Origin: Saccharopolyspora rhizosphaerae
Lineage (GTDB): Bacteria; Actinomycetota; Actinomycetes; Mycobacteriales; Pseudonocardiaceae
DNA: 64,000 nt
Assembly (NCBI RefSeq): GCF_003931915.1
Contig: NZ_RSAA01000004.1
Coordinates: 124,001-188,000 of the forward strand
Direction of reading: 5' to 3'
Shown: positions 1-64,000 of the stretch, piece by piece
How the letters are laid out: each line of letters begins with the position of its first letter
Numbering within the stretch: the first letter of the stretch is position 1
Notes under the pieces: generated by a model
What the model was told of the DNA's origin: nothing
The model's database searches: none
Seen by the model: the letters and a program-made list of their open reading frames with translations, nothing else
Program-made: the position numbers and the translations under genes

Positions 1-146
1 GCGGCGTAGGTGCGGCCGTCGGTGTCACGGACCGCCGCGCCCTCGGCGGCGCCGTTGCGGGCGCGAGAGGAACGCGCGAGGGTGACGATCTTGGCGTCCT
101 CCGGGTCGAGCTCCTGCGGTGCCGCCTTCTCGACGTGGTCAGCCAC
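1..146 (-). CDS. Cytidine deaminase-like protein, N-terminal part only
   Basis: The minus strand reads from a GTG at 146 off the window edge, so only about 48 N-terminal residues are visible. They include [18 protein letters not shown] followed by a [10 protein letters not shown] segment. This opening is typical of the small cytidine deaminase-like protein that follows the CBS/CorC gene in actinobacteria, which would deaminate (deoxy)cytidine in pyrimidine salvage. The start overlaps the end of the upstream CorC gene by 8 bases (GTGGCTGA), indicating translational coupling. The zinc-binding catalytic motif lies outside the window, so the assignment rests on the N-terminus and gene order. Confidence 0.6.
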
Positions 147-1467
147 GGCTGTTGCTTCCCTCCTGCTCGGCACCGCGCAGCGGTGCTTGTTCGTTGTTCA
201 CCCGGCGGACCAGCAGCGCGTTGATGCGGATCCGCCCGCGGTGGTCCTTGCCGCCCTCGGCGCGCAGCCGGAGCCCGGCGATCTCGGTCTCGGCGCCCGG
301 CAGCGGGACGCGGCCCAGCTGCTGGGCCAGCAGCCCGCCCACGGTCTCCACGTCGGAGTCGTCGAGCTCGACGTCGAACAGCTCGGCGAGGTCCTCCACC
401 GGCAGCCGCGAGCTGACCCGCACGGTGCCGTCCTCGTAGTGCTCGACCGGCCGGTGCTCCTCCCGGTCGGACTCGTCGGTGATCTCACCGACGATCTCCT
501 CGACGATGTCCTCGATGGTCAGCAACCCCGCCGTGCCGCCGTACTCGTCGACCGCGATGGCGAGGTGGCTGCGCGAGATCTGCATCTCGCGCAGCAGCTC
601 GTCGAGCCGCTTGGTGTCCGGCACGAAGGCCGCCGGGCGCATCAGGTCCGTGACGGCGGGTCCGGCCGACTCGGTGCTCTCCAGCACGATGCGCGTGAGG
701 TCCTTGAGCGTGACCAGCCCGACGATGTCGTCGACGCTGTCGCCGATCACCGGGATCCGGGAGAAGCCGGAGCGCAGGCACAGCGCGAGCGCCTGCCGGG
801 CGGACTTGGTGTGCTCGATCCAGATGATCTCGGTGCGCGGAACCATGACCTCGCGGGCGAGGGTGTCGCCGAGCTCGAAGACGGAGTGGATCATGTCCCG
901 CTCGCCGGCGGCGACCACACCTCGCTCCCCGGCCAGGTCGACGAGCTCGCGCAGCTCGACCTCGGTGGAGAACGGCCCCTCGCGGAAGCCCTTGCCCGGC
1001 GTGAGCATGTTGCCGATCAGGATCAGCAGCCTGGTCAGCGGGTTGAGCAGCCGGGCCAGCACGCGCACCGGCGCGGCGATCTTCACGCCGATGCCGTACG
1101 GGTGCTGACGCCCGAGGGTGCGCGGGCCCACGCCGACCAGCACGTACGAAGCGACCAGCATGATCAGCACAGCGATGACCAACGCCCCGGTCTCGGACTC
1201 GGCGATCCGCAGCGCCACCACCGTGACCAGCACGGTCGCGCCCATCTCGCAGGCCAGCCGGAGCAGGAGCAGCAGGTTCACGTGCCTCGGCCGGTCGCCC
1301 AACAGCGCCACGAGCTGCTTCGCCCCGGCACGGCCTTGGCGGGCCAGGTCCTCCGCACGTGCCTGAGAGGCCACCGTGATGGCCGCCTCGGAGGCGGCGA
1401 ACACGCCGGCCGCCAGCACCAGCAGCACCGCGAGCACCAAGAACGCGGTGGAACCGGCCAACGCCAC
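139..1467 (-). CDS. CNNM/CorC-HlyC family CBS-domain membrane protein
   Basis: 442 aa. Residues 1-170 contain several hydrophobic segments of the DUF21/CNNM transmembrane domain. A tandem CBS pair follows at about 205-335, beginning with MVPRTEI at 208-214, then a C-terminal CorC/HlyC transporter-associated domain at about 345-425. Family members are linked to magnesium/cobalt efflux or membrane ion homeostasis; the old hemolysin label is not supported by anything seen here. It lies 4 bases downstream of ybeY and overlaps the deaminase-like gene, inside the ybeY-phoH operon found in most actinobacteria. The transported ion cannot be told from sequence. Confidence 0.88.
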
Positions 1468-1471
1468 TCCC

Positions 1472-2028
1472 CTAGTCCGCTGGAACCGGGCCGCTGCCCG
1501 GCTCGTCGTCCAGGCCGACCGCTCCCAAGACCTTGTCGTCCATGCTGCGCTGGGCCTGCGCCCGCTCAGCCTCGTCGCGCGCCTCGCGGTACTCCGCCAG
1601 GATGCGGTTCTGCAGGCCGAACATCTCGCGCTCCTCCTCCGGCTCGGCGTGGTCGTAGCCGAGCAGGTGCAGGACGCCGTGCACGGTCAGCAGGTGCAGC
1701 TCGTCGAGCGTGCTGTGGCCGGCCTTCTTCGCCTGGTCGCGGGCGAACGCCGGGCACAGCACGATGTCGCCGAGCAGCGCCGGACCGGAACCGGCCGAGT
1801 CGGGACGGCGGGCCGAGTCGTACTCGTCCATCGGGAACGACATCACGTCGGTGGGACCGGGCAGGTCCATCCACCGCTCGTGCAGGTCGGCCATCACGTC
1901 GAGGTCCACCAGCACGATGGACAGCTCGGCGAGCTGGCTGACGCTCATCTTGTCGAGCGCGAAGCGGGCCACGGAGACGATCGTCTCCTCCGGCACCGCG
2001 ACGCCGGACTCGTTGGCGATCTCGATGG

Positions 2029-2032
<4 letters not shown>
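1472..2032 (-). CDS. ybeY: Endoribonuclease YbeY (rRNA maturation factor)
   Basis: 186 aa. The zinc-binding signature [11 protein letters not shown] is present, with His118, His122 and His128 in the family H-x3-H-x5-H spacing. The upstream PTDVMSFP segment is also characteristic. YbeY is a single-strand endoribonuclease acting in 16S rRNA 3'-end maturation and ribosome quality control in the cytoplasm. The start overlaps the phoH stop by 4 bases. The C-terminal tail of about 35 residues beyond the usual core (rich in E, R, Q and D) is an actinobacterial extension and looks disordered. Confidence 0.95.
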
Positions 2033-3150
<1,118 letters not shown>

Positions 3151-3207
3151 CGATGGTAGTCCAAGGGAGCAACCGAGTTGCTGACCTGCTCCCCCGGACC
3201 TCGGCCG

Positions 3208-3573
3208 TCAGCCCTTGAGCGGACCGCCGGTCATGCCACCGAGCCATTCCCCGCCGAGCAGGTGCAGGTGCACGTGGAAGATCGTCTGGCCCGCGTCGGC
3301 GTTGGTGTTGAACAACAACCGGTAACCGGACTCGGCGATTCCCTCCGCTTCGGCGATCTCGTTCGCGGTGGTGATCAGCTCGGCCAGCAGCGCCGGGTCG
3401 GCCGCGGCGAGCTCGGCGGCGTTGCGGTAGCGCTGCTTGGGGACGACCAGCACGTGCGTCGGCGCCTGCGGGTTGATGTCGCGGATGGCGATGACCCGGT
3501 CGTTCTCCCGCACGATGTCAGCCGGGATCTCCCGCGCGATGATGCGCTGGAACAGCTCAGTCTCCTCGCTCAT
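3208..3573 (-). CDS. HIT family (HINT-type) hydrolase
   Basis: 121 aa, the usual size of a bacterial HINT protein. The histidine triad HVHLHLL lies near residues 99-105, and the N-terminus has FQRIIAREIPADIV, typical of the PKCI/HINT branch. Such enzymes hydrolyse adenosine 5'-monophosphoramidates and related nucleotide conjugates. It sits between rsmE and phoH, all on the minus strand with short gaps, and is probably in the same transcription unit. Confidence 0.93.
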   Translation of the reverse strand: MSEETELFQRIIAREIPADIVRENDRVIAIRDINPQAPTHVLVVPKQRYRNAAELAAADPALLAELITTANEIAEAEGIAESGYRLLFNTNADAGQTIFHVHLHLLGGEWLGGMTGGPLKG

Positions 3574-3663
3574 GCCCGAAGGCTATCCGAAGTGGATGTT
3601 CGACAGCGGGACCGCTGGGAGCCGCACCGCAGGGAGCACCGATCTCGCCACGCACGCGGAGCG

Positions 3664-4398
3664 TCAGGACCAGCGGGTGGTGAGCGCGCCCAGCGCGCCG
3701 AGGGCCACCGCAGCGGCCGTGGAGGCGCGCAGCACGGTGCGTCCCAGGCGGGTGACCTGCGCTCCCGCCCGGGTCAGAGCGGCGAGCTCCTCATCGGTGA
3801 TGCCGCCCTCCGGGCCCACCACCAGCAGGACCTCGCCCGACTCCGGCAGGTCGACGTCGGTGAGCTGGCCGGTGGCCGACTCGTGCAGGACGAGCGCGGT
3901 GTCGACCTCGGCGACGAGCTCCGCCAGCTGCTTGGTGCTGACCGGCTCGGTGATCTCGGGCGTCCAGGCGCGGCGGGCCTGCTTGGCGGCCGAGGCGGCG
4001 GTCGTGCGCCATCGGGCGAGCGCCTTGGCGCCGCGCGGCCCGTCGTCCCACTTGGCCACGCAGCGGGACGCTCGCCACGGCACGACCCCGTCCACGCCGG
4101 ACTCGGTCGCCAGTTCGACCGCGAGCTCGCCGCGATCGCCCTTGACCAGCGCCTGCACCACCCGCACCCGCAGCGCGGGCCGCGGCTCGTGCCAGGTCTC
4201 GGAGACGGTCAACCGCAGCGAGTCGCGTTCGGCGGCCTCGACCGAGCACCGCGCCATGCCGCCCTGCGCGTCGGAGAGCAGGAGCTCCTCGCCGACGCGC
4301 AGGCGGCGCACGGTCGCGGCGTGCTTGCCCTCCGGGCCGTCCAGCGTGGTGGGGCCGACCTCGGGCAGCCGCTCCACGGAGAAGACCGGCAGCGACAC
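3664..4398 (-). CDS. rsmE: 16S rRNA (uracil1498-N3)-methyltransferase RsmE
   Basis: 244 aa. An N-terminal PUA-like region (residues 1-70) is followed by a SPOUT methyltransferase domain. The SAM-binding knot is visible as LLVVGPEGGITDEELAAL and the C-terminal LGRTVLRASTAAAVAL. RsmE methylates U1498 of 16S rRNA. It follows dnaJ2 by 8 bases, the order hrcA-dnaJ2-rsmE seen in many actinobacteria. Confidence 0.94.
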   Translation of the reverse strand: MSLPVFSVERLPEVGPTTLDGPEGKHAATVRRLRVGEELLLSDAQGGMARCSVEAAERDSLRLTVSETWHEPRPALRVRVVQALVKGDRGELAVELATESGVDGVVPWRASRCVAKWDDGPRGAKALARWRTTAASAAKQARRAWTPEITEPVSTKQLAELVAEVDTALVLHESATGQLTDVDLPESGEVLLVVGPEGGITDEELAALTRAGAQVTRLGRTVLRASTAAAVALGALGALTTRWS

Positions 4399-4406
4399 GG
4401 GCTACC

Positions 4407-5579
4407 TCAGCGGTGCCCGAACGAGCGGAACCGGGAGAACAGCCCCTGCCTGGCGTTGCCGTTCGCGGTCACCGTCGGCTCGGGCTGCTCCTCGCCGCGC
4501 AGCTTGGCGAGGTCGCGCAGCAGCTCCGCCTGGCCGTCGTCGAGGTGCGTGGGGACCACGACGTCCAGGTGGACGTGCAGGTCGCCGTGACCGCTGACCT
4601 TGCCGTTGGAGCGGAGCTTGGGCAGTCCGCGGCCGGTGATGACGTGCTCGGTGCCGGGCTGGGTGCCGGGCTCCACGGCGATCTCCTCGCGGGAACCGTC
4701 CAGCGTCTCCAGCAGCAGCACGGTGCCCAGCGCCGCGGCGGTCATCGGCAGCTCGACGTTGCAGTGCAGGTCGGCGCCGTCCCGGGTGAACCGCTCGTGC
4801 GGCAGCTCCTCGACCTCGACGAAGAGGTCGCCCGCCGGGCCACCGCCGGGGCCGACCTCGCCCTCGCCGGCGAGCCGGACGCGCATGCCGTCGCCGACGC
4901 CCGCCGGGATCTTGACGGTGATGGTGCGCCGAGCGCGGACCCGGCCGTCACCGGAGCACTGCTGGCAGGGGTCGGTGATGACCTCGCCGAAGCCGCGGCA
5001 GACCGGGCAGGGACGGGACGTCATGACCTGGCCCAGGAAGGACCGCTGCACCGACTGCACCTCGCCGCGACCACCGCAGGTGTCGCAGGTCGAGGGGGCG
5101 CTGCCGGCCTTCGAACCGCCGCCGTCGCAGACGTCGCAGAGCACCGCGGTGTCCACGGTGATGTCGCGGTTGACGCCGCTGGCGCACTCCTCGAGCGTCA
5201 GCTCCAGGCGCAGCAGGGCGTCGGACCCGGGCTGCACGCGGCTGCGCGGGCCGCGGCCACCGCCGCCGCCTCCGCCGCCGAAGAAGGCGTCCATGATGTC
5301 GCCCAGGCCGCCGAAGCCGGCGAACGGATCGCCACCCATGCCGCCACCGGCGCCACCGCCGTTGCCCATGGGGTCGCCGCCGAGGTCGACCACCTGGCGC
5401 TTCTTCGGATCGGAGAGCACCTCGTAGGCGGTGGTCACCTCCGCGAACCGCTCCTGAGCCTCTTCGTCCGGGTTGACGTCGGGGTGCAGCTCCCGGGCGA
5501 GCTTGCGGTACGCCCGCTTGATCTGCTCGGGTGTCGCGTCCCGGGGGACCCCGAGGGTCGCGTAGTAGTCCCTGGCCAC
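4407..5579 (-). CDS. dnaJ: Chaperone DnaJ (DnaJ2)
   Basis: 390 aa with complete type I architecture. The J domain (1-67) has the HPD motif at 32-34. A Gly/Phe-rich stretch at about 75-110 includes a run of glycines. Four CxxCxGxG zinc-finger repeats ([32 protein letters not shown]) span about 148-210, followed by the C-terminal substrate-binding domains. It is the DnaK co-chaperone that follows hrcA in actinobacteria, the second DnaJ paralogue of these genomes. It starts with an ATG 61 bases after hrcA. Confidence 0.95.
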
Positions 5580-5640
5580 CTTCTCCGTACTTCCTCTGCT
5601 CGATTGAGTCGAGTTGTTGCCGGTCTAAGCCGGTGCAACC

Positions 5641-6663
5641 TCACCGGCCGTCCAGGATCTCACCCACGTACGCGGCCACGGCACGGACCGCCGCCATCGT
5701 CCCGGGGTAGTCCATCCGGGTCGGGCCGACCACTCCCAGGCCGCCCAGGACCATCCCGTCCGAACCGTATCCGGTGGAGACCACCGAGGTCGTCTGCATC
5801 TCCAACGCCTCGTTCTCGGCGCCGATGCTGACCCGGACGGTACTCGAATCGCGAGCGGCGGCGAGCAGCTTGAGCACCACCACCTGCTCCTCCAGGGCTT
5901 CGAGCACCTGGCGCAGCGAGTTGGGGAAGTCGGCGACGTTGCGGGTGAGGTTGGGGGTGCCTCCGAGCACCATACGCTCCTCCGGGTGCTCGACGAGCGA
6001 CTCGATGAGCACGCCGCAGACCCGGACGAGCACGTCGCGCAGTTCCGGCGGCGCCTGGTCGGGCAGCTCGGCCACGGCCGCGGAGGCGTCGGCGAGCCGC
6101 TTCTCGGTCATCGCCGAGTTGAGCACCGTGCGAAGCCGGGCCACGTCGTCGTCGGTGATGACGTCACCGAGGTCGACCATGCGCTGGTCGACGCGGCCGG
6201 TGTTGGTGATCAGCACCAGCATCAGCCGGGCAGGGGTGATGGTGACCACCTCGACGTGCCGGACCGTGGACCGGGTCAGCGTCGGGTACTGCACCACCGC
6301 GACCTGCTGGGTGAGCTGTGCGAGCAGCCGCACGCTGCGTCGCATCACGTCGTCGAGGTCCAGAGCGCCGTCCAGGAAGTTGCGGATGGCCCTGCGTTCC
6401 GGACCGGTCAGCGGCTTGACCTCGTGCAACCGGTCGACGAACAGCCGGTAGCCCTTGTCGGTCGGGATGCGACCGGCGCTGGTGTGCGGCTGGACGATGA
6501 AGCCGTCCTCCTCCAGCGTCGCCATGTCGTTGCGCACCGTGGCGCTGGACACACCGAGGTTGTGGCGGTCGACCAACGCCTTCGACCCGACCGGCTCCTT
6601 GGAGGACACGAAGTCGGCCACGATCGCCCGCAAGACCTCGAAACGGCGTTCATCAGCGTTCAA
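5641..6663 (-). CDS. hrcA: Heat-inducible transcription repressor HrcA
   Basis: 340 aa. An N-terminal winged helix ([18 protein letters not shown], then [17 protein letters not shown]) is followed by the GAF-like HrcA domain. HrcA represses heat-shock genes by binding CIRCE operators. The start chosen is a TTG at 6663 because AGGAGGT lies 8 bases upstream and family homology begins exactly there; an in-frame codon 120 bases further upstream would add 40 residues unlike HrcA. No CIRCE inverted repeat is visible in front of this gene, so autoregulation is not supported by the sequence. Confidence 0.94.
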
Positions 6664-6813
6664 CCCGCGCCACCTCCTACACGCCTGCCCAGCGGATCCC
6701 GCCGTCAACGACCCGAGCGGGTCCACGCACCCAGAACTGGGCGCCTCGGGCACCCACGTCGAGTTTACGGTGTTCGTCGTCAAGAACCGAGAGCCGCAGC
6801 GGCGCAGCTCACC

Positions 6814-8037
6814 TCAGCCGAGGAGGTCCTGGACGACCGCGTCGGCCAGCAGGCGCCCGCGGTCGGTGAGCACGCAGCGCCCCCCGGCCAGCGCTTCCGG
6901 GACCAGCAGACCGTCGGCGGCGGCCTGCTCGGCGGAGCGGAGCCCGTCCTCGTCGAGGGCGTCGAGCGCCAGACCGCTGCGCACGCGCAGCTCGAGCATC
7001 ACCCGCTCGATGCGCTGGTCCTCGGCGGTGAGCACCTCGCGAGCCTGGGCCGGCGAGCGGCCCTCGGCCAGGGCCGCCGCGTAGCGGGCGGGGTGCTTGA
7101 GGTTCCACCAGCGGACCCCGCCGACGTGGCTGTGCGCGCCGGGGCCCGCGCCCCACCAGTCGCCGCCCTGCCAGTAGCCCAGGTTGTGCCGGCACTCGGC
7201 GTCGGCGTCGCTCGCCCAGTTGGACACCTCGTACCAGTGCAGACCGGCCTCGCCGAGCTTGGCGTCGAGGAGCTCGTAGCGGTCGGCGAGGACGTCCTCG
7301 TCCGGCATCGGCAGCTCGCCGCGGCGCACCTTGCGGGCCATCGCGGTGCCGTCCTCGACGATCAGCGAGTACGCGGAGACGTGGTCCACACCGGCTTCCA
7401 GCACGGCGTCGAGGGAGGCTTCGAGGTCCTGCTCGCGCTCGCCCGGGGTGCCGTAGATCAGGTCCAGGTTGACGTGCTCGAACCCCGCCGCGCGGGCCTC
7501 GCGGGCGGCGGCCACGGCACGTCCCGGCGTGTGGGTGCGTTCGAGGACGCGCAGGACGTGCTCGGCGGCCGATTGCATGCCGAGGGACACACGCGTGAAA
7601 CCGGAGGTTCGAATCCGTTCGAAGAACTCCGGCGAGGTCGACTCCGGGTTCGACTCGGTGGTGACCTCAGCCCCGGCTGCCAGGCCGAATGTGTCACGAA
7701 TCGCACCCACCACCGAACCGAGCCGTTCGGGGCCCAGCAACGAGGGCGTTCCGCCTCCCACGAAGACCGTCTCGGCGGCCGGCGCGGGCCCCTCCGAGAG
7801 CACCTCCGCGCCCAGCTCCAGCTCGGCTCGCAGACCCTCCAGCCAGCTGTCGAAACCGGCGGACGATCCCAGCTCATCGGCGGTGTAGGTGTTGAAGTCG
7901 CAGTACCCGCAGCGGGTGGCGCAGAAGGGCACGTGGACGTAGACCCCGAAGGGGCGCGACCCCAGCCCGGTCAGGGCCGTCGCGGGGAGGCTCCCGTCGG
8001 CCGGGGCGGGTTCGCCGGTGGGGGGTTGAGCAGGCAC
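6814..8037 (-). CDS. hemW: Radical SAM heme chaperone HemW
   Basis: 407 aa. The radical SAM cluster motif C-x3-C-x2-C is at Cys39, Cys43 and Cys46 (FCATRCGYC). It is followed by GGGTPSLL and the MGMQS-like SLGMQSAAEHVLRVL segment of the family, with a HemN C-terminal domain. HemW-type proteins carry heme and lack coproporphyrinogen oxidase activity, although many annotations still say oxygen-independent coproporphyrinogen III oxidase. The GTG start at 8037 has only a weak GGAAG in front. It is divergent from the sulfite reductase gene. Confidence 0.9.
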   Translation of the reverse strand: MPAQPPTGEPAPADGSLPATALTGLGSRPFGVYVHVPFCATRCGYCDFNTYTADELGSSAGFDSWLEGLRAELELGAEVLSEGPAPAAETVFVGGGTPSLLGPERLGSVVGAIRDTFGLAAGAEVTTESNPESTSPEFFERIRTSGFTRVSLGMQSAAEHVLRVLERTHTPGRAVAAAREARAAGFEHVNLDLIYGTPGEREQDLEASLDAVLEAGVDHVSAYSLIVEDGTAMARKVRRGELPMPDEDVLADRYELLDAKLGEAGLHWYEVSNWASDADAECRHNLGYWQGGDWWGAGPGAHSHVGGVRWWNLKHPARYAAALAEGRSPAQAREVLTAEDQRIERVMLELRVRSGLALDALDEDGLRSAEQAAADGLLVPEALAGGRCVLTDRGRLLADAVVQDLLG

Positions 8038-8103
8038 GCTTCCACTGTCTCACCATGCGGATGGGGTTGGATCCGCTGGTTCACGCGTGGCAGGCTTCCC
8101 GAC

Positions 8104-8196
8104 GTGGGTGCGACTGCGCTGGAGCTGCTTCTGGTCGCCCGCAGGTACGTTGACCTGCGGCGGGTGGCCAGCGCGCTTTGCCTCGGCACGGTCTGA
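8104..8196 (+). CDS. Actinobacterial putative leader peptide upstream of sulfite reductase
   Basis: A 30-codon frame, GTG at 8104 to TGA at 8196, ends in the stretch VARRYVDLRRVASALC followed by LGTV. The pattern R-R-x-V-D-L-x-R-V-x-S-A-L-C is the recurring signature of short actinomycete peptides annotated as putative leader peptides, found ahead of cysteine and sulfur genes. It lies on the same strand 120 bases before the sulfite reductase ATG. The Cys codon near its end fits cysteine-responsive attenuation, but that mechanism is inferred. The ribosome binding site is weak, so the exact start is uncertain. Confidence 0.7.
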   Translation: MGATALELLLVARRYVDLRRVASALCLGTV

Positions 8197-8315
8197 TCCC
8201 CCGCCGTCTTCTTTCACTGTCCAGTCGGCGCAGGGCCTCCGAGGAGTGAGAGCCGTCACGCCGACGGTGCTTCACGCGGGGGTTTTCGCGCCTGAAAGTC
8301 CCGGAGGTAGCGGAC
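8197..8315 (+). promoter_or_regulatory. Leader region between leader peptide and sulfite reductase
   Basis: These 119 bases separate the leader-peptide stop from the sulfite reductase start. They would be the attenuator or 5' leader if the peptide acts by ribosome stalling. A GGAGGT ribosome binding site lies 7 bases before the ATG at 8316. I did not find a convincing pair of alternative hairpins by eye; folding of 8100-8320 would be needed to assign terminator and antiterminator. Confidence 0.35.
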
Positions 8316-10013
8316 ATGGTTCCCCCGACGGAATCGCCTGCTCGTCCTGCACGCAAGCGCAAGGGCCGCGGCGAGGGCCAGTGGGCGCTCGGCTACCGCG
8401 AACCCCTCAACGCCAACGAGCGCTCCAAGAAGGACGACAACCCGCTCAACGTCCGCCAGCGGATCGAGAACATCTACGCCCACCGGGGTTTCGACTCGAT
8501 CGATCCGGGTGACCTGCGAGGCCGCTTCCGCTGGTGGGGGCTGTACACCCAGCGCGCGCCGGGCATCCCCGGTGCGCGCACGGGCACGATCGAGCCCGAG
8601 GAGCTCGACGACAGCTACTTCATGATGCGCGTGCGCATCGACGGCGGAGCGCTGACCACCGAGCAGCTGAGCGTCATCGGCGAGGTGTCGCAGACCTACG
8701 CCCGCGACACCGCCGACATCACCGACCGGCAGAACGTCCAGCTGCACTGGGTGCGGGTCGAGGACGTGCCGACGATCTGGGAGAAGCTCGAGGGCGTCGG
8801 CCTGTCGACCACCGAGGCCTGCGGCGACTGCCCGCGCGTGGTGCTCGGTTCGCCGGTGGCCGGCATCGCGGCCGACGAGATCATCGACGCCACCCCGGCC
8901 ATCGCCGAGATCACCGAGCGCTACATCGGTGACACGTCGCTGTCGAACCTGCCGCGCAAGTTCAAGACCGCCATCTCCGGCTCGCCGCGCTGGGACACCG
9001 TCCCGGAGATCAACGACGTCTCGCTGGTCGGCGTGGTGCACCCGGAGCACGGCCCGGGCTACGACTTGTGGGTCGGCGGCGGTCTGTCGACCAACCCGAA
9101 GCTGGCCGTGCGGCTGGGCGCCTGGGTCCCGCAGGAGGAGGCCGCCGAGGTCTGGCACGGCGTCGTGCAGATCTTCCGCGACTACGGCTACCGCCGCCTG
9201 CGCAACCGGGCCCGCCTGAAGTACTTGGTCGCCGACTGGGGCGCGGAGAAGTTCCGGCAGGTGCTGGAGGACGAGTACCTGGGCCGCAAGCTGATCGACG
9301 GTCCCGCGCCGGAGACCCCCTCGGGCCACCGCGACCACCTCGGGGTCCACGAGCAGGTCGACGGCAACTACTACGTGGGCGTCAAGTCGGCCGCGGGCCG
9401 GGTCAGCGGTTCGACGCTGATGGAGGTCGCCAAGGCCGCCGAGCGCGCCGGCTCCACGCGGGTGCGCACCACGGTGGAGCAGAACCTGCTGGTCCTCGAC
9501 GTGGCTGAGTCCGAAGTGGACGGCCTGACCGCGGACCTGGCGGAGCTCGGGCTGCACGCCGACCCGTCGCCGTGGCGGCGCGGCGTGATGGCCTGCACCG
9601 GCATCGAGTTCTGCAAGCTCGCGATCGTGGAGACCAAGCAGCGCGCCATCGACCTGGTCAACGACCTGGAGGCGCGGCTCGCCGACGTGCAGGCCGGTGT
9701 GACCGACCCGGTGACGATCAACCTCAACGGCTGCCCGAACGCCTGCGCCCGGACCCAGGTCGCCGACATCGGCCTCAAGGGCCAGATGGTCCCGGACGGC
9801 AACGGCAACCAGGTCGAGGGCTTCCAGGTGCACCTGGGCGGTGGCCTGGCCATCGACACCGGGTTCGGCCGGAAGATCCGCGGCCACAAGGTCATCGCCT
9901 CCGAGGTCGGCGACTACGTGGAACGGCTCGTGCGCCACTACCTCGACCAGCGCGAGGAGGGCGAGCGGTTCGCGCAGTGGGTGGCCCGCGCCGAAGAGGA
10001 CGACCTCAAGTGA
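8316..10013 (+). CDS. sir: Ferredoxin-dependent assimilatory sulfite reductase
   Basis: 565 aa, the usual length of the NirA/Sir one-subunit enzyme. It has two nitrite/sulfite reductase ferredoxin-like half domains and two siroheme/4Fe-4S domains. The cluster cysteines are Cys427 and Cys433 (CTGIEFC) and Cys473 and Cys477 (NGCPNAC). It reduces sulfite to sulfide with six electrons from ferredoxin. Sulfite rather than nitrite is chosen because it heads a cysH-cysD-cysN operon. The ATG at 8316 has GGAGGT 7 bases upstream. Nothing in the motifs alone excludes nitrite reduction. Confidence 0.93.
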   Translation: MVPPTESPARPARKRKGRGEGQWALGYREPLNANERSKKDDNPLNVRQRIENIYAHRGFDSIDPGDLRGRFRWWGLYTQRAPGIPGARTGTIEPEELDDSYFMMRVRIDGGALTTEQLSVIGEVSQTYARDTADITDRQNVQLHWVRVEDVPTIWEKLEGVGLSTTEACGDCPRVVLGSPVAGIAADEIIDATPAIAEITERYIGDTSLSNLPRKFKTAISGSPRWDTVPEINDVSLVGVVHPEHGPGYDLWVGGGLSTNPKLAVRLGAWVPQEEAAEVWHGVVQIFRDYGYRRLRNRARLKYLVADWGAEKFRQVLEDEYLGRKLIDGPAPETPSGHRDHLGVHEQVDGNYYVGVKSAAGRVSGSTLMEVAKAAERAGSTRVRTTVEQNLLVLDVAESEVDGLTADLAELGLHADPSPWRRGVMACTGIEFCKLAIVETKQRAIDLVNDLEARLADVQAGVTDPVTINLNGCPNACARTQVADIGLKGQMVPDGNGNQVEGFQVHLGGGLAIDTGFGRKIRGHKVIASEVGDYVERLVRHYLDQREEGERFAQWVARAEEDDLK

Positions 10014-10165
10014 GCGAGCGTGCGGTGCCGCAGTGCTGCCCGTTCTGCGGCGACGAGGACCTCACCCCGGAGGAAGAACCCGCCGGGGCTTGGAAGTGCC
10101 ACGCCTGCCTGCGCGTCTTCACCGTGCGGATGATCGGGCTGGCGCTGGGAGGGAACGGAGACTGA
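10010..10165 (+). CDS. Small zinc-ribbon protein of the sulfite reductase operon
   Basis: 51 aa, GTG start overlapping the sulfite reductase stop by 4 bases (GTGA), with its own stop overlapping the cysH ATG by one base. Cysteines occur as QCCPFCG and KCHACL, giving a C-x2-C ... C-x2-C pattern with 22 residues between the pairs, as in small zinc ribbons. The tight coupling on both sides shows it is translated with the reductase and the APS reductase. No biochemical role is known to me; a part in cluster or siroheme assembly would be a guess. Confidence 0.8.
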   Translation: MSERAVPQCCPFCGDEDLTPEEEPAGAWKCHACLRVFTVRMIGLALGGNGD

Positions 10166-10896
10166 TGACCGCCGAAACCACCACCACGGAGATCGGGTCC
10201 CGGCGCAGCGACGAGGAGCTCAAGGCCCTCGTCGAACGCGCCGCCCCGGAACTCGCCGAGGCCACCGCCGAGGAAGCCCTGCGCTGGGCCGCGGACAACT
10301 TCGGTGACGGCAGGCTGATCGTGGCCTCCAACATGCAGGACGCGGTGCTCGTCGACCTGGCCGCCAAGGCCATGCCGGGCGTCGAGATCCTGTTCCTGGA
10401 GACCGGCTACCACTTCGCCGAGACCCTCGGCACGCGCGACGCGGTCGAGCAGGTCTACGACGTCAAGGTGGTCAACGCCCGCCCGCAGCAGACCGTCGCC
10501 GAGCAGGACCAGGCCGAGGGGCCGCGGCTGTACGAGCGCAACGCGCAGCGCTGCTGCTTCCTGCGCAAGGTCGTGCCGCTGCGCGGCACCCTGGCCCGCT
10601 ACGAGGCCTGGGTGACCGGTGTGCGCCGGGTCGAGGCACCGACCCGCGCGAACACGCCGATCCTGACCTGGGACGACCGCAACGGGTTGGTGAAGGTCAA
10701 CCCGTTGGCGGCCTGGTCCGACGAGGAGGTGCAGCGCTACATCGACGACAACGGGGTGCTGGTCAACCCGCTCGTGCCGGCGGGATACCCGTCCATCGGG
10801 TGCCAGCCCTGCACCGCCAAGCCGGCGCCGGGAGCCGACCCGCGCAGCGGGCGCTGGGCGGGCAGCTCCAAGACCGAGTGCGGACTGCACGGCTGA
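10165..10896 (+). CDS. cysH: Adenylyl-sulfate (APS) reductase
   Basis: 243 aa. The PAPS-reductase domain has the iron-sulfur cysteine set Cys130-Cys131 and Cys213/Cys216 (QRCCFLRK and GCQPC) that marks the APS-using branch. The C-terminal redox-active cysteine is in KTECGLH (Cys239). It reduces adenylyl sulfate to sulfite with thioredoxin. The longer open frame upstream is an extension inside the sulfite reductase gene; the ATG at 10165 is preceded by GGGAACGGAG and overlaps the zinc-ribbon gene stop (TGATG). Confidence 0.95.
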   Translation: MTAETTTTEIGSRRSDEELKALVERAAPELAEATAEEALRWAADNFGDGRLIVASNMQDAVLVDLAAKAMPGVEILFLETGYHFAETLGTRDAVEQVYDVKVVNARPQQTVAEQDQAEGPRLYERNAQRCCFLRKVVPLRGTLARYEAWVTGVRRVEAPTRANTPILTWDDRNGLVKVNPLAAWSDEEVQRYIDDNGVLVNPLVPAGYPSIGCQPCTAKPAPGADPRSGRWAGSSKTECGLHG

Positions 10897-10963
10897 GCTT
10901 TCAGCCCACGACGAGAGCGACTTCGACCCCGGGTGCGGGTGTCCGGGAGACGACGGAGGGGAA

Positions 10964-11890
10964 ATGACCACAGCAGACACCGAGGTGTCCGCGCCGCCGC
11001 AGGTGGACAACCTGGCTGCGCTGGAGTCCGAGGCGATCCACATCTTCCGCGAGGTGGCCGGCGAGTTCGACCGCCCGGTGATCCTGTTCTCCGGCGGCAA
11101 GGACTCCACGGTGCTCGTGCACCTGGCGATCAAGGCTTTCTGGCCGGCGCCGGTGCCGTTCCCGCTGCTGCACGTCGACACCGGGCACAACTTCCCCGAG
11201 GTGCTGGACTTCCGCGACGACATCGTCGAGAAGCACCAGCTCCGCCTGGTCGTGGCCAAGGTGCAGGACTACCTCGACGACGGGCGGTTGCAGGAGCGCG
11301 CCGACGGCACCCGCAACCCGCTGCAGACCCAGCCGCTGCTGGACGCCATCACCGACAACAAGTTCGACGCCGTCTTCGGCGGGGGACGCCGCGACGAGGA
11401 GCGCGCTCGAGCCAAGGAGCGCATCTTCAGCCTGCGCAACGCCTTCGGCCAGTGGGACCCGCGCCGGCAGCGCCCGGAGCTGTGGAACCTCTACAACGGA
11501 CGGCACCGCCCGGGTGAGCACGTGCGCGTGTTCCCGCTGTCGAACTGGACCGAGCTGGACATCTGGCGCTACATCCAGCGCGAGAAGATCGAGCTGCCGC
11601 AGATCTACTACGCGCACCGCCGCGAGGTCTTCCAGCGCGACGGCATGTGGCTGACCTCGGGTCCGTGGGGCGGTCCGCGCGACGGCGAGAGCCCGGAGTC
11701 CAAGACGGTGCGCTACCGCACGGTCGGGGACGGCTCGTGCACCGGTGCGGTCGAGTCCGAGGCCTACACGGTCGACGACGTCATCGCCGAGGTCGCGGCC
11801 AGCCGCCTGACCGAGCGCGGCGCCACGCGAGCGGACGACAGGATTTCCGAGGCCGCCATGGAAGACCGAAAACGAGAAGGCTACTTCTGA
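10964..11890 (+). CDS. cysD: Sulfate adenylyltransferase subunit 2
   Basis: 308 aa. The PP-loop motif FSGGKDST lies near residue 43, and the CysD-typical GGGRRDEERARAKERIFS segment is at about 140. With CysN it activates sulfate to adenylyl sulfate. The ATG at 10964 follows GGAGGGGAA. It is 67 bases after cysH in the same direction and ends at an EGYF-type C-terminus usual for CysD. Confidence 0.96.
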   Translation: MTTADTEVSAPPQVDNLAALESEAIHIFREVAGEFDRPVILFSGGKDSTVLVHLAIKAFWPAPVPFPLLHVDTGHNFPEVLDFRDDIVEKHQLRLVVAKVQDYLDDGRLQERADGTRNPLQTQPLLDAITDNKFDAVFGGGRRDEERARAKERIFSLRNAFGQWDPRRQRPELWNLYNGRHRPGEHVRVFPLSNWTELDIWRYIQREKIELPQIYYAHRREVFQRDGMWLTSGPWGGPRDGESPESKTVRYRTVGDGSCTGAVESEAYTVDDVIAEVAASRLTERGATRADDRISEAAMEDRKREGYF

Positions 11891-11896
11891 TCCAGT

Positions 11897-11960
11897 GGGG
11901 TTCGTGACGGCTTGCGTGGCGGTGCGAGCAGCGGAACCCGAGCGTCCTCGCCACGAAGCC
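11897..11960. repeat. Palindromic intergenic element between cysD and cysN
   Basis: The 215 bases between cysD and cysN hold an imperfect inverted repeat: GGCTTGCGTGGCG at 11909-11921 against CGCCACGAAGCC at 11949-11960. The opening GGGGTTCGTGACGGCTT resembles GGGGTTCTGAGCGGCTT at 31288. It may be a member of a dispersed palindromic family (see 31288 and 59687). It breaks the otherwise tight spacing of the sulfate operon and could act as a terminator or processing site. Confidence 0.45.
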
Positions 11961-12105
11961 TCAAAAGCCCCGGCGGTGCCAGTGGCTCGGGCGGGGTGAA
12001 GAGGAAGCGCCTCCTGCGCTCGCCTGACGTCCCCAGCCGCTCGATCCCACGACACCAGAACCTTTCCCGACAGCTACGCCCTTACCACCAGGAGTGGGTT
12101 TCCAG

Positions 12106-13449
12106 ATGACCGAGACCACGACCCGCACCGCCCCGGACAGCGGTACCGAGGTGACCCTGCCGGTGCACACCGACCTGCTGCGACTGGCCACGGCGGGCTC
12201 CGTCGACGACGGCAAGTCCACGCTGGTGGGGCGCCTGCTGCACGACACCAAGTCGGTGCTGGCCGACCAGCTCGACGCGGTGCACCGGGCCAGCGCGGAC
12301 CGCGGGCTCGCCACCCCTGACCTGTCGCTGCTCGTCGACGGCCTGCGCGCGGAGCGGGAGCAGGGCATCACCATCGACGTGGCCTACCGCTACTTCGCCA
12401 CGCCGAAGCGCACCTTCGTGCTGGCCGACACGCCGGGCCACGTGCAGTACACCCGCAACACCGTGACCGGGGCCTCGACCGCGCAGCTGGCGGTGCTGCT
12501 GGTCGACGCCCGCAACGGCGTCGTCGAGCAGACCCGGCGGCACGCGGCCGTGCTGGCGCTGCTGGGCGTGCCGCAGCTGGTCCTCGCGGTCAACAAGATC
12601 GACATGGTCGACTTCGACGAGGCGACCTTCACCAGCATCGCCGAGGAGTTCTCCGCCCACGCCAAGGCGCTCGGCTACGCCGACGACGCCGTGACGACCA
12701 TCCCCGTCTCGGCGCTGCTGGGCGACAACGTCGTGGAGCGCTCGGAGAACACGCCGTGGTACTCCGGTCCGTCGCTGCTGGAGCACCTGGAGAACGTCCC
12801 GGTCGCGCCGGACCCGCACGACGCGCCGTTCCGGATGCCGGTCCAGTACGTGATCCGGCCGCGCACCGCCGAGCACCCGGACTACCGCGGCTACGCCGGC
12901 CAGGTCGCCGCCGGTGTGGTCAAGGCCGGTGACGAGGTCGTCGTGCAGCCGGCCGGTGTGCGCACCACGGTGTCCAAGGTGGACACCGCCGACGGCGAGC
13001 GCTCCGAGGCCGCGGCCGGGCACTCGGTGACGCTGCTGCTCGAGGACGACGTCGACATCTCGCGCGGTGACCTGATCGCCGCGGCCGAGACCGCTCCGGT
13101 GCTGACCGACGAGCTCGACGCCACGGTGTGCTGGCTGGCCGAGAAGGCGCTGAACCCGGGCGCGAAGCTGCTGGTCAAGCACGGTGCGCGGACGGTGCAG
13201 GCGATGGTGACCGAGCTGTCGGCGCGCTTCGACGAGCAGCAGCTGACCAGCGTGGCAGCCCCGGACTCGTTGCAGCTCAACGAGATCGGCCGGGTGCAGC
13301 TGCGCACCGCCGAGCCGCTGCCGGTCGACGACTACGCCGAGAGCCGCCGCAACGGATCGTTCCTGGTGATCGACCCGTCCGACGGCACCACGCTGGCCGC
13401 CGGCATGATCGGTGTCCCGCTGGCCCCGTTCGCCGAAGCATCGCGATGA
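12106..13449 (+). CDS. cysN: Sulfate adenylyltransferase subunit 1 (GTPase)
   Basis: 447 aa. The translation-factor GTPase domain has G1 GSVDDGKST (31-39), DTPGH and NKID, followed by EF-Tu-like beta-barrel domains 2 and 3. GTP hydrolysis by CysN drives APS formation by CysD. There is no C-terminal APS kinase extension, consistent with a pathway that reduces APS directly through CysH. The ATG at 12106 has AGGAG 11 bases upstream; a GTG at 12094 is in frame but would overlap that site. Confidence 0.95.
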   Translation: MTETTTRTAPDSGTEVTLPVHTDLLRLATAGSVDDGKSTLVGRLLHDTKSVLADQLDAVHRASADRGLATPDLSLLVDGLRAEREQGITIDVAYRYFATPKRTFVLADTPGHVQYTRNTVTGASTAQLAVLLVDARNGVVEQTRRHAAVLALLGVPQLVLAVNKIDMVDFDEATFTSIAEEFSAHAKALGYADDAVTTIPVSALLGDNVVERSENTPWYSGPSLLEHLENVPVAPDPHDAPFRMPVQYVIRPRTAEHPDYRGYAGQVAAGVVKAGDEVVVQPAGVRTTVSKVDTADGERSEAAAGHSVTLLLEDDVDISRGDLIAAAETAPVLTDELDATVCWLAEKALNPGAKLLVKHGARTVQAMVTELSARFDEQQLTSVAAPDSLQLNEIGRVQLRTAEPLPVDDYAESRRNGSFLVIDPSDGTTLAAGMIGVPLAPFAEASR

Positions 13450-14201
13450 CCACCGCGCCCCTGGTCGCCGTCGCGCACGGCAGCCGGGACCCGCGCTCCG
13501 CCGAGACGATCCACCGGCTGCTGGGCGTGGTCCGCGCGCTGCGGCCGGAACTGGACGTGCGCGTGGCGTTCCTGGACCTGTCCGAGCCGTTGCTCGGCGA
13601 AGTCCTGGACGCCGTGCGCGCCGACGGGCACCGGGAGGCCGTGGTCGTGCCGCTGCTGCTCGGCCACGCCTTCCACGCCCGCGTCGACGTGCCCGCCGCC
13701 GTCGCCGACGCGCAGCAGCGCCACCCGGACCTGCGGGTGCGCATCGGGGACGTGCTCGGCCCCGACCCGCGCCTGGACGCCGCCGCGTGGCGGCGGTTGC
13801 TGGACGCCGGCGCCGATCCGGACGACCCGGAGCTCGGCGTGCTGCTGGCCGGTGCGGGCTCGTCGCACGCCCCGGCCAACCGGCTGGTGGCCGACGTCGC
13901 CGCCCGCTGGCAGGCGCTGACCTCCTGGACCGGCACGGTCGCGACCTTCGCGGCCGCCGCAGCGCCCGACGTGCCCGCTGCGATCGAGGCGCTGCGGGCC
14001 CGCGGTGCGCGGCGGTTCGCCGTCGGGTCCTGGTTCCTGGCACCGGGACTGCTGCCGGACCGCATCACCGACCTCGCCACGGCGCACTCGGACCGTCCGC
14101 TGATCGCCGGGCCGATGGCCGACGACCTGGGTGTGGCCGACCTCGTGCTGCACCGCTACGACCTGGCGACGCTCGAGGTCCCGCTGCCCGCGCTGGCCTG
14201 A
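13446..14201 (+). CDS. Sirohydrochlorin chelatase (CbiX/SirB family)
   Basis: 251 aa with the VAHGSRDP opening, metal-binding His11 and a second half containing LLLGHAFHARVDVP. These are hallmarks of CbiX/SirB class II chelatases. It would insert Fe2+ (or Co2+) into sirohydrochlorin; iron is favoured because the gene overlaps cysN by ATGA in an operon headed by a siroheme enzyme. The length suggests a duplicated two-domain form. Metal specificity cannot be decided from sequence. Confidence 0.88.
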   Translation: MTTAPLVAVAHGSRDPRSAETIHRLLGVVRALRPELDVRVAFLDLSEPLLGEVLDAVRADGHREAVVVPLLLGHAFHARVDVPAAVADAQQRHPDLRVRIGDVLGPDPRLDAAAWRRLLDAGADPDDPELGVLLAGAGSSHAPANRLVADVAARWQALTSWTGTVATFAAAAAPDVPAAIEALRARGARRFAVGSWFLAPGLLPDRITDLATAHSDRPLIAGPMADDLGVADLVLHRYDLATLEVPLPALA

Positions 14202-14234
14202 GCCCGAGGCGCGTGACCGTCGCGCGCGCAACAG

Positions 14235-14254
14235 GTTGGCGAGAACTCGCCAAC
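14235..14254. terminator. Short palindrome after the sulfate operon
   Basis: GTTGGCGAG and CTCGCCAAC form a perfect 9-base inverted repeat separated by AA, 34 bases after the chelatase stop. As RNA it would be an 8-bp stem with a GAAC loop, without a clear T-run behind it. It may be the operon terminator, or an operator for the small gene at 14338. Confidence 0.4.
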
Positions 14255-14337
14255 TGGGTTCTCGACCGCACCCAGGGCGTCATGATGTGATCTGTGCCGT
14301 TAACGCCAGGGTCGCGCGCGCAGGGGGTCACCACCTG

Positions 14338-14562
14338 ATGAGTTCGATCCCCCACCTGATCGCCCGGGTGCACCCTGAGCTCGCGCGCAGCGAGCAGGAC
14401 AAGTCCTGCCACTTCTTCCCGCTTCCGAGCGGCGGCCCGCTCCCCGAAACCCTGCGCGCCTACTGCGGTTTCAGCATCGCGCCCGGCCAGGCCGAGGCGC
14501 TCGAAGGTCCTGCCGGGATGCCCTGCCTGGGGTGCCTGATGGCGGCAGCCCTGTCCGACTGA
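14338..14562 (+). CDS. Small cysteine-containing protein of unknown function
   Basis: 74 aa from the ATG at 14338, with GGGGG about 9 bases upstream; an in-frame GTG at 14287 is an alternative. Visible features are DKSCHFFPLPSGG, AYCGFSIAPGQAE and a final GMPCLGCL, giving four cysteines and a histidine that could bind zinc. Short proteins with this ending recur in Pseudonocardiaceae, but I know no function. It lies between the sulfate operon and the ADP-ribosylglycohydrolase genes, on the same strand. Confidence 0.6.
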   Translation: MSSIPHLIARVHPELARSEQDKSCHFFPLPSGGPLPETLRAYCGFSIAPGQAEALEGPAGMPCLGCLMAAALSD

Positions 14563-14790
14563 GCTCACCGCTCCTCCCGACCGCAACTCCCTCGGACGTG
14601 TCGGGCGTGTGATCCGCCGGACTCCACGCCGCCAAGTTTCACGCAGAGTTGTTCACTCAAAGACTACGATTCACCCCAAGAGGTCATGAGAGAGTGCATG
14701 GCGGCGTCTGAACGGGGTACCGGCAGCTCACCGTGCACAGTTCAGCCGCCATGCCGCGCTTTCAGGTGACCGTCGCTGTGGGGGCGATCA

Positions 14791-17700
14791 ATGCAAGGCT
14801 GGACAGGGAGTCAGGGACAGCAGGGCGAGATGAACACGCAGCAGCCGAGCCGACCGGTCATCACACCGGCCATGCGGGAGCAGGCCAAGAAGCAGCCCAA
14901 CACCTGGCTGTACGTGGTCGACCCGATCTTCACCGACCCCAACGCCGAAGTGCCACCGTGGGGGTTCATCGGCGGGTACCGCGTCGACGAGCACGGTGAG
15001 ATCACCGACGACTTCTCCCCCAACCCGAACTACCGGCCCTCTCCCGTGGCGCTGCGGCTGCCCGCGCCGAAGAACGACGTCGAGCGCGCCCTGCAGCTGA
15101 CCACCACCGGTTACGCGCAAGGCCAGGCACTGCTGGCCGCGATGCTCGACGCCGAGCTGATCCTGTTCGCCCAGCCGCAGGGCACCGGGCTGTTCACGAT
15201 GGAGCACGAATCGGGTCGTCGTCAGCTGCAGGTGTTCACCTCGGAGGGCTTCCTGCCGCCGAACTGGACGACCTGGCAGCGGATGACCGGCAGGCAGGTG
15301 GCCACCCACCCGCTGGCCGGCATCGACCTGCAGATCAACCCCACCAGCCCGGTGAAGGCCCGGATGCCCGGTGAAGACCTGGTCGCGGTCGCCGCCTCGG
15401 TCCCGCCGAAACCGCCTGCGGTGCCCATGTCCCCGCCGGCAGGCACCCCGATGACCCCGGGCCCGCCCGCGTCCCCGCCCACGGGCACCACGACGTCTCC
15501 ACCCTCGGGCACCGCGATGTCGCCGCCCGCCGGGACCGCCGTGCCCGGCACCGGGTCCGACGCGCCGACCAAGACCGTGCGGGTCGGTCCCGGTGGACCC
15601 GCCGCGCCTCCGGCACCCGCCGCTCCCGCTCCTGCCGAGGCCGTCGAGGCCGAGGAACCCGCCGAGGCCGGCGGAAGCGAGTTCGAGCAGCGGTTTCTCG
15701 GAGCGGTGCTGGCCGGCGCGATCGGTGACGCGCTGGGCGCACCGGTGGAGTTCTACCCGATCGACCAGATCCGCAGCCGCTTCGGTGAGGACGGCGTCAC
15801 CGAGTACGACCGCAGCGGCGAGCACCCCGGCGAGTTCACCGACGACACCCAGCTGGCCCTGTTCACGCTGGAAGGCCTGATCCGCGCGCACAGCCTGGCC
15901 CGCAGCGGCGACTCCGCCGGCCCGCTGCCCGCCGTTCAGCTCGCCTACCAGCGCTGGCTGCACACCCAGGGCTACGCCTGGATGCGCTCGGCCGGGCCGT
16001 TCGCGGCCAAGCACCCCAAGGCCAACGGGTGGCTGGTCGAGCAGACCGACCTGTTCGCCGTGCGTTCGCCCAACAGCACCACCATCAGCGCGCTGCGCGA
16101 GTTCGCCTCCGTCGGAGCTCCCGGCACCTTCGAGCGGCCGATCAACGACTCCGACGACTGCGGCGGCGTGGTCCGCGCGGCACCCGTCGCGCTGTGGTCC
16201 GACGACCCGCGCTCGGTCTTCGAGCTCGCGGCCGCGACCGCCGCGCTGACCCACTCGCAGCCCAACGCCTACCTGCCCGCCGGTGTGCTGGCGGTGCTGG
16301 TCCACCGCCTGCTGCGCGAGGAATCGCTGACCGAGGCGCTCGAGACGGCGCGCGAGCTGCTCACCGCCTACCGCGACCACGAGGACACCGCCCGCGCGCT
16401 GCGGACCGCCGAAGAGCTCGCGCAAAAGGGCAAGCCGACGCCCGAGGAGCTGCGGGACGCGCTCGGCAGCGGCTGGGCCGGGCACGAGGCGCTGGCCATC
16501 GCCGTGTGCGCGGCGCGGTGCACCGAGACCGTGGCCGACGCGCTCATGGTCGCGATCAACCACTCCGGCGACAGCGACTCGACCGGCGCGATCTGCGGCA
16601 ACATCGTCGGCGCCCAGCACGGCACCGCCGCGCTGCCCGGCGTGTGGCTGCGCGATCTGGGCCAGCGCGAGGTCGTCGAGGCGCTGGCCAAGGACGGCCT
16701 GCTCGAGTTCCGCGGCGCCCCGCCCACCGGGGACGCGTGGGCCAAGCGCTACCCGGCCTCCGGCGACGTCTCGGACCTGGACTTCGCCTCCTCACTGCCG
16801 CGCGCGGAAGCCGAAGAGGTGCAGGAGCCGACCGAGGACGAGGACGAACCGGCCGCCGATCCCGCCCCGGAGGTCGAATCGGTCGTCTCGCCACCGGAAT
16901 CTGCCACGCCGCCACCGCCGTCCTCGCCGGAAGACCTGCGCACGCAGCGGATCCTGGGGATGCTGCTGGGCACCGCCGCGGGTGACGCGCTCGGCTTCCC
17001 GATCGAGGCCGACACGCTGACCGACATCCGCGCCAAGTTCGGCGATTCCGGTCTCATCGACTACGTCGACGGGCACCGGCCGGCCGGGTCGATCAGCGAC
17101 GAGACGCAGCTGACCGCCTTCACCACCGAGGGTCTTGTCCGCGCCGCGACCGCCCGCCGCCAGACCGGCTCGACCGATCCCGCAGTGCACGTCCAGCAGG
17201 CCTACCAGCGCTGGCTGCACACCCAGGGCGTCGCCTGGTCCGAGACCGGCGGCCGCGGCGAGCAGCCCGACGGCTGGCTGATCGGCCAGCGCGAGCTGTT
17301 CGACCGCCGGGTCCGGGGCATGACCACCGTGCAGGCACTGCGCGGTCACGCCGGTGGCCAGGAACGGGGGTCGCTGGAGAAGCCGCCGAACGACGCGGCC
17401 GACTGGGGTGCGGTGGTGCGCGCCGCGCCCGCCGCGCTGTGGTCCGAGGACCCGGCGGAGGCGTTCCGCACCGGTGTCCGCACCGCGGTCCTCACCCACG
17501 GCCACGTCAGCGCCTACCTGCCCGCCGGTGCGTTGGCGCTGCTGGTGCACCAGCTGCTGGCCAACCGCTCGCTGCCGCAGGCGGTCGACCGGGCCCTGCT
17601 GGAACTGTCCGAATGGGACGGTCACGAGGAAACGATCACCGCGCTGCGCAAGGCCGTCGAGCTGGCCGCGACCGGCACGCCCACCCCGGAGCAGATCGAG

Positions 17701-19596
17701 GAGGCCTTCGGCACCGCGCACTCCGGCGCCCAGGTGCTGGCGATCGCGGTCTGCGCGGCGCTGACCCACCCGGAGTCGTTCCCGGAGGCGCTGGTGCTGG
17801 CCGCCAACCACTCCGGCGCCAGCGACTCCACCGCGTCGATCTGCGGTGGCATCATGGGCGCCGCGCACACCGCGGCCGCGATCCCGCAGCACTGGCAGGA
17901 GAAGCTGGAGCTGCGCGAGACCTTGGAGTTCCTCGCCGCGGACGCCGACCTGGAGTTCGGTTCGAACCCGCCGTCCGGCCAGCTGTGGGCGGCTCGGTAC
18001 CCGGTTCCCGAGGAGGAGCCCGCTCCCGAGGAGCCCGCGGAGGAGGCATCGGCGCCGCAGGAGGCCGAGGCGGCCGAGGCCGTCGTCGAGGCCGACCCGG
18101 AACCCGACGAGGAGCAGGCCCCTGCCGACCAGGCCCCGACCGACCAGGCCCCGACCGACGAGGGCTCGACCGACGAGGGCTCGACCGACGAGGCCGAGCA
18201 GACCGCAGCCCAGCACGAGTCCGCCGGGCACGTCTCCGCCGACGAGGACACCGTGGACGCCGCCACGGAGCGGACGCCGGTCGCGGCGCTCCCCGCCGAG
18301 GAGTCCCCTGCGGACGATGTTCCGGCGTCCGCCGAGTCCGAGGACTCCGGCGACGAAGGGCTCTCCGACGAGGAGCTCCGGCTGCTGCTGGCGTGGCGCA
18401 AGTTCCGAGACAACGACGACGGTGGCAACAGCGCCGACCTCACCCAGGGACTGCACAAGCTCCTCGTGGAGGCCTTCGGCGAGGAACGCGCCGCGCAGCT
18501 CATCGGCGAGGCCACCGCCGAGGAGGACGAACCCGCAGAGGAGCCCGAGCTCGAGGCAGCCGAGGAAAGGCAGGTCCGGCCCACCCGCCGGGAGCGGTTC
18601 ACCGGCTGCGTGCTCGGTGCCGCGGTCGGCGACGCCCTCGGGGCGCCGTGGATGTTCAGCGACCTGCTCACCACGCTGCGCGAGAACCCCGACGGCGTGC
18701 GCGAGTACGCCGAGCTGTTCGGCCGTCGCGGCACGGCGACCGCCTACACCCAGCAGACCGCCTTCGTGCTGGCCGGTTTGAACGGGCCGAACCCGGACCG
18801 GCCGTCGCTGGTGCGGGCCTCGCTGCGGGACTGGGTGCGCACCCAGGGCGGCCGTCCCATGCCGGACGGCGGCGGCAAGCTCGCCCAAGTGGAAGCGCTT
18901 CGCGCGCAACGTTTCCCGGACGAGGCGACGCTGACCGCGGTGGCCCGCTGGGGCGATCGCAGCGAGAACCCGACACCCGGCAACCCGCCGAACGACGCCC
19001 GCAACGCCGCCGCCACCGCGCGCGGCGCGGTGGTCGGCTTCGAGGTCAGCGACCCGGCCGAAGCGATCACGCTCGGCATCGGCATCGGCGTGCTCACCCA
19101 CGGCCACCCGGACGGTCACCTGCCCGCGGCGGCGCTCGCGGGCCTGGTGTCCGGCATCGACGGCGGCCGGACGCTGGTCGACTCCGTGGAGTTCGTGCTC
19201 GCCGAGCTCGACCGCGTGGAGGGCGCCGAGAACACCGTCCGCGGCTTGCGCGCAGCGTTGGAGATCGCCACCGGCGGACCGGTGTCGCCGACGGTGCTGG
19301 AGTCGCTGGGACTGGGCTGGAACGCACCGGAAGCGCTGGCCATCGCCGTCGCGGCCGCGTTGTCGCACCCGACCTCGGTGGCCGACGCGATCTCGCTGGC
19401 GGCCACGCACGCGGGCAACAGCGCTGCGACCGCCGCGATCTGCGGCGCCCTGGTGGGCACCGCCCGCGGCGCCGGGGAGCTGCCGGAGGAGTGGGTCGGC
19501 GGACTGGAGCTGCGGGAGGTCCTGGAACAGCTGCTCGGCGAGGTGGAGATCGCCGAGACCGAGGTGCCCGAACCGGCCGTCCACCACGCCGGGTAG
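14791..19596 (+). CDS. SseB-like domain fused to three ADP-ribosylglycohydrolase-like domains
   Basis: 1601 aa, far larger than a normal 300-400 aa ADP-ribosylglycohydrolase. Residues 28-200 match SseB-like type VII secretion-associated proteins (PNTWLYVVDP, VPPWG, NPNYRPSP, VERALQLTTTGY). A Pro/Thr-rich linker (203-290) follows. ARH1 (300-655) has the metal motifs TDDT (350-353) and GDSDST (593-598). ARH2 (717-1070) has SDET (769-772) and GASDST, with the first Asp lost. An acidic linker (1071-1265) contains repeated PTDQA and STDEG units. ARH3 (1268-1590) has TQQT and GNSAAT, with all acidic ligands lost. ARH1 should remove ADP-ribose from proteins or nucleic acids; the others look non-catalytic. 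The ATG at 14791 has GGGGG upstream; Met14 is an alternative start. Confidence 0.85.
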   Translation: MQGWTGSQGQQGEMNTQQPSRPVITPAMREQAKKQPNTWLYVVDPIFTDPNAEVPPWGFIGGYRVDEHGEITDDFSPNPNYRPSPVALRLPAPKNDVERALQLTTTGYAQGQALLAAMLDAELILFAQPQGTGLFTMEHESGRRQLQVFTSEGFLPPNWTTWQRMTGRQVATHPLAGIDLQINPTSPVKARMPGEDLVAVAASVPPKPPAVPMSPPAGTPMTPGPPASPPTGTTTSPPSGTAMSPPAGTAVPGTGSDAPTKTVRVGPGGPAAPPAPAAPAPAEAVEAEEPAEAGGSEFEQRFLGAVLAGAIGDALGAPVEFYPIDQIRSRFGEDGVTEYDRSGEHPGEFTDDTQLALFTLEGLIRAHSLARSGDSAGPLPAVQLAYQRWLHTQGYAWMRSAGPFAAKHPKANGWLVEQTDLFAVRSPNSTTISALREFASVGAPGTFERPINDSDDCGGVVRAAPVALWSDDPRSVFELAAATAALTHSQPNAYLPAGVLAVLVHRLLREESLTEALETARELLTAYRDHEDTARALRTAEELAQKGKPTPEELRDALGSGWAGHEALAIAVCAARCTETVADALMVAINHSGDSDSTGAICGNIVGAQHGTAALPGVWLRDLGQREVVEALAKDGLLEFRGAPPTGDAWAKRYPASGDVSDLDFASSLPRAEAEEVQEPTEDEDEPAADPAPEVESVVSPPESATPPPPSSPEDLRTQRILGMLLGTAAGDALGFPIEADTLTDIRAKFGDSGLIDYVDGHRPAGSISDETQLTAFTTEGLVRAATARRQTGSTDPAVHVQQAYQRWLHTQGVAWSETGGRGEQPDGWLIGQRELFDRRVRGMTTVQALRGHAGGQERGSLEKPPNDAADWGAVVRAAPAALWSEDPAEAFRTGVRTAVLTHGHVSAYLPAGALALLVHQLLANRSLPQAVDRALLELSEWDGHEETITALRKAVELAATGTPTPEQIEEAFGTAHSGAQVLAIAVCAALTHPESFPEALVLAANHSGASDSTASICGGIMGAAHTAAAIPQHWQEKLELRETLEFLAADADLEFGSNPPSGQLWAARYPVPEEEPAPEEPAEEASAPQEAEAAEAVVEADPEPDEEQAPADQAPTDQAPTDEGSTDEGSTDEAEQTAAQHESAGHVSADEDTVDAATERTPVAALPAEESPADDVPASAESEDSGDEGLSDEELRLLLAWRKFRDNDDGGNSADLTQGLHKLLVEAFGEERAAQLIGEATAEEDEPAEEPELEAAEERQVRPTRRERFTGCVLGAAVGDALGAPWMFSDLLTTLRENPDGVREYAELFGRRGTATAYTQQTAFVLAGLNGPNPDRPSLVRASLRDWVRTQGGRPMPDGGGKLAQVEALRAQRFPDEATLTAVARWGDRSENPTPGNPPNDARNAAATARGAVVGFEVSDPAEAITLGIGIGVLTHGHPDGHLPAAALAGLVSGIDGGRTLVDSVEFVLAELDRVEGAENTVRGLRAALEIATGGPVSPTVLESLGLGWNAPEALAIAVAAALSHPTSVADAISLAATHAGNSAATAAICGALVGTARGAGELPEEWVGGLELREVLEQLLGEVEIAETEVPEPAVHHAG

Positions 19597-19602
19597 TCCG
19601 CG

Positions 19603-21942
19603 GTGGACGTGCGCGGGCTGGACGAGGACGAACGCGCGCTGCTGGCCGCCTGCAGGCGGGACCCGGTGGAGCGGGAGCTGCTGGCGGTCTGGCGCCGGTG
19701 GGAGCGCCACCCCTCGACCCGCCCGCTGTGGGCCGCCGAGCTGCAGCAACGGCTCGCGGTGGACGCGCGGTCGCCGGGCACCGGGCTCTCCGGCCGCACC
19801 GGCGGACTGCCGGGCACCTCCGCCCGCGTGCAGGGACTGCTGCTCGGCGGAGCGGTCGGTGAGTTCGCCGCGCTCGGCCGCGTCGGCCAGCGCACCGGCG
19901 CGCTGCTGTTCGCCCTGGAAGGGCTGATCCGCGCGCACACCCAGCTGCGCTCCGACGGCTCCGGCGAGCCGACCTCGGCGGTGTTCGCGGCATTGCGCCG
20001 CTGGCTGCACACCCGCGGCGTGCCGTGGCGCGACTGCGGCACCGGTTCGCCCAGGCCGAGCGGAGCGCTCGTCGCGGAGAGAGGTCTGCACGACCTCGCC
20101 AGCGACGAGCCGACGATGCTGACCTCGGTCGCGAAGGTCGTCGCCGGGCACCCGCAGGGCACCCGGCAGCAGCCGATCAACGCCGCCGACAGCGCCACCG
20201 CGGTGCCGTTCGGGGCGCTGGCCGCGCTGTGGTCGGGCGACCCGGGCGCGGTGTTCGCGCTCGGCGGCGACCTCGCCGCGCTCACCCACGGGCACCCGCA
20301 CGGGCACAGCCCGGCCAGCGTGCTGGCCTCCACGACGCTGTGGCTGATGCGCGGCAACGACCTGGAAACCTCGCTGCGGCAGGGGATTTCGGGATGGCAG
20401 TCAGGTCGTACGGCGCTCGGCGAGGCACTGCGGCTCGGGATGCTCAGCCCAGCGGGGTTCCGCCCGGGCCGCGCGCACCTGGGCGCGAGCCGGAGCGGGC
20501 TGGGCGCGCTGGCCGTGGCCGCGCGGGTGGCACTGGCCTGCGAGGACGACTTCGCCGCGGCCCTCGCCGCGGCCACCGAGCACGACGGTGACGCCGCGAG
20601 CGCGGCGATGCTGTGCGGGCAGCTGCTCGGCGCGTTGCACGGCCCCACTGCGATCCCCGCCGAGCTGCTGGAGCGGCTGCCGATCGTGGAGGTGGTCGAA
20701 CGCCTCGGGCGGGACGCGGCCACCGAGTTCGGCCCCGAACCGGACGAGTCAGCCGGGTGGGAGGAGCGCTACCCGGCCGACGACTCCGCCGCCACCGCCA
20801 CCCTCCCGTCCACGGCGGACTACCGGACGGGGCTGACCGGCGTGCCTCGGCTGGCCGCCTCGCGGGACCGCTTCCTCGGCGCGGTGCTGGGCTGCGCGGT
20901 CGGCGAGGCCCTCGGCATGCCGATCGCCTCGGACACCTGGGACGAGATCCGCGCCCGGCACGGCGACGAGGGGCTCACCGAGTACGTCCCCGCCGGTCAC
21001 CCGTCGGGACGCGTCGGCAGCGACACCCAGCTGCTGCTGTTCTCGGTGGAGGGGCTGCTGCGCGCCAACGTCGCCCGGCGCGCCGGTGAGGCCGAGGACC
21101 CGATCCGGCACCTGCAGCACGCCTACCAGCGGTGGCTGCACACCCAGCACTTGAGCTGGCCGCGCGCTGCGGGCGAGTTCCTGCGCGTCGCCCCCGAACC
21201 CGACGGCTGGCTGGTGCGGGAGCGCGCGCTGTTCCAGACCCGCAACCCCGGGCGCACCATGATGCGCACGCTGATCGCCTTCGCCAAGGGCCAGCAACCC
21301 GTGGGCGCGCCGGACCAGCCGGTGAGCGATTCGGCGGGCAGCGACGCCATCCTGCGCGCGATCCCGGCGGCGCTGTGGTCCGACGACCCCTCGGAGGTCT
21401 TCGCGCTGGGCATGCGCAGCGCCGCGCTGACCCACGGCCACCCCACGGCGCTGCTCAGCGCGGGCGTCCTCGGCTACCTGGTGGCCCGGTCGTTGCTCGG
21501 CGAACACCTCGCGGACGCCGTCACCGGTGCGCTCACCCAGCTCGCCCCGCACGCCGGGCACCAGGAGGTGACCCGCCGGCTCACCGCTGCCCGGGACCTC
21601 GCGCGCGGGGACCGGCTGAGCCCGGAGGAGCTCGAACGCGCACTGGGCACGGCCGCCACGGCCGCCGAAGCCCTCGCCTTCGGCCTGCACGCCGCTCTGG
21701 TGGCCGACGGCGACGTCGACTCCGCCCTGCGGATCGCCGCCAACCACTCCGGTGGCAGCGCCGTCACGGCCGCGGTCGCCGGCTCCCTCACCGCGGCCGG
21801 CGCCGGTGCCTCGACGATCTCCCGGCGCTGGACCACCGAGCTGGAACTGCACGACGTCGTCGAGCAGCTCGCCCGGGACGCCGTCCGGGAGTTCGGCCCA
21901 CGACCACCCGCCTCCTGGGACTCCCGCTACCCGCCCACCTGA
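19603..21942 (+). CDS. Protein with two degenerate ADP-ribosylglycohydrolase-like domains
   Basis: 779 aa, GTG start 6 bases after the 1601-aa gene. ARH4 (about 75-395) keeps LRRWLHTRGVPW, LAALWSGDP and LTHGHPHGH but has lost the DD-x-T motif, and has DGDAAS in place of GDSDST. ARH5 (about 420-779) is closer to ARH1 (FLGAVLGCAVGEALGMP, AYQRWLHTQ, ALWSDDP), with GSDT at 472-475 and GGSAVT for GDSDST. Enzyme activity is therefore doubtful for both. The domain order and shared motifs indicate it arose from the same duplications as its neighbour and is co-transcribed with it. A role as ligand-binding or scaffolding partner is inferred. Confidence 0.82.
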   Translation: MDVRGLDEDERALLAACRRDPVERELLAVWRRWERHPSTRPLWAAELQQRLAVDARSPGTGLSGRTGGLPGTSARVQGLLLGGAVGEFAALGRVGQRTGALLFALEGLIRAHTQLRSDGSGEPTSAVFAALRRWLHTRGVPWRDCGTGSPRPSGALVAERGLHDLASDEPTMLTSVAKVVAGHPQGTRQQPINAADSATAVPFGALAALWSGDPGAVFALGGDLAALTHGHPHGHSPASVLASTTLWLMRGNDLETSLRQGISGWQSGRTALGEALRLGMLSPAGFRPGRAHLGASRSGLGALAVAARVALACEDDFAAALAAATEHDGDAASAAMLCGQLLGALHGPTAIPAELLERLPIVEVVERLGRDAATEFGPEPDESAGWEERYPADDSAATATLPSTADYRTGLTGVPRLAASRDRFLGAVLGCAVGEALGMPIASDTWDEIRARHGDEGLTEYVPAGHPSGRVGSDTQLLLFSVEGLLRANVARRAGEAEDPIRHLQHAYQRWLHTQHLSWPRAAGEFLRVAPEPDGWLVRERALFQTRNPGRTMMRTLIAFAKGQQPVGAPDQPVSDSAGSDAILRAIPAALWSDDPSEVFALGMRSAALTHGHPTALLSAGVLGYLVARSLLGEHLADAVTGALTQLAPHAGHQEVTRRLTAARDLARGDRLSPEELERALGTAATAAEALAFGLHAALVADGDVDSALRIAANHSGGSAVTAAVAGSLTAAGAGASTISRRWTTELELHDVVEQLARDAVREFGPRPPASWDSRYPPT

Positions 21943-22016
21943 CCGACCTGCACGGCGTCCTTCCCGGGGCGTGCGGGTGTGGCGTCGGACGTGCCGGGCT
22001 GGTTAACGTCTCCGGC

Positions 22017-22793
22017 ATGGATGAGCTCGTGCACTTCGAGGTGGCGGACGGGGTCGGGACGATCACCCTGGACTCGCCGCACAACCGCAACGCCCTGTCC
22101 GCCCAGCTCCGCAGGGAGCTCAAGGGTCACCTGGACGCCGCGATGGACGACGACGCGGTGCGCGTGGTGGTCCTGGCGCACACCGGCAAGGTCTTCTGCG
22201 CGGGCATGGACCTCAAGGAGTCGCGCTCGGCGGACTCCGACGAGCAGGGCGTCAACGAGTTCCCCGCACTGCTGGAGCAGATCTGGACCAGCCCCAAGCC
22301 GGTCGTCGCCAAGCTGGCGGGTCCGGCGCGCGCGGGCGGTGTGGGCCTCGTGGCCGCCTGCGACATCGCGGTGGCGGCCGAGTCGGCCACGTTCGCCTTC
22401 ACGGAGGTCCGCATCGGCGTGGTCCCGGCGGTGATCTCGGTGACGGTGCTACCGCGGCTGCACGCCCGCCCAGCGCACGAACTGTTCCTCACCGGCGAGA
22501 CCTTCGACGGACGGCGCGCGGCCGAGATCGGCCTGCTCAACTCCGCCGTCCCGGCCGAGGAGCTCGACGCCGAGGTCAAGCGCTACACCGACATGCTCGC
22601 GCTGGGTGGCCCGCACGCCTTGGCGGCCACCAAGGCGATGCTGACCAGCCAGCGGCCGGCTTCGATGAGCGAGGACTTCGCCGAGATGCTGCAGCTGTCG
22701 GCCAAGCACTTCGCCGGGGAGGAGGGCCAGGAGGGCATCGCGGCCTTCGCCGAGAAGCGCAAGCCCCGCTGGGTGCCGGACGCGCTCACGTGA
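22017..22793 (+). CDS. Enoyl-CoA hydratase/isomerase family protein
   Basis: 258 aa from the ATG at 22017. The crotonase fold is shown by LAHTGKVFCAGMDLKES (first oxyanion-hole strand) and the middle segment LAGPARAGGVGLVAACD. The usual catalytic glutamates are not both obvious: the second site reads FTEVRIGVVPAVIS, with Glu in the FTEVRIG segment. It likely hydrates or isomerises an acyl-CoA ester; the substrate is unknown. It is separated from the ARH genes by 74 bases and ends at a strong bidirectional hairpin. Confidence 0.85.
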   Translation: MDELVHFEVADGVGTITLDSPHNRNALSAQLRRELKGHLDAAMDDDAVRVVVLAHTGKVFCAGMDLKESRSADSDEQGVNEFPALLEQIWTSPKPVVAKLAGPARAGGVGLVAACDIAVAAESATFAFTEVRIGVVPAVISVTVLPRLHARPAHELFLTGETFDGRRAAEIGLLNSAVPAEELDAEVKRYTDMLALGGPHALAATKAMLTSQRPASMSEDFAEMLQLSAKHFAGEEGQEGIAAFAEKRKPRWVPDALT

Positions 22794-22798
22794 CCAGC

Positions 22799-22827
22799 GG
22801 TCGGTGGCACGCTCCGTGCCACCGACC
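22799..22827. terminator. Bidirectional hairpin terminator
   Basis: GGTCGGTGGCAC and GTGCCACCGACC form a perfect 12-bp stem with a 5-base loop. It lies between the convergent enoyl-CoA hydratase (ends 22793) and barstar (ends 22839) genes. Confidence 0.8.
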
Positions 22828-22838
22828 CCCCTGCCCCC

Positions 22839-23201
22839 TCAGGAGCGGGTGAGCACCGCTGTGAACCGGCGGCCGCACATCGGTCGCTCAGCCGCGTCGC
22901 GCAGCACCGAGTTGATGCCGTTGAAGGCCTTCGGGTCGTGGTCGGCCAGGTCCTGGAAGTTCGACCAGACCAGCACGTGCTCCCCGTCGGGCAGCCAGGA
23001 CAGGTCGGTCAGGCAGTCGTACAGGGAGTCCAGGTTGCGCCCGGCCCACTCGGGGAAGTCCAGCACCGCGGCGATGCCGTCCAACGTGGTGCGCTTGTTC
23101 ACCAGGTCGGTGCCGTCGAGGACGTGCGCCGTGGCACCTCGTTCCTCAGCCGCCGCGACCGCCTCGCTGGCCGTCGTGTCGGCGATCGGCTGCTCACACA
23201 C
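22839..23201 (-). CDS. Barstar family ribonuclease inhibitor
   Basis: 120 aa. It matches the barstar fold: HVLDGTDLVNKRTTLDGIAAVLDFPEWAGRNLDSLYDCLTDL contains the conserved F-P-x-x-x-G-x-N-x-D-x-x-x-D-x-L pattern. Barstar binds and blocks barnase/RNase Sa-type ribonucleases in the cytoplasm. The start is placed at a GTG (23201) because GAAGGAG lies 6 bases before it; the frame is open up to 23255, where a TTG would overlap the RNase stop by 4 bases. It lies directly downstream of its presumed target RNase. Confidence 0.9.
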   Translation of the reverse strand: MCEQPIADTTASEAVAAAEERGATAHVLDGTDLVNKRTTLDGIAAVLDFPEWAGRNLDSLYDCLTDLSWLPDGEHVLVWSNFQDLADHDPKAFNGINSVLRDAAERPMCGRRFTAVLTRS

Positions 23202-23251
23202 CGGCTGCTCCTTCCGCAACCTGCTCGCCAGTCTCGTTCCGAACATGGCAC

Positions 23252-23665
23252 TCAACCCGCCGTATCCACAACCACGAACGACTCATAGTGATCACCGGTG
23301 TAGTACACCTCTTCACGGCTGCCGGTGACCAGCCTGCGCGCCCCGCGGTCCGCCGAACCAGGCGTGGGCACGGTGTACTCGTGGTAGTAACCCCGCTCGT
23401 GCTCGGGCAGCTCGCCTTCGCGGTTGCCGAACACCGAGCCGTCCTTGCCCGGGAAGGGGAAAGGCCCGCCCTCTTCGATGAGCCGGTAGGTCTTGCCGGC
23501 CTCGGGCGGCAACTGCGACAGCCGCTCGACCTGCAGGCCGGACTCGCGGGCACCGGGCACCTCGGTGCTCGGCGCGCCGGCGAGGACGTCCTTGCCGAAC
23601 CAACCCAGAACGACCAGGGCGACCAGCCCGATCAACGCCGACGAAATGCGCTTGCGCGAGCTCAC
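23252..23665 (-). CDS. Membrane-anchored or secreted RNase Sa/barnase-type ribonuclease
   Basis: 137 aa. Residues 6-23 form a hydrophobic signal or anchor segment. The mature part is a clear microbial guanyl-specific RNase: LPPEAGKTYRLI, GPFPFPGKDGSVFGNRE, GYYHEYTVPTPG, RGARR, YYTGDHY. Catalytic residues align with RNase Sa as Glu96, Arg107, Arg111 and His126. It would cleave RNA after guanosine outside the membrane. The GTG start overlaps the stop of the small membrane protein by 4 bases, with GGAGGGG upstream. Barstar follows immediately, protecting the producer. Confidence 0.92.
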   Translation of the reverse strand: MSSRKRISSALIGLVALVVLGWFGKDVLAGAPSTEVPGARESGLQVERLSQLPPEAGKTYRLIEEGGPFPFPGKDGSVFGNREGELPEHERGYYHEYTVPTPGSADRGARRLVTGSREEVYYTGDHYESFVVVDTAG

Positions 23666-23901
23666 GCCGCTCTTCCCCTCCGCCCGGTGGAACCCCCGCT
23701 GCCACCGTCGACCGGCGTTCCGGGACCGGGTGCGCGGGTGAACTTGGCACCGATGCCGTCGACCGCGCGGTCGACGACGCGGGCCACGCCCCAGCACAGC
23801 GGCACCAGGACCGCGAGGACGAGAGCGACCTGCAACGGGTAGACGAGCTGCACCAGCCACAGCTCGACGCCGTCGTACCACTCGACGAGCAACTCCAACA
23901 C
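23662..23901 (-). CDS. Small membrane protein coupled to the RNase
   Basis: 79 aa with GTG start. One or two membrane segments lie in residues 10-45 (LVQLVYPLQVALVLAVLVPLCWGVARVV), then a Gly/Pro/Arg-rich cytoplasmic-like tail. It overlaps the RNase start by GTGA, so the three genes (membrane protein, RNase, barstar) form one coupled unit. I do not recognise the family. It may help export or retain the RNase, but that is inferred from position only. Confidence 0.65.
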   Translation of the reverse strand: MLELLVEWYDGVELWLVQLVYPLQVALVLAVLVPLCWGVARVVDRAVDGIGAKFTRAPGPGTPVDGGSGGSTGRRGRAA

Positions 23902-24429
23902 AACGCGCAGCGTACGCGCGCCCGGACGCGCGTGCGCGCACCCCCGGCGCCCGCGCTCGGGACCCCGTGTGCACCGGCTCGGCGACCGGGGTGCGGCGGT
24001 GGTCGCACCACCCCGGCGCGCACCGGAAGCCCGAGGTCAACGACCTGCGGGAGCGCGCAGGTGAGGCGCGGGGACGCTCGCCCGCTGGAGCACGGCCCGG
24101 TCGAGCCGAGGCAGGTGTGGAGCAGGTCCCCCCACCCGCGCGCCCGCTGGTGAGCAGCGGCGCGGATCCGCCCGCGCAGTCCGGAACCGCGCGAGCACGC
24201 CGGGCAACACGTGCGGTCACCACCCGGTCACCTCGAGAAACCGCGACACGACCGGGATGCGCTGACGGCGTTCACGACTGCGACCGTCTCCGCGGAACCC
24301 TCCTCCGGCCTGCGCGGAGCTGCCGGGAGGTCGCTCCGCCACCGGCGCTTTCGACGGGCAGGCGGAAGCGGGCCCCGCCCACGACACCCTCCGGTGCGCG
24401 GCGAGGCCCGGGACGACCCGTGCTGCGGA
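23902..24429. other. Intergenic region upstream of the RNase operon
   Basis: 528 bases without a credible gene. Open frames here have no family resemblance and poor start sites. It should contain the promoter of the RNase-barstar operon and the 3' end of the valine operon transcript. A short GGTCACC direct repeat occurs around 24210-24230; nothing else stands out. Confidence 0.4.
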
Positions 24430-25317
24430 TCAGGAGCCGGAGCGCTCCCGGATCGACTTGATGATGGCGCCGAAGTCCTGGCCACCGCCGCCTTCCTCGT
24501 TGAAGCGGCGGTACAGGTCGGTGGCGAGGCGGCCGATGGCCGTGTCGGTCCCCGACTGCTCCGCCGCGGACACGGCGAGGTTGAGGTCCTTGAGCATCAG
24601 CGCCGCTGCGAAACCCGGCTCGTAGTCGTGGTTCGCCCGGCTGGTCTCCACCAGGTCGGGCACCGGGCAGTTCGTGGTCAACGCCCAGCACTGGCCGGTG
24701 GAGATCGACGCGACGTCGTAGAGCGCCTGGTGCGAGAGACCCAACCGCTCCCCGAGCACGAACGCCTCGCTGACCGCGACCATCGACGCGCCCAGGATGA
24801 GGTTGTTGCACATCTTGGTGACCTGGCCGTTGCCGGGACCACCGCAGTGGATCACCTTGCGCGCCATGGGCTCCAGCACGCTTTCGGCCCGGTGGAAGTC
24901 GTCCTCCGCACCGCCGACCATGAACGTCAGCGTGCCCGCTTCGGCACCGGCCGTGCCGCCGGAGACGGGGGCGTCGATGCTGCCGAAGCCGGCCTCTTGG
25001 GCGCGTTCGTGCGCCGCGCGGGCGTCTGCGACGTCCACAGTGGAGCAGTCGATCAGCAGTGCGCCGGACTCCGCGTTGGGCAGCACCTCGTCGTAGGCGT
25101 CCAGCAGGTGCTTGCCGCTGGGCAGCATGGTGATCACCGCTTCGACGCCGCTCACGGCCTCCGCGATCGAGTCCACCGTGGTCACGCCGCTGTCGGCGAC
25201 CGCCGACAGCGCGGCCGGGACGAGGTCGTAGCCCCGCACGGTGTGCCCGGCCTTGACGAGGTTCGCCGACATCGGACCGCCCATGTGACCGAGTCCGATG
25301 AAACCGATGACAGCCAT
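24430..25317 (-). CDS. mmsB: 3-Hydroxyisobutyrate dehydrogenase
   Basis: 295 aa. The N-terminal Rossmann motif GFIGLGHMGGPM, the substrate-binding APVSGGTAGAEAGTL and the catalytic-lysine helix GNGQVTKMCNN are all present. It oxidises 3-hydroxyisobutyrate to methylmalonate semialdehyde with NAD+ in valine degradation. The ATG at 25317 has AGAAGGG upstream. It is the last gene of the operon mmsA-acd-hydrolase-mmsB, 50 bases behind the hydrolase. Confidence 0.94.
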   Translation of the reverse strand: MAVIGFIGLGHMGGPMSANLVKAGHTVRGYDLVPAALSAVADSGVTTVDSIAEAVSGVEAVITMLPSGKHLLDAYDEVLPNAESGALLIDCSTVDVADARAAHERAQEAGFGSIDAPVSGGTAGAEAGTLTFMVGGAEDDFHRAESVLEPMARKVIHCGGPGNGQVTKMCNNLILGASMVAVSEAFVLGERLGLSHQALYDVASISTGQCWALTTNCPVPDLVETSRANHDYEPGFAAALMLKDLNLAVSAAEQSGTDTAIGRLATDLYRRFNEEGGGGQDFGAIIKSIRERSGS

Positions 25318-25367
25318 TGTCACAACCCTTCTGCTCGAACTTCCGCCAAGGCCCCGGCACCCGCCGC

Positions 25368-26402
25368 TCAGCCGAAGAGGTCCGGCTCGCCGGCCACCGG
25401 CTCGAAGAACTTCTGCACTCGCGATTCGTCCACTTCGGACAGGGTGGTGGGCGACCACTGCGGGTTGCGGTCCTTGTCCACCAGGGTGGCGCGCACGCCT
25501 TCGACGAAGTCGCCGATCCGCACGCAGGCCATGGCCAGGCGGTACTCCTGGGTCAGCGCCTGCTCCAGCGAGGTGCAGCCGCTGCGCAGCGCCCGCAGGG
25601 TGACCTTGAGCGCGGTCGGGGACTTGGTCTCGATGGTCGTCGCGGCGTCCTTCGCGGCCCGCTCGGGGCGCTCCCGCAGCCGCGCGAGGATCACCTCGAG
25701 GTCGTCGCCGGCGTAGGCGGCGTCGATCCACTCGCGGTGCTCGGCGAGCGAGGGTTCGGGCGCCGGAGCGGCGAAGCGAGCCAGCACCTCGTCGACGTCA
25801 CCGCTGCTCAGCGCGTCGATGAGCGCGGGCAACTGCGCGCTCTCGACGTGGTGGTCGGCCAGGTTGCAGTACAGCGCGTCGGCACCGCCGACAGCGGTGC
25901 CGGTCAGCGCCAGGTGGGTGCCCAGCTCACCGGGGGCGCGCGACATCAGGAAGGTGCCGCCCACGTCGGGGATGAAGCCGATGCCGGTCTCGGGCATGCC
26001 GACCTTGGAGCGCTCGGTGACCACCCGGTGCGAGCCGTGCGCGGTGATGCCGACACCGCCGCCCATGCAGATGCCGTCCATGATCCCCACGACCGGCTTG
26101 GGGTAGTTGGCCAGCGCGGAGTTGAGCCGGTACTCCTCAGACCAGAACGCCGAGGGCAAGGTCTCGTCCCCGGCCTTGGCCGCGTCGTGCAGCGCGCGCA
26201 CGTCGCCGCCGGCGCACAGACCGCGCTCGCCGGCACCGTCGATCAGGATCGCCCGGATGTGCTCGGCGCCGCGCCACCCCTCGACCGCTTCGGTCATCTC
26301 CCGGACCATGCCGAGGGTCAGCGAGTTGAGGGCCTTGGGGCGGTTGAGCGTGATCCGCCCGAGCGAGCCGTTCTCGCTGACCAGGATCTCGGACTCCGTC
26401 AT
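25368..26402 (-). CDS. 3-Hydroxyisobutyryl-CoA hydrolase (crotonase family)
   Basis: 344 aa, the length of HIBYL-CoA hydrolases rather than of 260-aa enoyl-CoA hydratases. Family motifs are GLCAGGDVRAL, MDGICMGGGVGI, MPETGIGFIPDVGG and the C-terminal D-x-F-VEGVRATLVDK-x-x-x-P-QW. It hydrolyses 3-hydroxyisobutyryl-CoA in valine catabolism, the step between the dehydrogenase upstream and mmsB downstream. The start is the ATG at 26402, where homology begins; in-frame codons further up lie in the preceding gap. Confidence 0.92.
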   Translation of the reverse strand: MTESEILVSENGSLGRITLNRPKALNSLTLGMVREMTEAVEGWRGAEHIRAILIDGAGERGLCAGGDVRALHDAAKAGDETLPSAFWSEEYRLNSALANYPKPVVGIMDGICMGGGVGITAHGSHRVVTERSKVGMPETGIGFIPDVGGTFLMSRAPGELGTHLALTGTAVGGADALYCNLADHHVESAQLPALIDALSSGDVDEVLARFAAPAPEPSLAEHREWIDAAYAGDDLEVILARLRERPERAAKDAATTIETKSPTALKVTLRALRSGCTSLEQALTQEYRLAMACVRIGDFVEGVRATLVDKDRNPQWSPTTLSEVDESRVQKFFEPVAGEPDLFG

Positions 26403-26448
26403 GGTGCGAACTCCATCGTTGTGCAAGGTGCTGCCCCCGCGGTGGCGG

Positions 26449-27612
26449 TCAGGCCGCCAGCAGACCACGGGAGATGATCAGCCGCATGATTTCGTTGGTG
26501 CCTTCCAGGATCTGATGCACCCGCAGGTCGCGGACGATCTTCTCCAGGCCGTACTCCGCAAGGTATCCGTATCCACCGTGGATCTGAAGCGCTTCGTTGG
26601 CCACGGTGAACCCGACGTCGGTGGCCAGCCTCTTGGCCATCGCGCACAACTTGGTGGCCGCCGGGTCCTGGGTGTCCAGCGCCCACGCCGCCCGCCACAG
26701 CAGCAGTCGCGCGGCCTCCAGCTCGGTGGCCATGTCGGCGAGCTTGAACTGCAGCGCTTCGAACTCGCTGAGCTTGGAGCCGAACGCGCTGCGCTCGCGG
26801 ACGTACGCCAACGACTTGTCCAGCGCGGCCTGGGCGCCGCCGAGCGAGCAGGCACCGACGCTGAGCCGACCGCCGTCGAGCCCGGCCATGGCGATGCGGA
26901 AGCCGATGCCCTCCTCGCCGAGGCGCTGGTCGGTGGGCACCCGCACGCCGTCGAAGACGACCTGGCGGGTGGGCTGGGCGTTCCAGCCCATCTTCTTCTC
27001 GTTGGCCCCGAAGGAAAGACCGTCGGAACCGGCTTCGACGACGAAGGTGGAGATGCCCTTGTGCCCGGGTTCGCCGGTGCGGGCCATCACCACGTACACG
27101 TCGGAGCTGCCGCCGCCGGAGATGAACTGCTTGACGCCGGTGAGCAGGTAGTCGTCGCCGTCGCGGACCGCGCGGGTCTGCAGCGCGGCGGCGTCGGAGC
27201 CGGCACCGGGTTCGGTCAGGCAGTAGCTGGCGAGGCGTTCCATCGTGCACAGCTGCGGCAGCCAGCGCGCCCGCTGGGCGTCGGTGCCGAAGCGGTCGAT
27301 CATGCCCGCGCACATGTTGTGGATGGAGATGTAGGCGGCGATCGAGGGATCTCCGCTGGCCAGCGCCTCGAAGATCAGCGCGGAGTCGAACCTGCTCAGG
27401 CCGCTGCCCCCGTGGGCTTCGTCGACGTAGACGCCGCCGATGCCCAGTTCTCCTGCTGCACGCAGGGTTTCGACCGGGAAGTGCTTGTCCTGGTCCCACT
27501 CCACGGCGTGCGGTTCGAGCTGGTCGTGGGCGAACGCCAGCGCCGCGTCCCGGATGGCGCGCTGGTCGTCGGTGAGCTCGAAGGGTGAGCTCGCCACTGC
27601 TGCGACGGACAC
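26449..27612 (-). CDS. Acyl-CoA dehydrogenase, probably isobutyryl-CoA dehydrogenase
   Basis: 387 aa. Signatures are YCLTEPGAGSDAAALQT (FAD/substrate-binding strand), KQFISGGGSSDVYVVMARTG, and the C-terminal QIHGGYGYLAEYGLEKIVRDLRV with QILEGTNEIMR. It dehydrogenates an acyl-CoA to the 2-enoyl-CoA with an ETF acceptor. Isobutyryl-CoA is the expected substrate because it sits between mmsA and the hydroxyisobutyryl-CoA hydrolase; the sequence itself does not fix chain specificity. Confidence 0.92.
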   Translation of the reverse strand: MSVAAVASSPFELTDDQRAIRDAALAFAHDQLEPHAVEWDQDKHFPVETLRAAGELGIGGVYVDEAHGGSGLSRFDSALIFEALASGDPSIAAYISIHNMCAGMIDRFGTDAQRARWLPQLCTMERLASYCLTEPGAGSDAAALQTRAVRDGDDYLLTGVKQFISGGGSSDVYVVMARTGEPGHKGISTFVVEAGSDGLSFGANEKKMGWNAQPTRQVVFDGVRVPTDQRLGEEGIGFRIAMAGLDGGRLSVGACSLGGAQAALDKSLAYVRERSAFGSKLSEFEALQFKLADMATELEAARLLLWRAAWALDTQDPAATKLCAMAKRLATDVGFTVANEALQIHGGYGYLAEYGLEKIVRDLRVHQILEGTNEIMRLIISRGLLAA

Positions 27613-27632
27613 GTCGACTCCCTCCTCGCGAC

Positions 27633-27665
27633 CGGGTGGGGGCCGGGTTCGCCGGCCCCCACCCG
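27633..27665 (-). terminator. Strong hairpin inside the valine operon
   Basis: CGGGTGGGGGCCGG and CCGGCCCCCACCCG form a perfect 14-bp stem with a GTTCG loop. It lies 6 bases after the mmsA stop and 21 bases before the acyl-CoA dehydrogenase start. Without a T-run it is more likely a partial terminator or mRNA-stability element lowering expression of the last three genes relative to mmsA. Confidence 0.6.
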
Positions 27666-27670
27666 CGCGA

Positions 27671-29170
27671 TCAGTGCATCGTCGGGATGGTGAAGCTGGC
27701 GCCTTCCTTGAGTCCGGAGGGCCAGCGCGAAGTGACCGTCTTGGTCTTGGTGTAAAAGCGGATCGAGTCCGGTCCGTGCTGGTTGAGGTCGCCGTACCCG
27801 GACCGCTTCCAGCCGCCGAAGGTGTGGTAGGCGATCGGGACCGGGATCGGCACGTTCACGCCGACCATGCCGGTGTCGACGCGGTTGACGAACTCGCGCG
27901 CGGCGTCGCCGTCGCGGGTGAAGATCGCCACGCCGTTGCCGTACTCGTTCTCGCTGGGCAGCCGCAGGGCTTCCTCGTAGTCGGCGGCGCGCACGACCGA
28001 CAGGACCGGGCCGAAGATCTCTTCCCGGTAGATCCGCATCTGCGGGGTCACGTGGTCGAACAGCGAGGCGCCCATGAAGAAGCCGTCCTCGTGGCCTTCC
28101 TTCGAGTAGCCCCGGCCGTCCACGAGCAGCTCCGCCCCCTCGTCGACACCGACGCCGACGAGGTCGTGGACGCGCTGCCAGGCCTGCTTGGTCACCAGCG
28201 GGCCGAAGTCGGCGTCGGCGTCGAAGCTGGTGCCGATCTTGAGCGCCTCGACCTTCTCGACGAGCTTCTCGACCAGCGCGTTGGCGGTGGCCTCACCGAC
28301 GGGCACGGCGACCGAGATCGCCATGCAGCGCTCTCCCGCCGAGCCGTAGCCGGCGCCGATCAACGCGTCGGCGGCCTGGTCGAGGTCGGCGTCGGGCATG
28401 ACGATCAGGTGGTTCTTGGCGCCGCCGAAGCACTGGGCGCGCTTCCCGTGGGCCGCGGCGGTCGAGTAGATGTACTCGGCGATGTCGGAGGACCCGACGA
28501 AGCCGACCGCCTCGATGCGCGGTTCGGTCAGCAGCGCGTCGACCGCGGTCTTGTCGCCGTTGACCACGTTGAAGATGCCCGGCGGCAACCCGGCCTCGAT
28601 GAACAGCTCCGCCAGCCGCAGCGGGACCGAGGGGTCGCGCTCGGAGGGCTTGAGCACGAAGGCGTTGCCGCAGGCGATCGCCGGTGCCGCCTTCCACAGC
28701 GGGATCATCGCCGGGAAGTTGAACGGGGTGATGCCCGCGACCACGCCCAGCGGCTGGCGCAGCGAGTAGACGTCGATGCCGGTGCCGACGCTGTCGCTGT
28801 ACTCGCCCTTGAGCAGGTGCGGCACGCCGATGGCGAACTCGACGACCTCCAGACCGCGCTGGATGTCGCCCTTGGCGTCAGCGACGGTCTTGCCGTGCTC
28901 GGAGGACAGCAGCCGAGCCAGGTCCTCCATCTCGTCGTTGACCAGCTGCACGAAGCGCATGAGCACCCGGGCGCGCTTCTGCGGGTTCATGGCCACCCAG
29001 CCCGGCTGCGCCGCAGCCGCGTTGTCGACCGCCGCCGAGACCTCGTCGGTCGAGGCCAGCGGCACCCTGGCCTGCACCTGGCCCGTGTTGGGGTCGAACA
29101 CGTCACCGAAGGAGCCGGAGGTTCCCGGCACCCTCTTGCCTCCGATGAAGTGCTCCAGCTCGCTAGTCAT
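27671..29170 (-). CDS. mmsA: CoA-acylating methylmalonate-semialdehyde dehydrogenase
   Basis: 499 aa aldehyde dehydrogenase. The MmsA-specific segments ITPFNFPAMIPLWKAAPA and KNHLIVMPDADLDQA are present. The catalytic cysteine lies in GSAGERCMAISVAV, and the ending is GYGDLNQHGPDSIRFYTKTKTVT. It converts methylmalonate semialdehyde to propionyl-CoA with CoA and NAD+, ending the valine pathway. The ATG at 29170 has GGAGGT 10 bases upstream. It is the first gene of its operon. Confidence 0.95.
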   Translation of the reverse strand: MTSELEHFIGGKRVPGTSGSFGDVFDPNTGQVQARVPLASTDEVSAAVDNAAAAQPGWVAMNPQKRARVLMRFVQLVNDEMEDLARLLSSEHGKTVADAKGDIQRGLEVVEFAIGVPHLLKGEYSDSVGTGIDVYSLRQPLGVVAGITPFNFPAMIPLWKAAPAIACGNAFVLKPSERDPSVPLRLAELFIEAGLPPGIFNVVNGDKTAVDALLTEPRIEAVGFVGSSDIAEYIYSTAAAHGKRAQCFGGAKNHLIVMPDADLDQAADALIGAGYGSAGERCMAISVAVPVGEATANALVEKLVEKVEALKIGTSFDADADFGPLVTKQAWQRVHDLVGVGVDEGAELLVDGRGYSKEGHEDGFFMGASLFDHVTPQMRIYREEIFGPVLSVVRAADYEEALRLPSENEYGNGVAIFTRDGDAAREFVNRVDTGMVGVNVPIPVPIAYHTFGGWKRSGYGDLNQHGPDSIRFYTKTKTVTSRWPSGLKEGASFTIPTMH

Positions 29171-29209
29171 CTCGCACCGCACCTCCGCCGAACCGGCCCC
29201 CCGGAACAA

Positions 29210-29240
29210 ATACTAGGAAGCCAAACTGTTTGTATCCCAA
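29210..29240 (-). promoter_or_regulatory. Putative promoter/operator of the valine operon
   Basis: An AT-rich island in GC-rich DNA. On the minus strand TTGGGA (29240-29235) and TAGTAT (29215-29210) could be -35 and -10 boxes, with a longer than usual 19-base spacer, placing the transcript start about 33 bases before mmsA. The same stretch has outer inverted ends ATAC...GTAT that could serve a repressor. Seen by eye only. Confidence 0.35.
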
Positions 29241-29339
29241 TCTTCCCCACAAGGAACGTCCGCACAACAGGGTGTGCCGCGTCACAGTATCGATTCTGCG
29301 CACGCCACGCCGTTCCACCCAGCGCCGGTGGAGTGAGGT

Positions 29340-29990
29340 TCAGGCGGAGGCGCGGGAGGCTGCGACCTTGGCGCCGACGGTGGCGCGCCACTCCTCCGGC
29401 AGGTCGGGGAGGCACCCCGCGACGTGCTCGGCGAGGTCGGTCCGGCCGCATGTCGTGAGCGCGAAGACCTCCGCGACCGCGACACCGTGATCAGGCTGGG
29501 TCAGCAGGCGGACCCGGTCGCCCGGGCTGATCTCGCCCGGGCGCTCGACCGCCAGGTAGGCCCCGGTGCGGCCGTGCCGGGTGAACCGCTTGACCAGGCC
29601 GGGCACGTCCCAGAAGCCGGCGAAGACGCGGCACGGTGTGCGCGGGCCGGTCACCCGCAGCACGGCGTCGCCGATGGCCCAGCGCTCGCCGACCAGCGCA
29701 GAGCTGGTGTCGGCGCCGGTGAGCGTCAGGTTCTCGCCGGCGTTGCCGGGCACGAGCTCCTTGCCGAGCTCGGCCGACCAGAACGCGAGCTCGTCGACGT
29801 CGAAGGCGTAGGCGGCCTGGTACCAGGTGCCGTGGTGGCGGGTGTCGCACACCACGTCGCCCTGCGCGCCGGTCTCGGTGAACAGCACCGGGCCGTCGGC
29901 GGGACGCTTGTCGATGCCGGACCTCCCGTGCCGCCCGGTCCAGTCGTCGGTCCGCACGACCGCCAGGTTCACCGACGCCACGCCGATCAC
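29340..29990 (-). CDS. MOSC domain protein (YiiM-like)
   Basis: 216 aa. MOSC features are FTETGAQGDVVCDTRHHGTWYQAAYAFD, PGNAGENLTLTG, AVLRVTGPRTPC with the conserved cysteine, and YLAVERPGEISPGD. MOSC domains bind molybdenum cofactor sulfur species; YiiM-type proteins reduce N-hydroxylated compounds. GTG start at 29990 with GGGGGAAC upstream. It follows the nitronate monooxygenase gene by 31 bases, so the two may be co-transcribed detoxification enzymes. Confidence 0.88.
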   Translation of the reverse strand: MIGVASVNLAVVRTDDWTGRHGRSGIDKRPADGPVLFTETGAQGDVVCDTRHHGTWYQAAYAFDVDELAFWSAELGKELVPGNAGENLTLTGADTSSALVGERWAIGDAVLRVTGPRTPCRVFAGFWDVPGLVKRFTRHGRTGAYLAVERPGEISPGDRVRLLTQPDHGVAVAEVFALTTCGRTDLAEHVAGCLPDLPEEWRATVGAKVAASRASA

Positions 29991-30021
29991 GAGTTCCCCC
30001 TGCTTCGAGCGACCGCGAGGG

Positions 30022-31074
30022 TCACAGCCGGCCCGCCACCGCGCGCAGCGCGTCCGCGGCCTCCCGGCGGAGCAGGTCGACCAGGTCCGCGGCCGGCATC
30101 GGCCGCGCCGAGGCGTAGCTCTGGCCCGCCCACAACGAGACGGCCTCGGCGTCCCCCGCCTTGCCCGCAGCGGCCCGCATCGGCTTCGTGAGGTTGTTGA
30201 CCTGCGGGTACGCCGCGGGAGCGTCCTGGTTGTCGAGCATGAAGCGGTTCACCAGGCCGCGCGCCGGACGTCCGCTGTAGGCGCGGGTGATGTCGGTCTG
30301 CCGCTGGCCGTCGGCCATCTCGGCGCGCTGCACCTGCTGCGTGCCCGCCTCGTCGCAGACCAGGAAGGCGGTGCCCAGCTGCGCGGCGCTCGCGCCCGCG
30401 GTGAGCACCGCGGCCACGTCGGCGCCGTGCACCAGTCCTCCGGCCGCGATGATCGGCAGGTCGACCGCCTCGCGCACCGATCGGATCGCGGGCAGCAACC
30501 CGAGCAGCGGGCCACCGCCGATCTGGCCGGGATCGTCGTGGAACACGCCCCGGTGCCCGCCGGCCTCCATGCCCTGCACGCACACCGCGTCAGCACCCAC
30601 CCGCGCGGCCTGCCTGGCCTCGTCGGCGGTGGTCACGGTGATCACCACCTCGGACCCGGCCGCGTGCAGCCGCTCCACGGTGGCGGCCTCCGGGAGGCCG
30701 AAGGTGAACGACACGACCGGGATCCGCTGCGCGATGAGGAGTTCGACCTTCGCCGGGTAGGAGTCGTCGTCCCAGTCGCTCGAGCCCGGTTCCACGCCGT
30801 ACCGCCCGGCGGTCTCGGCCACCCGCCCCCGGTAGTCCTCGAGGTCCACGTCGCGCCGCTCGCTCGGCACGAAGAGGTTGACGCCGAAGGGTTCGGCGGT
30901 CAGCGAGCGCGTCCGCGCGATCTGCTCGGCGAGCGCTTCCTCCCCCGTCAACGCACCCGCCAGGTACCCCAACGCCCCGGCCTCGCTCACCGCCGCCGCC
31001 AGCTCCGGCGTGCTCAACCCACCGGCCATAGGCGCCGCCACCAGCGGAAACCGCCCAGACAAGATCATGCCCAC
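30022..31074 (-). CDS. Nitronate monooxygenase (2-nitropropane dioxygenase family)
   Basis: 350 aa TIM-barrel flavoprotein. The family pattern includes LVAAPMAGGLSTPELAAAVSEAGALGYL, ADAVCVQGMEAGGHRG and PIIAAGGLVHGADVAAVLTAGASAAQLGTAF. It oxidises alkyl nitronates using FMN and oxygen. The start is a GTG at 31074 or an ATG two codons later; neither has a strong ribosome site. It lies in the same direction as the MOSC gene. Confidence 0.9.
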   Translation of the reverse strand: MGMILSGRFPLVAAPMAGGLSTPELAAAVSEAGALGYLAGALTGEEALAEQIARTRSLTAEPFGVNLFVPSERRDVDLEDYRGRVAETAGRYGVEPGSSDWDDDSYPAKVELLIAQRIPVVSFTFGLPEAATVERLHAAGSEVVITVTTADEARQAARVGADAVCVQGMEAGGHRGVFHDDPGQIGGGPLLGLLPAIRSVREAVDLPIIAAGGLVHGADVAAVLTAGASAAQLGTAFLVCDEAGTQQVQRAEMADGQRQTDITRAYSGRPARGLVNRFMLDNQDAPAAYPQVNNLTKPMRAAAGKAGDAEAVSLWAGQSYASARPMPAADLVDLLRREAADALRAVAGRL

Positions 31075-31287
31075 AACCTACCTCCGAACCACCAGCAACA
31101 CCGACCGTTCGCCGAACCCGAACACCACGAGGCCCACGACCCCACACCCACCCGAGCAACCGGCACCACCCCCACAGGACGCCGGGCACTCAACCTCGCT
31201 CCACCGAGCGGGACCGAAGACCCACCGAGCGACCGGCAGCGACCCACCTGAGCGACCCCCACGCCACCCGACCAACTCGCACCGCCT

Positions 31288-31374
31288 GGGGTTCTGAGCG
31301 GCTTCGTGGCGAGTACGCCGGGACGCCGCGCGACGTGCTCGAGGAGCGGCGCGCGGAGTCCACGGAGCCGCTCC
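31288..31374. repeat. Palindromic dispersed element, second copy
   Basis: It begins GGGGTTCTGAGCGGC, identical over 15 bases to the copy at 59687. GAGCGGCTTCGTGG at 31296-31309 is matched 50 bases later by CCACGGAGCCGCTC (31360-31373), a 14-base inverted repeat with one mismatch. GGCTTCGTGGCG also equals the reverse complement of the right arm of the 11897 element. Confidence 0.5.
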
Positions 31375-31416
31375 AGGTCCCCACCCGCGAGCCGACCACG
31401 TGCACCGAAGCATGAA

Positions 31417-31453
31417 AGTGGGCGGGAACCCGACGCCTGGGTTCCCGCCCACT
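31417..31453. terminator. Intrinsic terminator downstream of aceA
   Basis: AGTGGGCGGGAACCC and GGGTTCCCGCCCACT form a perfect 15-bp stem with a 7-base loop. On the minus strand TTTC follows; on the plus strand GATTTTT follows shortly after. It lies 98 bases beyond the aceA stop and would work in both directions. Confidence 0.8.
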
Positions 31454-31551
31454 CGCACCATTGCGATTTTTCCGACACCCCGCCACAGGGCCGCTGGTGC
31501 GTTCATGGGGTGGCCGGCGCAGCAGGAGCGCCGGCCACCATCAGGGCACGA

Positions 31552-32865
31552 TCAGTGGAACTGCGCGGTCTCGGTCGAACCGGCCAGCGCGGTGGTCGAC
31601 GAGTCCGGGCTGATGGCAGTGCTGATCGTGTCGAAGTAGCCGGTACCGGCCTCGCGCTGGTGGCGAGTCGCGGTGTAACCGCGCTCCTCCGAGCCGAACT
31701 CCTTCTCCTGCAGCTCGACGTAGGCGGTCATGCCGTCGCTGGCGTAGCCCTTGGCCAGGTCGAACATGCTGTAGTTCAGCGCGTGGAAGCCCGCCAGGGT
31801 GATGAACTGGAACTTGAAGCCCATGTGGCCGAGCTCGCGCTGGAACTTGGCGATGGTGCTGTCGTCCAGGTTCTTCTTCCAGTTGAACGACGGCGAGCAG
31901 TTGTAGGCCAGCATCTGGTCCGGGTACTCGGCCTTGACGGCCTCCGCGAACTTGCGGGCCATCTCCAGGTCCGGCGTGCCGGTCTCCATCCAGATGAGGT
32001 CGGAGTACGGCGCGTAGGCCTTGGCGCGGGCGATGCAGGGCTCGATGCCGTTGCGGACCTTGTAGAAGCCCTCAGAGGTGCGCTCGCCGGTGATGAACTC
32101 CTTGTCGCGGTCGTCGACGTCGCTGGTCAGCAGCGTCGCGGCCTCGGCGTCGGTACGCGCGATGACCAGGGACGGGACGCCGGCGACGTCGGCGGCCAGG
32201 CGAGCGGCGTTCAGCGTCTTGACGTGCTGGCTGGTGGGGATGAGCACCTTGCCGCCCAGGTGACCGCACTTCTTCTCGGAGGCCAGCTGGTCCTCCCAGT
32301 GCACACCGGCCGCACCGGCGGAGATCATGCCGCGCATGAGCTCGTAGGCGTTGAGCACGCCACCGAAGCCGGCCTCGGCGTCGGCGACGATCGGGGCGAG
32401 CCAGTGGGTGTCGTCGTCCTCGACGGTCTCGACCTCGGGGTCGAGCTTCTCGGCCCAGTTGATCTGGTCCGCACGCTTGAGGGCGTTGTTGATGCGACGC
32501 ACGACCTGCGGGACCGAGTTGGCCGGGTACAGCGACTGGTCGGGGTAGGTCTCGCCTGCCAGGTTGGCGTCGGCGGCGACCTGCCAGCCGGACAGGTAGA
32601 TGGCCTTGAGACCGGCGCGGACCTGCTGGACCGCCTGGTTACCGGTCAGCGCGCCCAGCGAGTTGACGTAGTCGGTCTCGTGCAGCAGCTTCCACAGCCG
32701 CTCCGAGCCCAGACGGGCCAGGGTGTGCTCTTCCTGCACCGAGCCGCGGAGGCGGACGACGTCCGACGCCGTGTGGGTGCGCTCGATGCCCTTCCAGCGC
32801 GGGTTGGTGTCCCACTCGCGCTGCAGCTCCTCAGCGGCCTTCTTCGCCTGCTCGCGGATGCTCAT
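31552..32865 (-). CDS. aceA: Isocitrate lyase
   Basis: 437 aa, the usual length of the short bacterial enzyme. The catalytic signature KKCGHLGGK carries active-site Cys200. Other family blocks are [22 protein letters not shown] and [13 protein letters not shown]. It cleaves isocitrate to glyoxylate and succinate in the glyoxylate shunt. The ATG at 32865 is preceded by GGAAGGGG. It is divergent from ramB, the expected regulator of acetate metabolism genes. Confidence 0.97.
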
Positions 32866-32983
32866 GATTTTTCCCCTTCCGGGATCGCTGGCGACCTGCT
32901 GCAATCAATGTTGAACGCTGCCAAGCGAAACTGGGGCAGATTTTCGGGGAAAATTTCGGAGTTCTTCTGCTAGCATCAACGCC
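32866..32983. promoter_or_regulatory. aceA/ramB divergent promoter region
   Basis: 118 bases with AT-rich patches. On the plus strand TGCTAGCAT (extended -10, TAGCAT at 32971-32976) ends 7 bases before the ramB ATG, which has no ribosome binding site, so ramB is probably leaderless. A near-palindrome GGGGAAAATTTCGG lies upstream of it. RamB of corynebacteria binds AAAGTTTGCAAA-like sites; no exact match was seen, the nearest being AGTTTCGC on the minus strand. Confidence 0.5.
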
Positions 32984-34450
32984 ATGACGGACTTCGCCAC
33001 CGAAGAAGACCGTAGTTTTTCTACGGAACACGACCTTCTGGTCTTTGGTCAGCGTCTCAGGCACTTGCGCCGAGCCGCCGGATTGACTCTCGTGGAGCTC
33101 GGCGAGCGCGTGGGGAGAGCACCGTCACAGCTCTCGCTGCTGGAGAACGGCCACCGCGAACCGAAGCTGTCGTTGCTGCGGTCGCTGGCGGACGCGTTGG
33201 GCACCTCCGTCGACGAGCTGCTGTCGAAGAAGGCCCCCAACCGTCGCGCCGAGCTCGAGATCGCGGTCGAGAAGGCCCAGCTCGACCCGATCTACCAACG
33301 GCTCTCGCTGCCACCGCTGAAGGTCGGCAAGCGGCTGCCCACCGAAGCCCTCGAACACGTGCTGGGCCTCTACGAGGAGCTCCGGCGCCGGGAGACGCAG
33401 AAGGTGGCGACGCCGGAGGAGGCCCGCAAGGCCAACGCCGAGCTGCGCAGCATGATGCGCCGCCACAACAACTACTTCCCCGAGATCGAGAAGGCCGCCA
33501 GTGACCTGCTCAAACGCATCGGTTACCACGGCGGGCCGCTGTCGGAGGGGCTGATCCAGACCATCGCGACCCACATGGGCTACCAGCTGAAGTTCGTCAC
33601 GGACCTGCCGCGCTCGGTGCGGTCGGTGACCGACATGAAGAACCGTCGCATCTTCCTGCGGCGGGAGTCGCTGGGCATGCACAGCCCCCGCACGATCCTG
33701 CTGCAGACCCTGGGGCACCTGACGCTGGGGCACAGCCAGCCCCGCGACTTCGCCGACTTCCTGCGGCAGCGGGTGGAGGCCAACTACTTCGCGGCCGCCG
33801 TGCTGGTGCCCGAGCAGTCCGCGGTGCCGTTCCTGCAGGAGGCCAAGGCCGAGCGGGACCTCGCGGTGGAGGACCTGCGGGACGTGTTCTCGGTGTCCTA
33901 CGAGATGGCCGCGCACCGGTTCACCAACCTGGCCACCCAGTACCTGGACCTGGTCTGCCACTTCGTCCGCAACGACGAGACCGGCATCATCCACAAGGCC
34001 TACGAGAACGACGGGCTGGTCTTCCCGACCGACCCGACCGGCGCGATCGAAGGGCAGCGGATGTGCCGTTACTGGGCGGGACGCCAGGTCTTCGCCTCCC
34101 CGGACCGCTACTCGACGTACTACCAGTACACCGACAAGCCGGGTGCCACGCACTGGTGCGTCGGGCACGTCGACCCGAGCCGCGGCCGGGACTTCGCCAT
34201 CACCCTCGGCGTGCCCTACACCGAGTCGCGCTGGTTCCGGGGCCGCGACACGAACAACCACTCGAAGTCCGGTTGCCCGAACGGCGAGTGCTGCCAGCGC
34301 CCGCCGGCCGAGCTCGCCAGCCGCTGGGAGGGCATGGTCTGGCCCTCGGCCCGAGCCCACTCCCACGTCCTGGCCGCCCTGCCCGCCGACACCTTCCCCG
34401 GCGTCGACGAGGCCGACGTCTACGCCTTCGTCGAGTCCCACCAGGGCTGA
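32984..34450 (+). CDS. ramB: RamB-type regulator of acetate/glyoxylate metabolism
   Basis: 488 aa. An XRE helix-turn-helix at about 20-80 (GQRLRHLRRAAGLTLVEL) is followed by an ImmA/IrrE-like region with LGHLTLGH in place of a zinc-protease HExxH. The C-terminal RamB-specific domain contains a cysteine-rich SGCPNGECCQRP. RamB controls isocitrate lyase and acetate activation genes in Corynebacterium and Mycobacterium. Divergence from aceA supports the assignment. The transcript appears leaderless. Confidence 0.93.
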   Translation: MTDFATEEDRSFSTEHDLLVFGQRLRHLRRAAGLTLVELGERVGRAPSQLSLLENGHREPKLSLLRSLADALGTSVDELLSKKAPNRRAELEIAVEKAQLDPIYQRLSLPPLKVGKRLPTEALEHVLGLYEELRRRETQKVATPEEARKANAELRSMMRRHNNYFPEIEKAASDLLKRIGYHGGPLSEGLIQTIATHMGYQLKFVTDLPRSVRSVTDMKNRRIFLRRESLGMHSPRTILLQTLGHLTLGHSQPRDFADFLRQRVEANYFAAAVLVPEQSAVPFLQEAKAERDLAVEDLRDVFSVSYEMAAHRFTNLATQYLDLVCHFVRNDETGIIHKAYENDGLVFPTDPTGAIEGQRMCRYWAGRQVFASPDRYSTYYQYTDKPGATHWCVGHVDPSRGRDFAITLGVPYTESRWFRGRDTNNHSKSGCPNGECCQRPPAELASRWEGMVWPSARAHSHVLAALPADTFPGVDEADVYAFVESHQG

Positions 34451-34763
34451 GCAGGTCCACCAGCGACAACCACATCACCGCAGGTCACCACGGCACGAGG
34501 GTGCGCGTGCTCCACTCGGAGCTCCGCGCCCCGGACCTGCGCGCCTGAAGTCGGACGTTCCAGCAGCGACTTCCCCGCCCCCTCACCGCAGGTCACGTGG
34601 TCGGCTTGGTGCTGAGGCGCCAGTTCTGACCTCCGATGAGTCCCGGACCGCGAGCGACGCACGTCCGCGGTGGGACGTTCCCGGTGAGACCTCTCCCAAC
34701 CACCACGTCGCCGCAGGTCACACGGGTGGTCGAGGCGTGAGGTCCCCCGTGGAACGGGCCCCT
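34451..34763. repeat. Three degenerate direct repeats after ramB
   Basis: This 313-base gap contains CACCGCAGGTCAC at 34476-34488 and again at 34584-34596, and CGCCGCAGGTCAC at 34709-34721, spaced 108 and 125 bases. The first two are preceded by CCAGCGAC or GCAGCGAC, and the second and third units follow GGACGTTC. No gene is evident. It could be a decayed duplication or a set of protein-binding sites. Confidence 0.5.
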
Positions 34764-35648
34764 TCAGCGGCGGAGCTCGGCGATGCCTTCGGCCATCGTG
34801 AGGAACTGCGCGGCGGCCGGCGAGAGAGGCCCGGGACGCCAGAACAGGACACCCCGGCGCACCACGCGAGGGCGCAGCGGCAGCACGACCGCGCCGCGGG
34901 CGGCGGCGTCGCGGGCCATCGACCGCGGCAGCAGCGTCGCGCCCGCCCCGGCCAGCACCAGCGGCACGATCATCGCCTGGTGCGCGGTCTCCACCGCGAA
35001 CGACGGTTCCCCGCCCCGGGTGCCCACGGTGTCCTCGATGACCGCCCGTGTCGCGGTGCCCGGCGGCGTGGCGATCCAGTCCAACGTGGACAACTCCGGC
35101 ACGCTCAACCGCTTCTGGCCGGGCACCGAACCCGGCGGCAGCACCGCGAAGATCTCCCGACCGCGCAGCACCATGCTCTCCAGGTCGCCGATGGGGTGCT
35201 CGGAGTCGACCACGCCCAGCTCGCACTCACCTGCCCGCACCGACGAGGTCACGTCGGTGCCCAGCTCCGGGTCGGCGATGTTGACCGCGACCTTCGGGTA
35301 CTCCCGCAGGAAGGTCCCGATGAGCTCGGCGAGCGGGTCGACGGCCAGCGTCGTCTGCGCGACCACGTCGAGGCGTCCGCTGGACAGGCCGAGCACCTCG
35401 CGGACCGAAGCCGAGGCCGTGCTCAGGTCGCGCATCACCTGCCGGGCCGGTTCGGCCAGGGCGTCCCCGGCCGGCGTCAGCGAGACGCCGTGCGGAAGCC
35501 GGTGGAAGACCTTGCCGCCGAGCTCCTTCTCGAGGTTGCGGATGGCGTGCGACAGCGAGGGCTGGGCGACGTGCATCGCCTGCGCGGCCGCTGTGAAGCT
35601 GCCGTGCTCGACGATCGCCAGGAAGTACTCCAACTCCCGCCGATCCAT
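34764..35648 (-). CDS. LysR family transcriptional regulator
   Basis: 294 aa. The N-terminal winged helix-turn-helix is typical (ELEYFLAIVEHGSFTAAAQAMHVAQPSLSHAIRNLEKELGGKVF, shown here by its key residues Ala-rich turn and SLSHAIRNLE). A periplasmic-binding-like effector domain covers 90-290. The start is the ATG at 35648 where LysR homology begins, with GGAGG close upstream; the GTG just before it is an alternative. It lies behind the arylsulfatase gene on the same strand but after a terminator-like hairpin, so it may be expressed separately. Confidence 0.9.
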   Translation of the reverse strand: MDRRELEYFLAIVEHGSFTAAAQAMHVAQPSLSHAIRNLEKELGGKVFHRLPHGVSLTPAGDALAEPARQVMRDLSTASASVREVLGLSSGRLDVVAQTTLAVDPLAELIGTFLREYPKVAVNIADPELGTDVTSSVRAGECELGVVDSEHPIGDLESMVLRGREIFAVLPPGSVPGQKRLSVPELSTLDWIATPPGTATRAVIEDTVGTRGGEPSFAVETAHQAMIVPLVLAGAGATLLPRSMARDAAARGAVVLPLRPRVVRRGVLFWRPGPLSPAAAQFLTMAEGIAELRR

Positions 35649-35667
35649 CACACCTCCCACCGACGAG

Positions 35668-35702
35668 CCCGCCTGCCCGGCCATCACACCCGGGCAGGCG
35701 GG
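35668..35702 (-). terminator. Hairpin between arylsulfatase and LysR genes
   Basis: CCCGCCTGCCCGG and CCGGGCAGGCGGG form a perfect 13-bp stem with a 9-base loop. It begins 16 bases past the arylsulfatase stop on the minus strand. Confidence 0.7.
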
Positions 35703-35718
35703 ACATCGCAGGCCGACG

Positions 35719-38064
35719 CTACTCGTGCGCGGTGCGGAAAGCCGCGGCCGCCTCCACATCCGACCACTGGTCGTCGTCGAGGTCGACGCGCAGCCGCCGC
35801 AGCTCGCCGGTGAAGGCGTTGTCGACCGGGCGGTAGTCGTCGGTCACCGGGCTGGCCCGATCCACCCCGACGTCGAAGGTCTCGTCGAAGGCGAAGTAGT
35901 ACGGGATCGTCGCGTCGACCCGGCCCCAGGCGACCTCGGTGCCGTCCACGTGCAGCGTCACCGCGCCGCCCTTGCCGACGCCACCCCCGTCGTAGTCGAA
36001 ACGCAGGCTGATCTCGTGCTCACCGGCCGCGACCCGCTCCGGCGCGCGGACGTGCTGGACGACCGAGCCGAAGTAGTTGTAGGCGTAGCAGGGCTTGCCG
36101 TCGTGGAAGTAGAACGACCAGCCGCCGGTGTGCCCGCCCTGGGCCACCAGCACGCCCTCGACTCCGCCCTCGGGCACCTCGACCATCGCCGTCAGGGTGT
36201 GCGAGCGGTTCTTGACGTTCGGGGCGGTCTCCTCGGTCAGCCGCTTGGCCCCCGCGTGGAAGGTCACCGAGCGGCGGTCGCCCATCAGGTCGAGGCGGCC
36301 CGCTTCGAGGGGGTTCTCCCGCTCGGTCATCCGGTCGTCCAGCGGCAGCACCTGGTGCTTGGCGGCCTCGACCAGGAACAGCTGCTGGAGCTCGCGCAGC
36401 TTCTCCGGGTACTGCTCGGCGAGGTCGTGGGACTGGGTCCAGTCCACGTTGGTGTTGTAGAGCTCCCACCGGTCCTCGTCGAAGGAGCGGCGGACACCGT
36501 CCTGCACCATCACCCACGGGGTTCCGTGGCGAGTCACGGCCATCCACCCGTCCTGGTAGATGCCCCGGTTGCCGACCATCTCGAAGTACTGCACGCGGTG
36601 CCGGTCGGGCGCGTCGGCGTCGTTGAAGCTGTACAGCATGCTGGTGCCCTCGATGGGCTGCTGCGGAACGCCGTTGACCTCGGTCGGGTGCGGCAGACCC
36701 GCGGCTTCGAGGATCGTCGGCACCACGTCGATGACGTGGTGGAACTGGTCGCGCAGACCGCCGCGCTCGCTGATGCCGGCCGGCCAGTGCACGATCATGC
36801 CGTCGCGGATGCCGCCGAAGTGCGAGGCGACCTGCTTGGTCCACTGGTACGGGGTGTTCATCGCCAGCGCCCAGCCGACCGGGTAGTGCGCGTGCGTGGA
36901 CGCGTCCCCGAGGGACTCGTCGTGGGCGTTGATGAACTCGGCGCTGTCGGGGATGCCGCTGGCGAAGCGGTGCTCGTTGAGCGTGCCGCCCAGACCGCCC
37001 TCAGCGGAGGCCCCGTTGTCGCCCAGGATGTAGACGAACAGGGTGTTGTCGAGCTCACCGAGCTCGTCGAGGGCGTCGACGAAGCGCCCGACCTGGTCGT
37101 CGGTGTGCTCGGCGAACCCGGCGTAGAGCTCCATCAGCGAGGCCGCGGACCGCTTCTCCTCCTCGGAGAGCTCGTCCCAGTGCGGCACGCCTTCCGACCA
37201 CGGCGCCAGCTCGGCGTCCTGCGGTACGACGCCCAGCTCCTTCTGCCGCGCCAGGGTGATCTCGCGCTGCGCGTCCCAGCCGTGGTCGAACTTGCCCCGG
37301 TACTTCTCGCGGTACTCCCGCGGCACGTGGTACGGCGCGTGGGTGGCACCGAAGGGCAGGTAGACGAAGAACGGGTTGTCGGGCTTGAGCGAGGTCTGGT
37401 CGCGCACCCAGTCGATCGCGTTGTCCACCAGGTCCTCGGACAGGTGGTAGCCGTCCTCGGGTTTGCGGGTGGGCTCCACGGGTTTCGTGCCGTCGAACAG
37501 CACGGGGTACCAGTGGTTCATCTCGGCGCACAGGAAGCCGTAGAACTTCTCGAAGCCCTCACCGGTGGGCCACCGGTCGAACGGGCCCGCCGCGCTGACG
37601 TCCCGGGCCGGGGTCTGGTGCCACTTGCCGAACGCCGCGGTGTTGTAGCCGTTGCCCTGCAGCATCTGACCGATCGTGGCGGCGCTGTGCGGGCGGATGC
37701 CGCAGTAGCCGGGCGCCGCGCTGGCCATCTCGGTGGTCACGCCCATGCCGACGGAGTGGTGGTTGCGGCCGGTCAGCAGCGCCTGCCGGGTCGGCGAGCA
37801 GATGGCGGTGACGTGGAAGCGGTTGTAGCGCAGGCCGTTGTCGGCCAGCCGCTCGGCGGTGGGCGTGGAGCAGGGGCCGCCGAACGCGCTGGGCGCCCCG
37901 AAACCCATGTCGTCAAGGAGCACCACGACGACGTTCGGAGCTCCCTGCGGCGGGCGCAACGGCTGCCGGGGCTGGAAGGCCGGGCTCTGGTCGCGAGCGT
38001 CGAGCGACGTCACCGCGGGCGGCTGAGGATCGGGGATCGGCAAGCGTTCGCGGGAGAACTCCAC
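35719..38064 (-). CDS. Arylsulfatase
   Basis: 781 aa type I sulfatase. The formylglycine signature CSPTRQALLTGR has Cys89 as the residue to be converted. Metal-binding DD is in VVVLLDDMGFGAPS, and LGDNGASAEGG is the second metal site. A C-terminal beta-rich region (about 600-781) resembles a lectin-like cap of the large arylsulfatases. It hydrolyses sulfate esters, feeding the sulfate pathway. The GTG at 38064 is chosen for GGAGGTTGCTC directly before it; the frame is open 44 codons further. No signal peptide is evident and no formylglycine-generating enzyme gene is nearby. Confidence 0.93.
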   Translation of the reverse strand: MEFSRERLPIPDPQPPAVTSLDARDQSPAFQPRQPLRPPQGAPNVVVVLLDDMGFGAPSAFGGPCSTPTAERLADNGLRYNRFHVTAICSPTRQALLTGRNHHSVGMGVTTEMASAAPGYCGIRPHSAATIGQMLQGNGYNTAAFGKWHQTPARDVSAAGPFDRWPTGEGFEKFYGFLCAEMNHWYPVLFDGTKPVEPTRKPEDGYHLSEDLVDNAIDWVRDQTSLKPDNPFFVYLPFGATHAPYHVPREYREKYRGKFDHGWDAQREITLARQKELGVVPQDAELAPWSEGVPHWDELSEEEKRSAASLMELYAGFAEHTDDQVGRFVDALDELGELDNTLFVYILGDNGASAEGGLGGTLNEHRFASGIPDSAEFINAHDESLGDASTHAHYPVGWALAMNTPYQWTKQVASHFGGIRDGMIVHWPAGISERGGLRDQFHHVIDVVPTILEAAGLPHPTEVNGVPQQPIEGTSMLYSFNDADAPDRHRVQYFEMVGNRGIYQDGWMAVTRHGTPWVMVQDGVRRSFDEDRWELYNTNVDWTQSHDLAEQYPEKLRELQQLFLVEAAKHQVLPLDDRMTERENPLEAGRLDLMGDRRSVTFHAGAKRLTEETAPNVKNRSHTLTAMVEVPEGGVEGVLVAQGGHTGGWSFYFHDGKPCYAYNYFGSVVQHVRAPERVAAGEHEISLRFDYDGGGVGKGGAVTLHVDGTEVAWGRVDATIPYYFAFDETFDVGVDRASPVTDDYRPVDNAFTGELRRLRVDLDDDQWSDVEAAAAFRTAHE

Positions 38065-38748
38065 GAGCAACCTCCAGGCAGCGTCGAGCCCGCCACTTTT
38101 CGGTGGCGCACCAGGGGGAACGTCGATGTGACCGGCGGAAACCGAAACACCGCAAGACCTTTGCGAGCGCATGCTATCCACCGGTCCGCCCCGCACAACC
38201 CCGCTCCACCAGCTGGGAGCGAGACGCAGCTCACGGATCGAGGGTGTTCTCGCAGCTCACCGACCGAGCAGACCGATCCTCGATCCACCCCATAGTCAAC
38301 TCCTATTCCTGGAGGGCGCTGCGCGCACCGGGAGGGGCGATCGGCAGCGCTCCAGCCCTGAGCGACGGAAGCGGGCCAGGTCGGGTGGCCGCCGCCACGG
38401 GATCCCCTGAGGGTTCCCCGGTGACGCGTTGTTCGTGGAGAGCGACCACCCAGGTGGTCAGGTCGAGGCTGGGCCGCAGTTCTGCCACCTGCGGCTGCAC
38501 GCGTGCCCGGTGGCCGCGGAGCAGAGCGAGGCACTGCTCGCCTCGCGGACGAGGGCGGCGAAGGCCCGCAGCTCGACCGGCGCATCCCCGACGCCCGCAG
38601 CCGCGAACAGACCGCCGCTCCCTCCGGGGCCTGTCCACTGTAGATGCGGCGGCCGGCGGAGGCGCGCCGGACCGGAGCGAGGAACAGGCCCTCGCGCCCG
38701 TAGAAGCGCGGGGCGTACCCGCTCAGCTCCACTGCGCCCCTGAGCCCG
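38065..38748. other. Gene-poor region, possibly decayed coding DNA
   Basis: 684 bases between the arylsulfatase and the Uma2 pseudogene. It should hold the arylsulfatase promoter. The part at 38430-38730 shows partial protein-like stretches on the minus strand (for example a segment with FAALVREASS and one with ELSGYAPRFYG) that switch frame, suggesting a broken gene I cannot identify. Confidence 0.35.
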
Positions 38749-39322
38749 TCAGGCCCGGCGACTGCGGCTGGTCAGGCCGGAGGGGACGACCCGGACCGGG
38801 AACGGGTTGGTCGCGTCGAACATCTCTGGTCCGGTGACTTCCGCGATCCGCGCGTACTCACCGTCGTCGCCGAGCTCGAACACGGTCAGCCTGGGCTCCA
38901 GCGGATCGATGACCCACTAGCTCGGGACGCCGAACCGCTCGTAGAGGGCCTTGGGAGTTCAAGTCGTTGAACTTCGTGCTCGGCGACAGCACCTCCACCG
39001 CGAGCACCGGAGTCGTCGGCAAGTAGGCCTCGGTCAGGTCCTCATCCCGGGCGACCAGCAGGTCCGGGTCTGAGCTCGACCGTGATGGAGGGACGCACCG
39101 CGAACGGGGCAGGCAGCTCGTCGGGACAGGCCTCGTCGAGCATCGCCCCCACCGCAGCACCACCTTCTAGTGCTTGTACCCAGGCGCGGGCGTCACGAGA
39201 AGCGCCCCGTCGAGGAGCTCGTACCGGTGGCCATCATCGGGCGTTGTCTGCAGGTCGTACACCGTGGACGGGCGACCTTGGACGATGCCGTGCGGACCGG
39301 TCGTCTCTGCCATGACTGACAT
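38749..39322 (-). pseudogene. Uma2-family (DUF820) endonuclease, decayed
   Basis: Pieces of a Uma2 protein appear in order on the minus strand across different frames: VYDLQTTPDDGHRYELLDGALLVTPAPG, then AMLDEACPDEL with FAVRPSITVEL, then DLLVARDEDLTEAYL and VLAVEVLSPSTKFNDLN, then WVIDPLEPRLTVFELGDDGEY and NPFPVRVVPSGL. A TAG near 39168, frameshifts near 39160, 39070 and 38955, and another TAG near 38918 break it. The start is ATG at 39322 with AGGAGG five bases before. An intact copy would be a PD-(D/E)XK-like protein of unclear role, common in actinobacteria. Confidence 0.85.
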
Positions 39323-39359
39323 GGTGCCCTCCTTTCCGATCGACGGAGAGGAGGGCACC
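39323..39359 (-). promoter_or_regulatory. Hairpin covering the ribosome site of the Uma2 pseudogene
   Basis: GGTGCCCTCCT and AGGAGGGCACC form a perfect 11-bp inverted repeat with a 15-base loop, ending directly at the pseudogene ATG. In minus-strand RNA the Shine-Dalgarno AGGAGG would be paired. It also lies 41 bases after lepA and might act in its termination, although no T-run follows. Confidence 0.55.
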
Positions 39360-39399
39360 AGAGCACACCGGCAGTCAATCACCGGGAAACCACTGCGGG

Positions 39400-41250
<1,851 letters not shown>

Positions 41251-41619
41251 TCAGGTTCCTCGGATGTCGGCGGCGTTCCTACGGCTGTCGGCGTTCGTCG
41301 GCAGACGTCGGCCCGGGTCTCCCCGGCGGATGGCGCGCAGGGTCCACCCCATAGTCCCACGCCACGCCCGGTGCCCGACGTCCAACTCCCGGTCACCCGC
41401 GAACACCAGGTGGCCGGCTCGAGGCTCCCAGCCCACCCGCGACCGGTCAGCCCTGGACCACGAGCCGAGCCCAGGAGCTGGTCAGGAACGCGGCGGCCAC
41501 GGCCCGAGCCCCGAGCCGCAGAGGTGCGTTCGACTCGCGCGAAGTTCGACGGGGGTGACTCAGCAGGCGGCACCGGGGTGACCCGCACCGCTGAGCACGG
41601 ACGATCCCTGAACCAGGAC
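41251..41619. other. Intergenic region upstream of lepA
   Basis: 369 bases between lepA and the VOC gene, both on the minus strand. It contains the lepA promoter, not resolved by eye, and a copy of a 43-base dispersed repeat at 41511-41553. No credible gene is present. Confidence 0.45.
41511..41553 (-). repeat. Dispersed intergenic repeat, copy 1
   Basis: Read on the minus strand it shares, in order, TCGAACTTCGCG, TCGAA, GCACCT and GCGGCTCGG with the plus-strand sequence at 44231-44274, with only small insertions and substitutions between the blocks. Confidence 0.6.
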
Positions 41620-42000
41620 CTAGTCGCCGCGGGTGTCCCTGCGGATCGGGTGGTCGGCGGGGACCTCGACGATCACGACGCGCATGCCGTCGGGGTCGGT
41701 GATCCACCCCTCGTGCAGACCCCAGGGCTTCTGCTCGGGCTCGGCGACGATCGTGACGCCCTGGTCGCGGAGCTCGTCGAAGGTGGCGCGGAGGTCTCGG
41801 ACCTGGAGCCACAGGACCTGGTCCGGGCTCGGGCCCGCGTCACCCTGGCCGGAGACCTCCAGGTACCCCTGGCCCAGGAAGAACACCGTGCCGCCCGGGA
41901 ACTCGCGGCAGATCGCCAAGCCCAGGACGTCCCGGTAGAACCGGACCGACCGGTCGTGGTCGGCGGGCCGCAGGATCATCCGGCTGTTCAAGACCTCCAT
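41620..42000 (-). CDS. VOC family (glyoxalase/bleomycin-resistance-like) protein
   Basis: 126 aa. One vicinal-oxygen-chelate domain shows MILRPADHDRSVRFYRDVLGL at the start and WGLHEGWITDPDGMRVVIVEVP at the end, a typical pattern of glyoxalase-fold proteins. Substrate unknown. The ATG at 42000 has AAAGGCGGG immediately upstream. It follows the GntR gene by 56 bases on the same strand. Confidence 0.85.
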   Translation of the reverse strand: MEVLNSRMILRPADHDRSVRFYRDVLGLAICREFPGGTVFFLGQGYLEVSGQGDAGPSPDQVLWLQVRDLRATFDELRDQGVTIVAEPEQKPWGLHEGWITDPDGMRVVIVEVPADHPIRRDTRGD

Positions 42001-42056
42001 GCCCGCCTTTCTACCGGTGCGCCCGCGAGAACACCGAACAGCGGTGCCGCGGGTCG

Positions 42057-42770
42057 TCACCGCAGGACGGTGATGCTGCGCCTGACCGGGCGTTCGTCGG
42101 AGCTGTCGACGAAGAGCCCCGGGTTCTCCGCCCTGATCCGCTCGACGTCGTCGAACACCGCGCGCAGGTGGCCGCGCAGGGCCGCGACGGCTGCCGCGAG
42201 GTCACGAGCCGCCAAGCCGTCGACGACCTCGGCGTGCTGGTCGATCAGTACCGAGACCGGGCTGACCGTCCGCAGCCCCAGGCGTCGCGCGCGGTCGAGG
42301 TGGGCTTTGGCCTGCTCGACCGTGCGCCAGGCGTTGGCGTGACCACCAGCCGCGAGCAGGCGCTGGTGGAAGGCCTCGTCGAGCCCGAAGAACCGGTCCA
42401 CGTCCTCGGCGGCGGAGCGCTGCTGGTCCACCAGGTCGCGCAGGGCTTCGACGTCCTGGTCGGTGCGCCGCTCCACCGCGTCGGAGAGCGAGGCGGTCTC
42501 GACGGCCTCCCGGACGAACTGGGCGTCGGCGATGCGCTGCGGGTCGACCCTGGCGACGAACGAGCCCAGCTTCGGGAACACCCGGACCAGGTCCTCCTCG
42601 GCGAGCAGCAGCAGGCTCTCGCGCACCGGCGTGCGGGAGACCTCGAGCTCTCCGGCCAGCTCGTTCTCCGACAAGGGGTGTCCCGGGGGCAGCTGCAGCG
42701 TGATGATGCGCTGCCGGATCTCGCGGTGGACCGCCACCCGCGCCGAGGTCTTGCCCGCTGTGCTCGCCAT
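42057..42770 (-). CDS. GntR family (FadR/FCD type) transcriptional regulator
   Basis: 237 aa. The winged helix-turn-helix at 10-75 has PLSENELAGELEVSRTPVRESL; the all-helical FCD ligand domain follows, with metal-binding-type histidines in DEAFHQRLL, RGHLRAV and DQHAEVVDGL. It probably represses the divergent transporter/dehydratase genes in response to a sugar acid. Start is the ATG at 42770 (AGGGTGG upstream), with a GTG three codons earlier possible. Confidence 0.9.
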   Translation of the reverse strand: MASTAGKTSARVAVHREIRQRIITLQLPPGHPLSENELAGELEVSRTPVRESLLLLAEEDLVRVFPKLGSFVARVDPQRIADAQFVREAVETASLSDAVERRTDQDVEALRDLVDQQRSAAEDVDRFFGLDEAFHQRLLAAGGHANAWRTVEQAKAHLDRARRLGLRTVSPVSVLIDQHAEVVDGLAARDLAAAVAALRGHLRAVFDDVERIRAENPGLFVDSSDERPVRRSITVLR

Positions 42771-42792
42771 GGTCACCACCCTATCGACAACC

Positions 42793-42830
42793 TTGACTTC
42801 TAGGATCCCAGCGCTTGTATGGTAGCGCTG
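42793..42830 (+). promoter_or_regulatory. Promoter and palindromic operator between gntR and MFS genes
   Basis: TTGACT at 42793-42798 could be a -35 box with TATGGT at 42818-42823 as -10 (19-base spacer). Over the -10 lies a perfect inverted repeat CAGCGCT-N8-AGCGCTG at 42809-42830, well placed for repression by the divergent GntR protein. Confidence 0.6.
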
Positions 42831-42854
42831 CTATTCAAAACGGGAGGTGGGTTG

Positions 42855-44192
42855 ATGCCGACGGACCTCGAGCCGCGGGCCGGCACGACCAGATCGCTGC
42901 GCCGCACGGTCGCCGCGTCGGTGATCGGCACGATCGCCGAGTACTACGACTTCTTCATCTACGGCACCGCGTCGGCGCTGGTGTTCAACGAGGTCTTCTT
43001 CCCCGAGGTGGACCCGCTCGTCGGCACCCTCGCCGCGTTCTCCACCTACGCGGTCGGCTTCTTCGCCCGCCCGCTCGGCGGTCTGGTGTGGGGCCACCTC
43101 GGCGACCGGATCGGCCGCAAGAAGACGCTGGTCTACACGCTGCTGCTCACCGGTCTCGGCACCTTCGTGGTCGGCCTGATGCCCACCTACGAGCAGATCG
43201 GCCTGTGGGCGGCGATCATCCTCGTGCTGGTCAGGCTGCTGCAGGGCTTCGGCGTGGGCGGAGAGCAGGGCGGCGCGCTGCTGCTGACCGCCGAAGCCGC
43301 GCCGGCGAACAGGCGCGGCTTCTACGCGAGCTTCGTGCAGACGGGGTCGCCCGCGGCCTACCTGATCCCGACCGTGCTGTTCGCGGTGCTCGAGGCGCAG
43401 CTGCCCGAGCAGGCGTTCCTGTCCTGGGGCTGGCGGGTGCCGTTCCTGCTCAGCGCCGTGGTCGTGGTCATCGGCCTCTACATCCGGATGCGGGTGCCCG
43501 AGTCGGAGACCTTCGAGGCCGTCAAGCAGCAGGAACCGCAGCGGGCGCCGCTCGGGGAGCTGCTGTCGCACCACCGCCGCGAGGTCTTCGGCGGGATGCT
43601 CGCCAAGTTCGTCGAAGCCGCCGTGTTCCCGCTCTACACCGTCTTCCTCGTCTCCTACGCCAAGGCGCACGACGTCGACAGCTCGATCGTCCTGGACGCG
43701 GTGATCATCGCGATCATCGCCGAGCTGGTCCTGCTCCCGCTGTGGGGCAAGCTCACCGACCGCATCGGCCGCCGCACCACCTTCATCGGAGCCGCCGTGG
43801 TCAACCTGGTGCTGCTCGTGCCGGCGTTCCTGGCGGTGGAGAGCGGCGACGTCGTGCTGATCACGCTGCTCATGGTCGCGGGGCTGGCCTTCGGCCACGC
43901 CGGGACCTACGCGCCGCAGGCCTCCTACTTCCCGGAGCTGTTCCCCTCCCATGTCCGCTACAGCGGTGTCTCGGTGGTGTGGCAGTTCGGCGCGATGATC
44001 GCCAGCGGGCCGTTCACCGTCGTCGCCTCCGCGCTCCTCGTGCTCGCCGACGGCGCCTTCACCTGGGTCGCCGTGTACGTGGCGGCGCTGATCGCGCTGA
44101 GCCTGGTCGGCCTGCGGTTCCTGCCTGAGACGGCACCGAACCGCCGCGGCGGCACCGAGTACGCGGACTGGCCGAGCACCACTTCCCACTGA
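42855..44192 (+). CDS. MFS transporter, metabolite:H+ symporter (MHS) family
   Basis: 445 aa with about 12 membrane segments. The motif GHLGDRIGRKKTL between helices 2 and 3 and its repeat KLTDRIGRRTTF are diagnostic of the major facilitator superfamily; the opening GTIAEYYDFFIYGTASALVF marks the MHS branch (KgtP, ShiA, ProP). It likely imports an organic or sugar acid for the dehydratase downstream. The ATG at 42855 has GGGAGGTGGG upstream. Confidence 0.92.
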   Translation: MPTDLEPRAGTTRSLRRTVAASVIGTIAEYYDFFIYGTASALVFNEVFFPEVDPLVGTLAAFSTYAVGFFARPLGGLVWGHLGDRIGRKKTLVYTLLLTGLGTFVVGLMPTYEQIGLWAAIILVLVRLLQGFGVGGEQGGALLLTAEAAPANRRGFYASFVQTGSPAAYLIPTVLFAVLEAQLPEQAFLSWGWRVPFLLSAVVVVIGLYIRMRVPESETFEAVKQQEPQRAPLGELLSHHRREVFGGMLAKFVEAAVFPLYTVFLVSYAKAHDVDSSIVLDAVIIAIIAELVLLPLWGKLTDRIGRRTTFIGAAVVNLVLLVPAFLAVESGDVVLITLLMVAGLAFGHAGTYAPQASYFPELFPSHVRYSGVSVVWQFGAMIASGPFTVVASALLVLADGAFTWVAVYVAALIALSLVGLRFLPETAPNRRGGTEYADWPSTTSH

Positions 44193-44230
44193 CCCTGCCG
44201 AGGCTTCGCTCCGCCGCGCCGCCTGGGTCC

Positions 44231-44274
44231 CCCTCGAACTTCGCGAGAACTTCGAAGGCACCTGCGCGGCTCGG
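44231..44274 (+). repeat. Dispersed intergenic repeat, copy 2
   Basis: It lies between the transporter and the dehydratase genes. It matches the minus-strand copy at 41511-41553 (shared TCGAACTTCGCG, GCACCT, GCGGCTCGG). It includes an internal palindrome-like TTCGCGAGAACTTCGAA. Confidence 0.6.
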
Positions 44275-44376
44275 CACGAGCGGTCCCAGTGCTCGTGCGG
44301 GTCCACACCGGACGGCCACACCGGACGGTGAGCAGCGCGAGCAGCCCTGTCGAACCCACCACTGGAGAGGACCGAG

Positions 44377-45588
44377 TTGTCCCAGATCGTCGACGCGAAG
44401 GTCATCGTCACCGCCCCCGGCCGCAACTACGTGACGCTCAAGCTCACCACCGCCGACGGTGTGGTGGGCTGGGGCGACGCCACGCTGAACGGGCGCGAGC
44501 TGGCGGTGGCGTCCTACCTGCGCGACCACGTCTGCCCGCTGCTGATCGGCCGCGACGCGCAGCGCATCGAGGACACCTGGCAGTACCTGTACAAGGGCGC
44601 CTACTGGCGGCGCGGCCCGGTGACCATGACCGCGATCGCGGCAGTCGACGTCGCCCTGTGGGACATCAAGGGCAAGGTCGCCGGGATGCCCGTCCACCAG
44701 CTGCTCGGCGGCCCGGCCCGGGACGGCGTGCTGGCCTACTGCCACGCGACCGGCGAAGACGTCCCGGCGCTGCTCGACGACGTCGCCGCGCACCTCGAGC
44801 AGGGCTACCTGGCGATCCGCGCGCAGGCGTCGGTGCCCGGGGTCGACAAGGCCTACGGCGTACCGGCCCGGGGCGAGTTCTACGAACCCGCGTCCTCGGC
44901 CGTTCCCGAGGAGGGGCGCTGGGACACTGAGTCCTACCTGCGGCACGCACCGGAAGTGATGGGCGCGGTCCGGGAGCGCTTCGGTTTCGACTTCCACCTG
45001 CTGCACGACGTGCACCACCGGCTGACGCCGATCGAGGCCGCCCGGCTGGGCAAGGACCTCGAAGAGCACCGGATGTTCTGGATGGAGGACCCCACCCCCG
45101 CGGAGGACCAGAGCGCGTTCCGGCTGATCCGGCAGCACACCACGACGCCGGTCGCGGTCGGTGAGGTGTTCAACTCGATCTGGGACTGCCAGCAGCTGAT
45201 CAGCGAGCGGCTGATCGACTACGTCCGCACCTCGGTGTCCCACGCGGGCGGCATCACGCACCTGCGGCGGATCTTCGCGCTGGCCGAGCTGCACGGCGTG
45301 CGCACCGGCTGCCACGGGGCCGGGGACCTCTCACCGGTGTCGCTGTCGGCCGCGCTCCACGTGGACCTGACGGTGCCGAACTTCGGCATCCAGGAGTACA
45401 TGGGGCACACCGAGCAGACCGCGGAGGTGTTCCACACCGGCTACACCTTCGCCCACGGCTACTTGCACCCGAGCGACGAGCCCGGCCTGGGCGTGCAGGT
45501 CGACGAGGAGGCCGCCGCGCGGTTCCCGTACGAGCCGCGGTACCTGCCGGTCAACCGCCGTCGCGACGGCTCGATGCACGACTGGTGA
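44377..45588 (+). CDS. D-mannonate dehydratase family protein (enolase superfamily, ManD)
   Basis: 403 aa. The mandelate racemase/enolase fold of the ManD subgroup: [52 protein letters not shown] and [11 protein letters not shown]. Such enzymes dehydrate D-mannonate or D-gluconate to 2-keto-3-deoxygluconate; many ManD homologues have low activity, so substrate is not certain. The start is TTG at 44377 with GGAGAGG 7 bases upstream. It follows the MFS gene in the GntR-regulated locus. Confidence 0.88.
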
Positions 45589-45593
45589 AACGC

Positions 45594-45632
45594 GGAACGG
45601 CCCCTCCCCCGCTGCGGGGAAGGGGCCGTTCC
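45594..45632. terminator. Bidirectional terminator between dehydratase and rpsT
   Basis: GGAACGGCCCCT and AGGGGCCGTTCC form a 12-bp stem that continues inward as CCCCG/CGGGG with a CTG loop. It sits 5 bases after the dehydratase stop and 15 bases beyond the rpsT stop. Confidence 0.85.
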
Positions 45633-45647
45633 GTCGACTGAGGAAAC

Positions 45648-45908
45648 TCAGACCTTGTTCACACGAACGGCCATGGCCGACTTCTTGTTGGCGGCCTGGT
45701 TCTTGTGGATCACGCCCTTGCTGGCGGCCTTGTCCAGCTGACGGGCGGCGATCCGCTGCAGCTCAGCGGCCTTCTCCTTCTCGCCGGCGTCAGCGGCCTG
45801 GCGGAACTTGCGGATGGCGGTCTTCAGCTGGGTCTTCACCGCCTTGTTGCGCTGGCGGTTGGCCTCGTTGGTCTTGATCCGCTTCATCTGGGACTTGATG
45901 TTGGCCAC
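45648..45908 (-). CDS. rpsT: 30S ribosomal protein S20
   Basis: 86 aa from the GTG at 45908 ([14 protein letters not shown], the conserved S20 N-terminus). The Lys/Arg-rich helical protein ends in [19 protein letters not shown]. It binds 16S rRNA in the 30S body. AAAGGCG lies upstream of the GTG; the frame is open 13 codons further but without homology. Confidence 0.97.
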
Positions 45909-46114
45909 TGGTGCGCCTTTCCTCGTCAGTCGACTCGCGTGCCGCACTCGATCGGCCCGGCCCGAAGGCCAGTTTCCTCCACGGCGGAATGCCGTACGGC
46001 ACGGTCGACCATGTTAGCAAGCCTCACCTGCGCGTTCGCCGAGTGGTCCGCGCGCACCGAGGAGGCGCACCACCGCTGAGGGGCGGCTGCGCGTCGACCA
46101 TGAGGTGAAGCCTC

Positions 46115-46920
46115 GTGCTCACCGCGTCGAACTGGCCCGGATTCGCCGATCTGACCCTCGCCGGGCTGCTCTTCCTCTGCGCGGCGGCGTTCCTCGCCGG
46201 AGCCGTCGACGCGGTCGTCGGCGGGGGTGAGCTCGTCCAGCTGCCCGCGATGCTGGTGCTGCTGCCCGGCGGCGAGGTGGTGCACTCGCTGGCCACCAGC
46301 GAGGTCGCCGCGATCGCGGTCACCTCCGCCGCTGCCCGCACCTACGCCACCCGCACGCCGGTGGACTGGCGGGCCGCGCTGCCGATGGCCCTGGTGGCGC
46401 TGCTCGGCTCGCTGGACGGAGCGGCGTTGGCCGACGCGCCGCCCTCCTCGGTCCTCAACGTGGTGGTGCTCGTCGCGCTGGTCGTGGTCGACGTCCACAC
46501 GTGGCGCAGGCCCGACCTCGGTTCGGTGGACGCTCCCCGCTTCGTGCGGCGGGGCCAGCTGGTGCAGATGCTGCTCGGTGGCGCGGTGACCGGGTTCTGG
46601 GACGGCGTCGCTGGGCCGGGCACCGGGTCGTTCCTGGTGTTCTAGCTGGTCAGCCTCGCCGGCTTCGCCTTCCTCACCGCCTCGGCGACGGCGAAGGTCG
46701 TCAACGTAGCTACCAACCTCGGAGCGCTGGCCTTCTTCGTCCCGGCGGACAAGGTGCTCTGGGACCTCGGGCTGGCGGTGGCGCCAGCAACATCACCGGG
46801 AGCGTCCTGGGTGCGGCGCTGGCCGCCGGCCGCGGCTCGGGGTTCGTGCGCCACGTGTTCCTGATGGTCGTGGTCGGACGTGTCTGCAGCCTCGGCTGGG
46901 AGATCGCCCTCAGCGGCTGA
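46115..46920 (+). pseudogene. TauE/SafE (TSUP) family membrane transporter, broken
   Basis: The first 176 residues (FLCAAAFLAGAVDAVVGGGELVQLP, PVDWRAALPMALVALLGS, FWDGVAGPGTGSFLVF) match the TSUP family, which includes putative sulfite and organosulfonate exporters. A TAG at 46643-46645 interrupts it. The same frame then continues with SLAGFAFLTASATAKVVNVATNLGAL. A one-base deletion near 46782 shifts to the frame reading GASNITGSVLGAAL to the stop at 46918. A functional product would need readthrough and frameshift. The GTG at 46115 has GAGGTGAAG upstream. Confidence 0.85.
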
Positions 46921-46943
46921 TCACGGCTAAACTCCCTGGACCC

Positions 46944-47807
46944 ATGGGCGCAGCCGCCGTCGTTCTCGTCGTCCTGGCCGCATTCGCGCACGCGGGGTGG
47001 AACTTCTTCGCCAAGCGCGCCGGTTCCTCCGGGGCCGGGTTCGTGTGGCTGACGGCGACCTGCTCGGCCGTCCTCTACCTGCCGGTCGCCGCCGGAGCGT
47101 TGCTGGTGAGCGGCGCACCACCGCTGAGCACGTGGCTGCTGGGCGTGCTGGTCAGCGCCGTCGTCCACCTCGGCTACTTCCTGCTGCTGCAGCACGGCTA
47201 CTCCGTCGGCGACATGTCGGTGGTGTACCCGCTGGCGCGGGGGACCGGCCCGATGTTGGCGATGGTGGTGGCGGTGCTGGTGCTGCAGGAGCGGCCGGGC
47301 TGGCTCGGGATCTGCGGCGGCCTGCTGGTGGTCGCGGGCGTCCTGGTGATCGGCCTGTCCGACGGGGTGCCGCGGGCCGGGGCGAACCTCGCCGGTGTCG
47401 GGTTCGGGCTGCTCACCGGGGCCCTCATCGCGACCTACACGGTGTGGGACGCGCACGCGGTGACCGGGCTGGCGCTGTCGCCGCTGCTGTTCGACTGGGC
47501 CAACAACCTCACCCGGAGTGCCCTGCTGACCCCCTACGCGGTCGTGCGGCGCGACGCGCTGGTGCGGATCTGGTCCGAGCACCGGCGGGAGATCCTCGCC
47601 GTCGGCCTGCTGTCGCCGTTGGCCTACGTCCTGGTGCTGTTCGCGATGCAACTGGCGCCGGTGAGCCTGGTGGCGCCGGCGCGGGAGCTGAGCATCGTCA
47701 TCGCGGGACTGCTGGCGTGGCGGCTCCTGGGCGAGGCCCAGGCGGTGCGGCGGCTGACGGGTGCGGTCGTGGTGCTCGCCGGGGTCGTGCTGCTCGGCGT
47801 GGCGTGA
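46944..47807 (+). CDS. EamA/DMT family transporter
   Basis: 287 aa with about ten hydrophobic segments arranged as two EamA repeats. The first repeat has HAGWNFFAKRAG and HGYSVGDMSVVYPLARGTGPML; the second ends LLGEAQAVRRLTGAVVVLAGV. Members export amino acids, metabolites or drugs; substrate unknown. Its stop abuts the holA stop on the other strand with no space for a terminator. Confidence 0.88.
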   Translation: MGAAAVVLVVLAAFAHAGWNFFAKRAGSSGAGFVWLTATCSAVLYLPVAAGALLVSGAPPLSTWLLGVLVSAVVHLGYFLLLQHGYSVGDMSVVYPLARGTGPMLAMVVAVLVLQERPGWLGICGGLLVVAGVLVIGLSDGVPRAGANLAGVGFGLLTGALIATYTVWDAHAVTGLALSPLLFDWANNLTRSALLTPYAVVRRDALVRIWSEHRREILAVGLLSPLAYVLVLFAMQLAPVSLVAPARELSIVIAGLLAWRLLGEAQAVRRLTGAVVVLAGVVLLGVA

Positions 47808-48794
47808 TCAGGAGCGCTGGTTGCGCAACGAGACCAGGCGCAGGACCGCCGTCTCCAAGGCGTAGTCGGCATCGGCGGCCATGCCCTTCACGCCCGCGTT
47901 GACCTCGGCGACGACCTGCAGCGCGGTGGCCAGGCTCGTGGGGGTCCAGCCGCGCGACTGGGACTGGGCCTTCTTGACCTTCCACGCGGGCATGCCGAGG
48001 TCGCCCGCGAGCCGGTAGGGGTCGTTGCGGCCGCCGGCCGACGCGACGCGACCGATGGTGCGGACCGAGTCGGCCAGCGCGTCGGCGATGAGCACGTGCG
48101 GCACGCCGAGCTGGGTCGCCCACCGCAACGCCTCCAGCGCGCCCGCGCGGTCACCGACCACCGCCTTCTCCGCGACGGCGAAGCCGGTCACCTCGGCGCG
48201 GCCCCGGTAGTAGCGGCGGACCGCGTCCGCGTCGATCTTGCCGCCGGTGTCGGCCACCAGCTGCGAGGCCGCCGCGGCCAGTTCCCGCAGGTCCGACCCG
48301 ACCGCCTCGATCAGCGCGCTGACCCCGCCGGCGTCGGACTTGCCCCCGGCCCGGCGGATCTCGTCGCGCACGAACGCTTCTCGTTCGGCGGGCTTGGTGA
48401 TCTTCTTGCACTCGGTGACGCGCGCACCGATCTTCTTCAGCGCGTTGGGCAGTTCTTTGGCGTGCTTGGCGCGCCCACCGCCGGTGTGCAACACGATCAA
48501 GGTCACACCCTCGGCCGGTTGCCGGGCGTGGGTGAGCAACGCCTCAGCGATCTCCTTGCCCGCGTCTTGCGCCGACTCGATCGCCAGCACCCGTGCCTCT
48601 GCGAACAGGGAGGGACTCAGCATTTCAGCGAGCTCCGGAGGGGTGAGGTCACTCACCTTCACACGGCTGAAGTCCGCCTCCGGATCGGCGGCTCGAGCCG
48701 CTCCCACGGCGGCCCACATCGCGCGCTCGACCAGCAGCTCTTCGTCTCCGAGCACCAAGTGCAGCGGGTCCGCGACGACGGTCGGTGAGCTCAT
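47808..48794 (-). CDS. holA: DNA polymerase III subunit delta
   Basis: 328 aa. It matches the clamp-loader delta subunit: LHLVLGDEELLVERA at the N-terminus, VTECKKITKPAEREAFVRDEIRR, VGSDLRELAAAASQL, and a C-terminal oligomerisation helix bundle. It opens the beta clamp during loading. Its location between rpsT and comEC is conserved in actinobacteria, although here thrC lies between holA and comEC. Confidence 0.93.
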   Translation of the reverse strand: MSSPTVVADPLHLVLGDEELLVERAMWAAVGAARAADPEADFSRVKVSDLTPPELAEMLSPSLFAEARVLAIESAQDAGKEIAEALLTHARQPAEGVTLIVLHTGGGRAKHAKELPNALKKIGARVTECKKITKPAEREAFVRDEIRRAGGKSDAGGVSALIEAVGSDLRELAAAASQLVADTGGKIDADAVRRYYRGRAEVTGFAVAEKAVVGDRAGALEALRWATQLGVPHVLIADALADSVRTIGRVASAGGRNDPYRLAGDLGMPAWKVKKAQSQSRGWTPTSLATALQVVAEVNAGVKGMAADADYALETAVLRLVSLRNQRS

Positions 48795-48893
48795 GCAGGA
48801 ATGTTCCCATGGGGCCGTGACAGTCTCGCCATCTGGATGCGCACTGGCCAGGAAGACATTCGTTCAACTAACGTTGCTGGCACAACTGAAAAG

Positions 48894-49025
48894 CTCATCC
48901 AGAGGGGCAGAGGGAACGGCCCGTTGAAGCCCCGGCAACCGTTCGTCTGATGCATCGTGCGAATTCCGGCGCGAGGTCACAGACGAGACAGGTGCCAATT
49001 CCGACCCGCCCGCGGGACAGATGAG
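48894..49025 (+). ncRNA. SAM-I (S-box) riboswitch upstream of thrC
   Basis: The core matches the S-box leader: GGGGCAGAGGGAACGGCCC, then GTTGAAGCCCCGGCAACC (P2 GGGGC/GCCCC and the kink-turn/SAM pocket). P3 is formed by CGTCTG/CAGACG, and AGGTGCCAATTCC is the conserved 3' core segment. P1 is closed by CTCATC (48894-48899) with GATGAG (49020-49025). The 3' arm of P1 overlaps GAGGAG (49023-49028), the Shine-Dalgarno of thrC, so SAM binding should block translation. Class and mechanism follow the known S-box family; regulation here is inferred. Confidence 0.9.
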
Positions 49026-49041
49026 GAGAGGACCTCGCGCG

Positions 49042-50310
49042 ATGACCGCTGCTGCCCAAGCCACCACGACCTCCGGCAAGAAGTTCGACCTCGGCAACGC
49101 CGTCGAACTGGTGTCCAAGGAAGAGGGACACCGGCAGCCGCTGGCCCCTGAATTCGTCTCCCTCGAAGACTTCTCACCGCTCGAAGTCGCCTACGACTTC
49201 GGCAAGATCCGCCGCGAGGACATCGAGGCCGGTCCGCGCTCGATCTGGCGCTACAAGCAGCTGCTGCCGGTGCCGAGCAACGTGGACCAGATCCCCAACA
49301 CCGAGCCCGGCTGTACCCGCTTGATCCAGGCGGACAACCTCGCCAAGGCGCTTGGTGTGAAGAAGATCTGGATCAAGGACGACACCGGCAACCCCACGCA
49401 CTCCTTCAAGGACCGCGTCGTCGCCGTCGCGCTGGCCGCCGCCCGCGAGTTCGGATTCAAGGTCCTGGCCTGCCCGTCGACCGGCAACCTCGCCAACGCC
49501 GTGGCCGCCGCCGCTGCCCGCGCCGGCTGGGACTCGGTCGTGCTCGTGCCCAAGACCCTCGAGCGCGCCAAGATCTTGATGAGCGCGGTTTACGACGGTT
49601 CGCTGCTGGCCGTCGACGGCAACTACGACGACGTCAACCGCCTGGCGACCGAGCTCGCCGCTGAGCACGAGGACTGGGCGTTCGTCAACGTCAACGTCCG
49701 GCCCTACTACTCCGAGGGCTCCAAGACCCTGGCCTTCGAGGTCGCCGAGCAGCTGGGCTGGCGCATCCCCGAGCAGATCGTCGTGCCGATCGCCTCCGGC
49801 TCGCAGCTGACCAAGGTCCACAAGGGCTTCAACGAGCTCAGCCAGGTCGGCCTGGTCGACCAAAGCCCGGTGAAGATCTTCGGTGCGCAGGCCTCCGGCT
49901 GCTCCCCGGTCTCCACCGCCTTCCGCGAGGGCCACGACGTGGTGCAGCCGGTCAAGCCGGACACCATCGCCCGCTCGCTGGCCATCGGTGCCCCCGCCGA
50001 CGGTCCGTACGTGCTCGACATCGTCCGCAAGACCGGCGGTGCCATCGAGGACGTCACCGACGACGAGGTCCGCGCGGGCATCCGCTTGCTGGCCCGCACC
50101 GAGGGCATCTTCGCCGAGACCGCCGGTGGTGTGACCGTGGCGACCGCCAAGAAGCTCATCGAGGCGGGCAAGATCGACCCGGACGCCGAGACCGTGCTGC
50201 TGATCACCGGTGACGGCCTCAAGACCCTGGACGCCGTCGAGGGCGAGCTCGGTCCGAAGGCCACCGTCGCCCCGTCCACCGAGTCGGTGGACCAGGCGCT
50301 GGGTCTCTGA
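49042..50310 (+). CDS. thrC: Threonine synthase
   Basis: 422 aa PLP enzyme. The PLP lysine is Lys123 in NPTHSFKDR. SFKDR and CPSTGNLANA (phosphate cup) are class signatures, with a glycine-rich AETAGGVTVATAKKL near the C-terminus. It converts O-phosphohomoserine to threonine. The ATG at 49042 has GAGGAGAGG about 10 bases upstream, adjoining the riboswitch P1 stem. Control of a threonine gene by SAM is unusual because methionine and threonine share homoserine. A related PLP enzyme with another product cannot be fully excluded. Confidence 0.9.
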   Translation: MTAAAQATTTSGKKFDLGNAVELVSKEEGHRQPLAPEFVSLEDFSPLEVAYDFGKIRREDIEAGPRSIWRYKQLLPVPSNVDQIPNTEPGCTRLIQADNLAKALGVKKIWIKDDTGNPTHSFKDRVVAVALAAAREFGFKVLACPSTGNLANAVAAAAARAGWDSVVLVPKTLERAKILMSAVYDGSLLAVDGNYDDVNRLATELAAEHEDWAFVNVNVRPYYSEGSKTLAFEVAEQLGWRIPEQIVVPIASGSQLTKVHKGFNELSQVGLVDQSPVKIFGAQASGCSPVSTAFREGHDVVQPVKPDTIARSLAIGAPADGPYVLDIVRKTGGAIEDVTDDEVRAGIRLLARTEGIFAETAGGVTVATAKKLIEAGKIDPDAETVLLITGDGLKTLDAVEGELGPKATVAPSTESVDQALGL

Positions 50311-50335
50311 GCCGCTTCGGCACCTCCCTTCTTCC

Positions 50336-50371
50336 GGGCGGGTGGCGGTCTGCGAAGACCGCCACCCGCCC
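50336..50371 (+). terminator. Strong hairpin terminator after thrC
   Basis: GGGCGGGTGGCGGTCT and AGACCGCCACCCGCCC form a perfect 16-bp stem with a GCGA tetraloop, followed by TCTTCTTCC. It lies 25 bases after thrC and 24 bases beyond the comEC stop on the other strand, so it can serve both. Confidence 0.88.
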
Positions 50372-50395
50372 TCTTCTTCCGCCGACTCCCGCCGG

Positions 50396-52747
50396 TCAGT
50401 CATCGGTGGCGCGCAGGGGATCTCCGCGCGAGGCGGATCGCGGCCCCTGCGGTCCCGGTAGGACGGCGATGTCCCCTTCCTGGTCAGTGCGCAGCACGCG
50501 AGCGCCCGCGCGGGTGAGCGCCTCGACCACGAACCGGTTCGGGTGCCCGTAGTCGTTTCCCGCGCCGACGCTGATCAGCGCGAGCCTCGGTCGCACCGCG
50601 CCGAGGAAGTCCGGTGTGGTGTAGCGGGAACCGTGGTGCGGGACCTTGAGCACGTCGGCCCGCAGGTCCACGCCGGAGGAGACCAACCGCCCTTGCCCGG
50701 CCAGCTCGACATCGCCGGTGAGCAGGACCCGGCCCGCCGGCGTGGACGCGCGGATCACCAGCGAGGCGTCGTTGGCGTCGTCGGCGTCCTGCGTGCGGGT
50801 CACGCGCGGGTCCGGCGCCAGCACGTCGAGCACCAGTCCCGGCCACGCCAGCCGTTGACCGGACCCCAGCGCGATGACCGGCGTGCGACGCGCGCGGGTG
50901 TCGCGGCTGAGGTCGTCGTAGGCCCACCTCGGTTCCCGCAGCGGCCCGATGCCCACCGCACCCACCGGGATCTCGCCGAGCACGGTGCGCAGACCGCTGA
51001 CGTGGTCGGCGTGCAGGTGCGTCAGCACCACCAGCGGGACGCGGTGGATCCCCAAGCGCCGCAGGCAGTTCGCTGCCCGCCGCGGATCCGGTCCGGTGTC
51101 GACCACCACGGCCTCCCCCGGCGTCCCGGTGGCCAGCACGAGACCGTCGCCCTGCCCGACGTCACAAGCCACCACGCTCCACCCCTGCACCGGCCAGCCG
51201 GGCAGCATCGTGCGCACCGGCAGCACGATCAGCGCGCTGATCAGCACCGCCACCACGGCCAGCAGCCGAATCCTCCTCCCCCGCAACGCGATCAGCCCCA
51301 CCAGCACCAGCACGGCCAGCAGCAGACCGCCGCCGGTACCGGTCGGCCAGTCGACGACCGCGCCCGGTACCGCCGAAGCGCGGTCGGCGACCAGCAGCAC
51401 CCACTCCAGTTCCGGCCCGGCCAGCGTGACGAGCAGACCCGCCACCCAGCTCGAGACCGGCCCGGTGACGGTGGCCAGGACGCCGAACACCGTCGCGGGC
51501 GCGATCACCGGCGCAGCCAGCATGTTCGCCGGGATCGCCACCAGGCTCACCCCACCGGAGATCGCGGCGATCAGGGGCGCGGTGACCACGTGCGCGGCCA
51601 CCGGGACCGCGATCGCCTCGGCCAGCCCGAGCGGGACACCGCGCGTGCGCAACGCCGCCGCCCACGCGGGTGCCAGCAGGACCAGACCCGCCGTCGCGGC
51701 GACCGACAGGGCGAACCCCGCACTGGTGGCCAGTTCCGGCAGCAGGAGCAGCAGCACGATCACGCTCGCCGCCAACGCGGGCAGCGCCGACCGGCGACGC
51801 CCGAGCACCAACGCGAGCAGCGTGATCGCGCCCATGGCCGCAGCGCGCAGCACGCTCGGCTCGGGACCTGCCAGCCCGACGAAGCCGACGAGCGCCACCG
51901 CCGCCCCGGACGCGCAGACCACGGGTCCCAGTCCCAGCAGGTGCAGCAGCACCAGGACCGCACCGCACACGATCGCCAGGTTGGCTCCCGAGACGGCCGT
52001 GAGGTGCGTGAGCCCCGCCGCGTCGAACTCCTGCTCCACCTCCGGTGGCAAGCCGGTCGTGTCACCGACCACCAACCCGGGCAGCAGTCCCGCAGCCTCG
52101 GGCCCGAGCCGCTGCGCGGCGACCGCGCGCAGCCCGGACCGCATGTCGGTCGCCAGGCGCTGCCACTCCGGTGGCGGGGCGACCTCGCTGGGCGCTCGGT
52201 AGACCGGGACCACCGCCACGACCAGCCGACCGTCGCGCGGGGGCGCGGCCTCTCCTCGGACCGTGACTCGTTGCCCGGCGGTCAACCGGCCCCACGACTC
52301 GGTGGGCACGAGCAGCACCACCGACCCGCCAGACCGGTACTGCCGGCCACCGACCTCGGTGGTCACCACCTCGGCACGAGCGAGAGAGCGGTCCTGCGCC
52401 CGCCTGCCACCGAAAGCCGCACCGCGCAGCGGGGTCGGCGCCGCGGTGAGTTCGACCCGCACCGTCACCGGCTCTCCTGCGTCTGCCGCGTGCCGGAGCG
52501 GGTGCGCCTCGACGTCGTGGACCCGGAAGGCGATGCCGGTGGCCGTGACTCCCGCGAGGAGCAGGACCACGAGCACCGCCCGGGCCCCCGGCCCGCGCCG
52601 GGAGAGCGGCCGGACCAGCGGAACCGCGCCGACCACACCCAGCGCCGCGACCACCGCGGGCACCGAGCCCACGTGCAGCCCCAGCAACGTGACCAGCCAG
52701 ACCGCCGCGGCCGCCGGAACCAGCCGCAGGTCCGGCCGCCGGATCAC
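50396..52747 (-). CDS. comEC: ComEC/Rec2 family DNA-uptake channel protein
   Basis: 783 aa. N-terminal membrane segments and an OB-like DUF4131 region (1-200) are followed by the Competence domain (about 225-500, GLTHLTAVSGANLAIVCGAVLV). The C-terminal metallo-beta-lactamase-like domain has THLHADHVSG and KVPHHGSRYTTPDF. In competent bacteria ComEC passes single-stranded DNA across the membrane; its role in actinomycetes is untested. The GTG start overlaps the comEA stop by 4 bases. Confidence 0.93.
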   Translation of the reverse strand: MIRRPDLRLVPAAAAVWLVTLLGLHVGSVPAVVAALGVVGAVPLVRPLSRRGPGARAVLVVLLLAGVTATGIAFRVHDVEAHPLRHAADAGEPVTVRVELTAAPTPLRGAAFGGRRAQDRSLARAEVVTTEVGGRQYRSGGSVVLLVPTESWGRLTAGQRVTVRGEAAPPRDGRLVVAVVPVYRAPSEVAPPPEWQRLATDMRSGLRAVAAQRLGPEAAGLLPGLVVGDTTGLPPEVEQEFDAAGLTHLTAVSGANLAIVCGAVLVLLHLLGLGPVVCASGAAVALVGFVGLAGPEPSVLRAAAMGAITLLALVLGRRRSALPALAASVIVLLLLLPELATSAGFALSVAATAGLVLLAPAWAAALRTRGVPLGLAEAIAVPVAAHVVTAPLIAAISGGVSLVAIPANMLAAPVIAPATVFGVLATVTGPVSSWVAGLLVTLAGPELEWVLLVADRASAVPGAVVDWPTGTGGGLLLAVLVLVGLIALRGRRIRLLAVVAVLISALIVLPVRTMLPGWPVQGWSVVACDVGQGDGLVLATGTPGEAVVVDTGPDPRRAANCLRRLGIHRVPLVVLTHLHADHVSGLRTVLGEIPVGAVGIGPLREPRWAYDDLSRDTRARRTPVIALGSGQRLAWPGLVLDVLAPDPRVTRTQDADDANDASLVIRASTPAGRVLLTGDVELAGQGRLVSSGVDLRADVLKVPHHGSRYTTPDFLGAVRPRLALISVGAGNDYGHPNRFVVEALTRAGARVLRTDQEGDIAVLPGPQGPRSASRGDPLRATDD

Positions 52748-53544
52748 ACCCGCACCAGGTCGCGCAGCTTGGACAGCCGGGCGTCACCGATCCCGCCGAC
52801 CTCGCGGAGCTGGTCCACCGAGTCGAAGCGGCCGTGTTCGGTGCGCCACTGCAGGATTCGCTCGGCGGTGACCTCGCCGACTCCCGGTAGTCCATCGAGC
52901 TGCTCCTTCGTCGCCGCGTTGAGGTCGAGCTTGCCGTCACCGCCACCCGAACCGGACTGCCCGGTCTGGGCGCCCGGTGGCACCGGGATGGCGACGTAGA
53001 GCTGCTCGCCGTCGGCGAGACGGCGGGCGAGGTTGAGGCTGGTCAAGTCGGTGTCGGGCAGTGGCCCACCGGCCGCCGTCACGGCATCGGCGATCCGGGA
53101 TCCGGCGGGGACGGTGACCAGGCCGGGGTTCGTCACCCGGCCGACGACGCTGACCACCAGCTCGGCGGGAGCGGTGGTGCTGGTCATCACGGGCGGCGGC
53201 GCGGGCGGCAGGGGTGGCGGTGCGGACTCGGCCGTCGGACGTCCGCTCCAGGTGAGGACCAGCACGCCGAGCAGCACGACCACGACCAGCCCGATCGCGA
53301 GCACCCCTGCCCTGCCGGGGTCCACTCTGGACCGCAGCAGGGACTCGGGCAGCCACCTCTCGGCGAACCGGGACAGCGGCGAACTTCGGCCGCTGTCCGG
53401 CGGTTTCACCGAGTAGTTGCGCTCGAGGCGTTGCGTCGGCTCGTCGTGCTCGGCCTCGCGGCGCAGGGTCTGCAACCGGGACCGGGTGTCGAGCTGCTCG
53501 TAGGAGTCGTCGTCGGTGGCGCGGAAGAGCGTGGAGTCGAACAT
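52744..53544 (-). CDS. comEA: ComEA-like helix-hairpin-helix DNA-binding protein
   Basis: 266 aa. One membrane anchor at about 80-98 (VLAIGLVVVVLLGVLVLTW), a Pro-rich linker, an SLBB-type domain (ELVVSVVGRVTNPGLVTVPAGSRIADAV, shown by its VxGxVxxPG pattern) and a C-terminal HhH pair (KLDLNAATKEQLDGLPGVGE, GGIGDARLSKLRDLV) follow in order. It would bind incoming DNA outside the membrane for ComEC. The ATG at 53544 is used because homology starts at MFDSTLF. Confidence 0.92.
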   Translation of the reverse strand: MFDSTLFRATDDDSYEQLDTRSRLQTLRREAEHDEPTQRLERNYSVKPPDSGRSSPLSRFAERWLPESLLRSRVDPGRAGVLAIGLVVVVLLGVLVLTWSGRPTAESAPPPLPPAPPPVMTSTTAPAELVVSVVGRVTNPGLVTVPAGSRIADAVTAAGGPLPDTDLTSLNLARRLADGEQLYVAIPVPPGAQTGQSGSGGGDGKLDLNAATKEQLDGLPGVGEVTAERILQWRTEHGRFDSVDQLREVGGIGDARLSKLRDLVRV

Positions 53545-53667
53545 GCCGACGACGATAGCGCGGGCGAAAGACGTTGTGCACGAACATTTTCCGTGCATCT
53601 GACTACTGTGGACGGGAAGGCGTCGGGATTCAGCTCGATGGTGTGGAATCCGCGACCCGGAAGGTCC

Positions 53668-54528
53668 TCACCCGCTGAAACGCCACCCGTTCGGGAGCAC
53701 GACCACACCGACCGATCCAGGACCGATGTGCGCCCCGATGACCGCGCCGACCTCCGAGACCACGCACTCCACCGACCCGCCCAGCTCGGCGGTGAAGCGC
53801 GCCGCGAGCTGCTCGGCGTGCTCGGAAGCGGCGAGGTGGTGCACCGCGATCGCCGCGCTCCCGGACCCCGCCGCGTCCAGCGAGAGGTCGCACAACCGGG
53901 CCATCGCGCGGGTCGTCGTCCGCACCTTCTCCAGCGCGTCGATGCGCCCGTCGTGGACGTGCAGCAGCGGCTTGATCGACAGCGCGGTGCCGAGCACGGC
54001 GGCCGCGGTGCCGATCCGTCCACCGCGCCGCAGGTACTCCAGGGTCTGCACGGAGAACGTGGTCGTCGTGCGCGCGGCCGTCACCGCGGCGGTGTGCTCC
54101 ACCTCGTCGAGGTCGGCTCCCGCCGCCGCGGCGTCGGCGGCGGCGAGCACGGAGAACCCGAGTCCCATCGCGGCCGACCGGGAGTCGACGACCCGGACCC
54201 GGTCCGGGTCGGTCTCGCGAGCAGCCAGCCGCGCGGCGTCCCAGGTCCCCGACAGCTGCCGCGACAGATGCACCGCGACCACGCCCTCGGCGCCGTCGTC
54301 GAGGGCCTGCCGGTAGGCACGCGCCAGCTCACCGGAGGTGGCGCTGGCCGTGGTCACCCGGTGCTTGTGCGCCAGGGCCTCGGCGAGGTCGCCGGGCGAG
54401 AACCCGGTCTCGTCGACGTGCTTCCCCCCGTCCACGCTGACGTGCAGCGGGACGATCCGGACCCCGTACCGAGCGGCGTATCCGGAAGGCAGGTAGGCCG
54501 TGGAATCGGTGACGACGGCAATGGACAC
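53668..54528 (-). CDS. DegV family fatty-acid-binding protein
   Basis: 286 aa. The DegV fold is shown by VVTDSTAYLP at the start, TTASATSGELARAYRQAL, LSRQLSGTWDAARLAA, and EYLRRGGRIG with LSIKPLLHVHDG. DegV/FakB-type proteins bind a fatty acid for kinase FakA. In mycobacteria the gene lies in the same comEA-degV-gpgP-rsfS order. No FakA is present in this window. Confidence 0.92.
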   Translation of the reverse strand: MSIAVVTDSTAYLPSGYAARYGVRIVPLHVSVDGGKHVDETGFSPGDLAEALAHKHRVTTASATSGELARAYRQALDDGAEGVVAVHLSRQLSGTWDAARLAARETDPDRVRVVDSRSAAMGLGFSVLAAADAAAAGADLDEVEHTAAVTAARTTTTFSVQTLEYLRRGGRIGTAAAVLGTALSIKPLLHVHDGRIDALEKVRTTTRAMARLCDLSLDAAGSGSAAIAVHHLAASEHAEQLAARFTAELGGSVECVVSEVGAVIGAHIGPGSVGVVVLPNGWRFSG

Positions 54529-54562
54529 GGCGCCACCCTACGACGTCAGACGGCCGCGGCGA

Positions 54563-55183
54563 TCACGCGTGGCTCTGCGGACCCGCGTTGTAGGCCACCA
54601 GCCGCCACCGGTGGTCGCTGGGACTGCGGCGCTTGAGCACCACCCAGTGGCAGTTGCGCACCCCGCCGAGCCCGGGCCACAGCTCCACCGGCAGGGCCAG
54701 CAGCTTGGCGGTCAGCGCGGTGATCAGACCGCCGTGGGCGCACAGCAGCGCGGTGCCCTCGTACTGGTCGTCGAGCTCGGTGACGACCTCGCCGGCGCGG
54801 GTGGCCACCTCGACGCGGGACTCGCCGCCCGGCGGCGCCCAGTCCGGGTTCGCCCGCCACGTGTTCAACGCCCCCGGCCAGCCGTGCTCGACCTCAGCTC
54901 CGCTGAGGCCCTGCCACTCGCCGACGTGGGTCTCCCGCAGCCGCTTGTCCAGCTTCACCGGCTCACCGCTGAGCTTGGCGTACGCGGCGGCGGTCGTGCG
55001 GGCGCGGTTGAGGTCCGAGCTGACGGCCACCGCCGGCTCGAACCGCGCGATCTCCGGTGCGGCCAGCTCGGCCTGCACGACGCCGTTGGCGGTCAGCGAG
55101 CTGTCGAGGTGTCCCTGGATGCGTCCGGCCAGGTTGTAGTCGGTCTCGCCGTGCCGCCACAGCACGAGCCGGTCGAGGCTCAC
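54563..55183 (-). CDS. gpgP: Histidine phosphatase, probable glucosyl-3-phosphoglycerate phosphatase
   Basis: 206 aa. The phosphoglycerate-mutase-like motif LVLWRHGETDYN has catalytic His11; SSDLNRARTTA, RLRETHVGEWQGL, APPGGESRVEVATRA and CAHGGLITAL follow. The spacing and context agree with mycobacterial GpgP, which dephosphorylates glucosyl-3-phosphoglycerate in methylglucose lipopolysaccharide synthesis. A general phosphatase is the alternative. GTG at 55183 overlaps the rsfS stop by 4 bases. Confidence 0.85.
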   Translation of the reverse strand: MSLDRLVLWRHGETDYNLAGRIQGHLDSSLTANGVVQAELAAPEIARFEPAVAVSSDLNRARTTAAAYAKLSGEPVKLDKRLRETHVGEWQGLSGAEVEHGWPGALNTWRANPDWAPPGGESRVEVATRAGEVVTELDDQYEGTALLCAHGGLITALTAKLLALPVELWPGLGGVRNCHWVVLKRRSPSDHRWRLVAYNAGPQSHA

Positions 55184-55563
55184 TCGTCTTCCTCGGCGGG
55201 CTGGTCCTGGTCGACGAACTCGATCCGCGGGCAGTCCTTCCACAGCTTCTCCAGCTGGTAGAAGGAGCGTTCCTCCTCGTGCTGGACGTGCACCACGACG
55301 TCGACGAAGTCCAGCAGGACCCACCGGCCCTCACGAGCACCCTCGCGCCGGACCGGCTTGACCCCCGCCGCGCGCATCTTCTCCTCGACCGAGTCGACGA
55401 TCGCTTCGACCTGCCGCTCGTTGGACGCCGAGGCGATCATGAAGCAGTCGGTGATGACCAGCTGTTCGGAGACATCCAGCAGGACCACGTCACTGGCCTT
55501 CTTGGCGGCCGCCGCCTGGGCGGCGACCTGCGCCAGTTCGCGTGCTTTCTCGGTGGCTGCCAC
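55180..55563 (-). CDS. rsfS: Ribosomal silencing factor RsfS
   Basis: 127 aa. The RsfS/DUF143 pattern is clear: KKASDVVLLDVSEQLVITDCFMIASASNERQVEAIVDSV, then GRWVLLDFVDVVVHV and FYQLEKLW (key residues D-x-x-S-x-x-x-x-x-T-D-x-F). It binds ribosomal protein uL14 and blocks subunit joining when nutrients are low. GTG at 55563 with GAGAGGAG 4 bases upstream. Its usual upstream neighbour nadD is here 6.4 kb away. Confidence 0.95.
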   Translation of the reverse strand: MAATEKARELAQVAAQAAAAKKASDVVLLDVSEQLVITDCFMIASASNERQVEAIVDSVEEKMRAAGVKPVRREGAREGRWVLLDFVDVVVHVQHEEERSFYQLEKLWKDCPRIEFVDQDQPAEEDE

Positions 55564-55825
55564 GTCACTCCTCTCGGCCGGGCTCGGTCTGCCCACGCCG
55601 GGTAGCAGGATAGGCCGCCGGTACCCGGGAGGACCCGCCCGGCCTCCCCGACGACCAGCACGCCTTCTGATCCACGCCGCCCGGCGGGCGCCCGGGCCGG
55701 CGCCGGGCGGGGCTGCGCTCGGTGACCCGGCGTGCCCTGGGGGCCGCACCCGTGCCACCACCAGTGTGCACGTGCCCTGGACCGACGTGTCGCAGCCGCT
55801 CAGGCGGCGCGGTGCCGACCGCGCC

Positions 55826-56518
55826 TCACGCGAGGACGCGCCGGGTGGTGACGCTGACCCCTCCGCTGGCGCGTCCTCCGCACACGTCCACGATGCTCAG
55901 GCAGTAGCGCACCCACATGTTCAGCTGCATCTCCTTGGCCAGCCGGAGCCGGGCGTAGAGGAGGTTCACCAGCTCGCTGCTCGGGCGTGCCCACGTCTCG
56001 ATCTCGAAGCGGAGGCCGGCCTCGTCGGGCACCGCCCGGAACTCGATCTGACCCGCTTCGAGGTGCCCCTTCAACGTCACGAAGCGGAAGCGTTCCTCAT
56101 CGCAGCCGACGACCCGCACCGGCCCGTCCCACGGACCGGGCATGCGCACCAGGAACTCGTCGCCGAGGCGCATGTCGTCCATCCCGCCGCTGGTCTTGTA
56201 GAACTTGGCCACCTCGGTGGGAGCCGCGCAGTTGAGGTTCTCCTTGACCTGCCGCACCAGGTCCGTGCAATCACGCGTGCCCTGCTCGATCCGCACGCTG
56301 AAGAGGCGGTGGTAGAGCTCGCCCACACCTTCGTCGTCGGTCTGGGAACGCTCGTCGAGCAGTTCCGGCGGGATCTCCGGTGGCGGCCGGTCGTCGGTCC
56401 GCACGGTCACCTCGTCGCGGTGCAAGGGCGTGGTTTGCCACAGGTAGCGCCAGGAGACCAGCGCCATGCCCATCAACCACCCCGCCAACAGGGTGACGTA
56501 CCTGGTGATCTTGACCAT
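55826..56518 (-). CDS. DUF1990-like protein with N-terminal membrane anchor
   Basis: 230 aa. Residues 4-25 form one membrane helix (YVTLLAGWLMGMALVSW). The C-terminal 150 residues show the DUF1990 pattern: LGDEFLVRMPGPWDGPVRVVGCD, FRFVTLKGHLEAGQIEFRAV, and a final helix region. The function of the family is unknown. It is divergent from a second DUF1990-like gene at 56814, whose matching part reads WGWAYETLEGHLERGKMSYLVV. The start is ATG 56518 or GTG 56521, with AAGGGAAC upstream. Confidence 0.7.
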   Translation of the reverse strand: MVKITRYVTLLAGWLMGMALVSWRYLWQTTPLHRDEVTVRTDDRPPPEIPPELLDERSQTDDEGVGELYHRLFSVRIEQGTRDCTDLVRQVKENLNCAAPTEVAKFYKTSGGMDDMRLGDEFLVRMPGPWDGPVRVVGCDEERFRFVTLKGHLEAGQIEFRAVPDEAGLRFEIETWARPSSELVNLLYARLRLAKEMQLNMWVRYCLSIVDVCGGRASGGVSVTTRRVLA

Positions 56519-56607
56519 CACGTTCCCTTCGCGGAACCAGCTGGAAGCAGGGATGCTGGCATGGTCCCAACAGTCGAGCAGGCTCACACGTCAGCGAGGT
56601 GACATCG

Positions 56608-56817
56608 GTGATCGCGCTACTACACCGGCTCGGGGTGCGCAGCGCGTACCTGCAACTGGCTTCCCTCGGATCGGTCGGGCTGTGCATCGGCCTGTGGATC
56701 CGGGCGAAGACCGTCGACCAGGACGAGCGCGGCAACGCCGAGCGCAGGGCGCTGTTCGTCGGGCTGTGGCCGACCACCCTCTGGCTGATCGGCGACACCC
56801 TCCGCGAGCTCGAGTGA
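56608..56817 (+). CDS. Small membrane protein coupled to DUF1990 gene
   Basis: 69 aa from the GTG at 56608 (GAGG 8 bases upstream), or 72 aa from the GTG at 56599. Two hydrophobic segments (LASLGSVGLCIGLWI and ALFVGLWPTTLWLIGDTL) flank a charged loop with DQDERGNAERR. The stop overlaps the next start by 4 bases (GTGA), so it is translated with the DUF1990 protein. I do not recognise a function. Confidence 0.7.
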   Translation: MIALLHRLGVRSAYLQLASLGSVGLCIGLWIRAKTVDQDERGNAERRALFVGLWPTTLWLIGDTLRELE

Positions 56818-57533
56818 GCGGCTCCCGCAGCGGCCTGCTCGTCGGTGTCGACCACGTCGCGGCGCTGGACGACCTGACGTGGCGGAAGGTCAACTACGCA
56901 GCCGAGGAGGTCCGCGAGCCGCACTGGAACTTCGACACCCACCGCCGCTTCCTCGGTGTGGAACGGCCCGGACCGCCCGAGCCGGGCAGGATCTGGGAGA
57001 CGGCGTGCCGGCTGGTCCGCGACTACGAGTTCGCCGTCCCCAGCCGGATCCGCGCGATCTACCGGTGCGGCTCCCCGCTGCTCGGCCGGGACTTGCTGTT
57101 GGAAGGCCGCTTCTCCGGCATGCGCTTCCACATGGGCGTGCGCATCACGGAGGTCGTCGACGAAAGCAGCCCGCAGCGGGTTTGGGGCTGGGCTTACGAA
57201 ACGCTCGAGGGGCACCTCGAGCGCGGGAAGATGAGCTACCTGGTGGTCAAGCACCCCGGCTCAGGTCGCGTGGAGTTCGTCGTCTCCGGTTGCTCGCAAC
57301 GCTCGCCCGGTCTGGGCCCGGTGGTGGAGCTGGGCTGGGCGCTGTTCGGCAGGCCGACCCAGCTCCGCTTCTACGGCCACTGCGGGGTGCGCTTGGAGCG
57401 GCTCGTGCGGGAGAGCCTGGCCGGACGACCCCCGGGTCCCCCACGAGTATCCGACGGCGTGGCCTTGGCGCCGTCGGACGGCGTCCCGCACCGCTTCGAC
57501 GTGGTGCACGCCCGCCTCGACCACCCGGGCTGA
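56814..57533 (+). CDS. DUF1990-like protein
   Basis: 239 aa from the GTG at 56814, which overlaps the stop of the small membrane protein. Visible pattern: DDLTWRKVNYAAEEVREPHWNFD, FHMGVRITEVVDE, VWGWAYETLEGHLERGKMSYLVVKHP and GRVEFVVSGCSQRSPG, agreeing with DUF1990. It is soluble and related to the divergent anchored protein at 55826. The C-terminal 30 residues are Pro-rich. Function unknown. Confidence 0.7.
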   Translation: MSGSRSGLLVGVDHVAALDDLTWRKVNYAAEEVREPHWNFDTHRRFLGVERPGPPEPGRIWETACRLVRDYEFAVPSRIRAIYRCGSPLLGRDLLLEGRFSGMRFHMGVRITEVVDESSPQRVWGWAYETLEGHLERGKMSYLVVKHPGSGRVEFVVSGCSQRSPGLGPVVELGWALFGRPTQLRFYGHCGVRLERLVRESLAGRPPGPPRVSDGVALAPSDGVPHRFDVVHARLDHPG

Positions 57534-57553
57534 CCAACCTGCGGGGCCGGGCG

Positions 57554-59407
57554 TCAGGGCATCGGGAGCGGGCCACCGGCGAGCAGGGTGTGCAGCTCCT
57601 GCAGGGACACAGGGCGGCAGAACAGGTAGCCCTGGAAGGCCGAGAAGCCGAGGTTCGCGAGGATCTGGAACTGGGCGGGGTTTTCGACGCCTTCCGCGAT
57701 GCAGACCTGGCCCATGCTGGTGACCATGGCCAGCACTGCGGTGGTGATCCCGCGGTGGGTGGGGTTCTCCGCCAGGTCGGAGATGAAGTTGCCGCTGAGC
57801 TTGATGATGCTGACCGGGGGCCTCTCGAAGTGGACCAGGGAGGAGTACCCGGTTCCGAAGTCGTCGAGCGCGAAGCGCATGCCCCGGCTCGTGAGTCCGA
57901 GCATCGCCCTGCGGGCCGGCTCGGCGAGGGTGGCCAACCGGATCTCGGTGATCTCGAGCACCAGCCGAGACCACTCGAGCCCGGTGCGGTTGATGACGTT
58001 GACGACGTGCTCGCTGTAGCGGGGATCATCGGGCACGACGCTCAGGTTCACCGCCACCGCAGGCGGGTTCGGCGCCAGTTCCGACCAGGCGGCCGCTTCG
58101 CTCGCGGCCCGGCGCAGCACGTACTCGTCCAGGCGGTTCACGAGGTTGCCGCGGTGCGCCGTGGCCAGGATCGTCGCGGGGCTGAGCATGCCGTGCTCGG
58201 GGTGCGGCCAACGCAGGAGCGCCTCGGCCATGAGGATGACCCCGCCCCGGTCGACGATCGGTTGGTAGTGCAGCACCAGGTCTTCGTCTTCGAGGGCTCG
58301 GCGCAGGTCGCTCTCCAGGCCGAGGTGCGCATCGACCTCGGCGATCAACGACGCGTCCGCCACCGAGACGCTGCCGGGCCCGCGCTCCTTGGTGGCGTAC
58401 ATGGCAGCGTCGGCGTACCGGAACAGGTCCTTCACCGTGGTCTCGGGCCCGGAGACGGTGCAGGCACCGATCGAAGCCGACACCTCGACCATGCCCTGCG
58501 GTCTCAGCGGCATCGTGATCCGCAGCAGCTCGCCGACCTGGTCCGTGAGCGCCTCCAAGCCGCCGACCGCGTTGACGTCGGGGCAGAGGACGACGAACTC
58601 GTCGCCGGAGAGCCGGGCGGGCACGCACCCGGCGGGCAGCCCTCCCCGCAACCGCCGGGCCAAGGTGTGCAGCAGTTCATCACCGGCGTCGTGGCCGAGA
58701 CCGTCGTTGATGCGCTTGAAGTTGTCCAGGTCGCAGAACAGGACCGCCACGTTCTCGCGTAGCCCGTTGTCGAGCAGCTCGGTGAGCACATCGCCGAGAC
58801 CGCGGCGGTTGAGCAGACCGGTCAGCTCGTCGTGGGCGACCTGCTCGCGCAACTGGCTGACGAGCTCGGCTGATTCGTCCTCGGCCAGCGCGTCGTTGAG
58901 CGGCGCCAGGCGTTGGGCCAGCGCGACGGTCGAGGCGACGTGCTCGGCGAAGCGGTAGGCGCGCTCGCGCTCGGCCTCGCTCCACGGCTCCTTGCGGTCG
59001 AGGTTGAGCGCCCCGACCGTGCCCGTGGCGGCGTTCAGCGGCACCGACAGGGTGACCGGAACTCCGGCCTCACGCGACTGCTCCGCGAACAACGGCCAGC
59101 GGAGCCGGTCGTTCACCGTCTCGACCTCGACGGTGTGCCCGGTGGACAGCGCCCACACGCACGGCCCGTCCCGCTGGGACTGCTGGAGCCGGTCCAGCCG
59201 CTGTGCGAGTCCGTCGCTGGACGCCACCAGCAGTTGCCCGTCCGGTCGCCGCGGCAAGGTCAGCCCGCACGAGAGGTCCCCACCCGCACCGCCGGCGGCT
59301 TCGTCCACGATGGCCTTCGCGACGTCTTCGATCGACCCGGTGAGGACGATCCGCTGCAACAGACCCAGATCCGACAGCTCCCACGGCGCCTGCGCTGGTG
59401 GCGCCAT
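57554..59407 (-). CDS. GAF-GGDEF-EAL cyclic-di-GMP turnover protein
   Basis: 617 aa. A GAF-like sensor (about 25-175) is followed by GGDEF (200-355, with LSGDEFVVL near 267) and EAL (370-610, with MAEALLRW near 394, DDFGTGYSS near 514 and EGVE near 569). Both catalytic signatures look intact (SGDEF is an accepted variant), so it may both make and degrade cyclic di-GMP. No membrane segment is evident, so the sensor is cytoplasmic. The ATG at 59407 has GGAGG 10 bases upstream. It is convergent with the DUF1990 gene. Confidence 0.92.
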   Translation of the reverse strand: MAPPAQAPWELSDLGLLQRIVLTGSIEDVAKAIVDEAAGGAGGDLSCGLTLPRRPDGQLLVASSDGLAQRLDRLQQSQRDGPCVWALSTGHTVEVETVNDRLRWPLFAEQSREAGVPVTLSVPLNAATGTVGALNLDRKEPWSEAERERAYRFAEHVASTVALAQRLAPLNDALAEDESAELVSQLREQVAHDELTGLLNRRGLGDVLTELLDNGLRENVAVLFCDLDNFKRINDGLGHDAGDELLHTLARRLRGGLPAGCVPARLSGDEFVVLCPDVNAVGGLEALTDQVGELLRITMPLRPQGMVEVSASIGACTVSGPETTVKDLFRYADAAMYATKERGPGSVSVADASLIAEVDAHLGLESDLRRALEDEDLVLHYQPIVDRGGVILMAEALLRWPHPEHGMLSPATILATAHRGNLVNRLDEYVLRRAASEAAAWSELAPNPPAVAVNLSVVPDDPRYSEHVVNVINRTGLEWSRLVLEITEIRLATLAEPARRAMLGLTSRGMRFALDDFGTGYSSLVHFERPPVSIIKLSGNFISDLAENPTHRGITTAVLAMVTSMGQVCIAEGVENPAQFQILANLGFSAFQGYLFCRPVSLQELHTLLAGGPLPMP

Positions 59408-59934
59408 GGTCAACGCACCTCCCCGCGCGTAACCGCGCCCGAAGCGCGGTCCGCGCCCGCGGAACCCGATGACCCCAGCCCAGTCGCCACTGCCTCGTGC
59501 CGCCAGAGACGAATGTCTCCGCCCGCACAACTCGCCCAACCACCGTGGTCGTACATCCGGGTTGATCAGGCGTCAGGGACCCGGAGCGATCCGACACCCG
59601 AGCCGCGACGAGCGACCTGACGCCCTCGGAGCAGTTCACGTCGCCCCGGAACCGCTGTCCCAGGCGTGGGTCCCAACCGGTGCCAGGGGGTTCTGAGCGG
59701 CGCACCGCGACGCCGCGTGCAGCGACGTGCTCGACCTGGAGCCCTCCTCGGCGAGCGAAGGCTTGAGGGGCTCCACGAACGCACAGCTGGTTCCGTGGAG
59801 AGCCTTCGGGGCTTCGCTCTCTCGTCTCGTCCCCGCGAGGACGAGCTCGCCGACCGTCCTCACCCTCTTGGCCTGCTCCTCGGGTGAGGACGCTCGGTCC
59901 ACCTGTCTGCGCGGGGATGCGTGCCGGTCTTGCT
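59408..59934. other. Intergenic region with palindromic repeat
   Basis: 527 bases between two cyclic-di-GMP genes, both on the minus strand. No credible gene. It contains the promoter of the GAF-GGDEF-EAL gene, not resolved by eye, and a copy of the palindromic dispersed element at 59687-59804. Confidence 0.45.
59687..59804. repeat. Palindromic dispersed element, third copy
   Basis: It starts GGGGTTCTGAGCGGC, identical to the copy at 31288, and also shares CGACGTGCTCGA. Further in, GGCTCCACG (59769) and CGTGGAGAGCC (59794-59804) form an inverted repeat. Confidence 0.45.
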
Positions 59935-61209
59935 CTACGTCGGGCGGGCGTGCTTGCGGGCGTACATGTCGCGGTCGGCGCTGTCCAGCAGGGCGCGGGA
60001 GGTGGTCGAGGCGTCGTGGGTGGTGGTCATGCCCACGCTGGCACCCAACCTGACGGGGTGACCGGCGGCGGTGGTCTCCGTGTTCAGCCGGTGGACGAGC
60101 CGGGCGTGCATGACCTCCGCCCGGGCCTCGTCGCCGAGGTGCGCGAGCACGACGAACTCGTCGCCGCCGACGCGGGCCACGGTATCGGCCGGGCGCACGC
60201 TGCACAGCAGCTCGCGTGCTGCGGCCTGCAGGAGCTGGTCCCCGGCCTCGTGCCCGTAGTGGTCGTTGATCTCCTTGAGCCCGTCGAGGTCGATGAGGAA
60301 CACCGCGAGCACCCCGCTCCCACCGCCGAGCTCGGCGAGCTCCTGCTGGAACCGCTCGATCAGCAGGGCGCGGTTGGCCAGCCCGGTCAACGGGTCGTGC
60401 AACGCCATCCGGGTCAGCTCGACCAGGCGCGCTTCACTGACCCGCGCCTCCACCCCGAGCGCTTCGTACTGGCCGACCACGTAGGCCGGCCGATCGTCGG
60501 CCCCCCGCATCACGCTGAGGCGGGCCAGCATCCAGAACGGGTGCCCATCGCGGTGCCGCACGCACGCCTCCTGACGGCCCGTCTCGGCGCGGCCTGCGCG
60601 GAAATCGGCGTACATCGCCTCCACCGGTTTCCGGTAGCCGGGGTAGATCAGATCCAGCCCGCGTTGCCCCAACAGCTCGTCGCGGCGGCGACCGAGCAGC
60701 TCGCAGAGCCTGTCGTTGACCTCCAGGAGGTGCGAGTGCAGGTCCAGCAGTGCCATGCCGATCGGGGCGTTGAGCAACGTCTGACGCCAGAGCTTCTCGG
60801 ATTCGCGGCGGGCGGTGATGTCGTGGCACTGGGAGATGACCAGCTGCGGGCTGCCGTCCGGGCGCCGGACGAGTGAGCTGTTGATGAGCACCCAGACGAC
60901 GCCGCCGTCGGAGCGCACCAGCCGCTTCTCGTCCACGAAGCTGTCCGGGCCCTCCGCCACGAGCCGGTCGATCGCCTTCTTGTCGAGAACCGGATCACCG
61001 GAGTACGTCACCTCCCCCGGACGGAGGCGGAGCAGCTCCTCCCGGTCGTAGCCGAGCAGGCCGCACATGGCCGGGTTGACCTCCACGGCTCGGCCCTGCA
61101 AGTCGAGCAGCACGGTCGGGCTAGGAGCCTGCTGCCACAGCGTCTCCCACGCCATTTCGCCGATCGTGCTCCGCCCTCCGGCCTCCACTCCCACACGGTA
61201 AGCGTCCAT
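59935..61209 (-). CDS. PAS-PAS-GGDEF diguanylate cyclase
   Basis: 424 aa. Two PAS domains (about 20-130 and 135-265; QQAPSPTVLLDLQGRAVEVN and NAPIGMALLDLHSHLLEVND openings) with PAC segments are followed by a GGDEF domain (270-420). The active-site motif is VGGDEFVVL near 347. It should make cyclic di-GMP in response to a PAS-sensed signal. No EAL domain or membrane helix. ATG at 61209. It is tandem with the GAF-GGDEF-EAL gene but separated by 527 bases. Confidence 0.92.
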   Translation of the reverse strand: MDAYRVGVEAGGRSTIGEMAWETLWQQAPSPTVLLDLQGRAVEVNPAMCGLLGYDREELLRLRPGEVTYSGDPVLDKKAIDRLVAEGPDSFVDEKRLVRSDGGVVWVLINSSLVRRPDGSPQLVISQCHDITARRESEKLWRQTLLNAPIGMALLDLHSHLLEVNDRLCELLGRRRDELLGQRGLDLIYPGYRKPVEAMYADFRAGRAETGRQEACVRHRDGHPFWMLARLSVMRGADDRPAYVVGQYEALGVEARVSEARLVELTRMALHDPLTGLANRALLIERFQQELAELGGGSGVLAVFLIDLDGLKEINDHYGHEAGDQLLQAAARELLCSVRPADTVARVGGDEFVVLAHLGDEARAEVMHARLVHRLNTETTAAGHPVRLGASVGMTTTHDASTTSRALLDSADRDMYARKHARPT

Positions 61210-61724
61210 CGTCCCCACCACCCAGCACGAGCACACACGACCCCTCCACGACTACCCGGCTCTTGCGCGGACGAGGCATCACCTCGATCTCGAAGCAGAC
61301 GGGTTCACGCGGGTTCCCCCGTGGACCGTCATCCCCTGCGGAAGGAGGCTTCTGCCCACCCCGTCGACCTGGCGCCAGCCCGACCGAGGTCGGGCCGAGG
61401 GGGCAACCTGCGATGCAGGCAGGAAACAGCCACGACGAAACCGCGGCCTGCGAGCCCGACCGCCTCAGCCTGTGGGCCTGCCCGTCCGGCGAGGACGTCT
61501 CTTCCGTCGCTGCGGCCCCTCCGTGGTTCCCGGTCGCCTGCCCTCCGCCCCCGGACGCAGGGACCGGCGCCAGCCGCACGCCCGGCATCCCGAATGGCCG
61601 AGCGCACCAGACAGCGGGCAGGCGGCCCCGGAGGGGCCGAAGAGGTCAGCGGTGATGCGGGCAGGCGGCCCCGGAGGGGCCGAAGAGGTCAGCGGTGATG
61701 CGGGCAGGCCCGCCGCAGGGGCTT
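61210..61724. other. Intergenic region with tandem repeat
   Basis: 515 bases upstream of the PAS-GGDEF gene without a credible gene; the longest frames are repetitive Arg-rich strings. The right end carries the 43-bp tandem repeat described separately. Confidence 0.45.
61614..61709. repeat. 43-bp tandem repeat, 2.2 copies
   Basis: The unit starting GCGGGCAGGCGGCCCCGG occurs at 61614 and 61657 with no differences, and its first 10 bases return at 61700. GGCCCCGGAGGGGCC inside each unit is a hairpin. The copies abut without spacers, so it is not a CRISPR. Confidence 0.9.
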
Positions 61725-61910
61725 GGACTGCACGGCTCACCGCACTACTTCGCGACGCTGCGGACCCGCTCGGGGCGTCGGTGAAGACAGTGCAGCTGGC
61801 GCTCGGACACAGTTACCGACGATCACTCTGAGCGCCTGCACCCATGAGTGGCCCGGGGCGGTGGGTCGGAGGCGGACGCTCGTCGATGGGGCGCTCGGCT
61901 GTGGGCCCTT
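61725..61910 (+). pseudogene. Tyrosine integrase C-terminal remnant
   Basis: Three frames in order give GLHGSPHYFATLRTRSG, then GASVKTVQLALGHSY, then PTITLSACTHEWP and RRRTLVDGALG. This is the C-terminal end of an actinobacterial phage-type integrase (H-x-x-R box with Arg replaced by Pro here, then LGH and the final Tyr position replaced by Cys). Frameshifts lie near 61778 and 61815. The rest of the gene is absent. It ends against the nadD stop. Confidence 0.75.
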
Positions 61911-61952
61911 CCGGCACAGCCTCGCCCTGCACTCGTTCCAGCGTTGTCCCTG

Positions 61953-62561
61953 CTAGGGGCCCCACTCGGCGGGGACTTCGCGGTAGAGGCCGCGCTTGGT
62001 GATGTACTGGACGATGCCGTCGGGCACGAGGTACCAGACCGGCAGTCCGGCCCGGACGCGGTCGCGGCAGCCGGTCGAGGAGATCGCCATGGCCGGGATC
62101 TCCACCAGCGAGACCGCGCCCTCCGGCAGGTGCGCGTCGTCGAGCGAGTAGCCGGGCCGGGTGACGCCGATGAAGTGCGCGAGCTCGAACATCTCCTCGA
62201 CGCGGTGCCAGGACAGGATCTGCTCCAGGGCGTCGGCCCCGGTGATGAAGTACAGGTCCGCGTCGGGGTACTCCGCGTGGAGGTCGGTGAGCGTGTCGGC
62301 GGTGTAGGTCGGCCCCTTGCGGTCCACGTCCACCCGGCTGACCAGGAACCGCGGGTTGGACGCGGTGGCGATCACGGTCATCAGGTAGCGGTCCTCGGCC
62401 GGGGACACGACCTCGTGGCTCTTCTGCCACGGCTGCCCGGTGGGCACGAAGATCACCTGTTCGAGGCCGAACTGCGCCTGCACTTCGCTGGCGGCCACGA
62501 GGTGTCCGTGATGAATGGGATCGAAGGTGCCACCCATGACCCCGATCCGGCGACGAGACAT
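61953..62561 (-). CDS. nadD: Nicotinate-mononucleotide adenylyltransferase
   Basis: 202 aa. The nucleotidyltransferase motif [16 protein letters not shown] (with H-x-G-H) and the C-terminal [13 protein letters not shown] are diagnostic. It joins NaMN and ATP to NaAD in NAD synthesis. The ATG at 62561 is used since homology starts there, though the frame is open 65 codons further. It is separated from rsfS, its usual downstream neighbour, by the 6.4-kb insertion. Confidence 0.95.
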
Positions 62562-62861
62562 AGCTGACAACCCTAGAGAAGCGCCGCCACCAGGAACATC
62601 AACGGGTCGCCCCGGGGTGTCGGAGGCCACGGTCCCAGCGCGGACTCCCCTCGACCCCCGCGCCGGGATCCGTGGCCGGCCGCGGGGTCCGGTCCAAGGC
62701 TCCCCCCTCGACCGGACCCCGCAACCCTGCGCGAACCTCGGCGGCTGGGGGTCCACCTCGGAACGCGGGCGCTGCCTCGTGGGCGCGCACGGGTGGGACC
62801 CGCGCGTTCCTGAGAACGTGACGCCACCGTGGGCGTGATCTGCGTCACTCGCCCCGGGGGG
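62562..62861. other. Intergenic region between nadD and ferredoxin genes
   Basis: 300 bases between two minus-strand genes, rich in GGGTC and CCCGCG strings. It must hold the nadD promoter. No gene, clear hairpin or repeat was recognised. Confidence 0.4.
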
Positions 62862-63083
62862 TCAGTCTTCCGGGGCGACGACCTTCCCGGTCGCGGCCTC
62901 CTTCACCACGATCGCCTCCACCGGGCAGGACTCCGCCGCGTCGACGACTTCGTCGGCCGGCTCCACCCGGTCCTGGAGCGGTGTGGAGTAGCCGTCGACC
63001 AGCTCGAAGTGCTCCGGGGCGACCCCGGCGCACATGCCCGACCCGATGCAGGTGTTCGCGTCGACCTCGATCGACCAGCTCAT
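62862..63083 (-). CDS. 3Fe-4S ferredoxin
   Basis: 73 aa. Cys12, Cys18 and Cys53 (ANTCIGSGMCAG and ESCPVEAI) give the C-x5-C ... C-P pattern of single-cluster 3Fe-4S ferredoxins. These small proteins pass electrons to a cytochrome P450. It starts 29 bases after the P450 stop with GAGGTGA upstream, in the same direction, so the two form a redox pair. Confidence 0.93.
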   Translation of the reverse strand: MSWSIEVDANTCIGSGMCAGVAPEHFELVDGYSTPLQDRVEPADEVVDAAESCPVEAIVVKEAATGKVVAPED

Positions 63084-63112
63084 GAGTTCACCTCTTCTTC
63101 CTCTGAGCGAGA

Positions 63113-64000
63113 TCACCCCACACCTTGCCACGACACCAGCATCCGCTGAGGCCCTCGGACGAGAAGTCCCGTCTTCCACTCGACGTCCTGCTCGGGAGAG
63201 TGCGGGAAACTCAGGCCGGGAAGCCGCTCCAGCAGCGTGCGCAGGGCGACCTGCAGCTCCATCCGGGCCAGCTGGGCGCCCAGGCAGTGGTGCGGCCCGT
63301 GGCCGAAACCCACGTGCGAGGCCTCGGCGCGCAGCAGGTCCAGCTCCTCCGGGTCGCCGAAGACCGCCTCGTCGCGGTTGGCCGAGCCGATGCTGGCGAG
63401 GACCGGTTCGCCCGCGCGGACCAGCACTCCACCGAGCTCCACGTCCTCGGTCGCGTACCGCGCGAAGCCGGCTCCCACGCCCAGCGGCACGAAGCGCAGC
63501 AGCTCCTCCACGGCCGGGGGGACCAGGTCCAGGTCCGCGCGCAGCTGCCGCAGCTGCTCGGGGTGGGTCAGCAGCACGTGGAGGAAGTTCGGGATCTGCG
63601 AGGCGGTGGTCTCGTGCCCGGCGACCAGGATCCCGGTGGCGAGCAGGACCATCTCGTCCTCGCTGAGCTGGTCGTGCTCGTCGCGGGCGGCGATGAGCCC
63701 GGTGATCAGGTCGTCGGCGGGCTCGGCCCGGCGCTGCGCGATCAGGCCCGCGATGTAGTCCAACATCCGCTCGGTGTAGCCGCTGACCTGCTCGTCGGAG
63801 AGCCTGTTGGTGGACAGGAAGGCGTCCGACCACACCCGGAAGTCGGCGCGGTCCTCGACGGGCACGCCGAGCAGTTCGCAGATCACCGTGATGGGCAGCG
63901 GCAGCGCGAACTCCTCGACCAGGTCGACCGGACGACCTCGCTCGACCATCCCGCTCACCAGCTCGTCGGCGATCTCCTGGGTGCGCGGGCGCAGCTGCTC
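63113..64000 (-). CDS. Cytochrome P450, C-terminal part
   Basis: About 295 C-terminal residues are visible; the N-terminus lies beyond the window. The I-helix oxygen-binding motif is VAGHETTASQIPNFL, the K-helix ExxR is EELLRF, and the heme-binding loop is FGHGPHHCLGAQLAR with the ligand cysteine. It resembles soluble actinobacterial P450s of the CYP105/CYP107 type. Substrate unknown. Electrons are expected from the adjacent ferredoxin. Confidence 0.94.
   Translation of the reverse strand, partial: EQLRPRTQEIADELVSGMVERGRPVDLVEEFALPLPITVICELLGVPVEDRADFRVWSDAFLSTNRLSDEQVSGYTERMLDYIAGLIAQRRAEPADDLITGLIAARDEHDQLSEDEMVLLATGILVAGHETTASQIPNFLHVLLTHPEQLRQLRADLDLVPPAVEELLRFVPLGVGAGFARYATEDVELGGVLVRAGEPVLASIGSANRDEAVFGDPEELDLLRAEASHVGFGHGPHHCLGAQLARMELQVALRTLLERLPGLSFPHSPEQDVEWKTGLLVRGPQRMLVSWQGVG

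What the first reader, a model, noticed from the sequence alone, without database searches (positions are those of the whole stretch)
14791..21942. Five ADP-ribosylglycohydrolase-like domains in two adjacent genes
Seen: five copies of the same domain signature (RWLHT-x-G, ALWS-x-DP, LTH, NHSG) in 1601- and 779-aa proteins whose genes are 6 bases apart. Known: DraG/ARH enzymes are normally single-domain. Inference: internal duplication produced a multi-domain assembly that may bind several ADP-ribose groups or form a large complex.
Basis: partly seen in the sequence, partly recalled or inferred. Interest (0 to 1): 0.82.

Follow-up and report, generated by a model that had tools for sequence, protein, structure and literature searches.

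The report
Tandem ADP-ribosylhydrolase immunity-like gene pair
Two neighbouring soil-bacterium genes encode five linked copies of an enzyme domain that removes ADP-ribose tags; only one or two copies look able to work, and related genes elsewhere in the genome sit beside a tag-adding toxin, so the pair is probably a shield against such toxins whose dead copies work by binding.

Summary
Observation confirmed: five ADP-ribosylglycohydrolase (ARH, PF03747) domains in two adjacent genes, all above the Pfam cut-off, though not every quoted motif is in every copy. Missed: (1) gene A begins with a type VII secretion-associated domain, NF033532. (2) D1 keeps all six metal ligands, D2 is eroding, D3-D5 keep 0-3 of 6 in every orthologue examined yet evolve under purifying selection. 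(3) A paralogous array in the same genome directly follows a polymorphic toxin whose C-terminus matches Tre1, while D1 matches its immunity partner Tri1. In 17 toxin loci the ARH gene next to the toxin covaries with the toxin's C-terminal class (0 of 10,000 permutations); the last ARH gene does not. In 8 of 17 that neighbour's only ARH domain is degenerate. Gene A keeps its place in 7 of 46 Pseudonocardiaceae genera, B in five of them. Best reading: an orphan ARH polyimmunity pair, one or two hydrolases plus three pseudo-ARH binders. That A/B itself neutralises toxins is inferred; a housekeeping hydrolase is the main rival. New variant of the known Imm-ARG/Tri1 kind.

The parts
14791..19596 (+). 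Gene A, 1601 aa (likely true start 14830): NF033532 domain, linker, ARH D1, D2, acidic linker, D3
14902..15384 (+). Type VII secretion-associated domain (NF033532 lone7para_assoc; weak SseB PF07179), aa 38-198
   Evidence: 76-93% identical to six other gene-A copies; highest identity of the segments, outright or tied, in 8 of 10 pairs, lowest dN/dS in 5 of 10
15694..16749 (+). ARH D1, aa 302-653; all six metal ligands kept (TDDT at 350, DSDST at 594)
   Evidence: matches Tri1 6dre_A and DraG
16951..17997 (+). ARH D2, aa 721-1069; eroding site (SDET, ASDST), 4 of 6 ligands
18598..19581 (+). ARH D3, aa 1270-1597; degenerate (YTQQT, NSAAT), 2 of 6 ligands
19603..21942 (+). Gene B, 779 aa, two degenerate ARH domains, starts 6 bp after A
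19843..20769 (+). ARH D4, B aa 81-389; first active-site loop largely missing, 1 of 6 ligands
20872..21927 (+). ARH D5, B aa 424-775; degenerate (GSDT, GSAVT), 2 of 6 ligands

Best explanation
A/B is an orphan polyimmunity pair made of ADP-ribosylhydrolase (ARH) domains. Shown: five ARH domains; only D1 (and D2 in many relatives) keeps a complete metal site; D3-D5 are conserved but degenerate at that site; gene A sits in a fixed place (cysD-cysN-cbiX upstream, enoyl-CoA hydratase downstream) in seven genera, with B behind it in five; a paralogous array in the same genome lies directly behind a polymorphic toxin with an arginine-type ADP-ribosyltransferase (ART) C-terminus; the ARH gene next to each toxin covaries with the toxin's C-terminal type. 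Inferred: toxin-locus ARH proteins are immunity proteins, the intact domains removing ADP-ribose from targets (as Tri1 does) and the degenerate ones binding the toxin's C-terminal domain; A/B does the same without a toxin of its own, as a standing shield against ART toxins of kin and competitors; the N-terminal NF033532 domain brings A to type VII effectors or the secretion apparatus.
For: Paralogous array directly downstream of an ART-tailed toxin in the window's own genome. Both partners match the two chains of one solved toxin-immunity complex: D1 to 6dre_A (Tri1, E 1.5e-13; several DraG-type chains score better) and the toxin C-terminus to 6dre_B (E 6.4e-6, its best hit). The toxin mid-region (ToxMid) and a TNT gene are in 18 of 20 Saccharopolyspora toxin-type loci, and NF033532-like domains lie in ARH proteins of 13 of 20, as in gene A (not in the window genome's own locus L009). 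EspC plus a WXG100-like N-terminus in the one locus tested (L051); EccC about 40 kb from the own-genome locus. Covariation over 17 loci: adjacent ARH protein similarity 0.649 within toxin class against 0.256 between; first 330 aa 0.638 against 0.055; 0 of 10,000 permutations; last ARH gene as control (16 loci) p 0.28; ToxMid uncorrelated. Four held-out loci: L068 concordant; L067 and L072 are each other's best match in the adjacent gene, and L072's best toxin match is L067; L045 ambiguous. D1 groups with the mostly intact toxin-locus ARHs (SH-aLRT 96), D5 with a degenerate toxin-locus class (97, long branches). Close ToxMid in 24 of 44 genomes with A and in 0 of 346 without.
Against: With queries from one toxin and one TNT protein, no toxin was found next to A/B in any A/B locus searched, and 20 of 44 A genomes show no close toxin. 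A/B is vertically inherited, syntenic and slow-evolving, unlike fast-changing cognate immunity genes, so a housekeeping role is plausible. The A-toxin co-occurrence is confounded by shared ancestry. The plain Mantel test is weaker than the class test (rho 0.26, p 0.023). D1 of S. spinosa (L013) has Lys at the Glu of the VEF motif (catalytic-gate role recalled), and D1 of L056 is degenerate. No binding or activity data exist.
Confidence: 0.58

Rival explanations
1. A/B is a housekeeping or regulatory ADP-ribosylhydrolase, DraG-like, that reverses arginine ADP-ribosylation of an endogenous protein, with D2-D5 as structural or regulatory pseudo-subunits; the toxin-locus arrays are later recruits.
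For: Fixed synteny beside sulfate-assimilation genes in seven genera, purifying selection, retention in 20 of 44 genomes without the close toxin, and D1 closest to DraG-type chains among solved structures.
Against: The own-genome paralogue is toxin-linked; gene A shares its secretion-associated domain plus ARH architecture with toxin-locus proteins in 13 of 20 loci; the close toxin is seen only in A genomes. The cognate endogenous transferase was not searched for.
Confidence: 0.27
2. A is a type VII secretion accessory factor: the NF033532 domain binds effectors or the apparatus before export, and the ARH domains are chaperone or scaffold modules that keep the producer's own ART toxins inactive until export.
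For: NF033532 is named type VII secretion-associated; it has the highest identity of the segments, outright or tied, in 8 of 10 pairs; one toxin locus with EspC/WXG100 features and an EccC in the genome.
Against: A is kept in 20 of 44 genomes where no close toxin was found; NF033532 is in 117 of 150 family genomes, mostly in short open frames in the part of the list shown, so the domain alone does not define the ARH role; its model was poor (pLDDT 63).
Confidence: 0.1
3. One reading: a multivalent reader that binds several ADP-ribose groups at once.
For: Five ARH domains in two adjacent genes.
Against: D3-D5 keep 0-3 of 6 metal ligands in the orthologues examined and D4 lacks most of the first active-site loop.
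Confidence: 0.05

Closest known systems
Tri1, immunity protein of the type VI ART toxin Tre1 (PDB 6dre/6drh; Ting et al. 2018 not seen itself, only as described in passages of PMC7827354 and PMC6397177)
   Same: ARH-fold immunity; toxin C-terminus and D1 match the two chains of the complex; Tri1 acts by sequestration and by ADP-ribose cleavage (passage).
   Different: The Tri1 chain has 366 residues; A/B has five ARH domains, three of them degenerate, an N-terminal type VII-associated domain, and no toxin found beside it. The NCBIfam Tri1 model scores 117 bits for A against a 490-bit cut-off.
Imm-ARG and polyimmunity proteins of polymorphic toxin systems (Zhang et al. 2012, PMC3482391; 12 of 29 matching places read)
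   Same: ADP-ribosylglycohydrolase as immunity to R-S-E class ARTs; arrays of immunity genes or domains, also without toxins.
   Different: The passages read call Imm-ARG the only enzymatic immunity then known and mention a fusion of Imm35 with ADP-ribosyl glycohydrolase; they do not describe tandem or catalytically dead ARG arrays.
Bxa / BAH / Bsi of Bacteroides (PMC11699363, passages read)
   Same: One ART toxin neutralised by two proteins; Bsi is modelled as an active-site occluder.
   Different: There the binder is a small protein with no predicted enzymatic activity; here putative hydrolase and putative binders share one fold and are fused in tandem.
DraG and ARH1/ARH3 (2woe, 1t5j, 3hfw, 2foz)
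   Same: Sequence match and, in D1, metal motifs; B folds like them in prediction.
   Different: A scores 135 bits against the 337-bit DraG cut-off; D2-D5 are altered or degenerate at the site.

Membership tests
ADP-ribosylglycohydrolase (PF03747) | Profile match over the curated cut-off for each domain | tested here: met
   5 of 5 domains, 81.6 to 241.8 bits against 26.2
Active ADP-ribosylhydrolase (ARH/DraG) | Metal ligands T-D-D and D-x-D-x-T | tested here: inconclusive
   Met for D1 (6 of 6); D2 4 of 6; not met for D3, D4, D5 (2, 1, 2 of 6). The ligand list is recalled from DraG/ARH3; the two motifs align with 2woe
Active ADP-ribosylhydrolase (ARH/DraG) | Hydrolysis of ADP-ribosyl-arginine | not testable with these tools
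   needs an assay
DraG equivalog (TIGR02662) | Curated cut-off 337 bits | tested here: not met
   135 bits (A), 55.8 bits (B)
Tri1 equivalog (NF041672) | Curated cut-off 490 bits | tested here: not met
   117 bits (A), 39.9 bits (B)
Imm-ARG immunity protein | Gene directly next to an ART toxin | tested here: not met
   A/B sits between cbiX and enoyl-CoA hydratase; no hit of the P0005/P0006 queries in the A/B loci. Met by the paralogue P0004, which follows P0005
Polyimmunity protein | Several immunity domains in one protein | tested here: inconclusive
   Tandem ARH domains confirmed; their immunity function is inferred from the toxin-locus paralogues
Type VII secretion-associated (NF033532) | Cut-off 85 bits | tested here: met
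   134.8 bits, aa 38-198 of A

The most novel reading that the evidence does not exclude
Catalytically dead ARH domains are a class of toxin-binding immunity module: the enzyme fold that reverses ADP-ribosylation was recast into a specificity-determining inhibitor, even for toxins that appear not to be ADP-ribosyltransferases (the acetyltransferase-like class, where the gene next to the toxin is a degenerate ARH in 3 of 3 loci plus one held-out locus). A/B is then a fixed five-domain, chromosomal broad-spectrum shield that couples one or two hydrolases to three inhibitors and to a type VII targeting domain.
Probability: 0.38. Interest if true: 0.74.

Novelty: new variant of a known kind. Interest (0 to 1): 0.56.

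Why it matters
ARH immunity proteins were described as enzymes that undo the damage (Imm-ARG) or do so while also sequestering the toxin (Tri1). Here one clade holds a graded series of intact, eroding and degenerate ARH domains, fixed by position and kept by purifying selection, and a related polymorphic toxin locus in which the ARH protein next to the toxin, often a degenerate one, follows the toxin type. That makes a general question testable: how an enzyme-type immunity protein turns into a binding-type one. It also suggests a role for a share of bacterial 'ADP-ribosylglycohydrolase family' annotations that are not hydrolases.

Tried and rejected
Chance or artefact: rejected, since all five domains pass the Pfam cut-off and the gene-A leader in a long frame is in 22 of 22 Saccharopolyspora genomes. 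Recent tandem duplication: rejected by the tree. Pseudogene decay of D3-D5: rejected. Nei-Gojobori dN/dS in ten orthologue pairs was 0.04-0.35 for D3-D5, with one outlier of 0.73 (D4, L014-L020, dS only 0.04). Mobile element or local toxin at A/B: no hit of the toxin queries, and synteny is conserved.

Fold of the NF033532 domain: model too poor to search (pLDDT 63). ToxMid against the PDB: one match at E 0.89, not convincing. The two single-domain ARH genes of the own genome (L004, L007) aligned badly in my script (L007 was probably read on the wrong strand) and were left out of the tree; rows with 70 or more gaps in 351 columns were also left out. A whole-matrix Mantel test gave a weaker signal (rho 0.26, p 0.023) than the class test. 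Classes were assigned by me from C-terminal BLAST. Of the 20 Saccharopolyspora toxin-type loci, L043 and L044 have no ToxMid hit and were not used; L045 was used only as held-out, with L067, L068 and L072 from other genera; L047 was left out of the last-gene control because that gene is split over two frames. L069-L071 (three other genera) hold ARH arrays; ToxMid gave only 35-bit hits in two short ORFs of L069 and none in L070 or L071. The acetyltransferase label rests on Pfam scores below cut-off (E 0.0025 in L047; 0.22 in L030; none in L041 or L068) and on a recalled motif.

Full report
WHAT IS THERE. Gene A (14791-19596) and gene B (19603-21942) lie 6 bp apart on the plus strand. Pfam finds PF03747 three times in A and twice in B; in the whole-genome search the five domains score 241.8, 202.8, 146.8, 81.6 and 179.3 bits against a cut-off of 26.2. 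NCBIfam adds a type VII secretion-associated domain, NF033532, at aa 38-198 of A. Orthologues support a start at MNTQQP, so the likely start of A is 14830.

THE FIVE COPIES ARE NOT EQUAL. I scored six metal-ligand positions (T/S, D, D in the first motif; D, D, T/S in the second; list recalled, motifs aligned to DraG 2woe). In the window D1 has 6, D2 4, D3 2, D4 1, D5 2. In the 17 named loci L012-L028, plus L049 (the same locus as L019), D1 keeps 6 of 6 in each; D2 has 4 to 6; D3 has 2; D4 and D5 have 1 or 2 (no D4/D5 in L015). In 11 loci from other genera (two of them, L054 and L057, repeats of L028 and L015) D1 has 6 in 10 and 3 in L056, which has only two ARH domains in A and no B; D2 has 6 in nine and 3 in L059 (L056 has no D2); D3 has 2-3, D4 2-3, D5 0-2. 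These counts rest on an alignment to one HMM, and the most divergent domains may be misaligned. One contrary detail: S. spinosa (L013) D1 has Lys in place of the Glu of the VEF motif. dN/dS in ten orthologue pairs is well under 1 for all five domains, with one outlier of 0.73 for D4 where dS is 0.04.

AGE AND DISTRIBUTION. A tree of 143 ARH domains puts each of D1-D5 on one side of one branch with SH-aLRT 99-100 (quick method, no bootstrap, several long branches). A with three domains is in 17 of 17 named loci, B with two in 16 of 17 (no B hit in Halopolyspora L015). Of the 11 other-genus loci, A has three ARH domains in one frame in 9, split over two frames in L061, and two in L056; B is in 8, not in L056, L057, L062. 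cysD, cysN and cbiX lie upstream in 16 of the 17 named loci (L023 starts too close to A to show them) and an enoyl-CoA hydratase downstream in 17 of 17; in the 11 other-genus loci cbiX and the hydratase are found in 11 of 11, in some with several kb between B (or A) and the hydratase. Searching with the gene-A NF033532 domain at E 1e-60, 44 of 390 family genomes and 7 of 46 genera hold a copy in an open frame of 1041-2042 aa (the ARH content was checked only in the loci fetched). In a sample of the order it is in 18 of 397, all in the same family, and in a sample of the class in 1 of 394, the window's own genome. So the pair belongs to one group of Pseudonocardiaceae as far as these samples reach.

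THE TOXIN-LINKED PARALOGUE. The window genome has 11 ARH hits: five here, four on contig C27 and two singles. On C27 (locus L009) the order is P0005 (1509 aa in the stretch first translated; open frame 1816; C-terminal ART, PF03496/PF01129), P0004 (two ARH), P0003 (two ARH), P0006 (C-terminal TNT). The ART domain has its best solved match in the Tre1 chain of 6dre/6drh, then XopAI and HopU1; D1 matches the Tri1 chain of 6dre with E 1.5e-13, behind DraG-type chains. I fetched the corresponding locus from 19 further Saccharopolyspora genomes (G013 and G016 were not fetched and gave no ToxMid hit). A conserved toxin mid-region and a TNT gene are in 18 of 20 loci including L009; L043 and L044 lack both. 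NF033532-like domains are fused to ARH proteins in 13 of 20, the same architecture as gene A, though not in L009 itself. Upstream of one toxin (L051) is an EspC-type gene (PF10824, E 6.1e-21), and that toxin begins with a WXG100-like domain just over its cut-off. The own genome has EccC about 40 kb away. A type VII route is therefore likely; it was tested in one locus.

COVARIATION. By C-terminal BLAST the toxins of 17 loci fall into an ART group of 12 (subclasses A, B, C of three each and three singletons d, e, f), two Scabin-like and three acetyltransferase-like ones. Pfam support: of the 12, four pass a curated ART cut-off (L009, L033, L034, L035), six match below it (L031, L032, L037, L038, L039, L040), L046 matched nothing at E 0.05 and L042 was not scanned; both Scabin-like ones pass; the acetyltransferase matches are weak or absent. 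The ARH protein encoded next to the toxin is alike within a class and unlike between classes: 0.649 against 0.256, or 0.638 against 0.055 for the first 330 residues; no permutation of 10,000 reached either. The last ARH gene of 16 of these loci shows no such link (p 0.28), nor does the toxin mid-region. The plain Mantel test is weaker (rho 0.26, p 0.023); L033, which fuses a B-class and an A-class domain, works against it. Of four held-out loci, L068 from another genus is acetyltransferase-like in both genes; L072 has L067 as best partner in both, while L067 has L072 best in the adjacent gene and second in the toxin; L045 is ambiguous. In subclass A, in e and f, and in all three acetyltransferase-like loci the adjacent protein has a single degenerate ARH domain (1 to 3 ligands): 8 of 17 loci. 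Of the other nine, seven carry an intact domain (in L009, L035 and L046 behind a degenerate one), L033 carries two degenerate ones and L048 one with 4 ligands. Hydrolysis of ADP-ribose is unlikely to be the mechanism in the 8 if the ligand list is right, so binding is the simplest reading.

WHAT A/B MOST LIKELY DOES. A/B resembles the toxin-locus proteins by domain make-up and by the place of D1 in the tree (SH-aLRT 96) but has no toxin found at its side. The close toxin mid-region (260 bits or more) is in 24 genomes, all among the 44 with gene A; the best score in a genome without A is 126 bits. Fisher's test is extreme but ignores shared ancestry. Twenty A genomes show no close toxin, among them all ten of genus g38. 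I infer a standing polyimmunity pair: D1 (and D2 where intact) removes ADP-ribose, D3-D5 bind toxins. The fixed synteny and slow evolution fit a housekeeping hydrolase too, which is the main rival.

LITERATURE. Imm-ARG and polyimmunity are described in PMC3482391 (passages); Tri1's dual action in PMC7827354 and PMC6397177 (passages); an ART toxin with two immunity proteins in PMC11699363 (passages). In ten searches none of the listed titles and beginnings of abstracts describes tandem or dead ARH immunity arrays; one search listed 10 of 62 papers and 10 of 15. Only the four papers named here were opened, and most subscription-journal papers are missing from the library.

Noticed in passing
L009 (G000:C27:484000-502500): Polymorphic toxin locus with ART-tailed toxin, two double-ARH genes and a TNT-domain gene, with an RpoC-like gene (recognised from memory) some kb upstream in L050.
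   Followed up: yes
L030, L041, L047, L068 (toxin C-termini): Toxin class with weak acetyltransferase-like C-terminus whose neighbour is a single degenerate ARH protein; suggests ARH folds as immunity to a non-ART toxin.
   Followed up: partly
L009:16093-16842 (toxin mid-region): Conserved 250-aa mid-region with an HG and an LVSC motif, no Pfam match and no convincing PDB match; could be a self-processing peptidase (guess).
   Followed up: partly
L033:12344-14752: One protein fuses two degenerate ARH domains that resemble those beside B-class and A-class toxins elsewhere: a possible polyimmunity fusion in the making.
   Followed up: partly
L029:9362-10252 (G000:C27:735742-736227): NF033532 protein without a Pfam ARH match, 36% identical to the gene-A domain; 43 of the 44 genomes with gene A show a second match at the cut-off used, G190 only one.
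   Followed up: partly
L056 (genus g14): Reduced gene A with two ARH domains, degenerate D1 and no B hit: natural loss of the putative hydrolase.
   Followed up: no
L015 / L057 / L062 (Halopolyspora genus): Gene A kept, no hit for gene B, with other sequence between A and the enoyl-CoA hydratase.
   Followed up: no
window 16792-20307, minus strand: 1171-codon open frame antisense to A and B; its position under the high-GC codon bias of A/B makes it look like a composition artefact.
   Followed up: no
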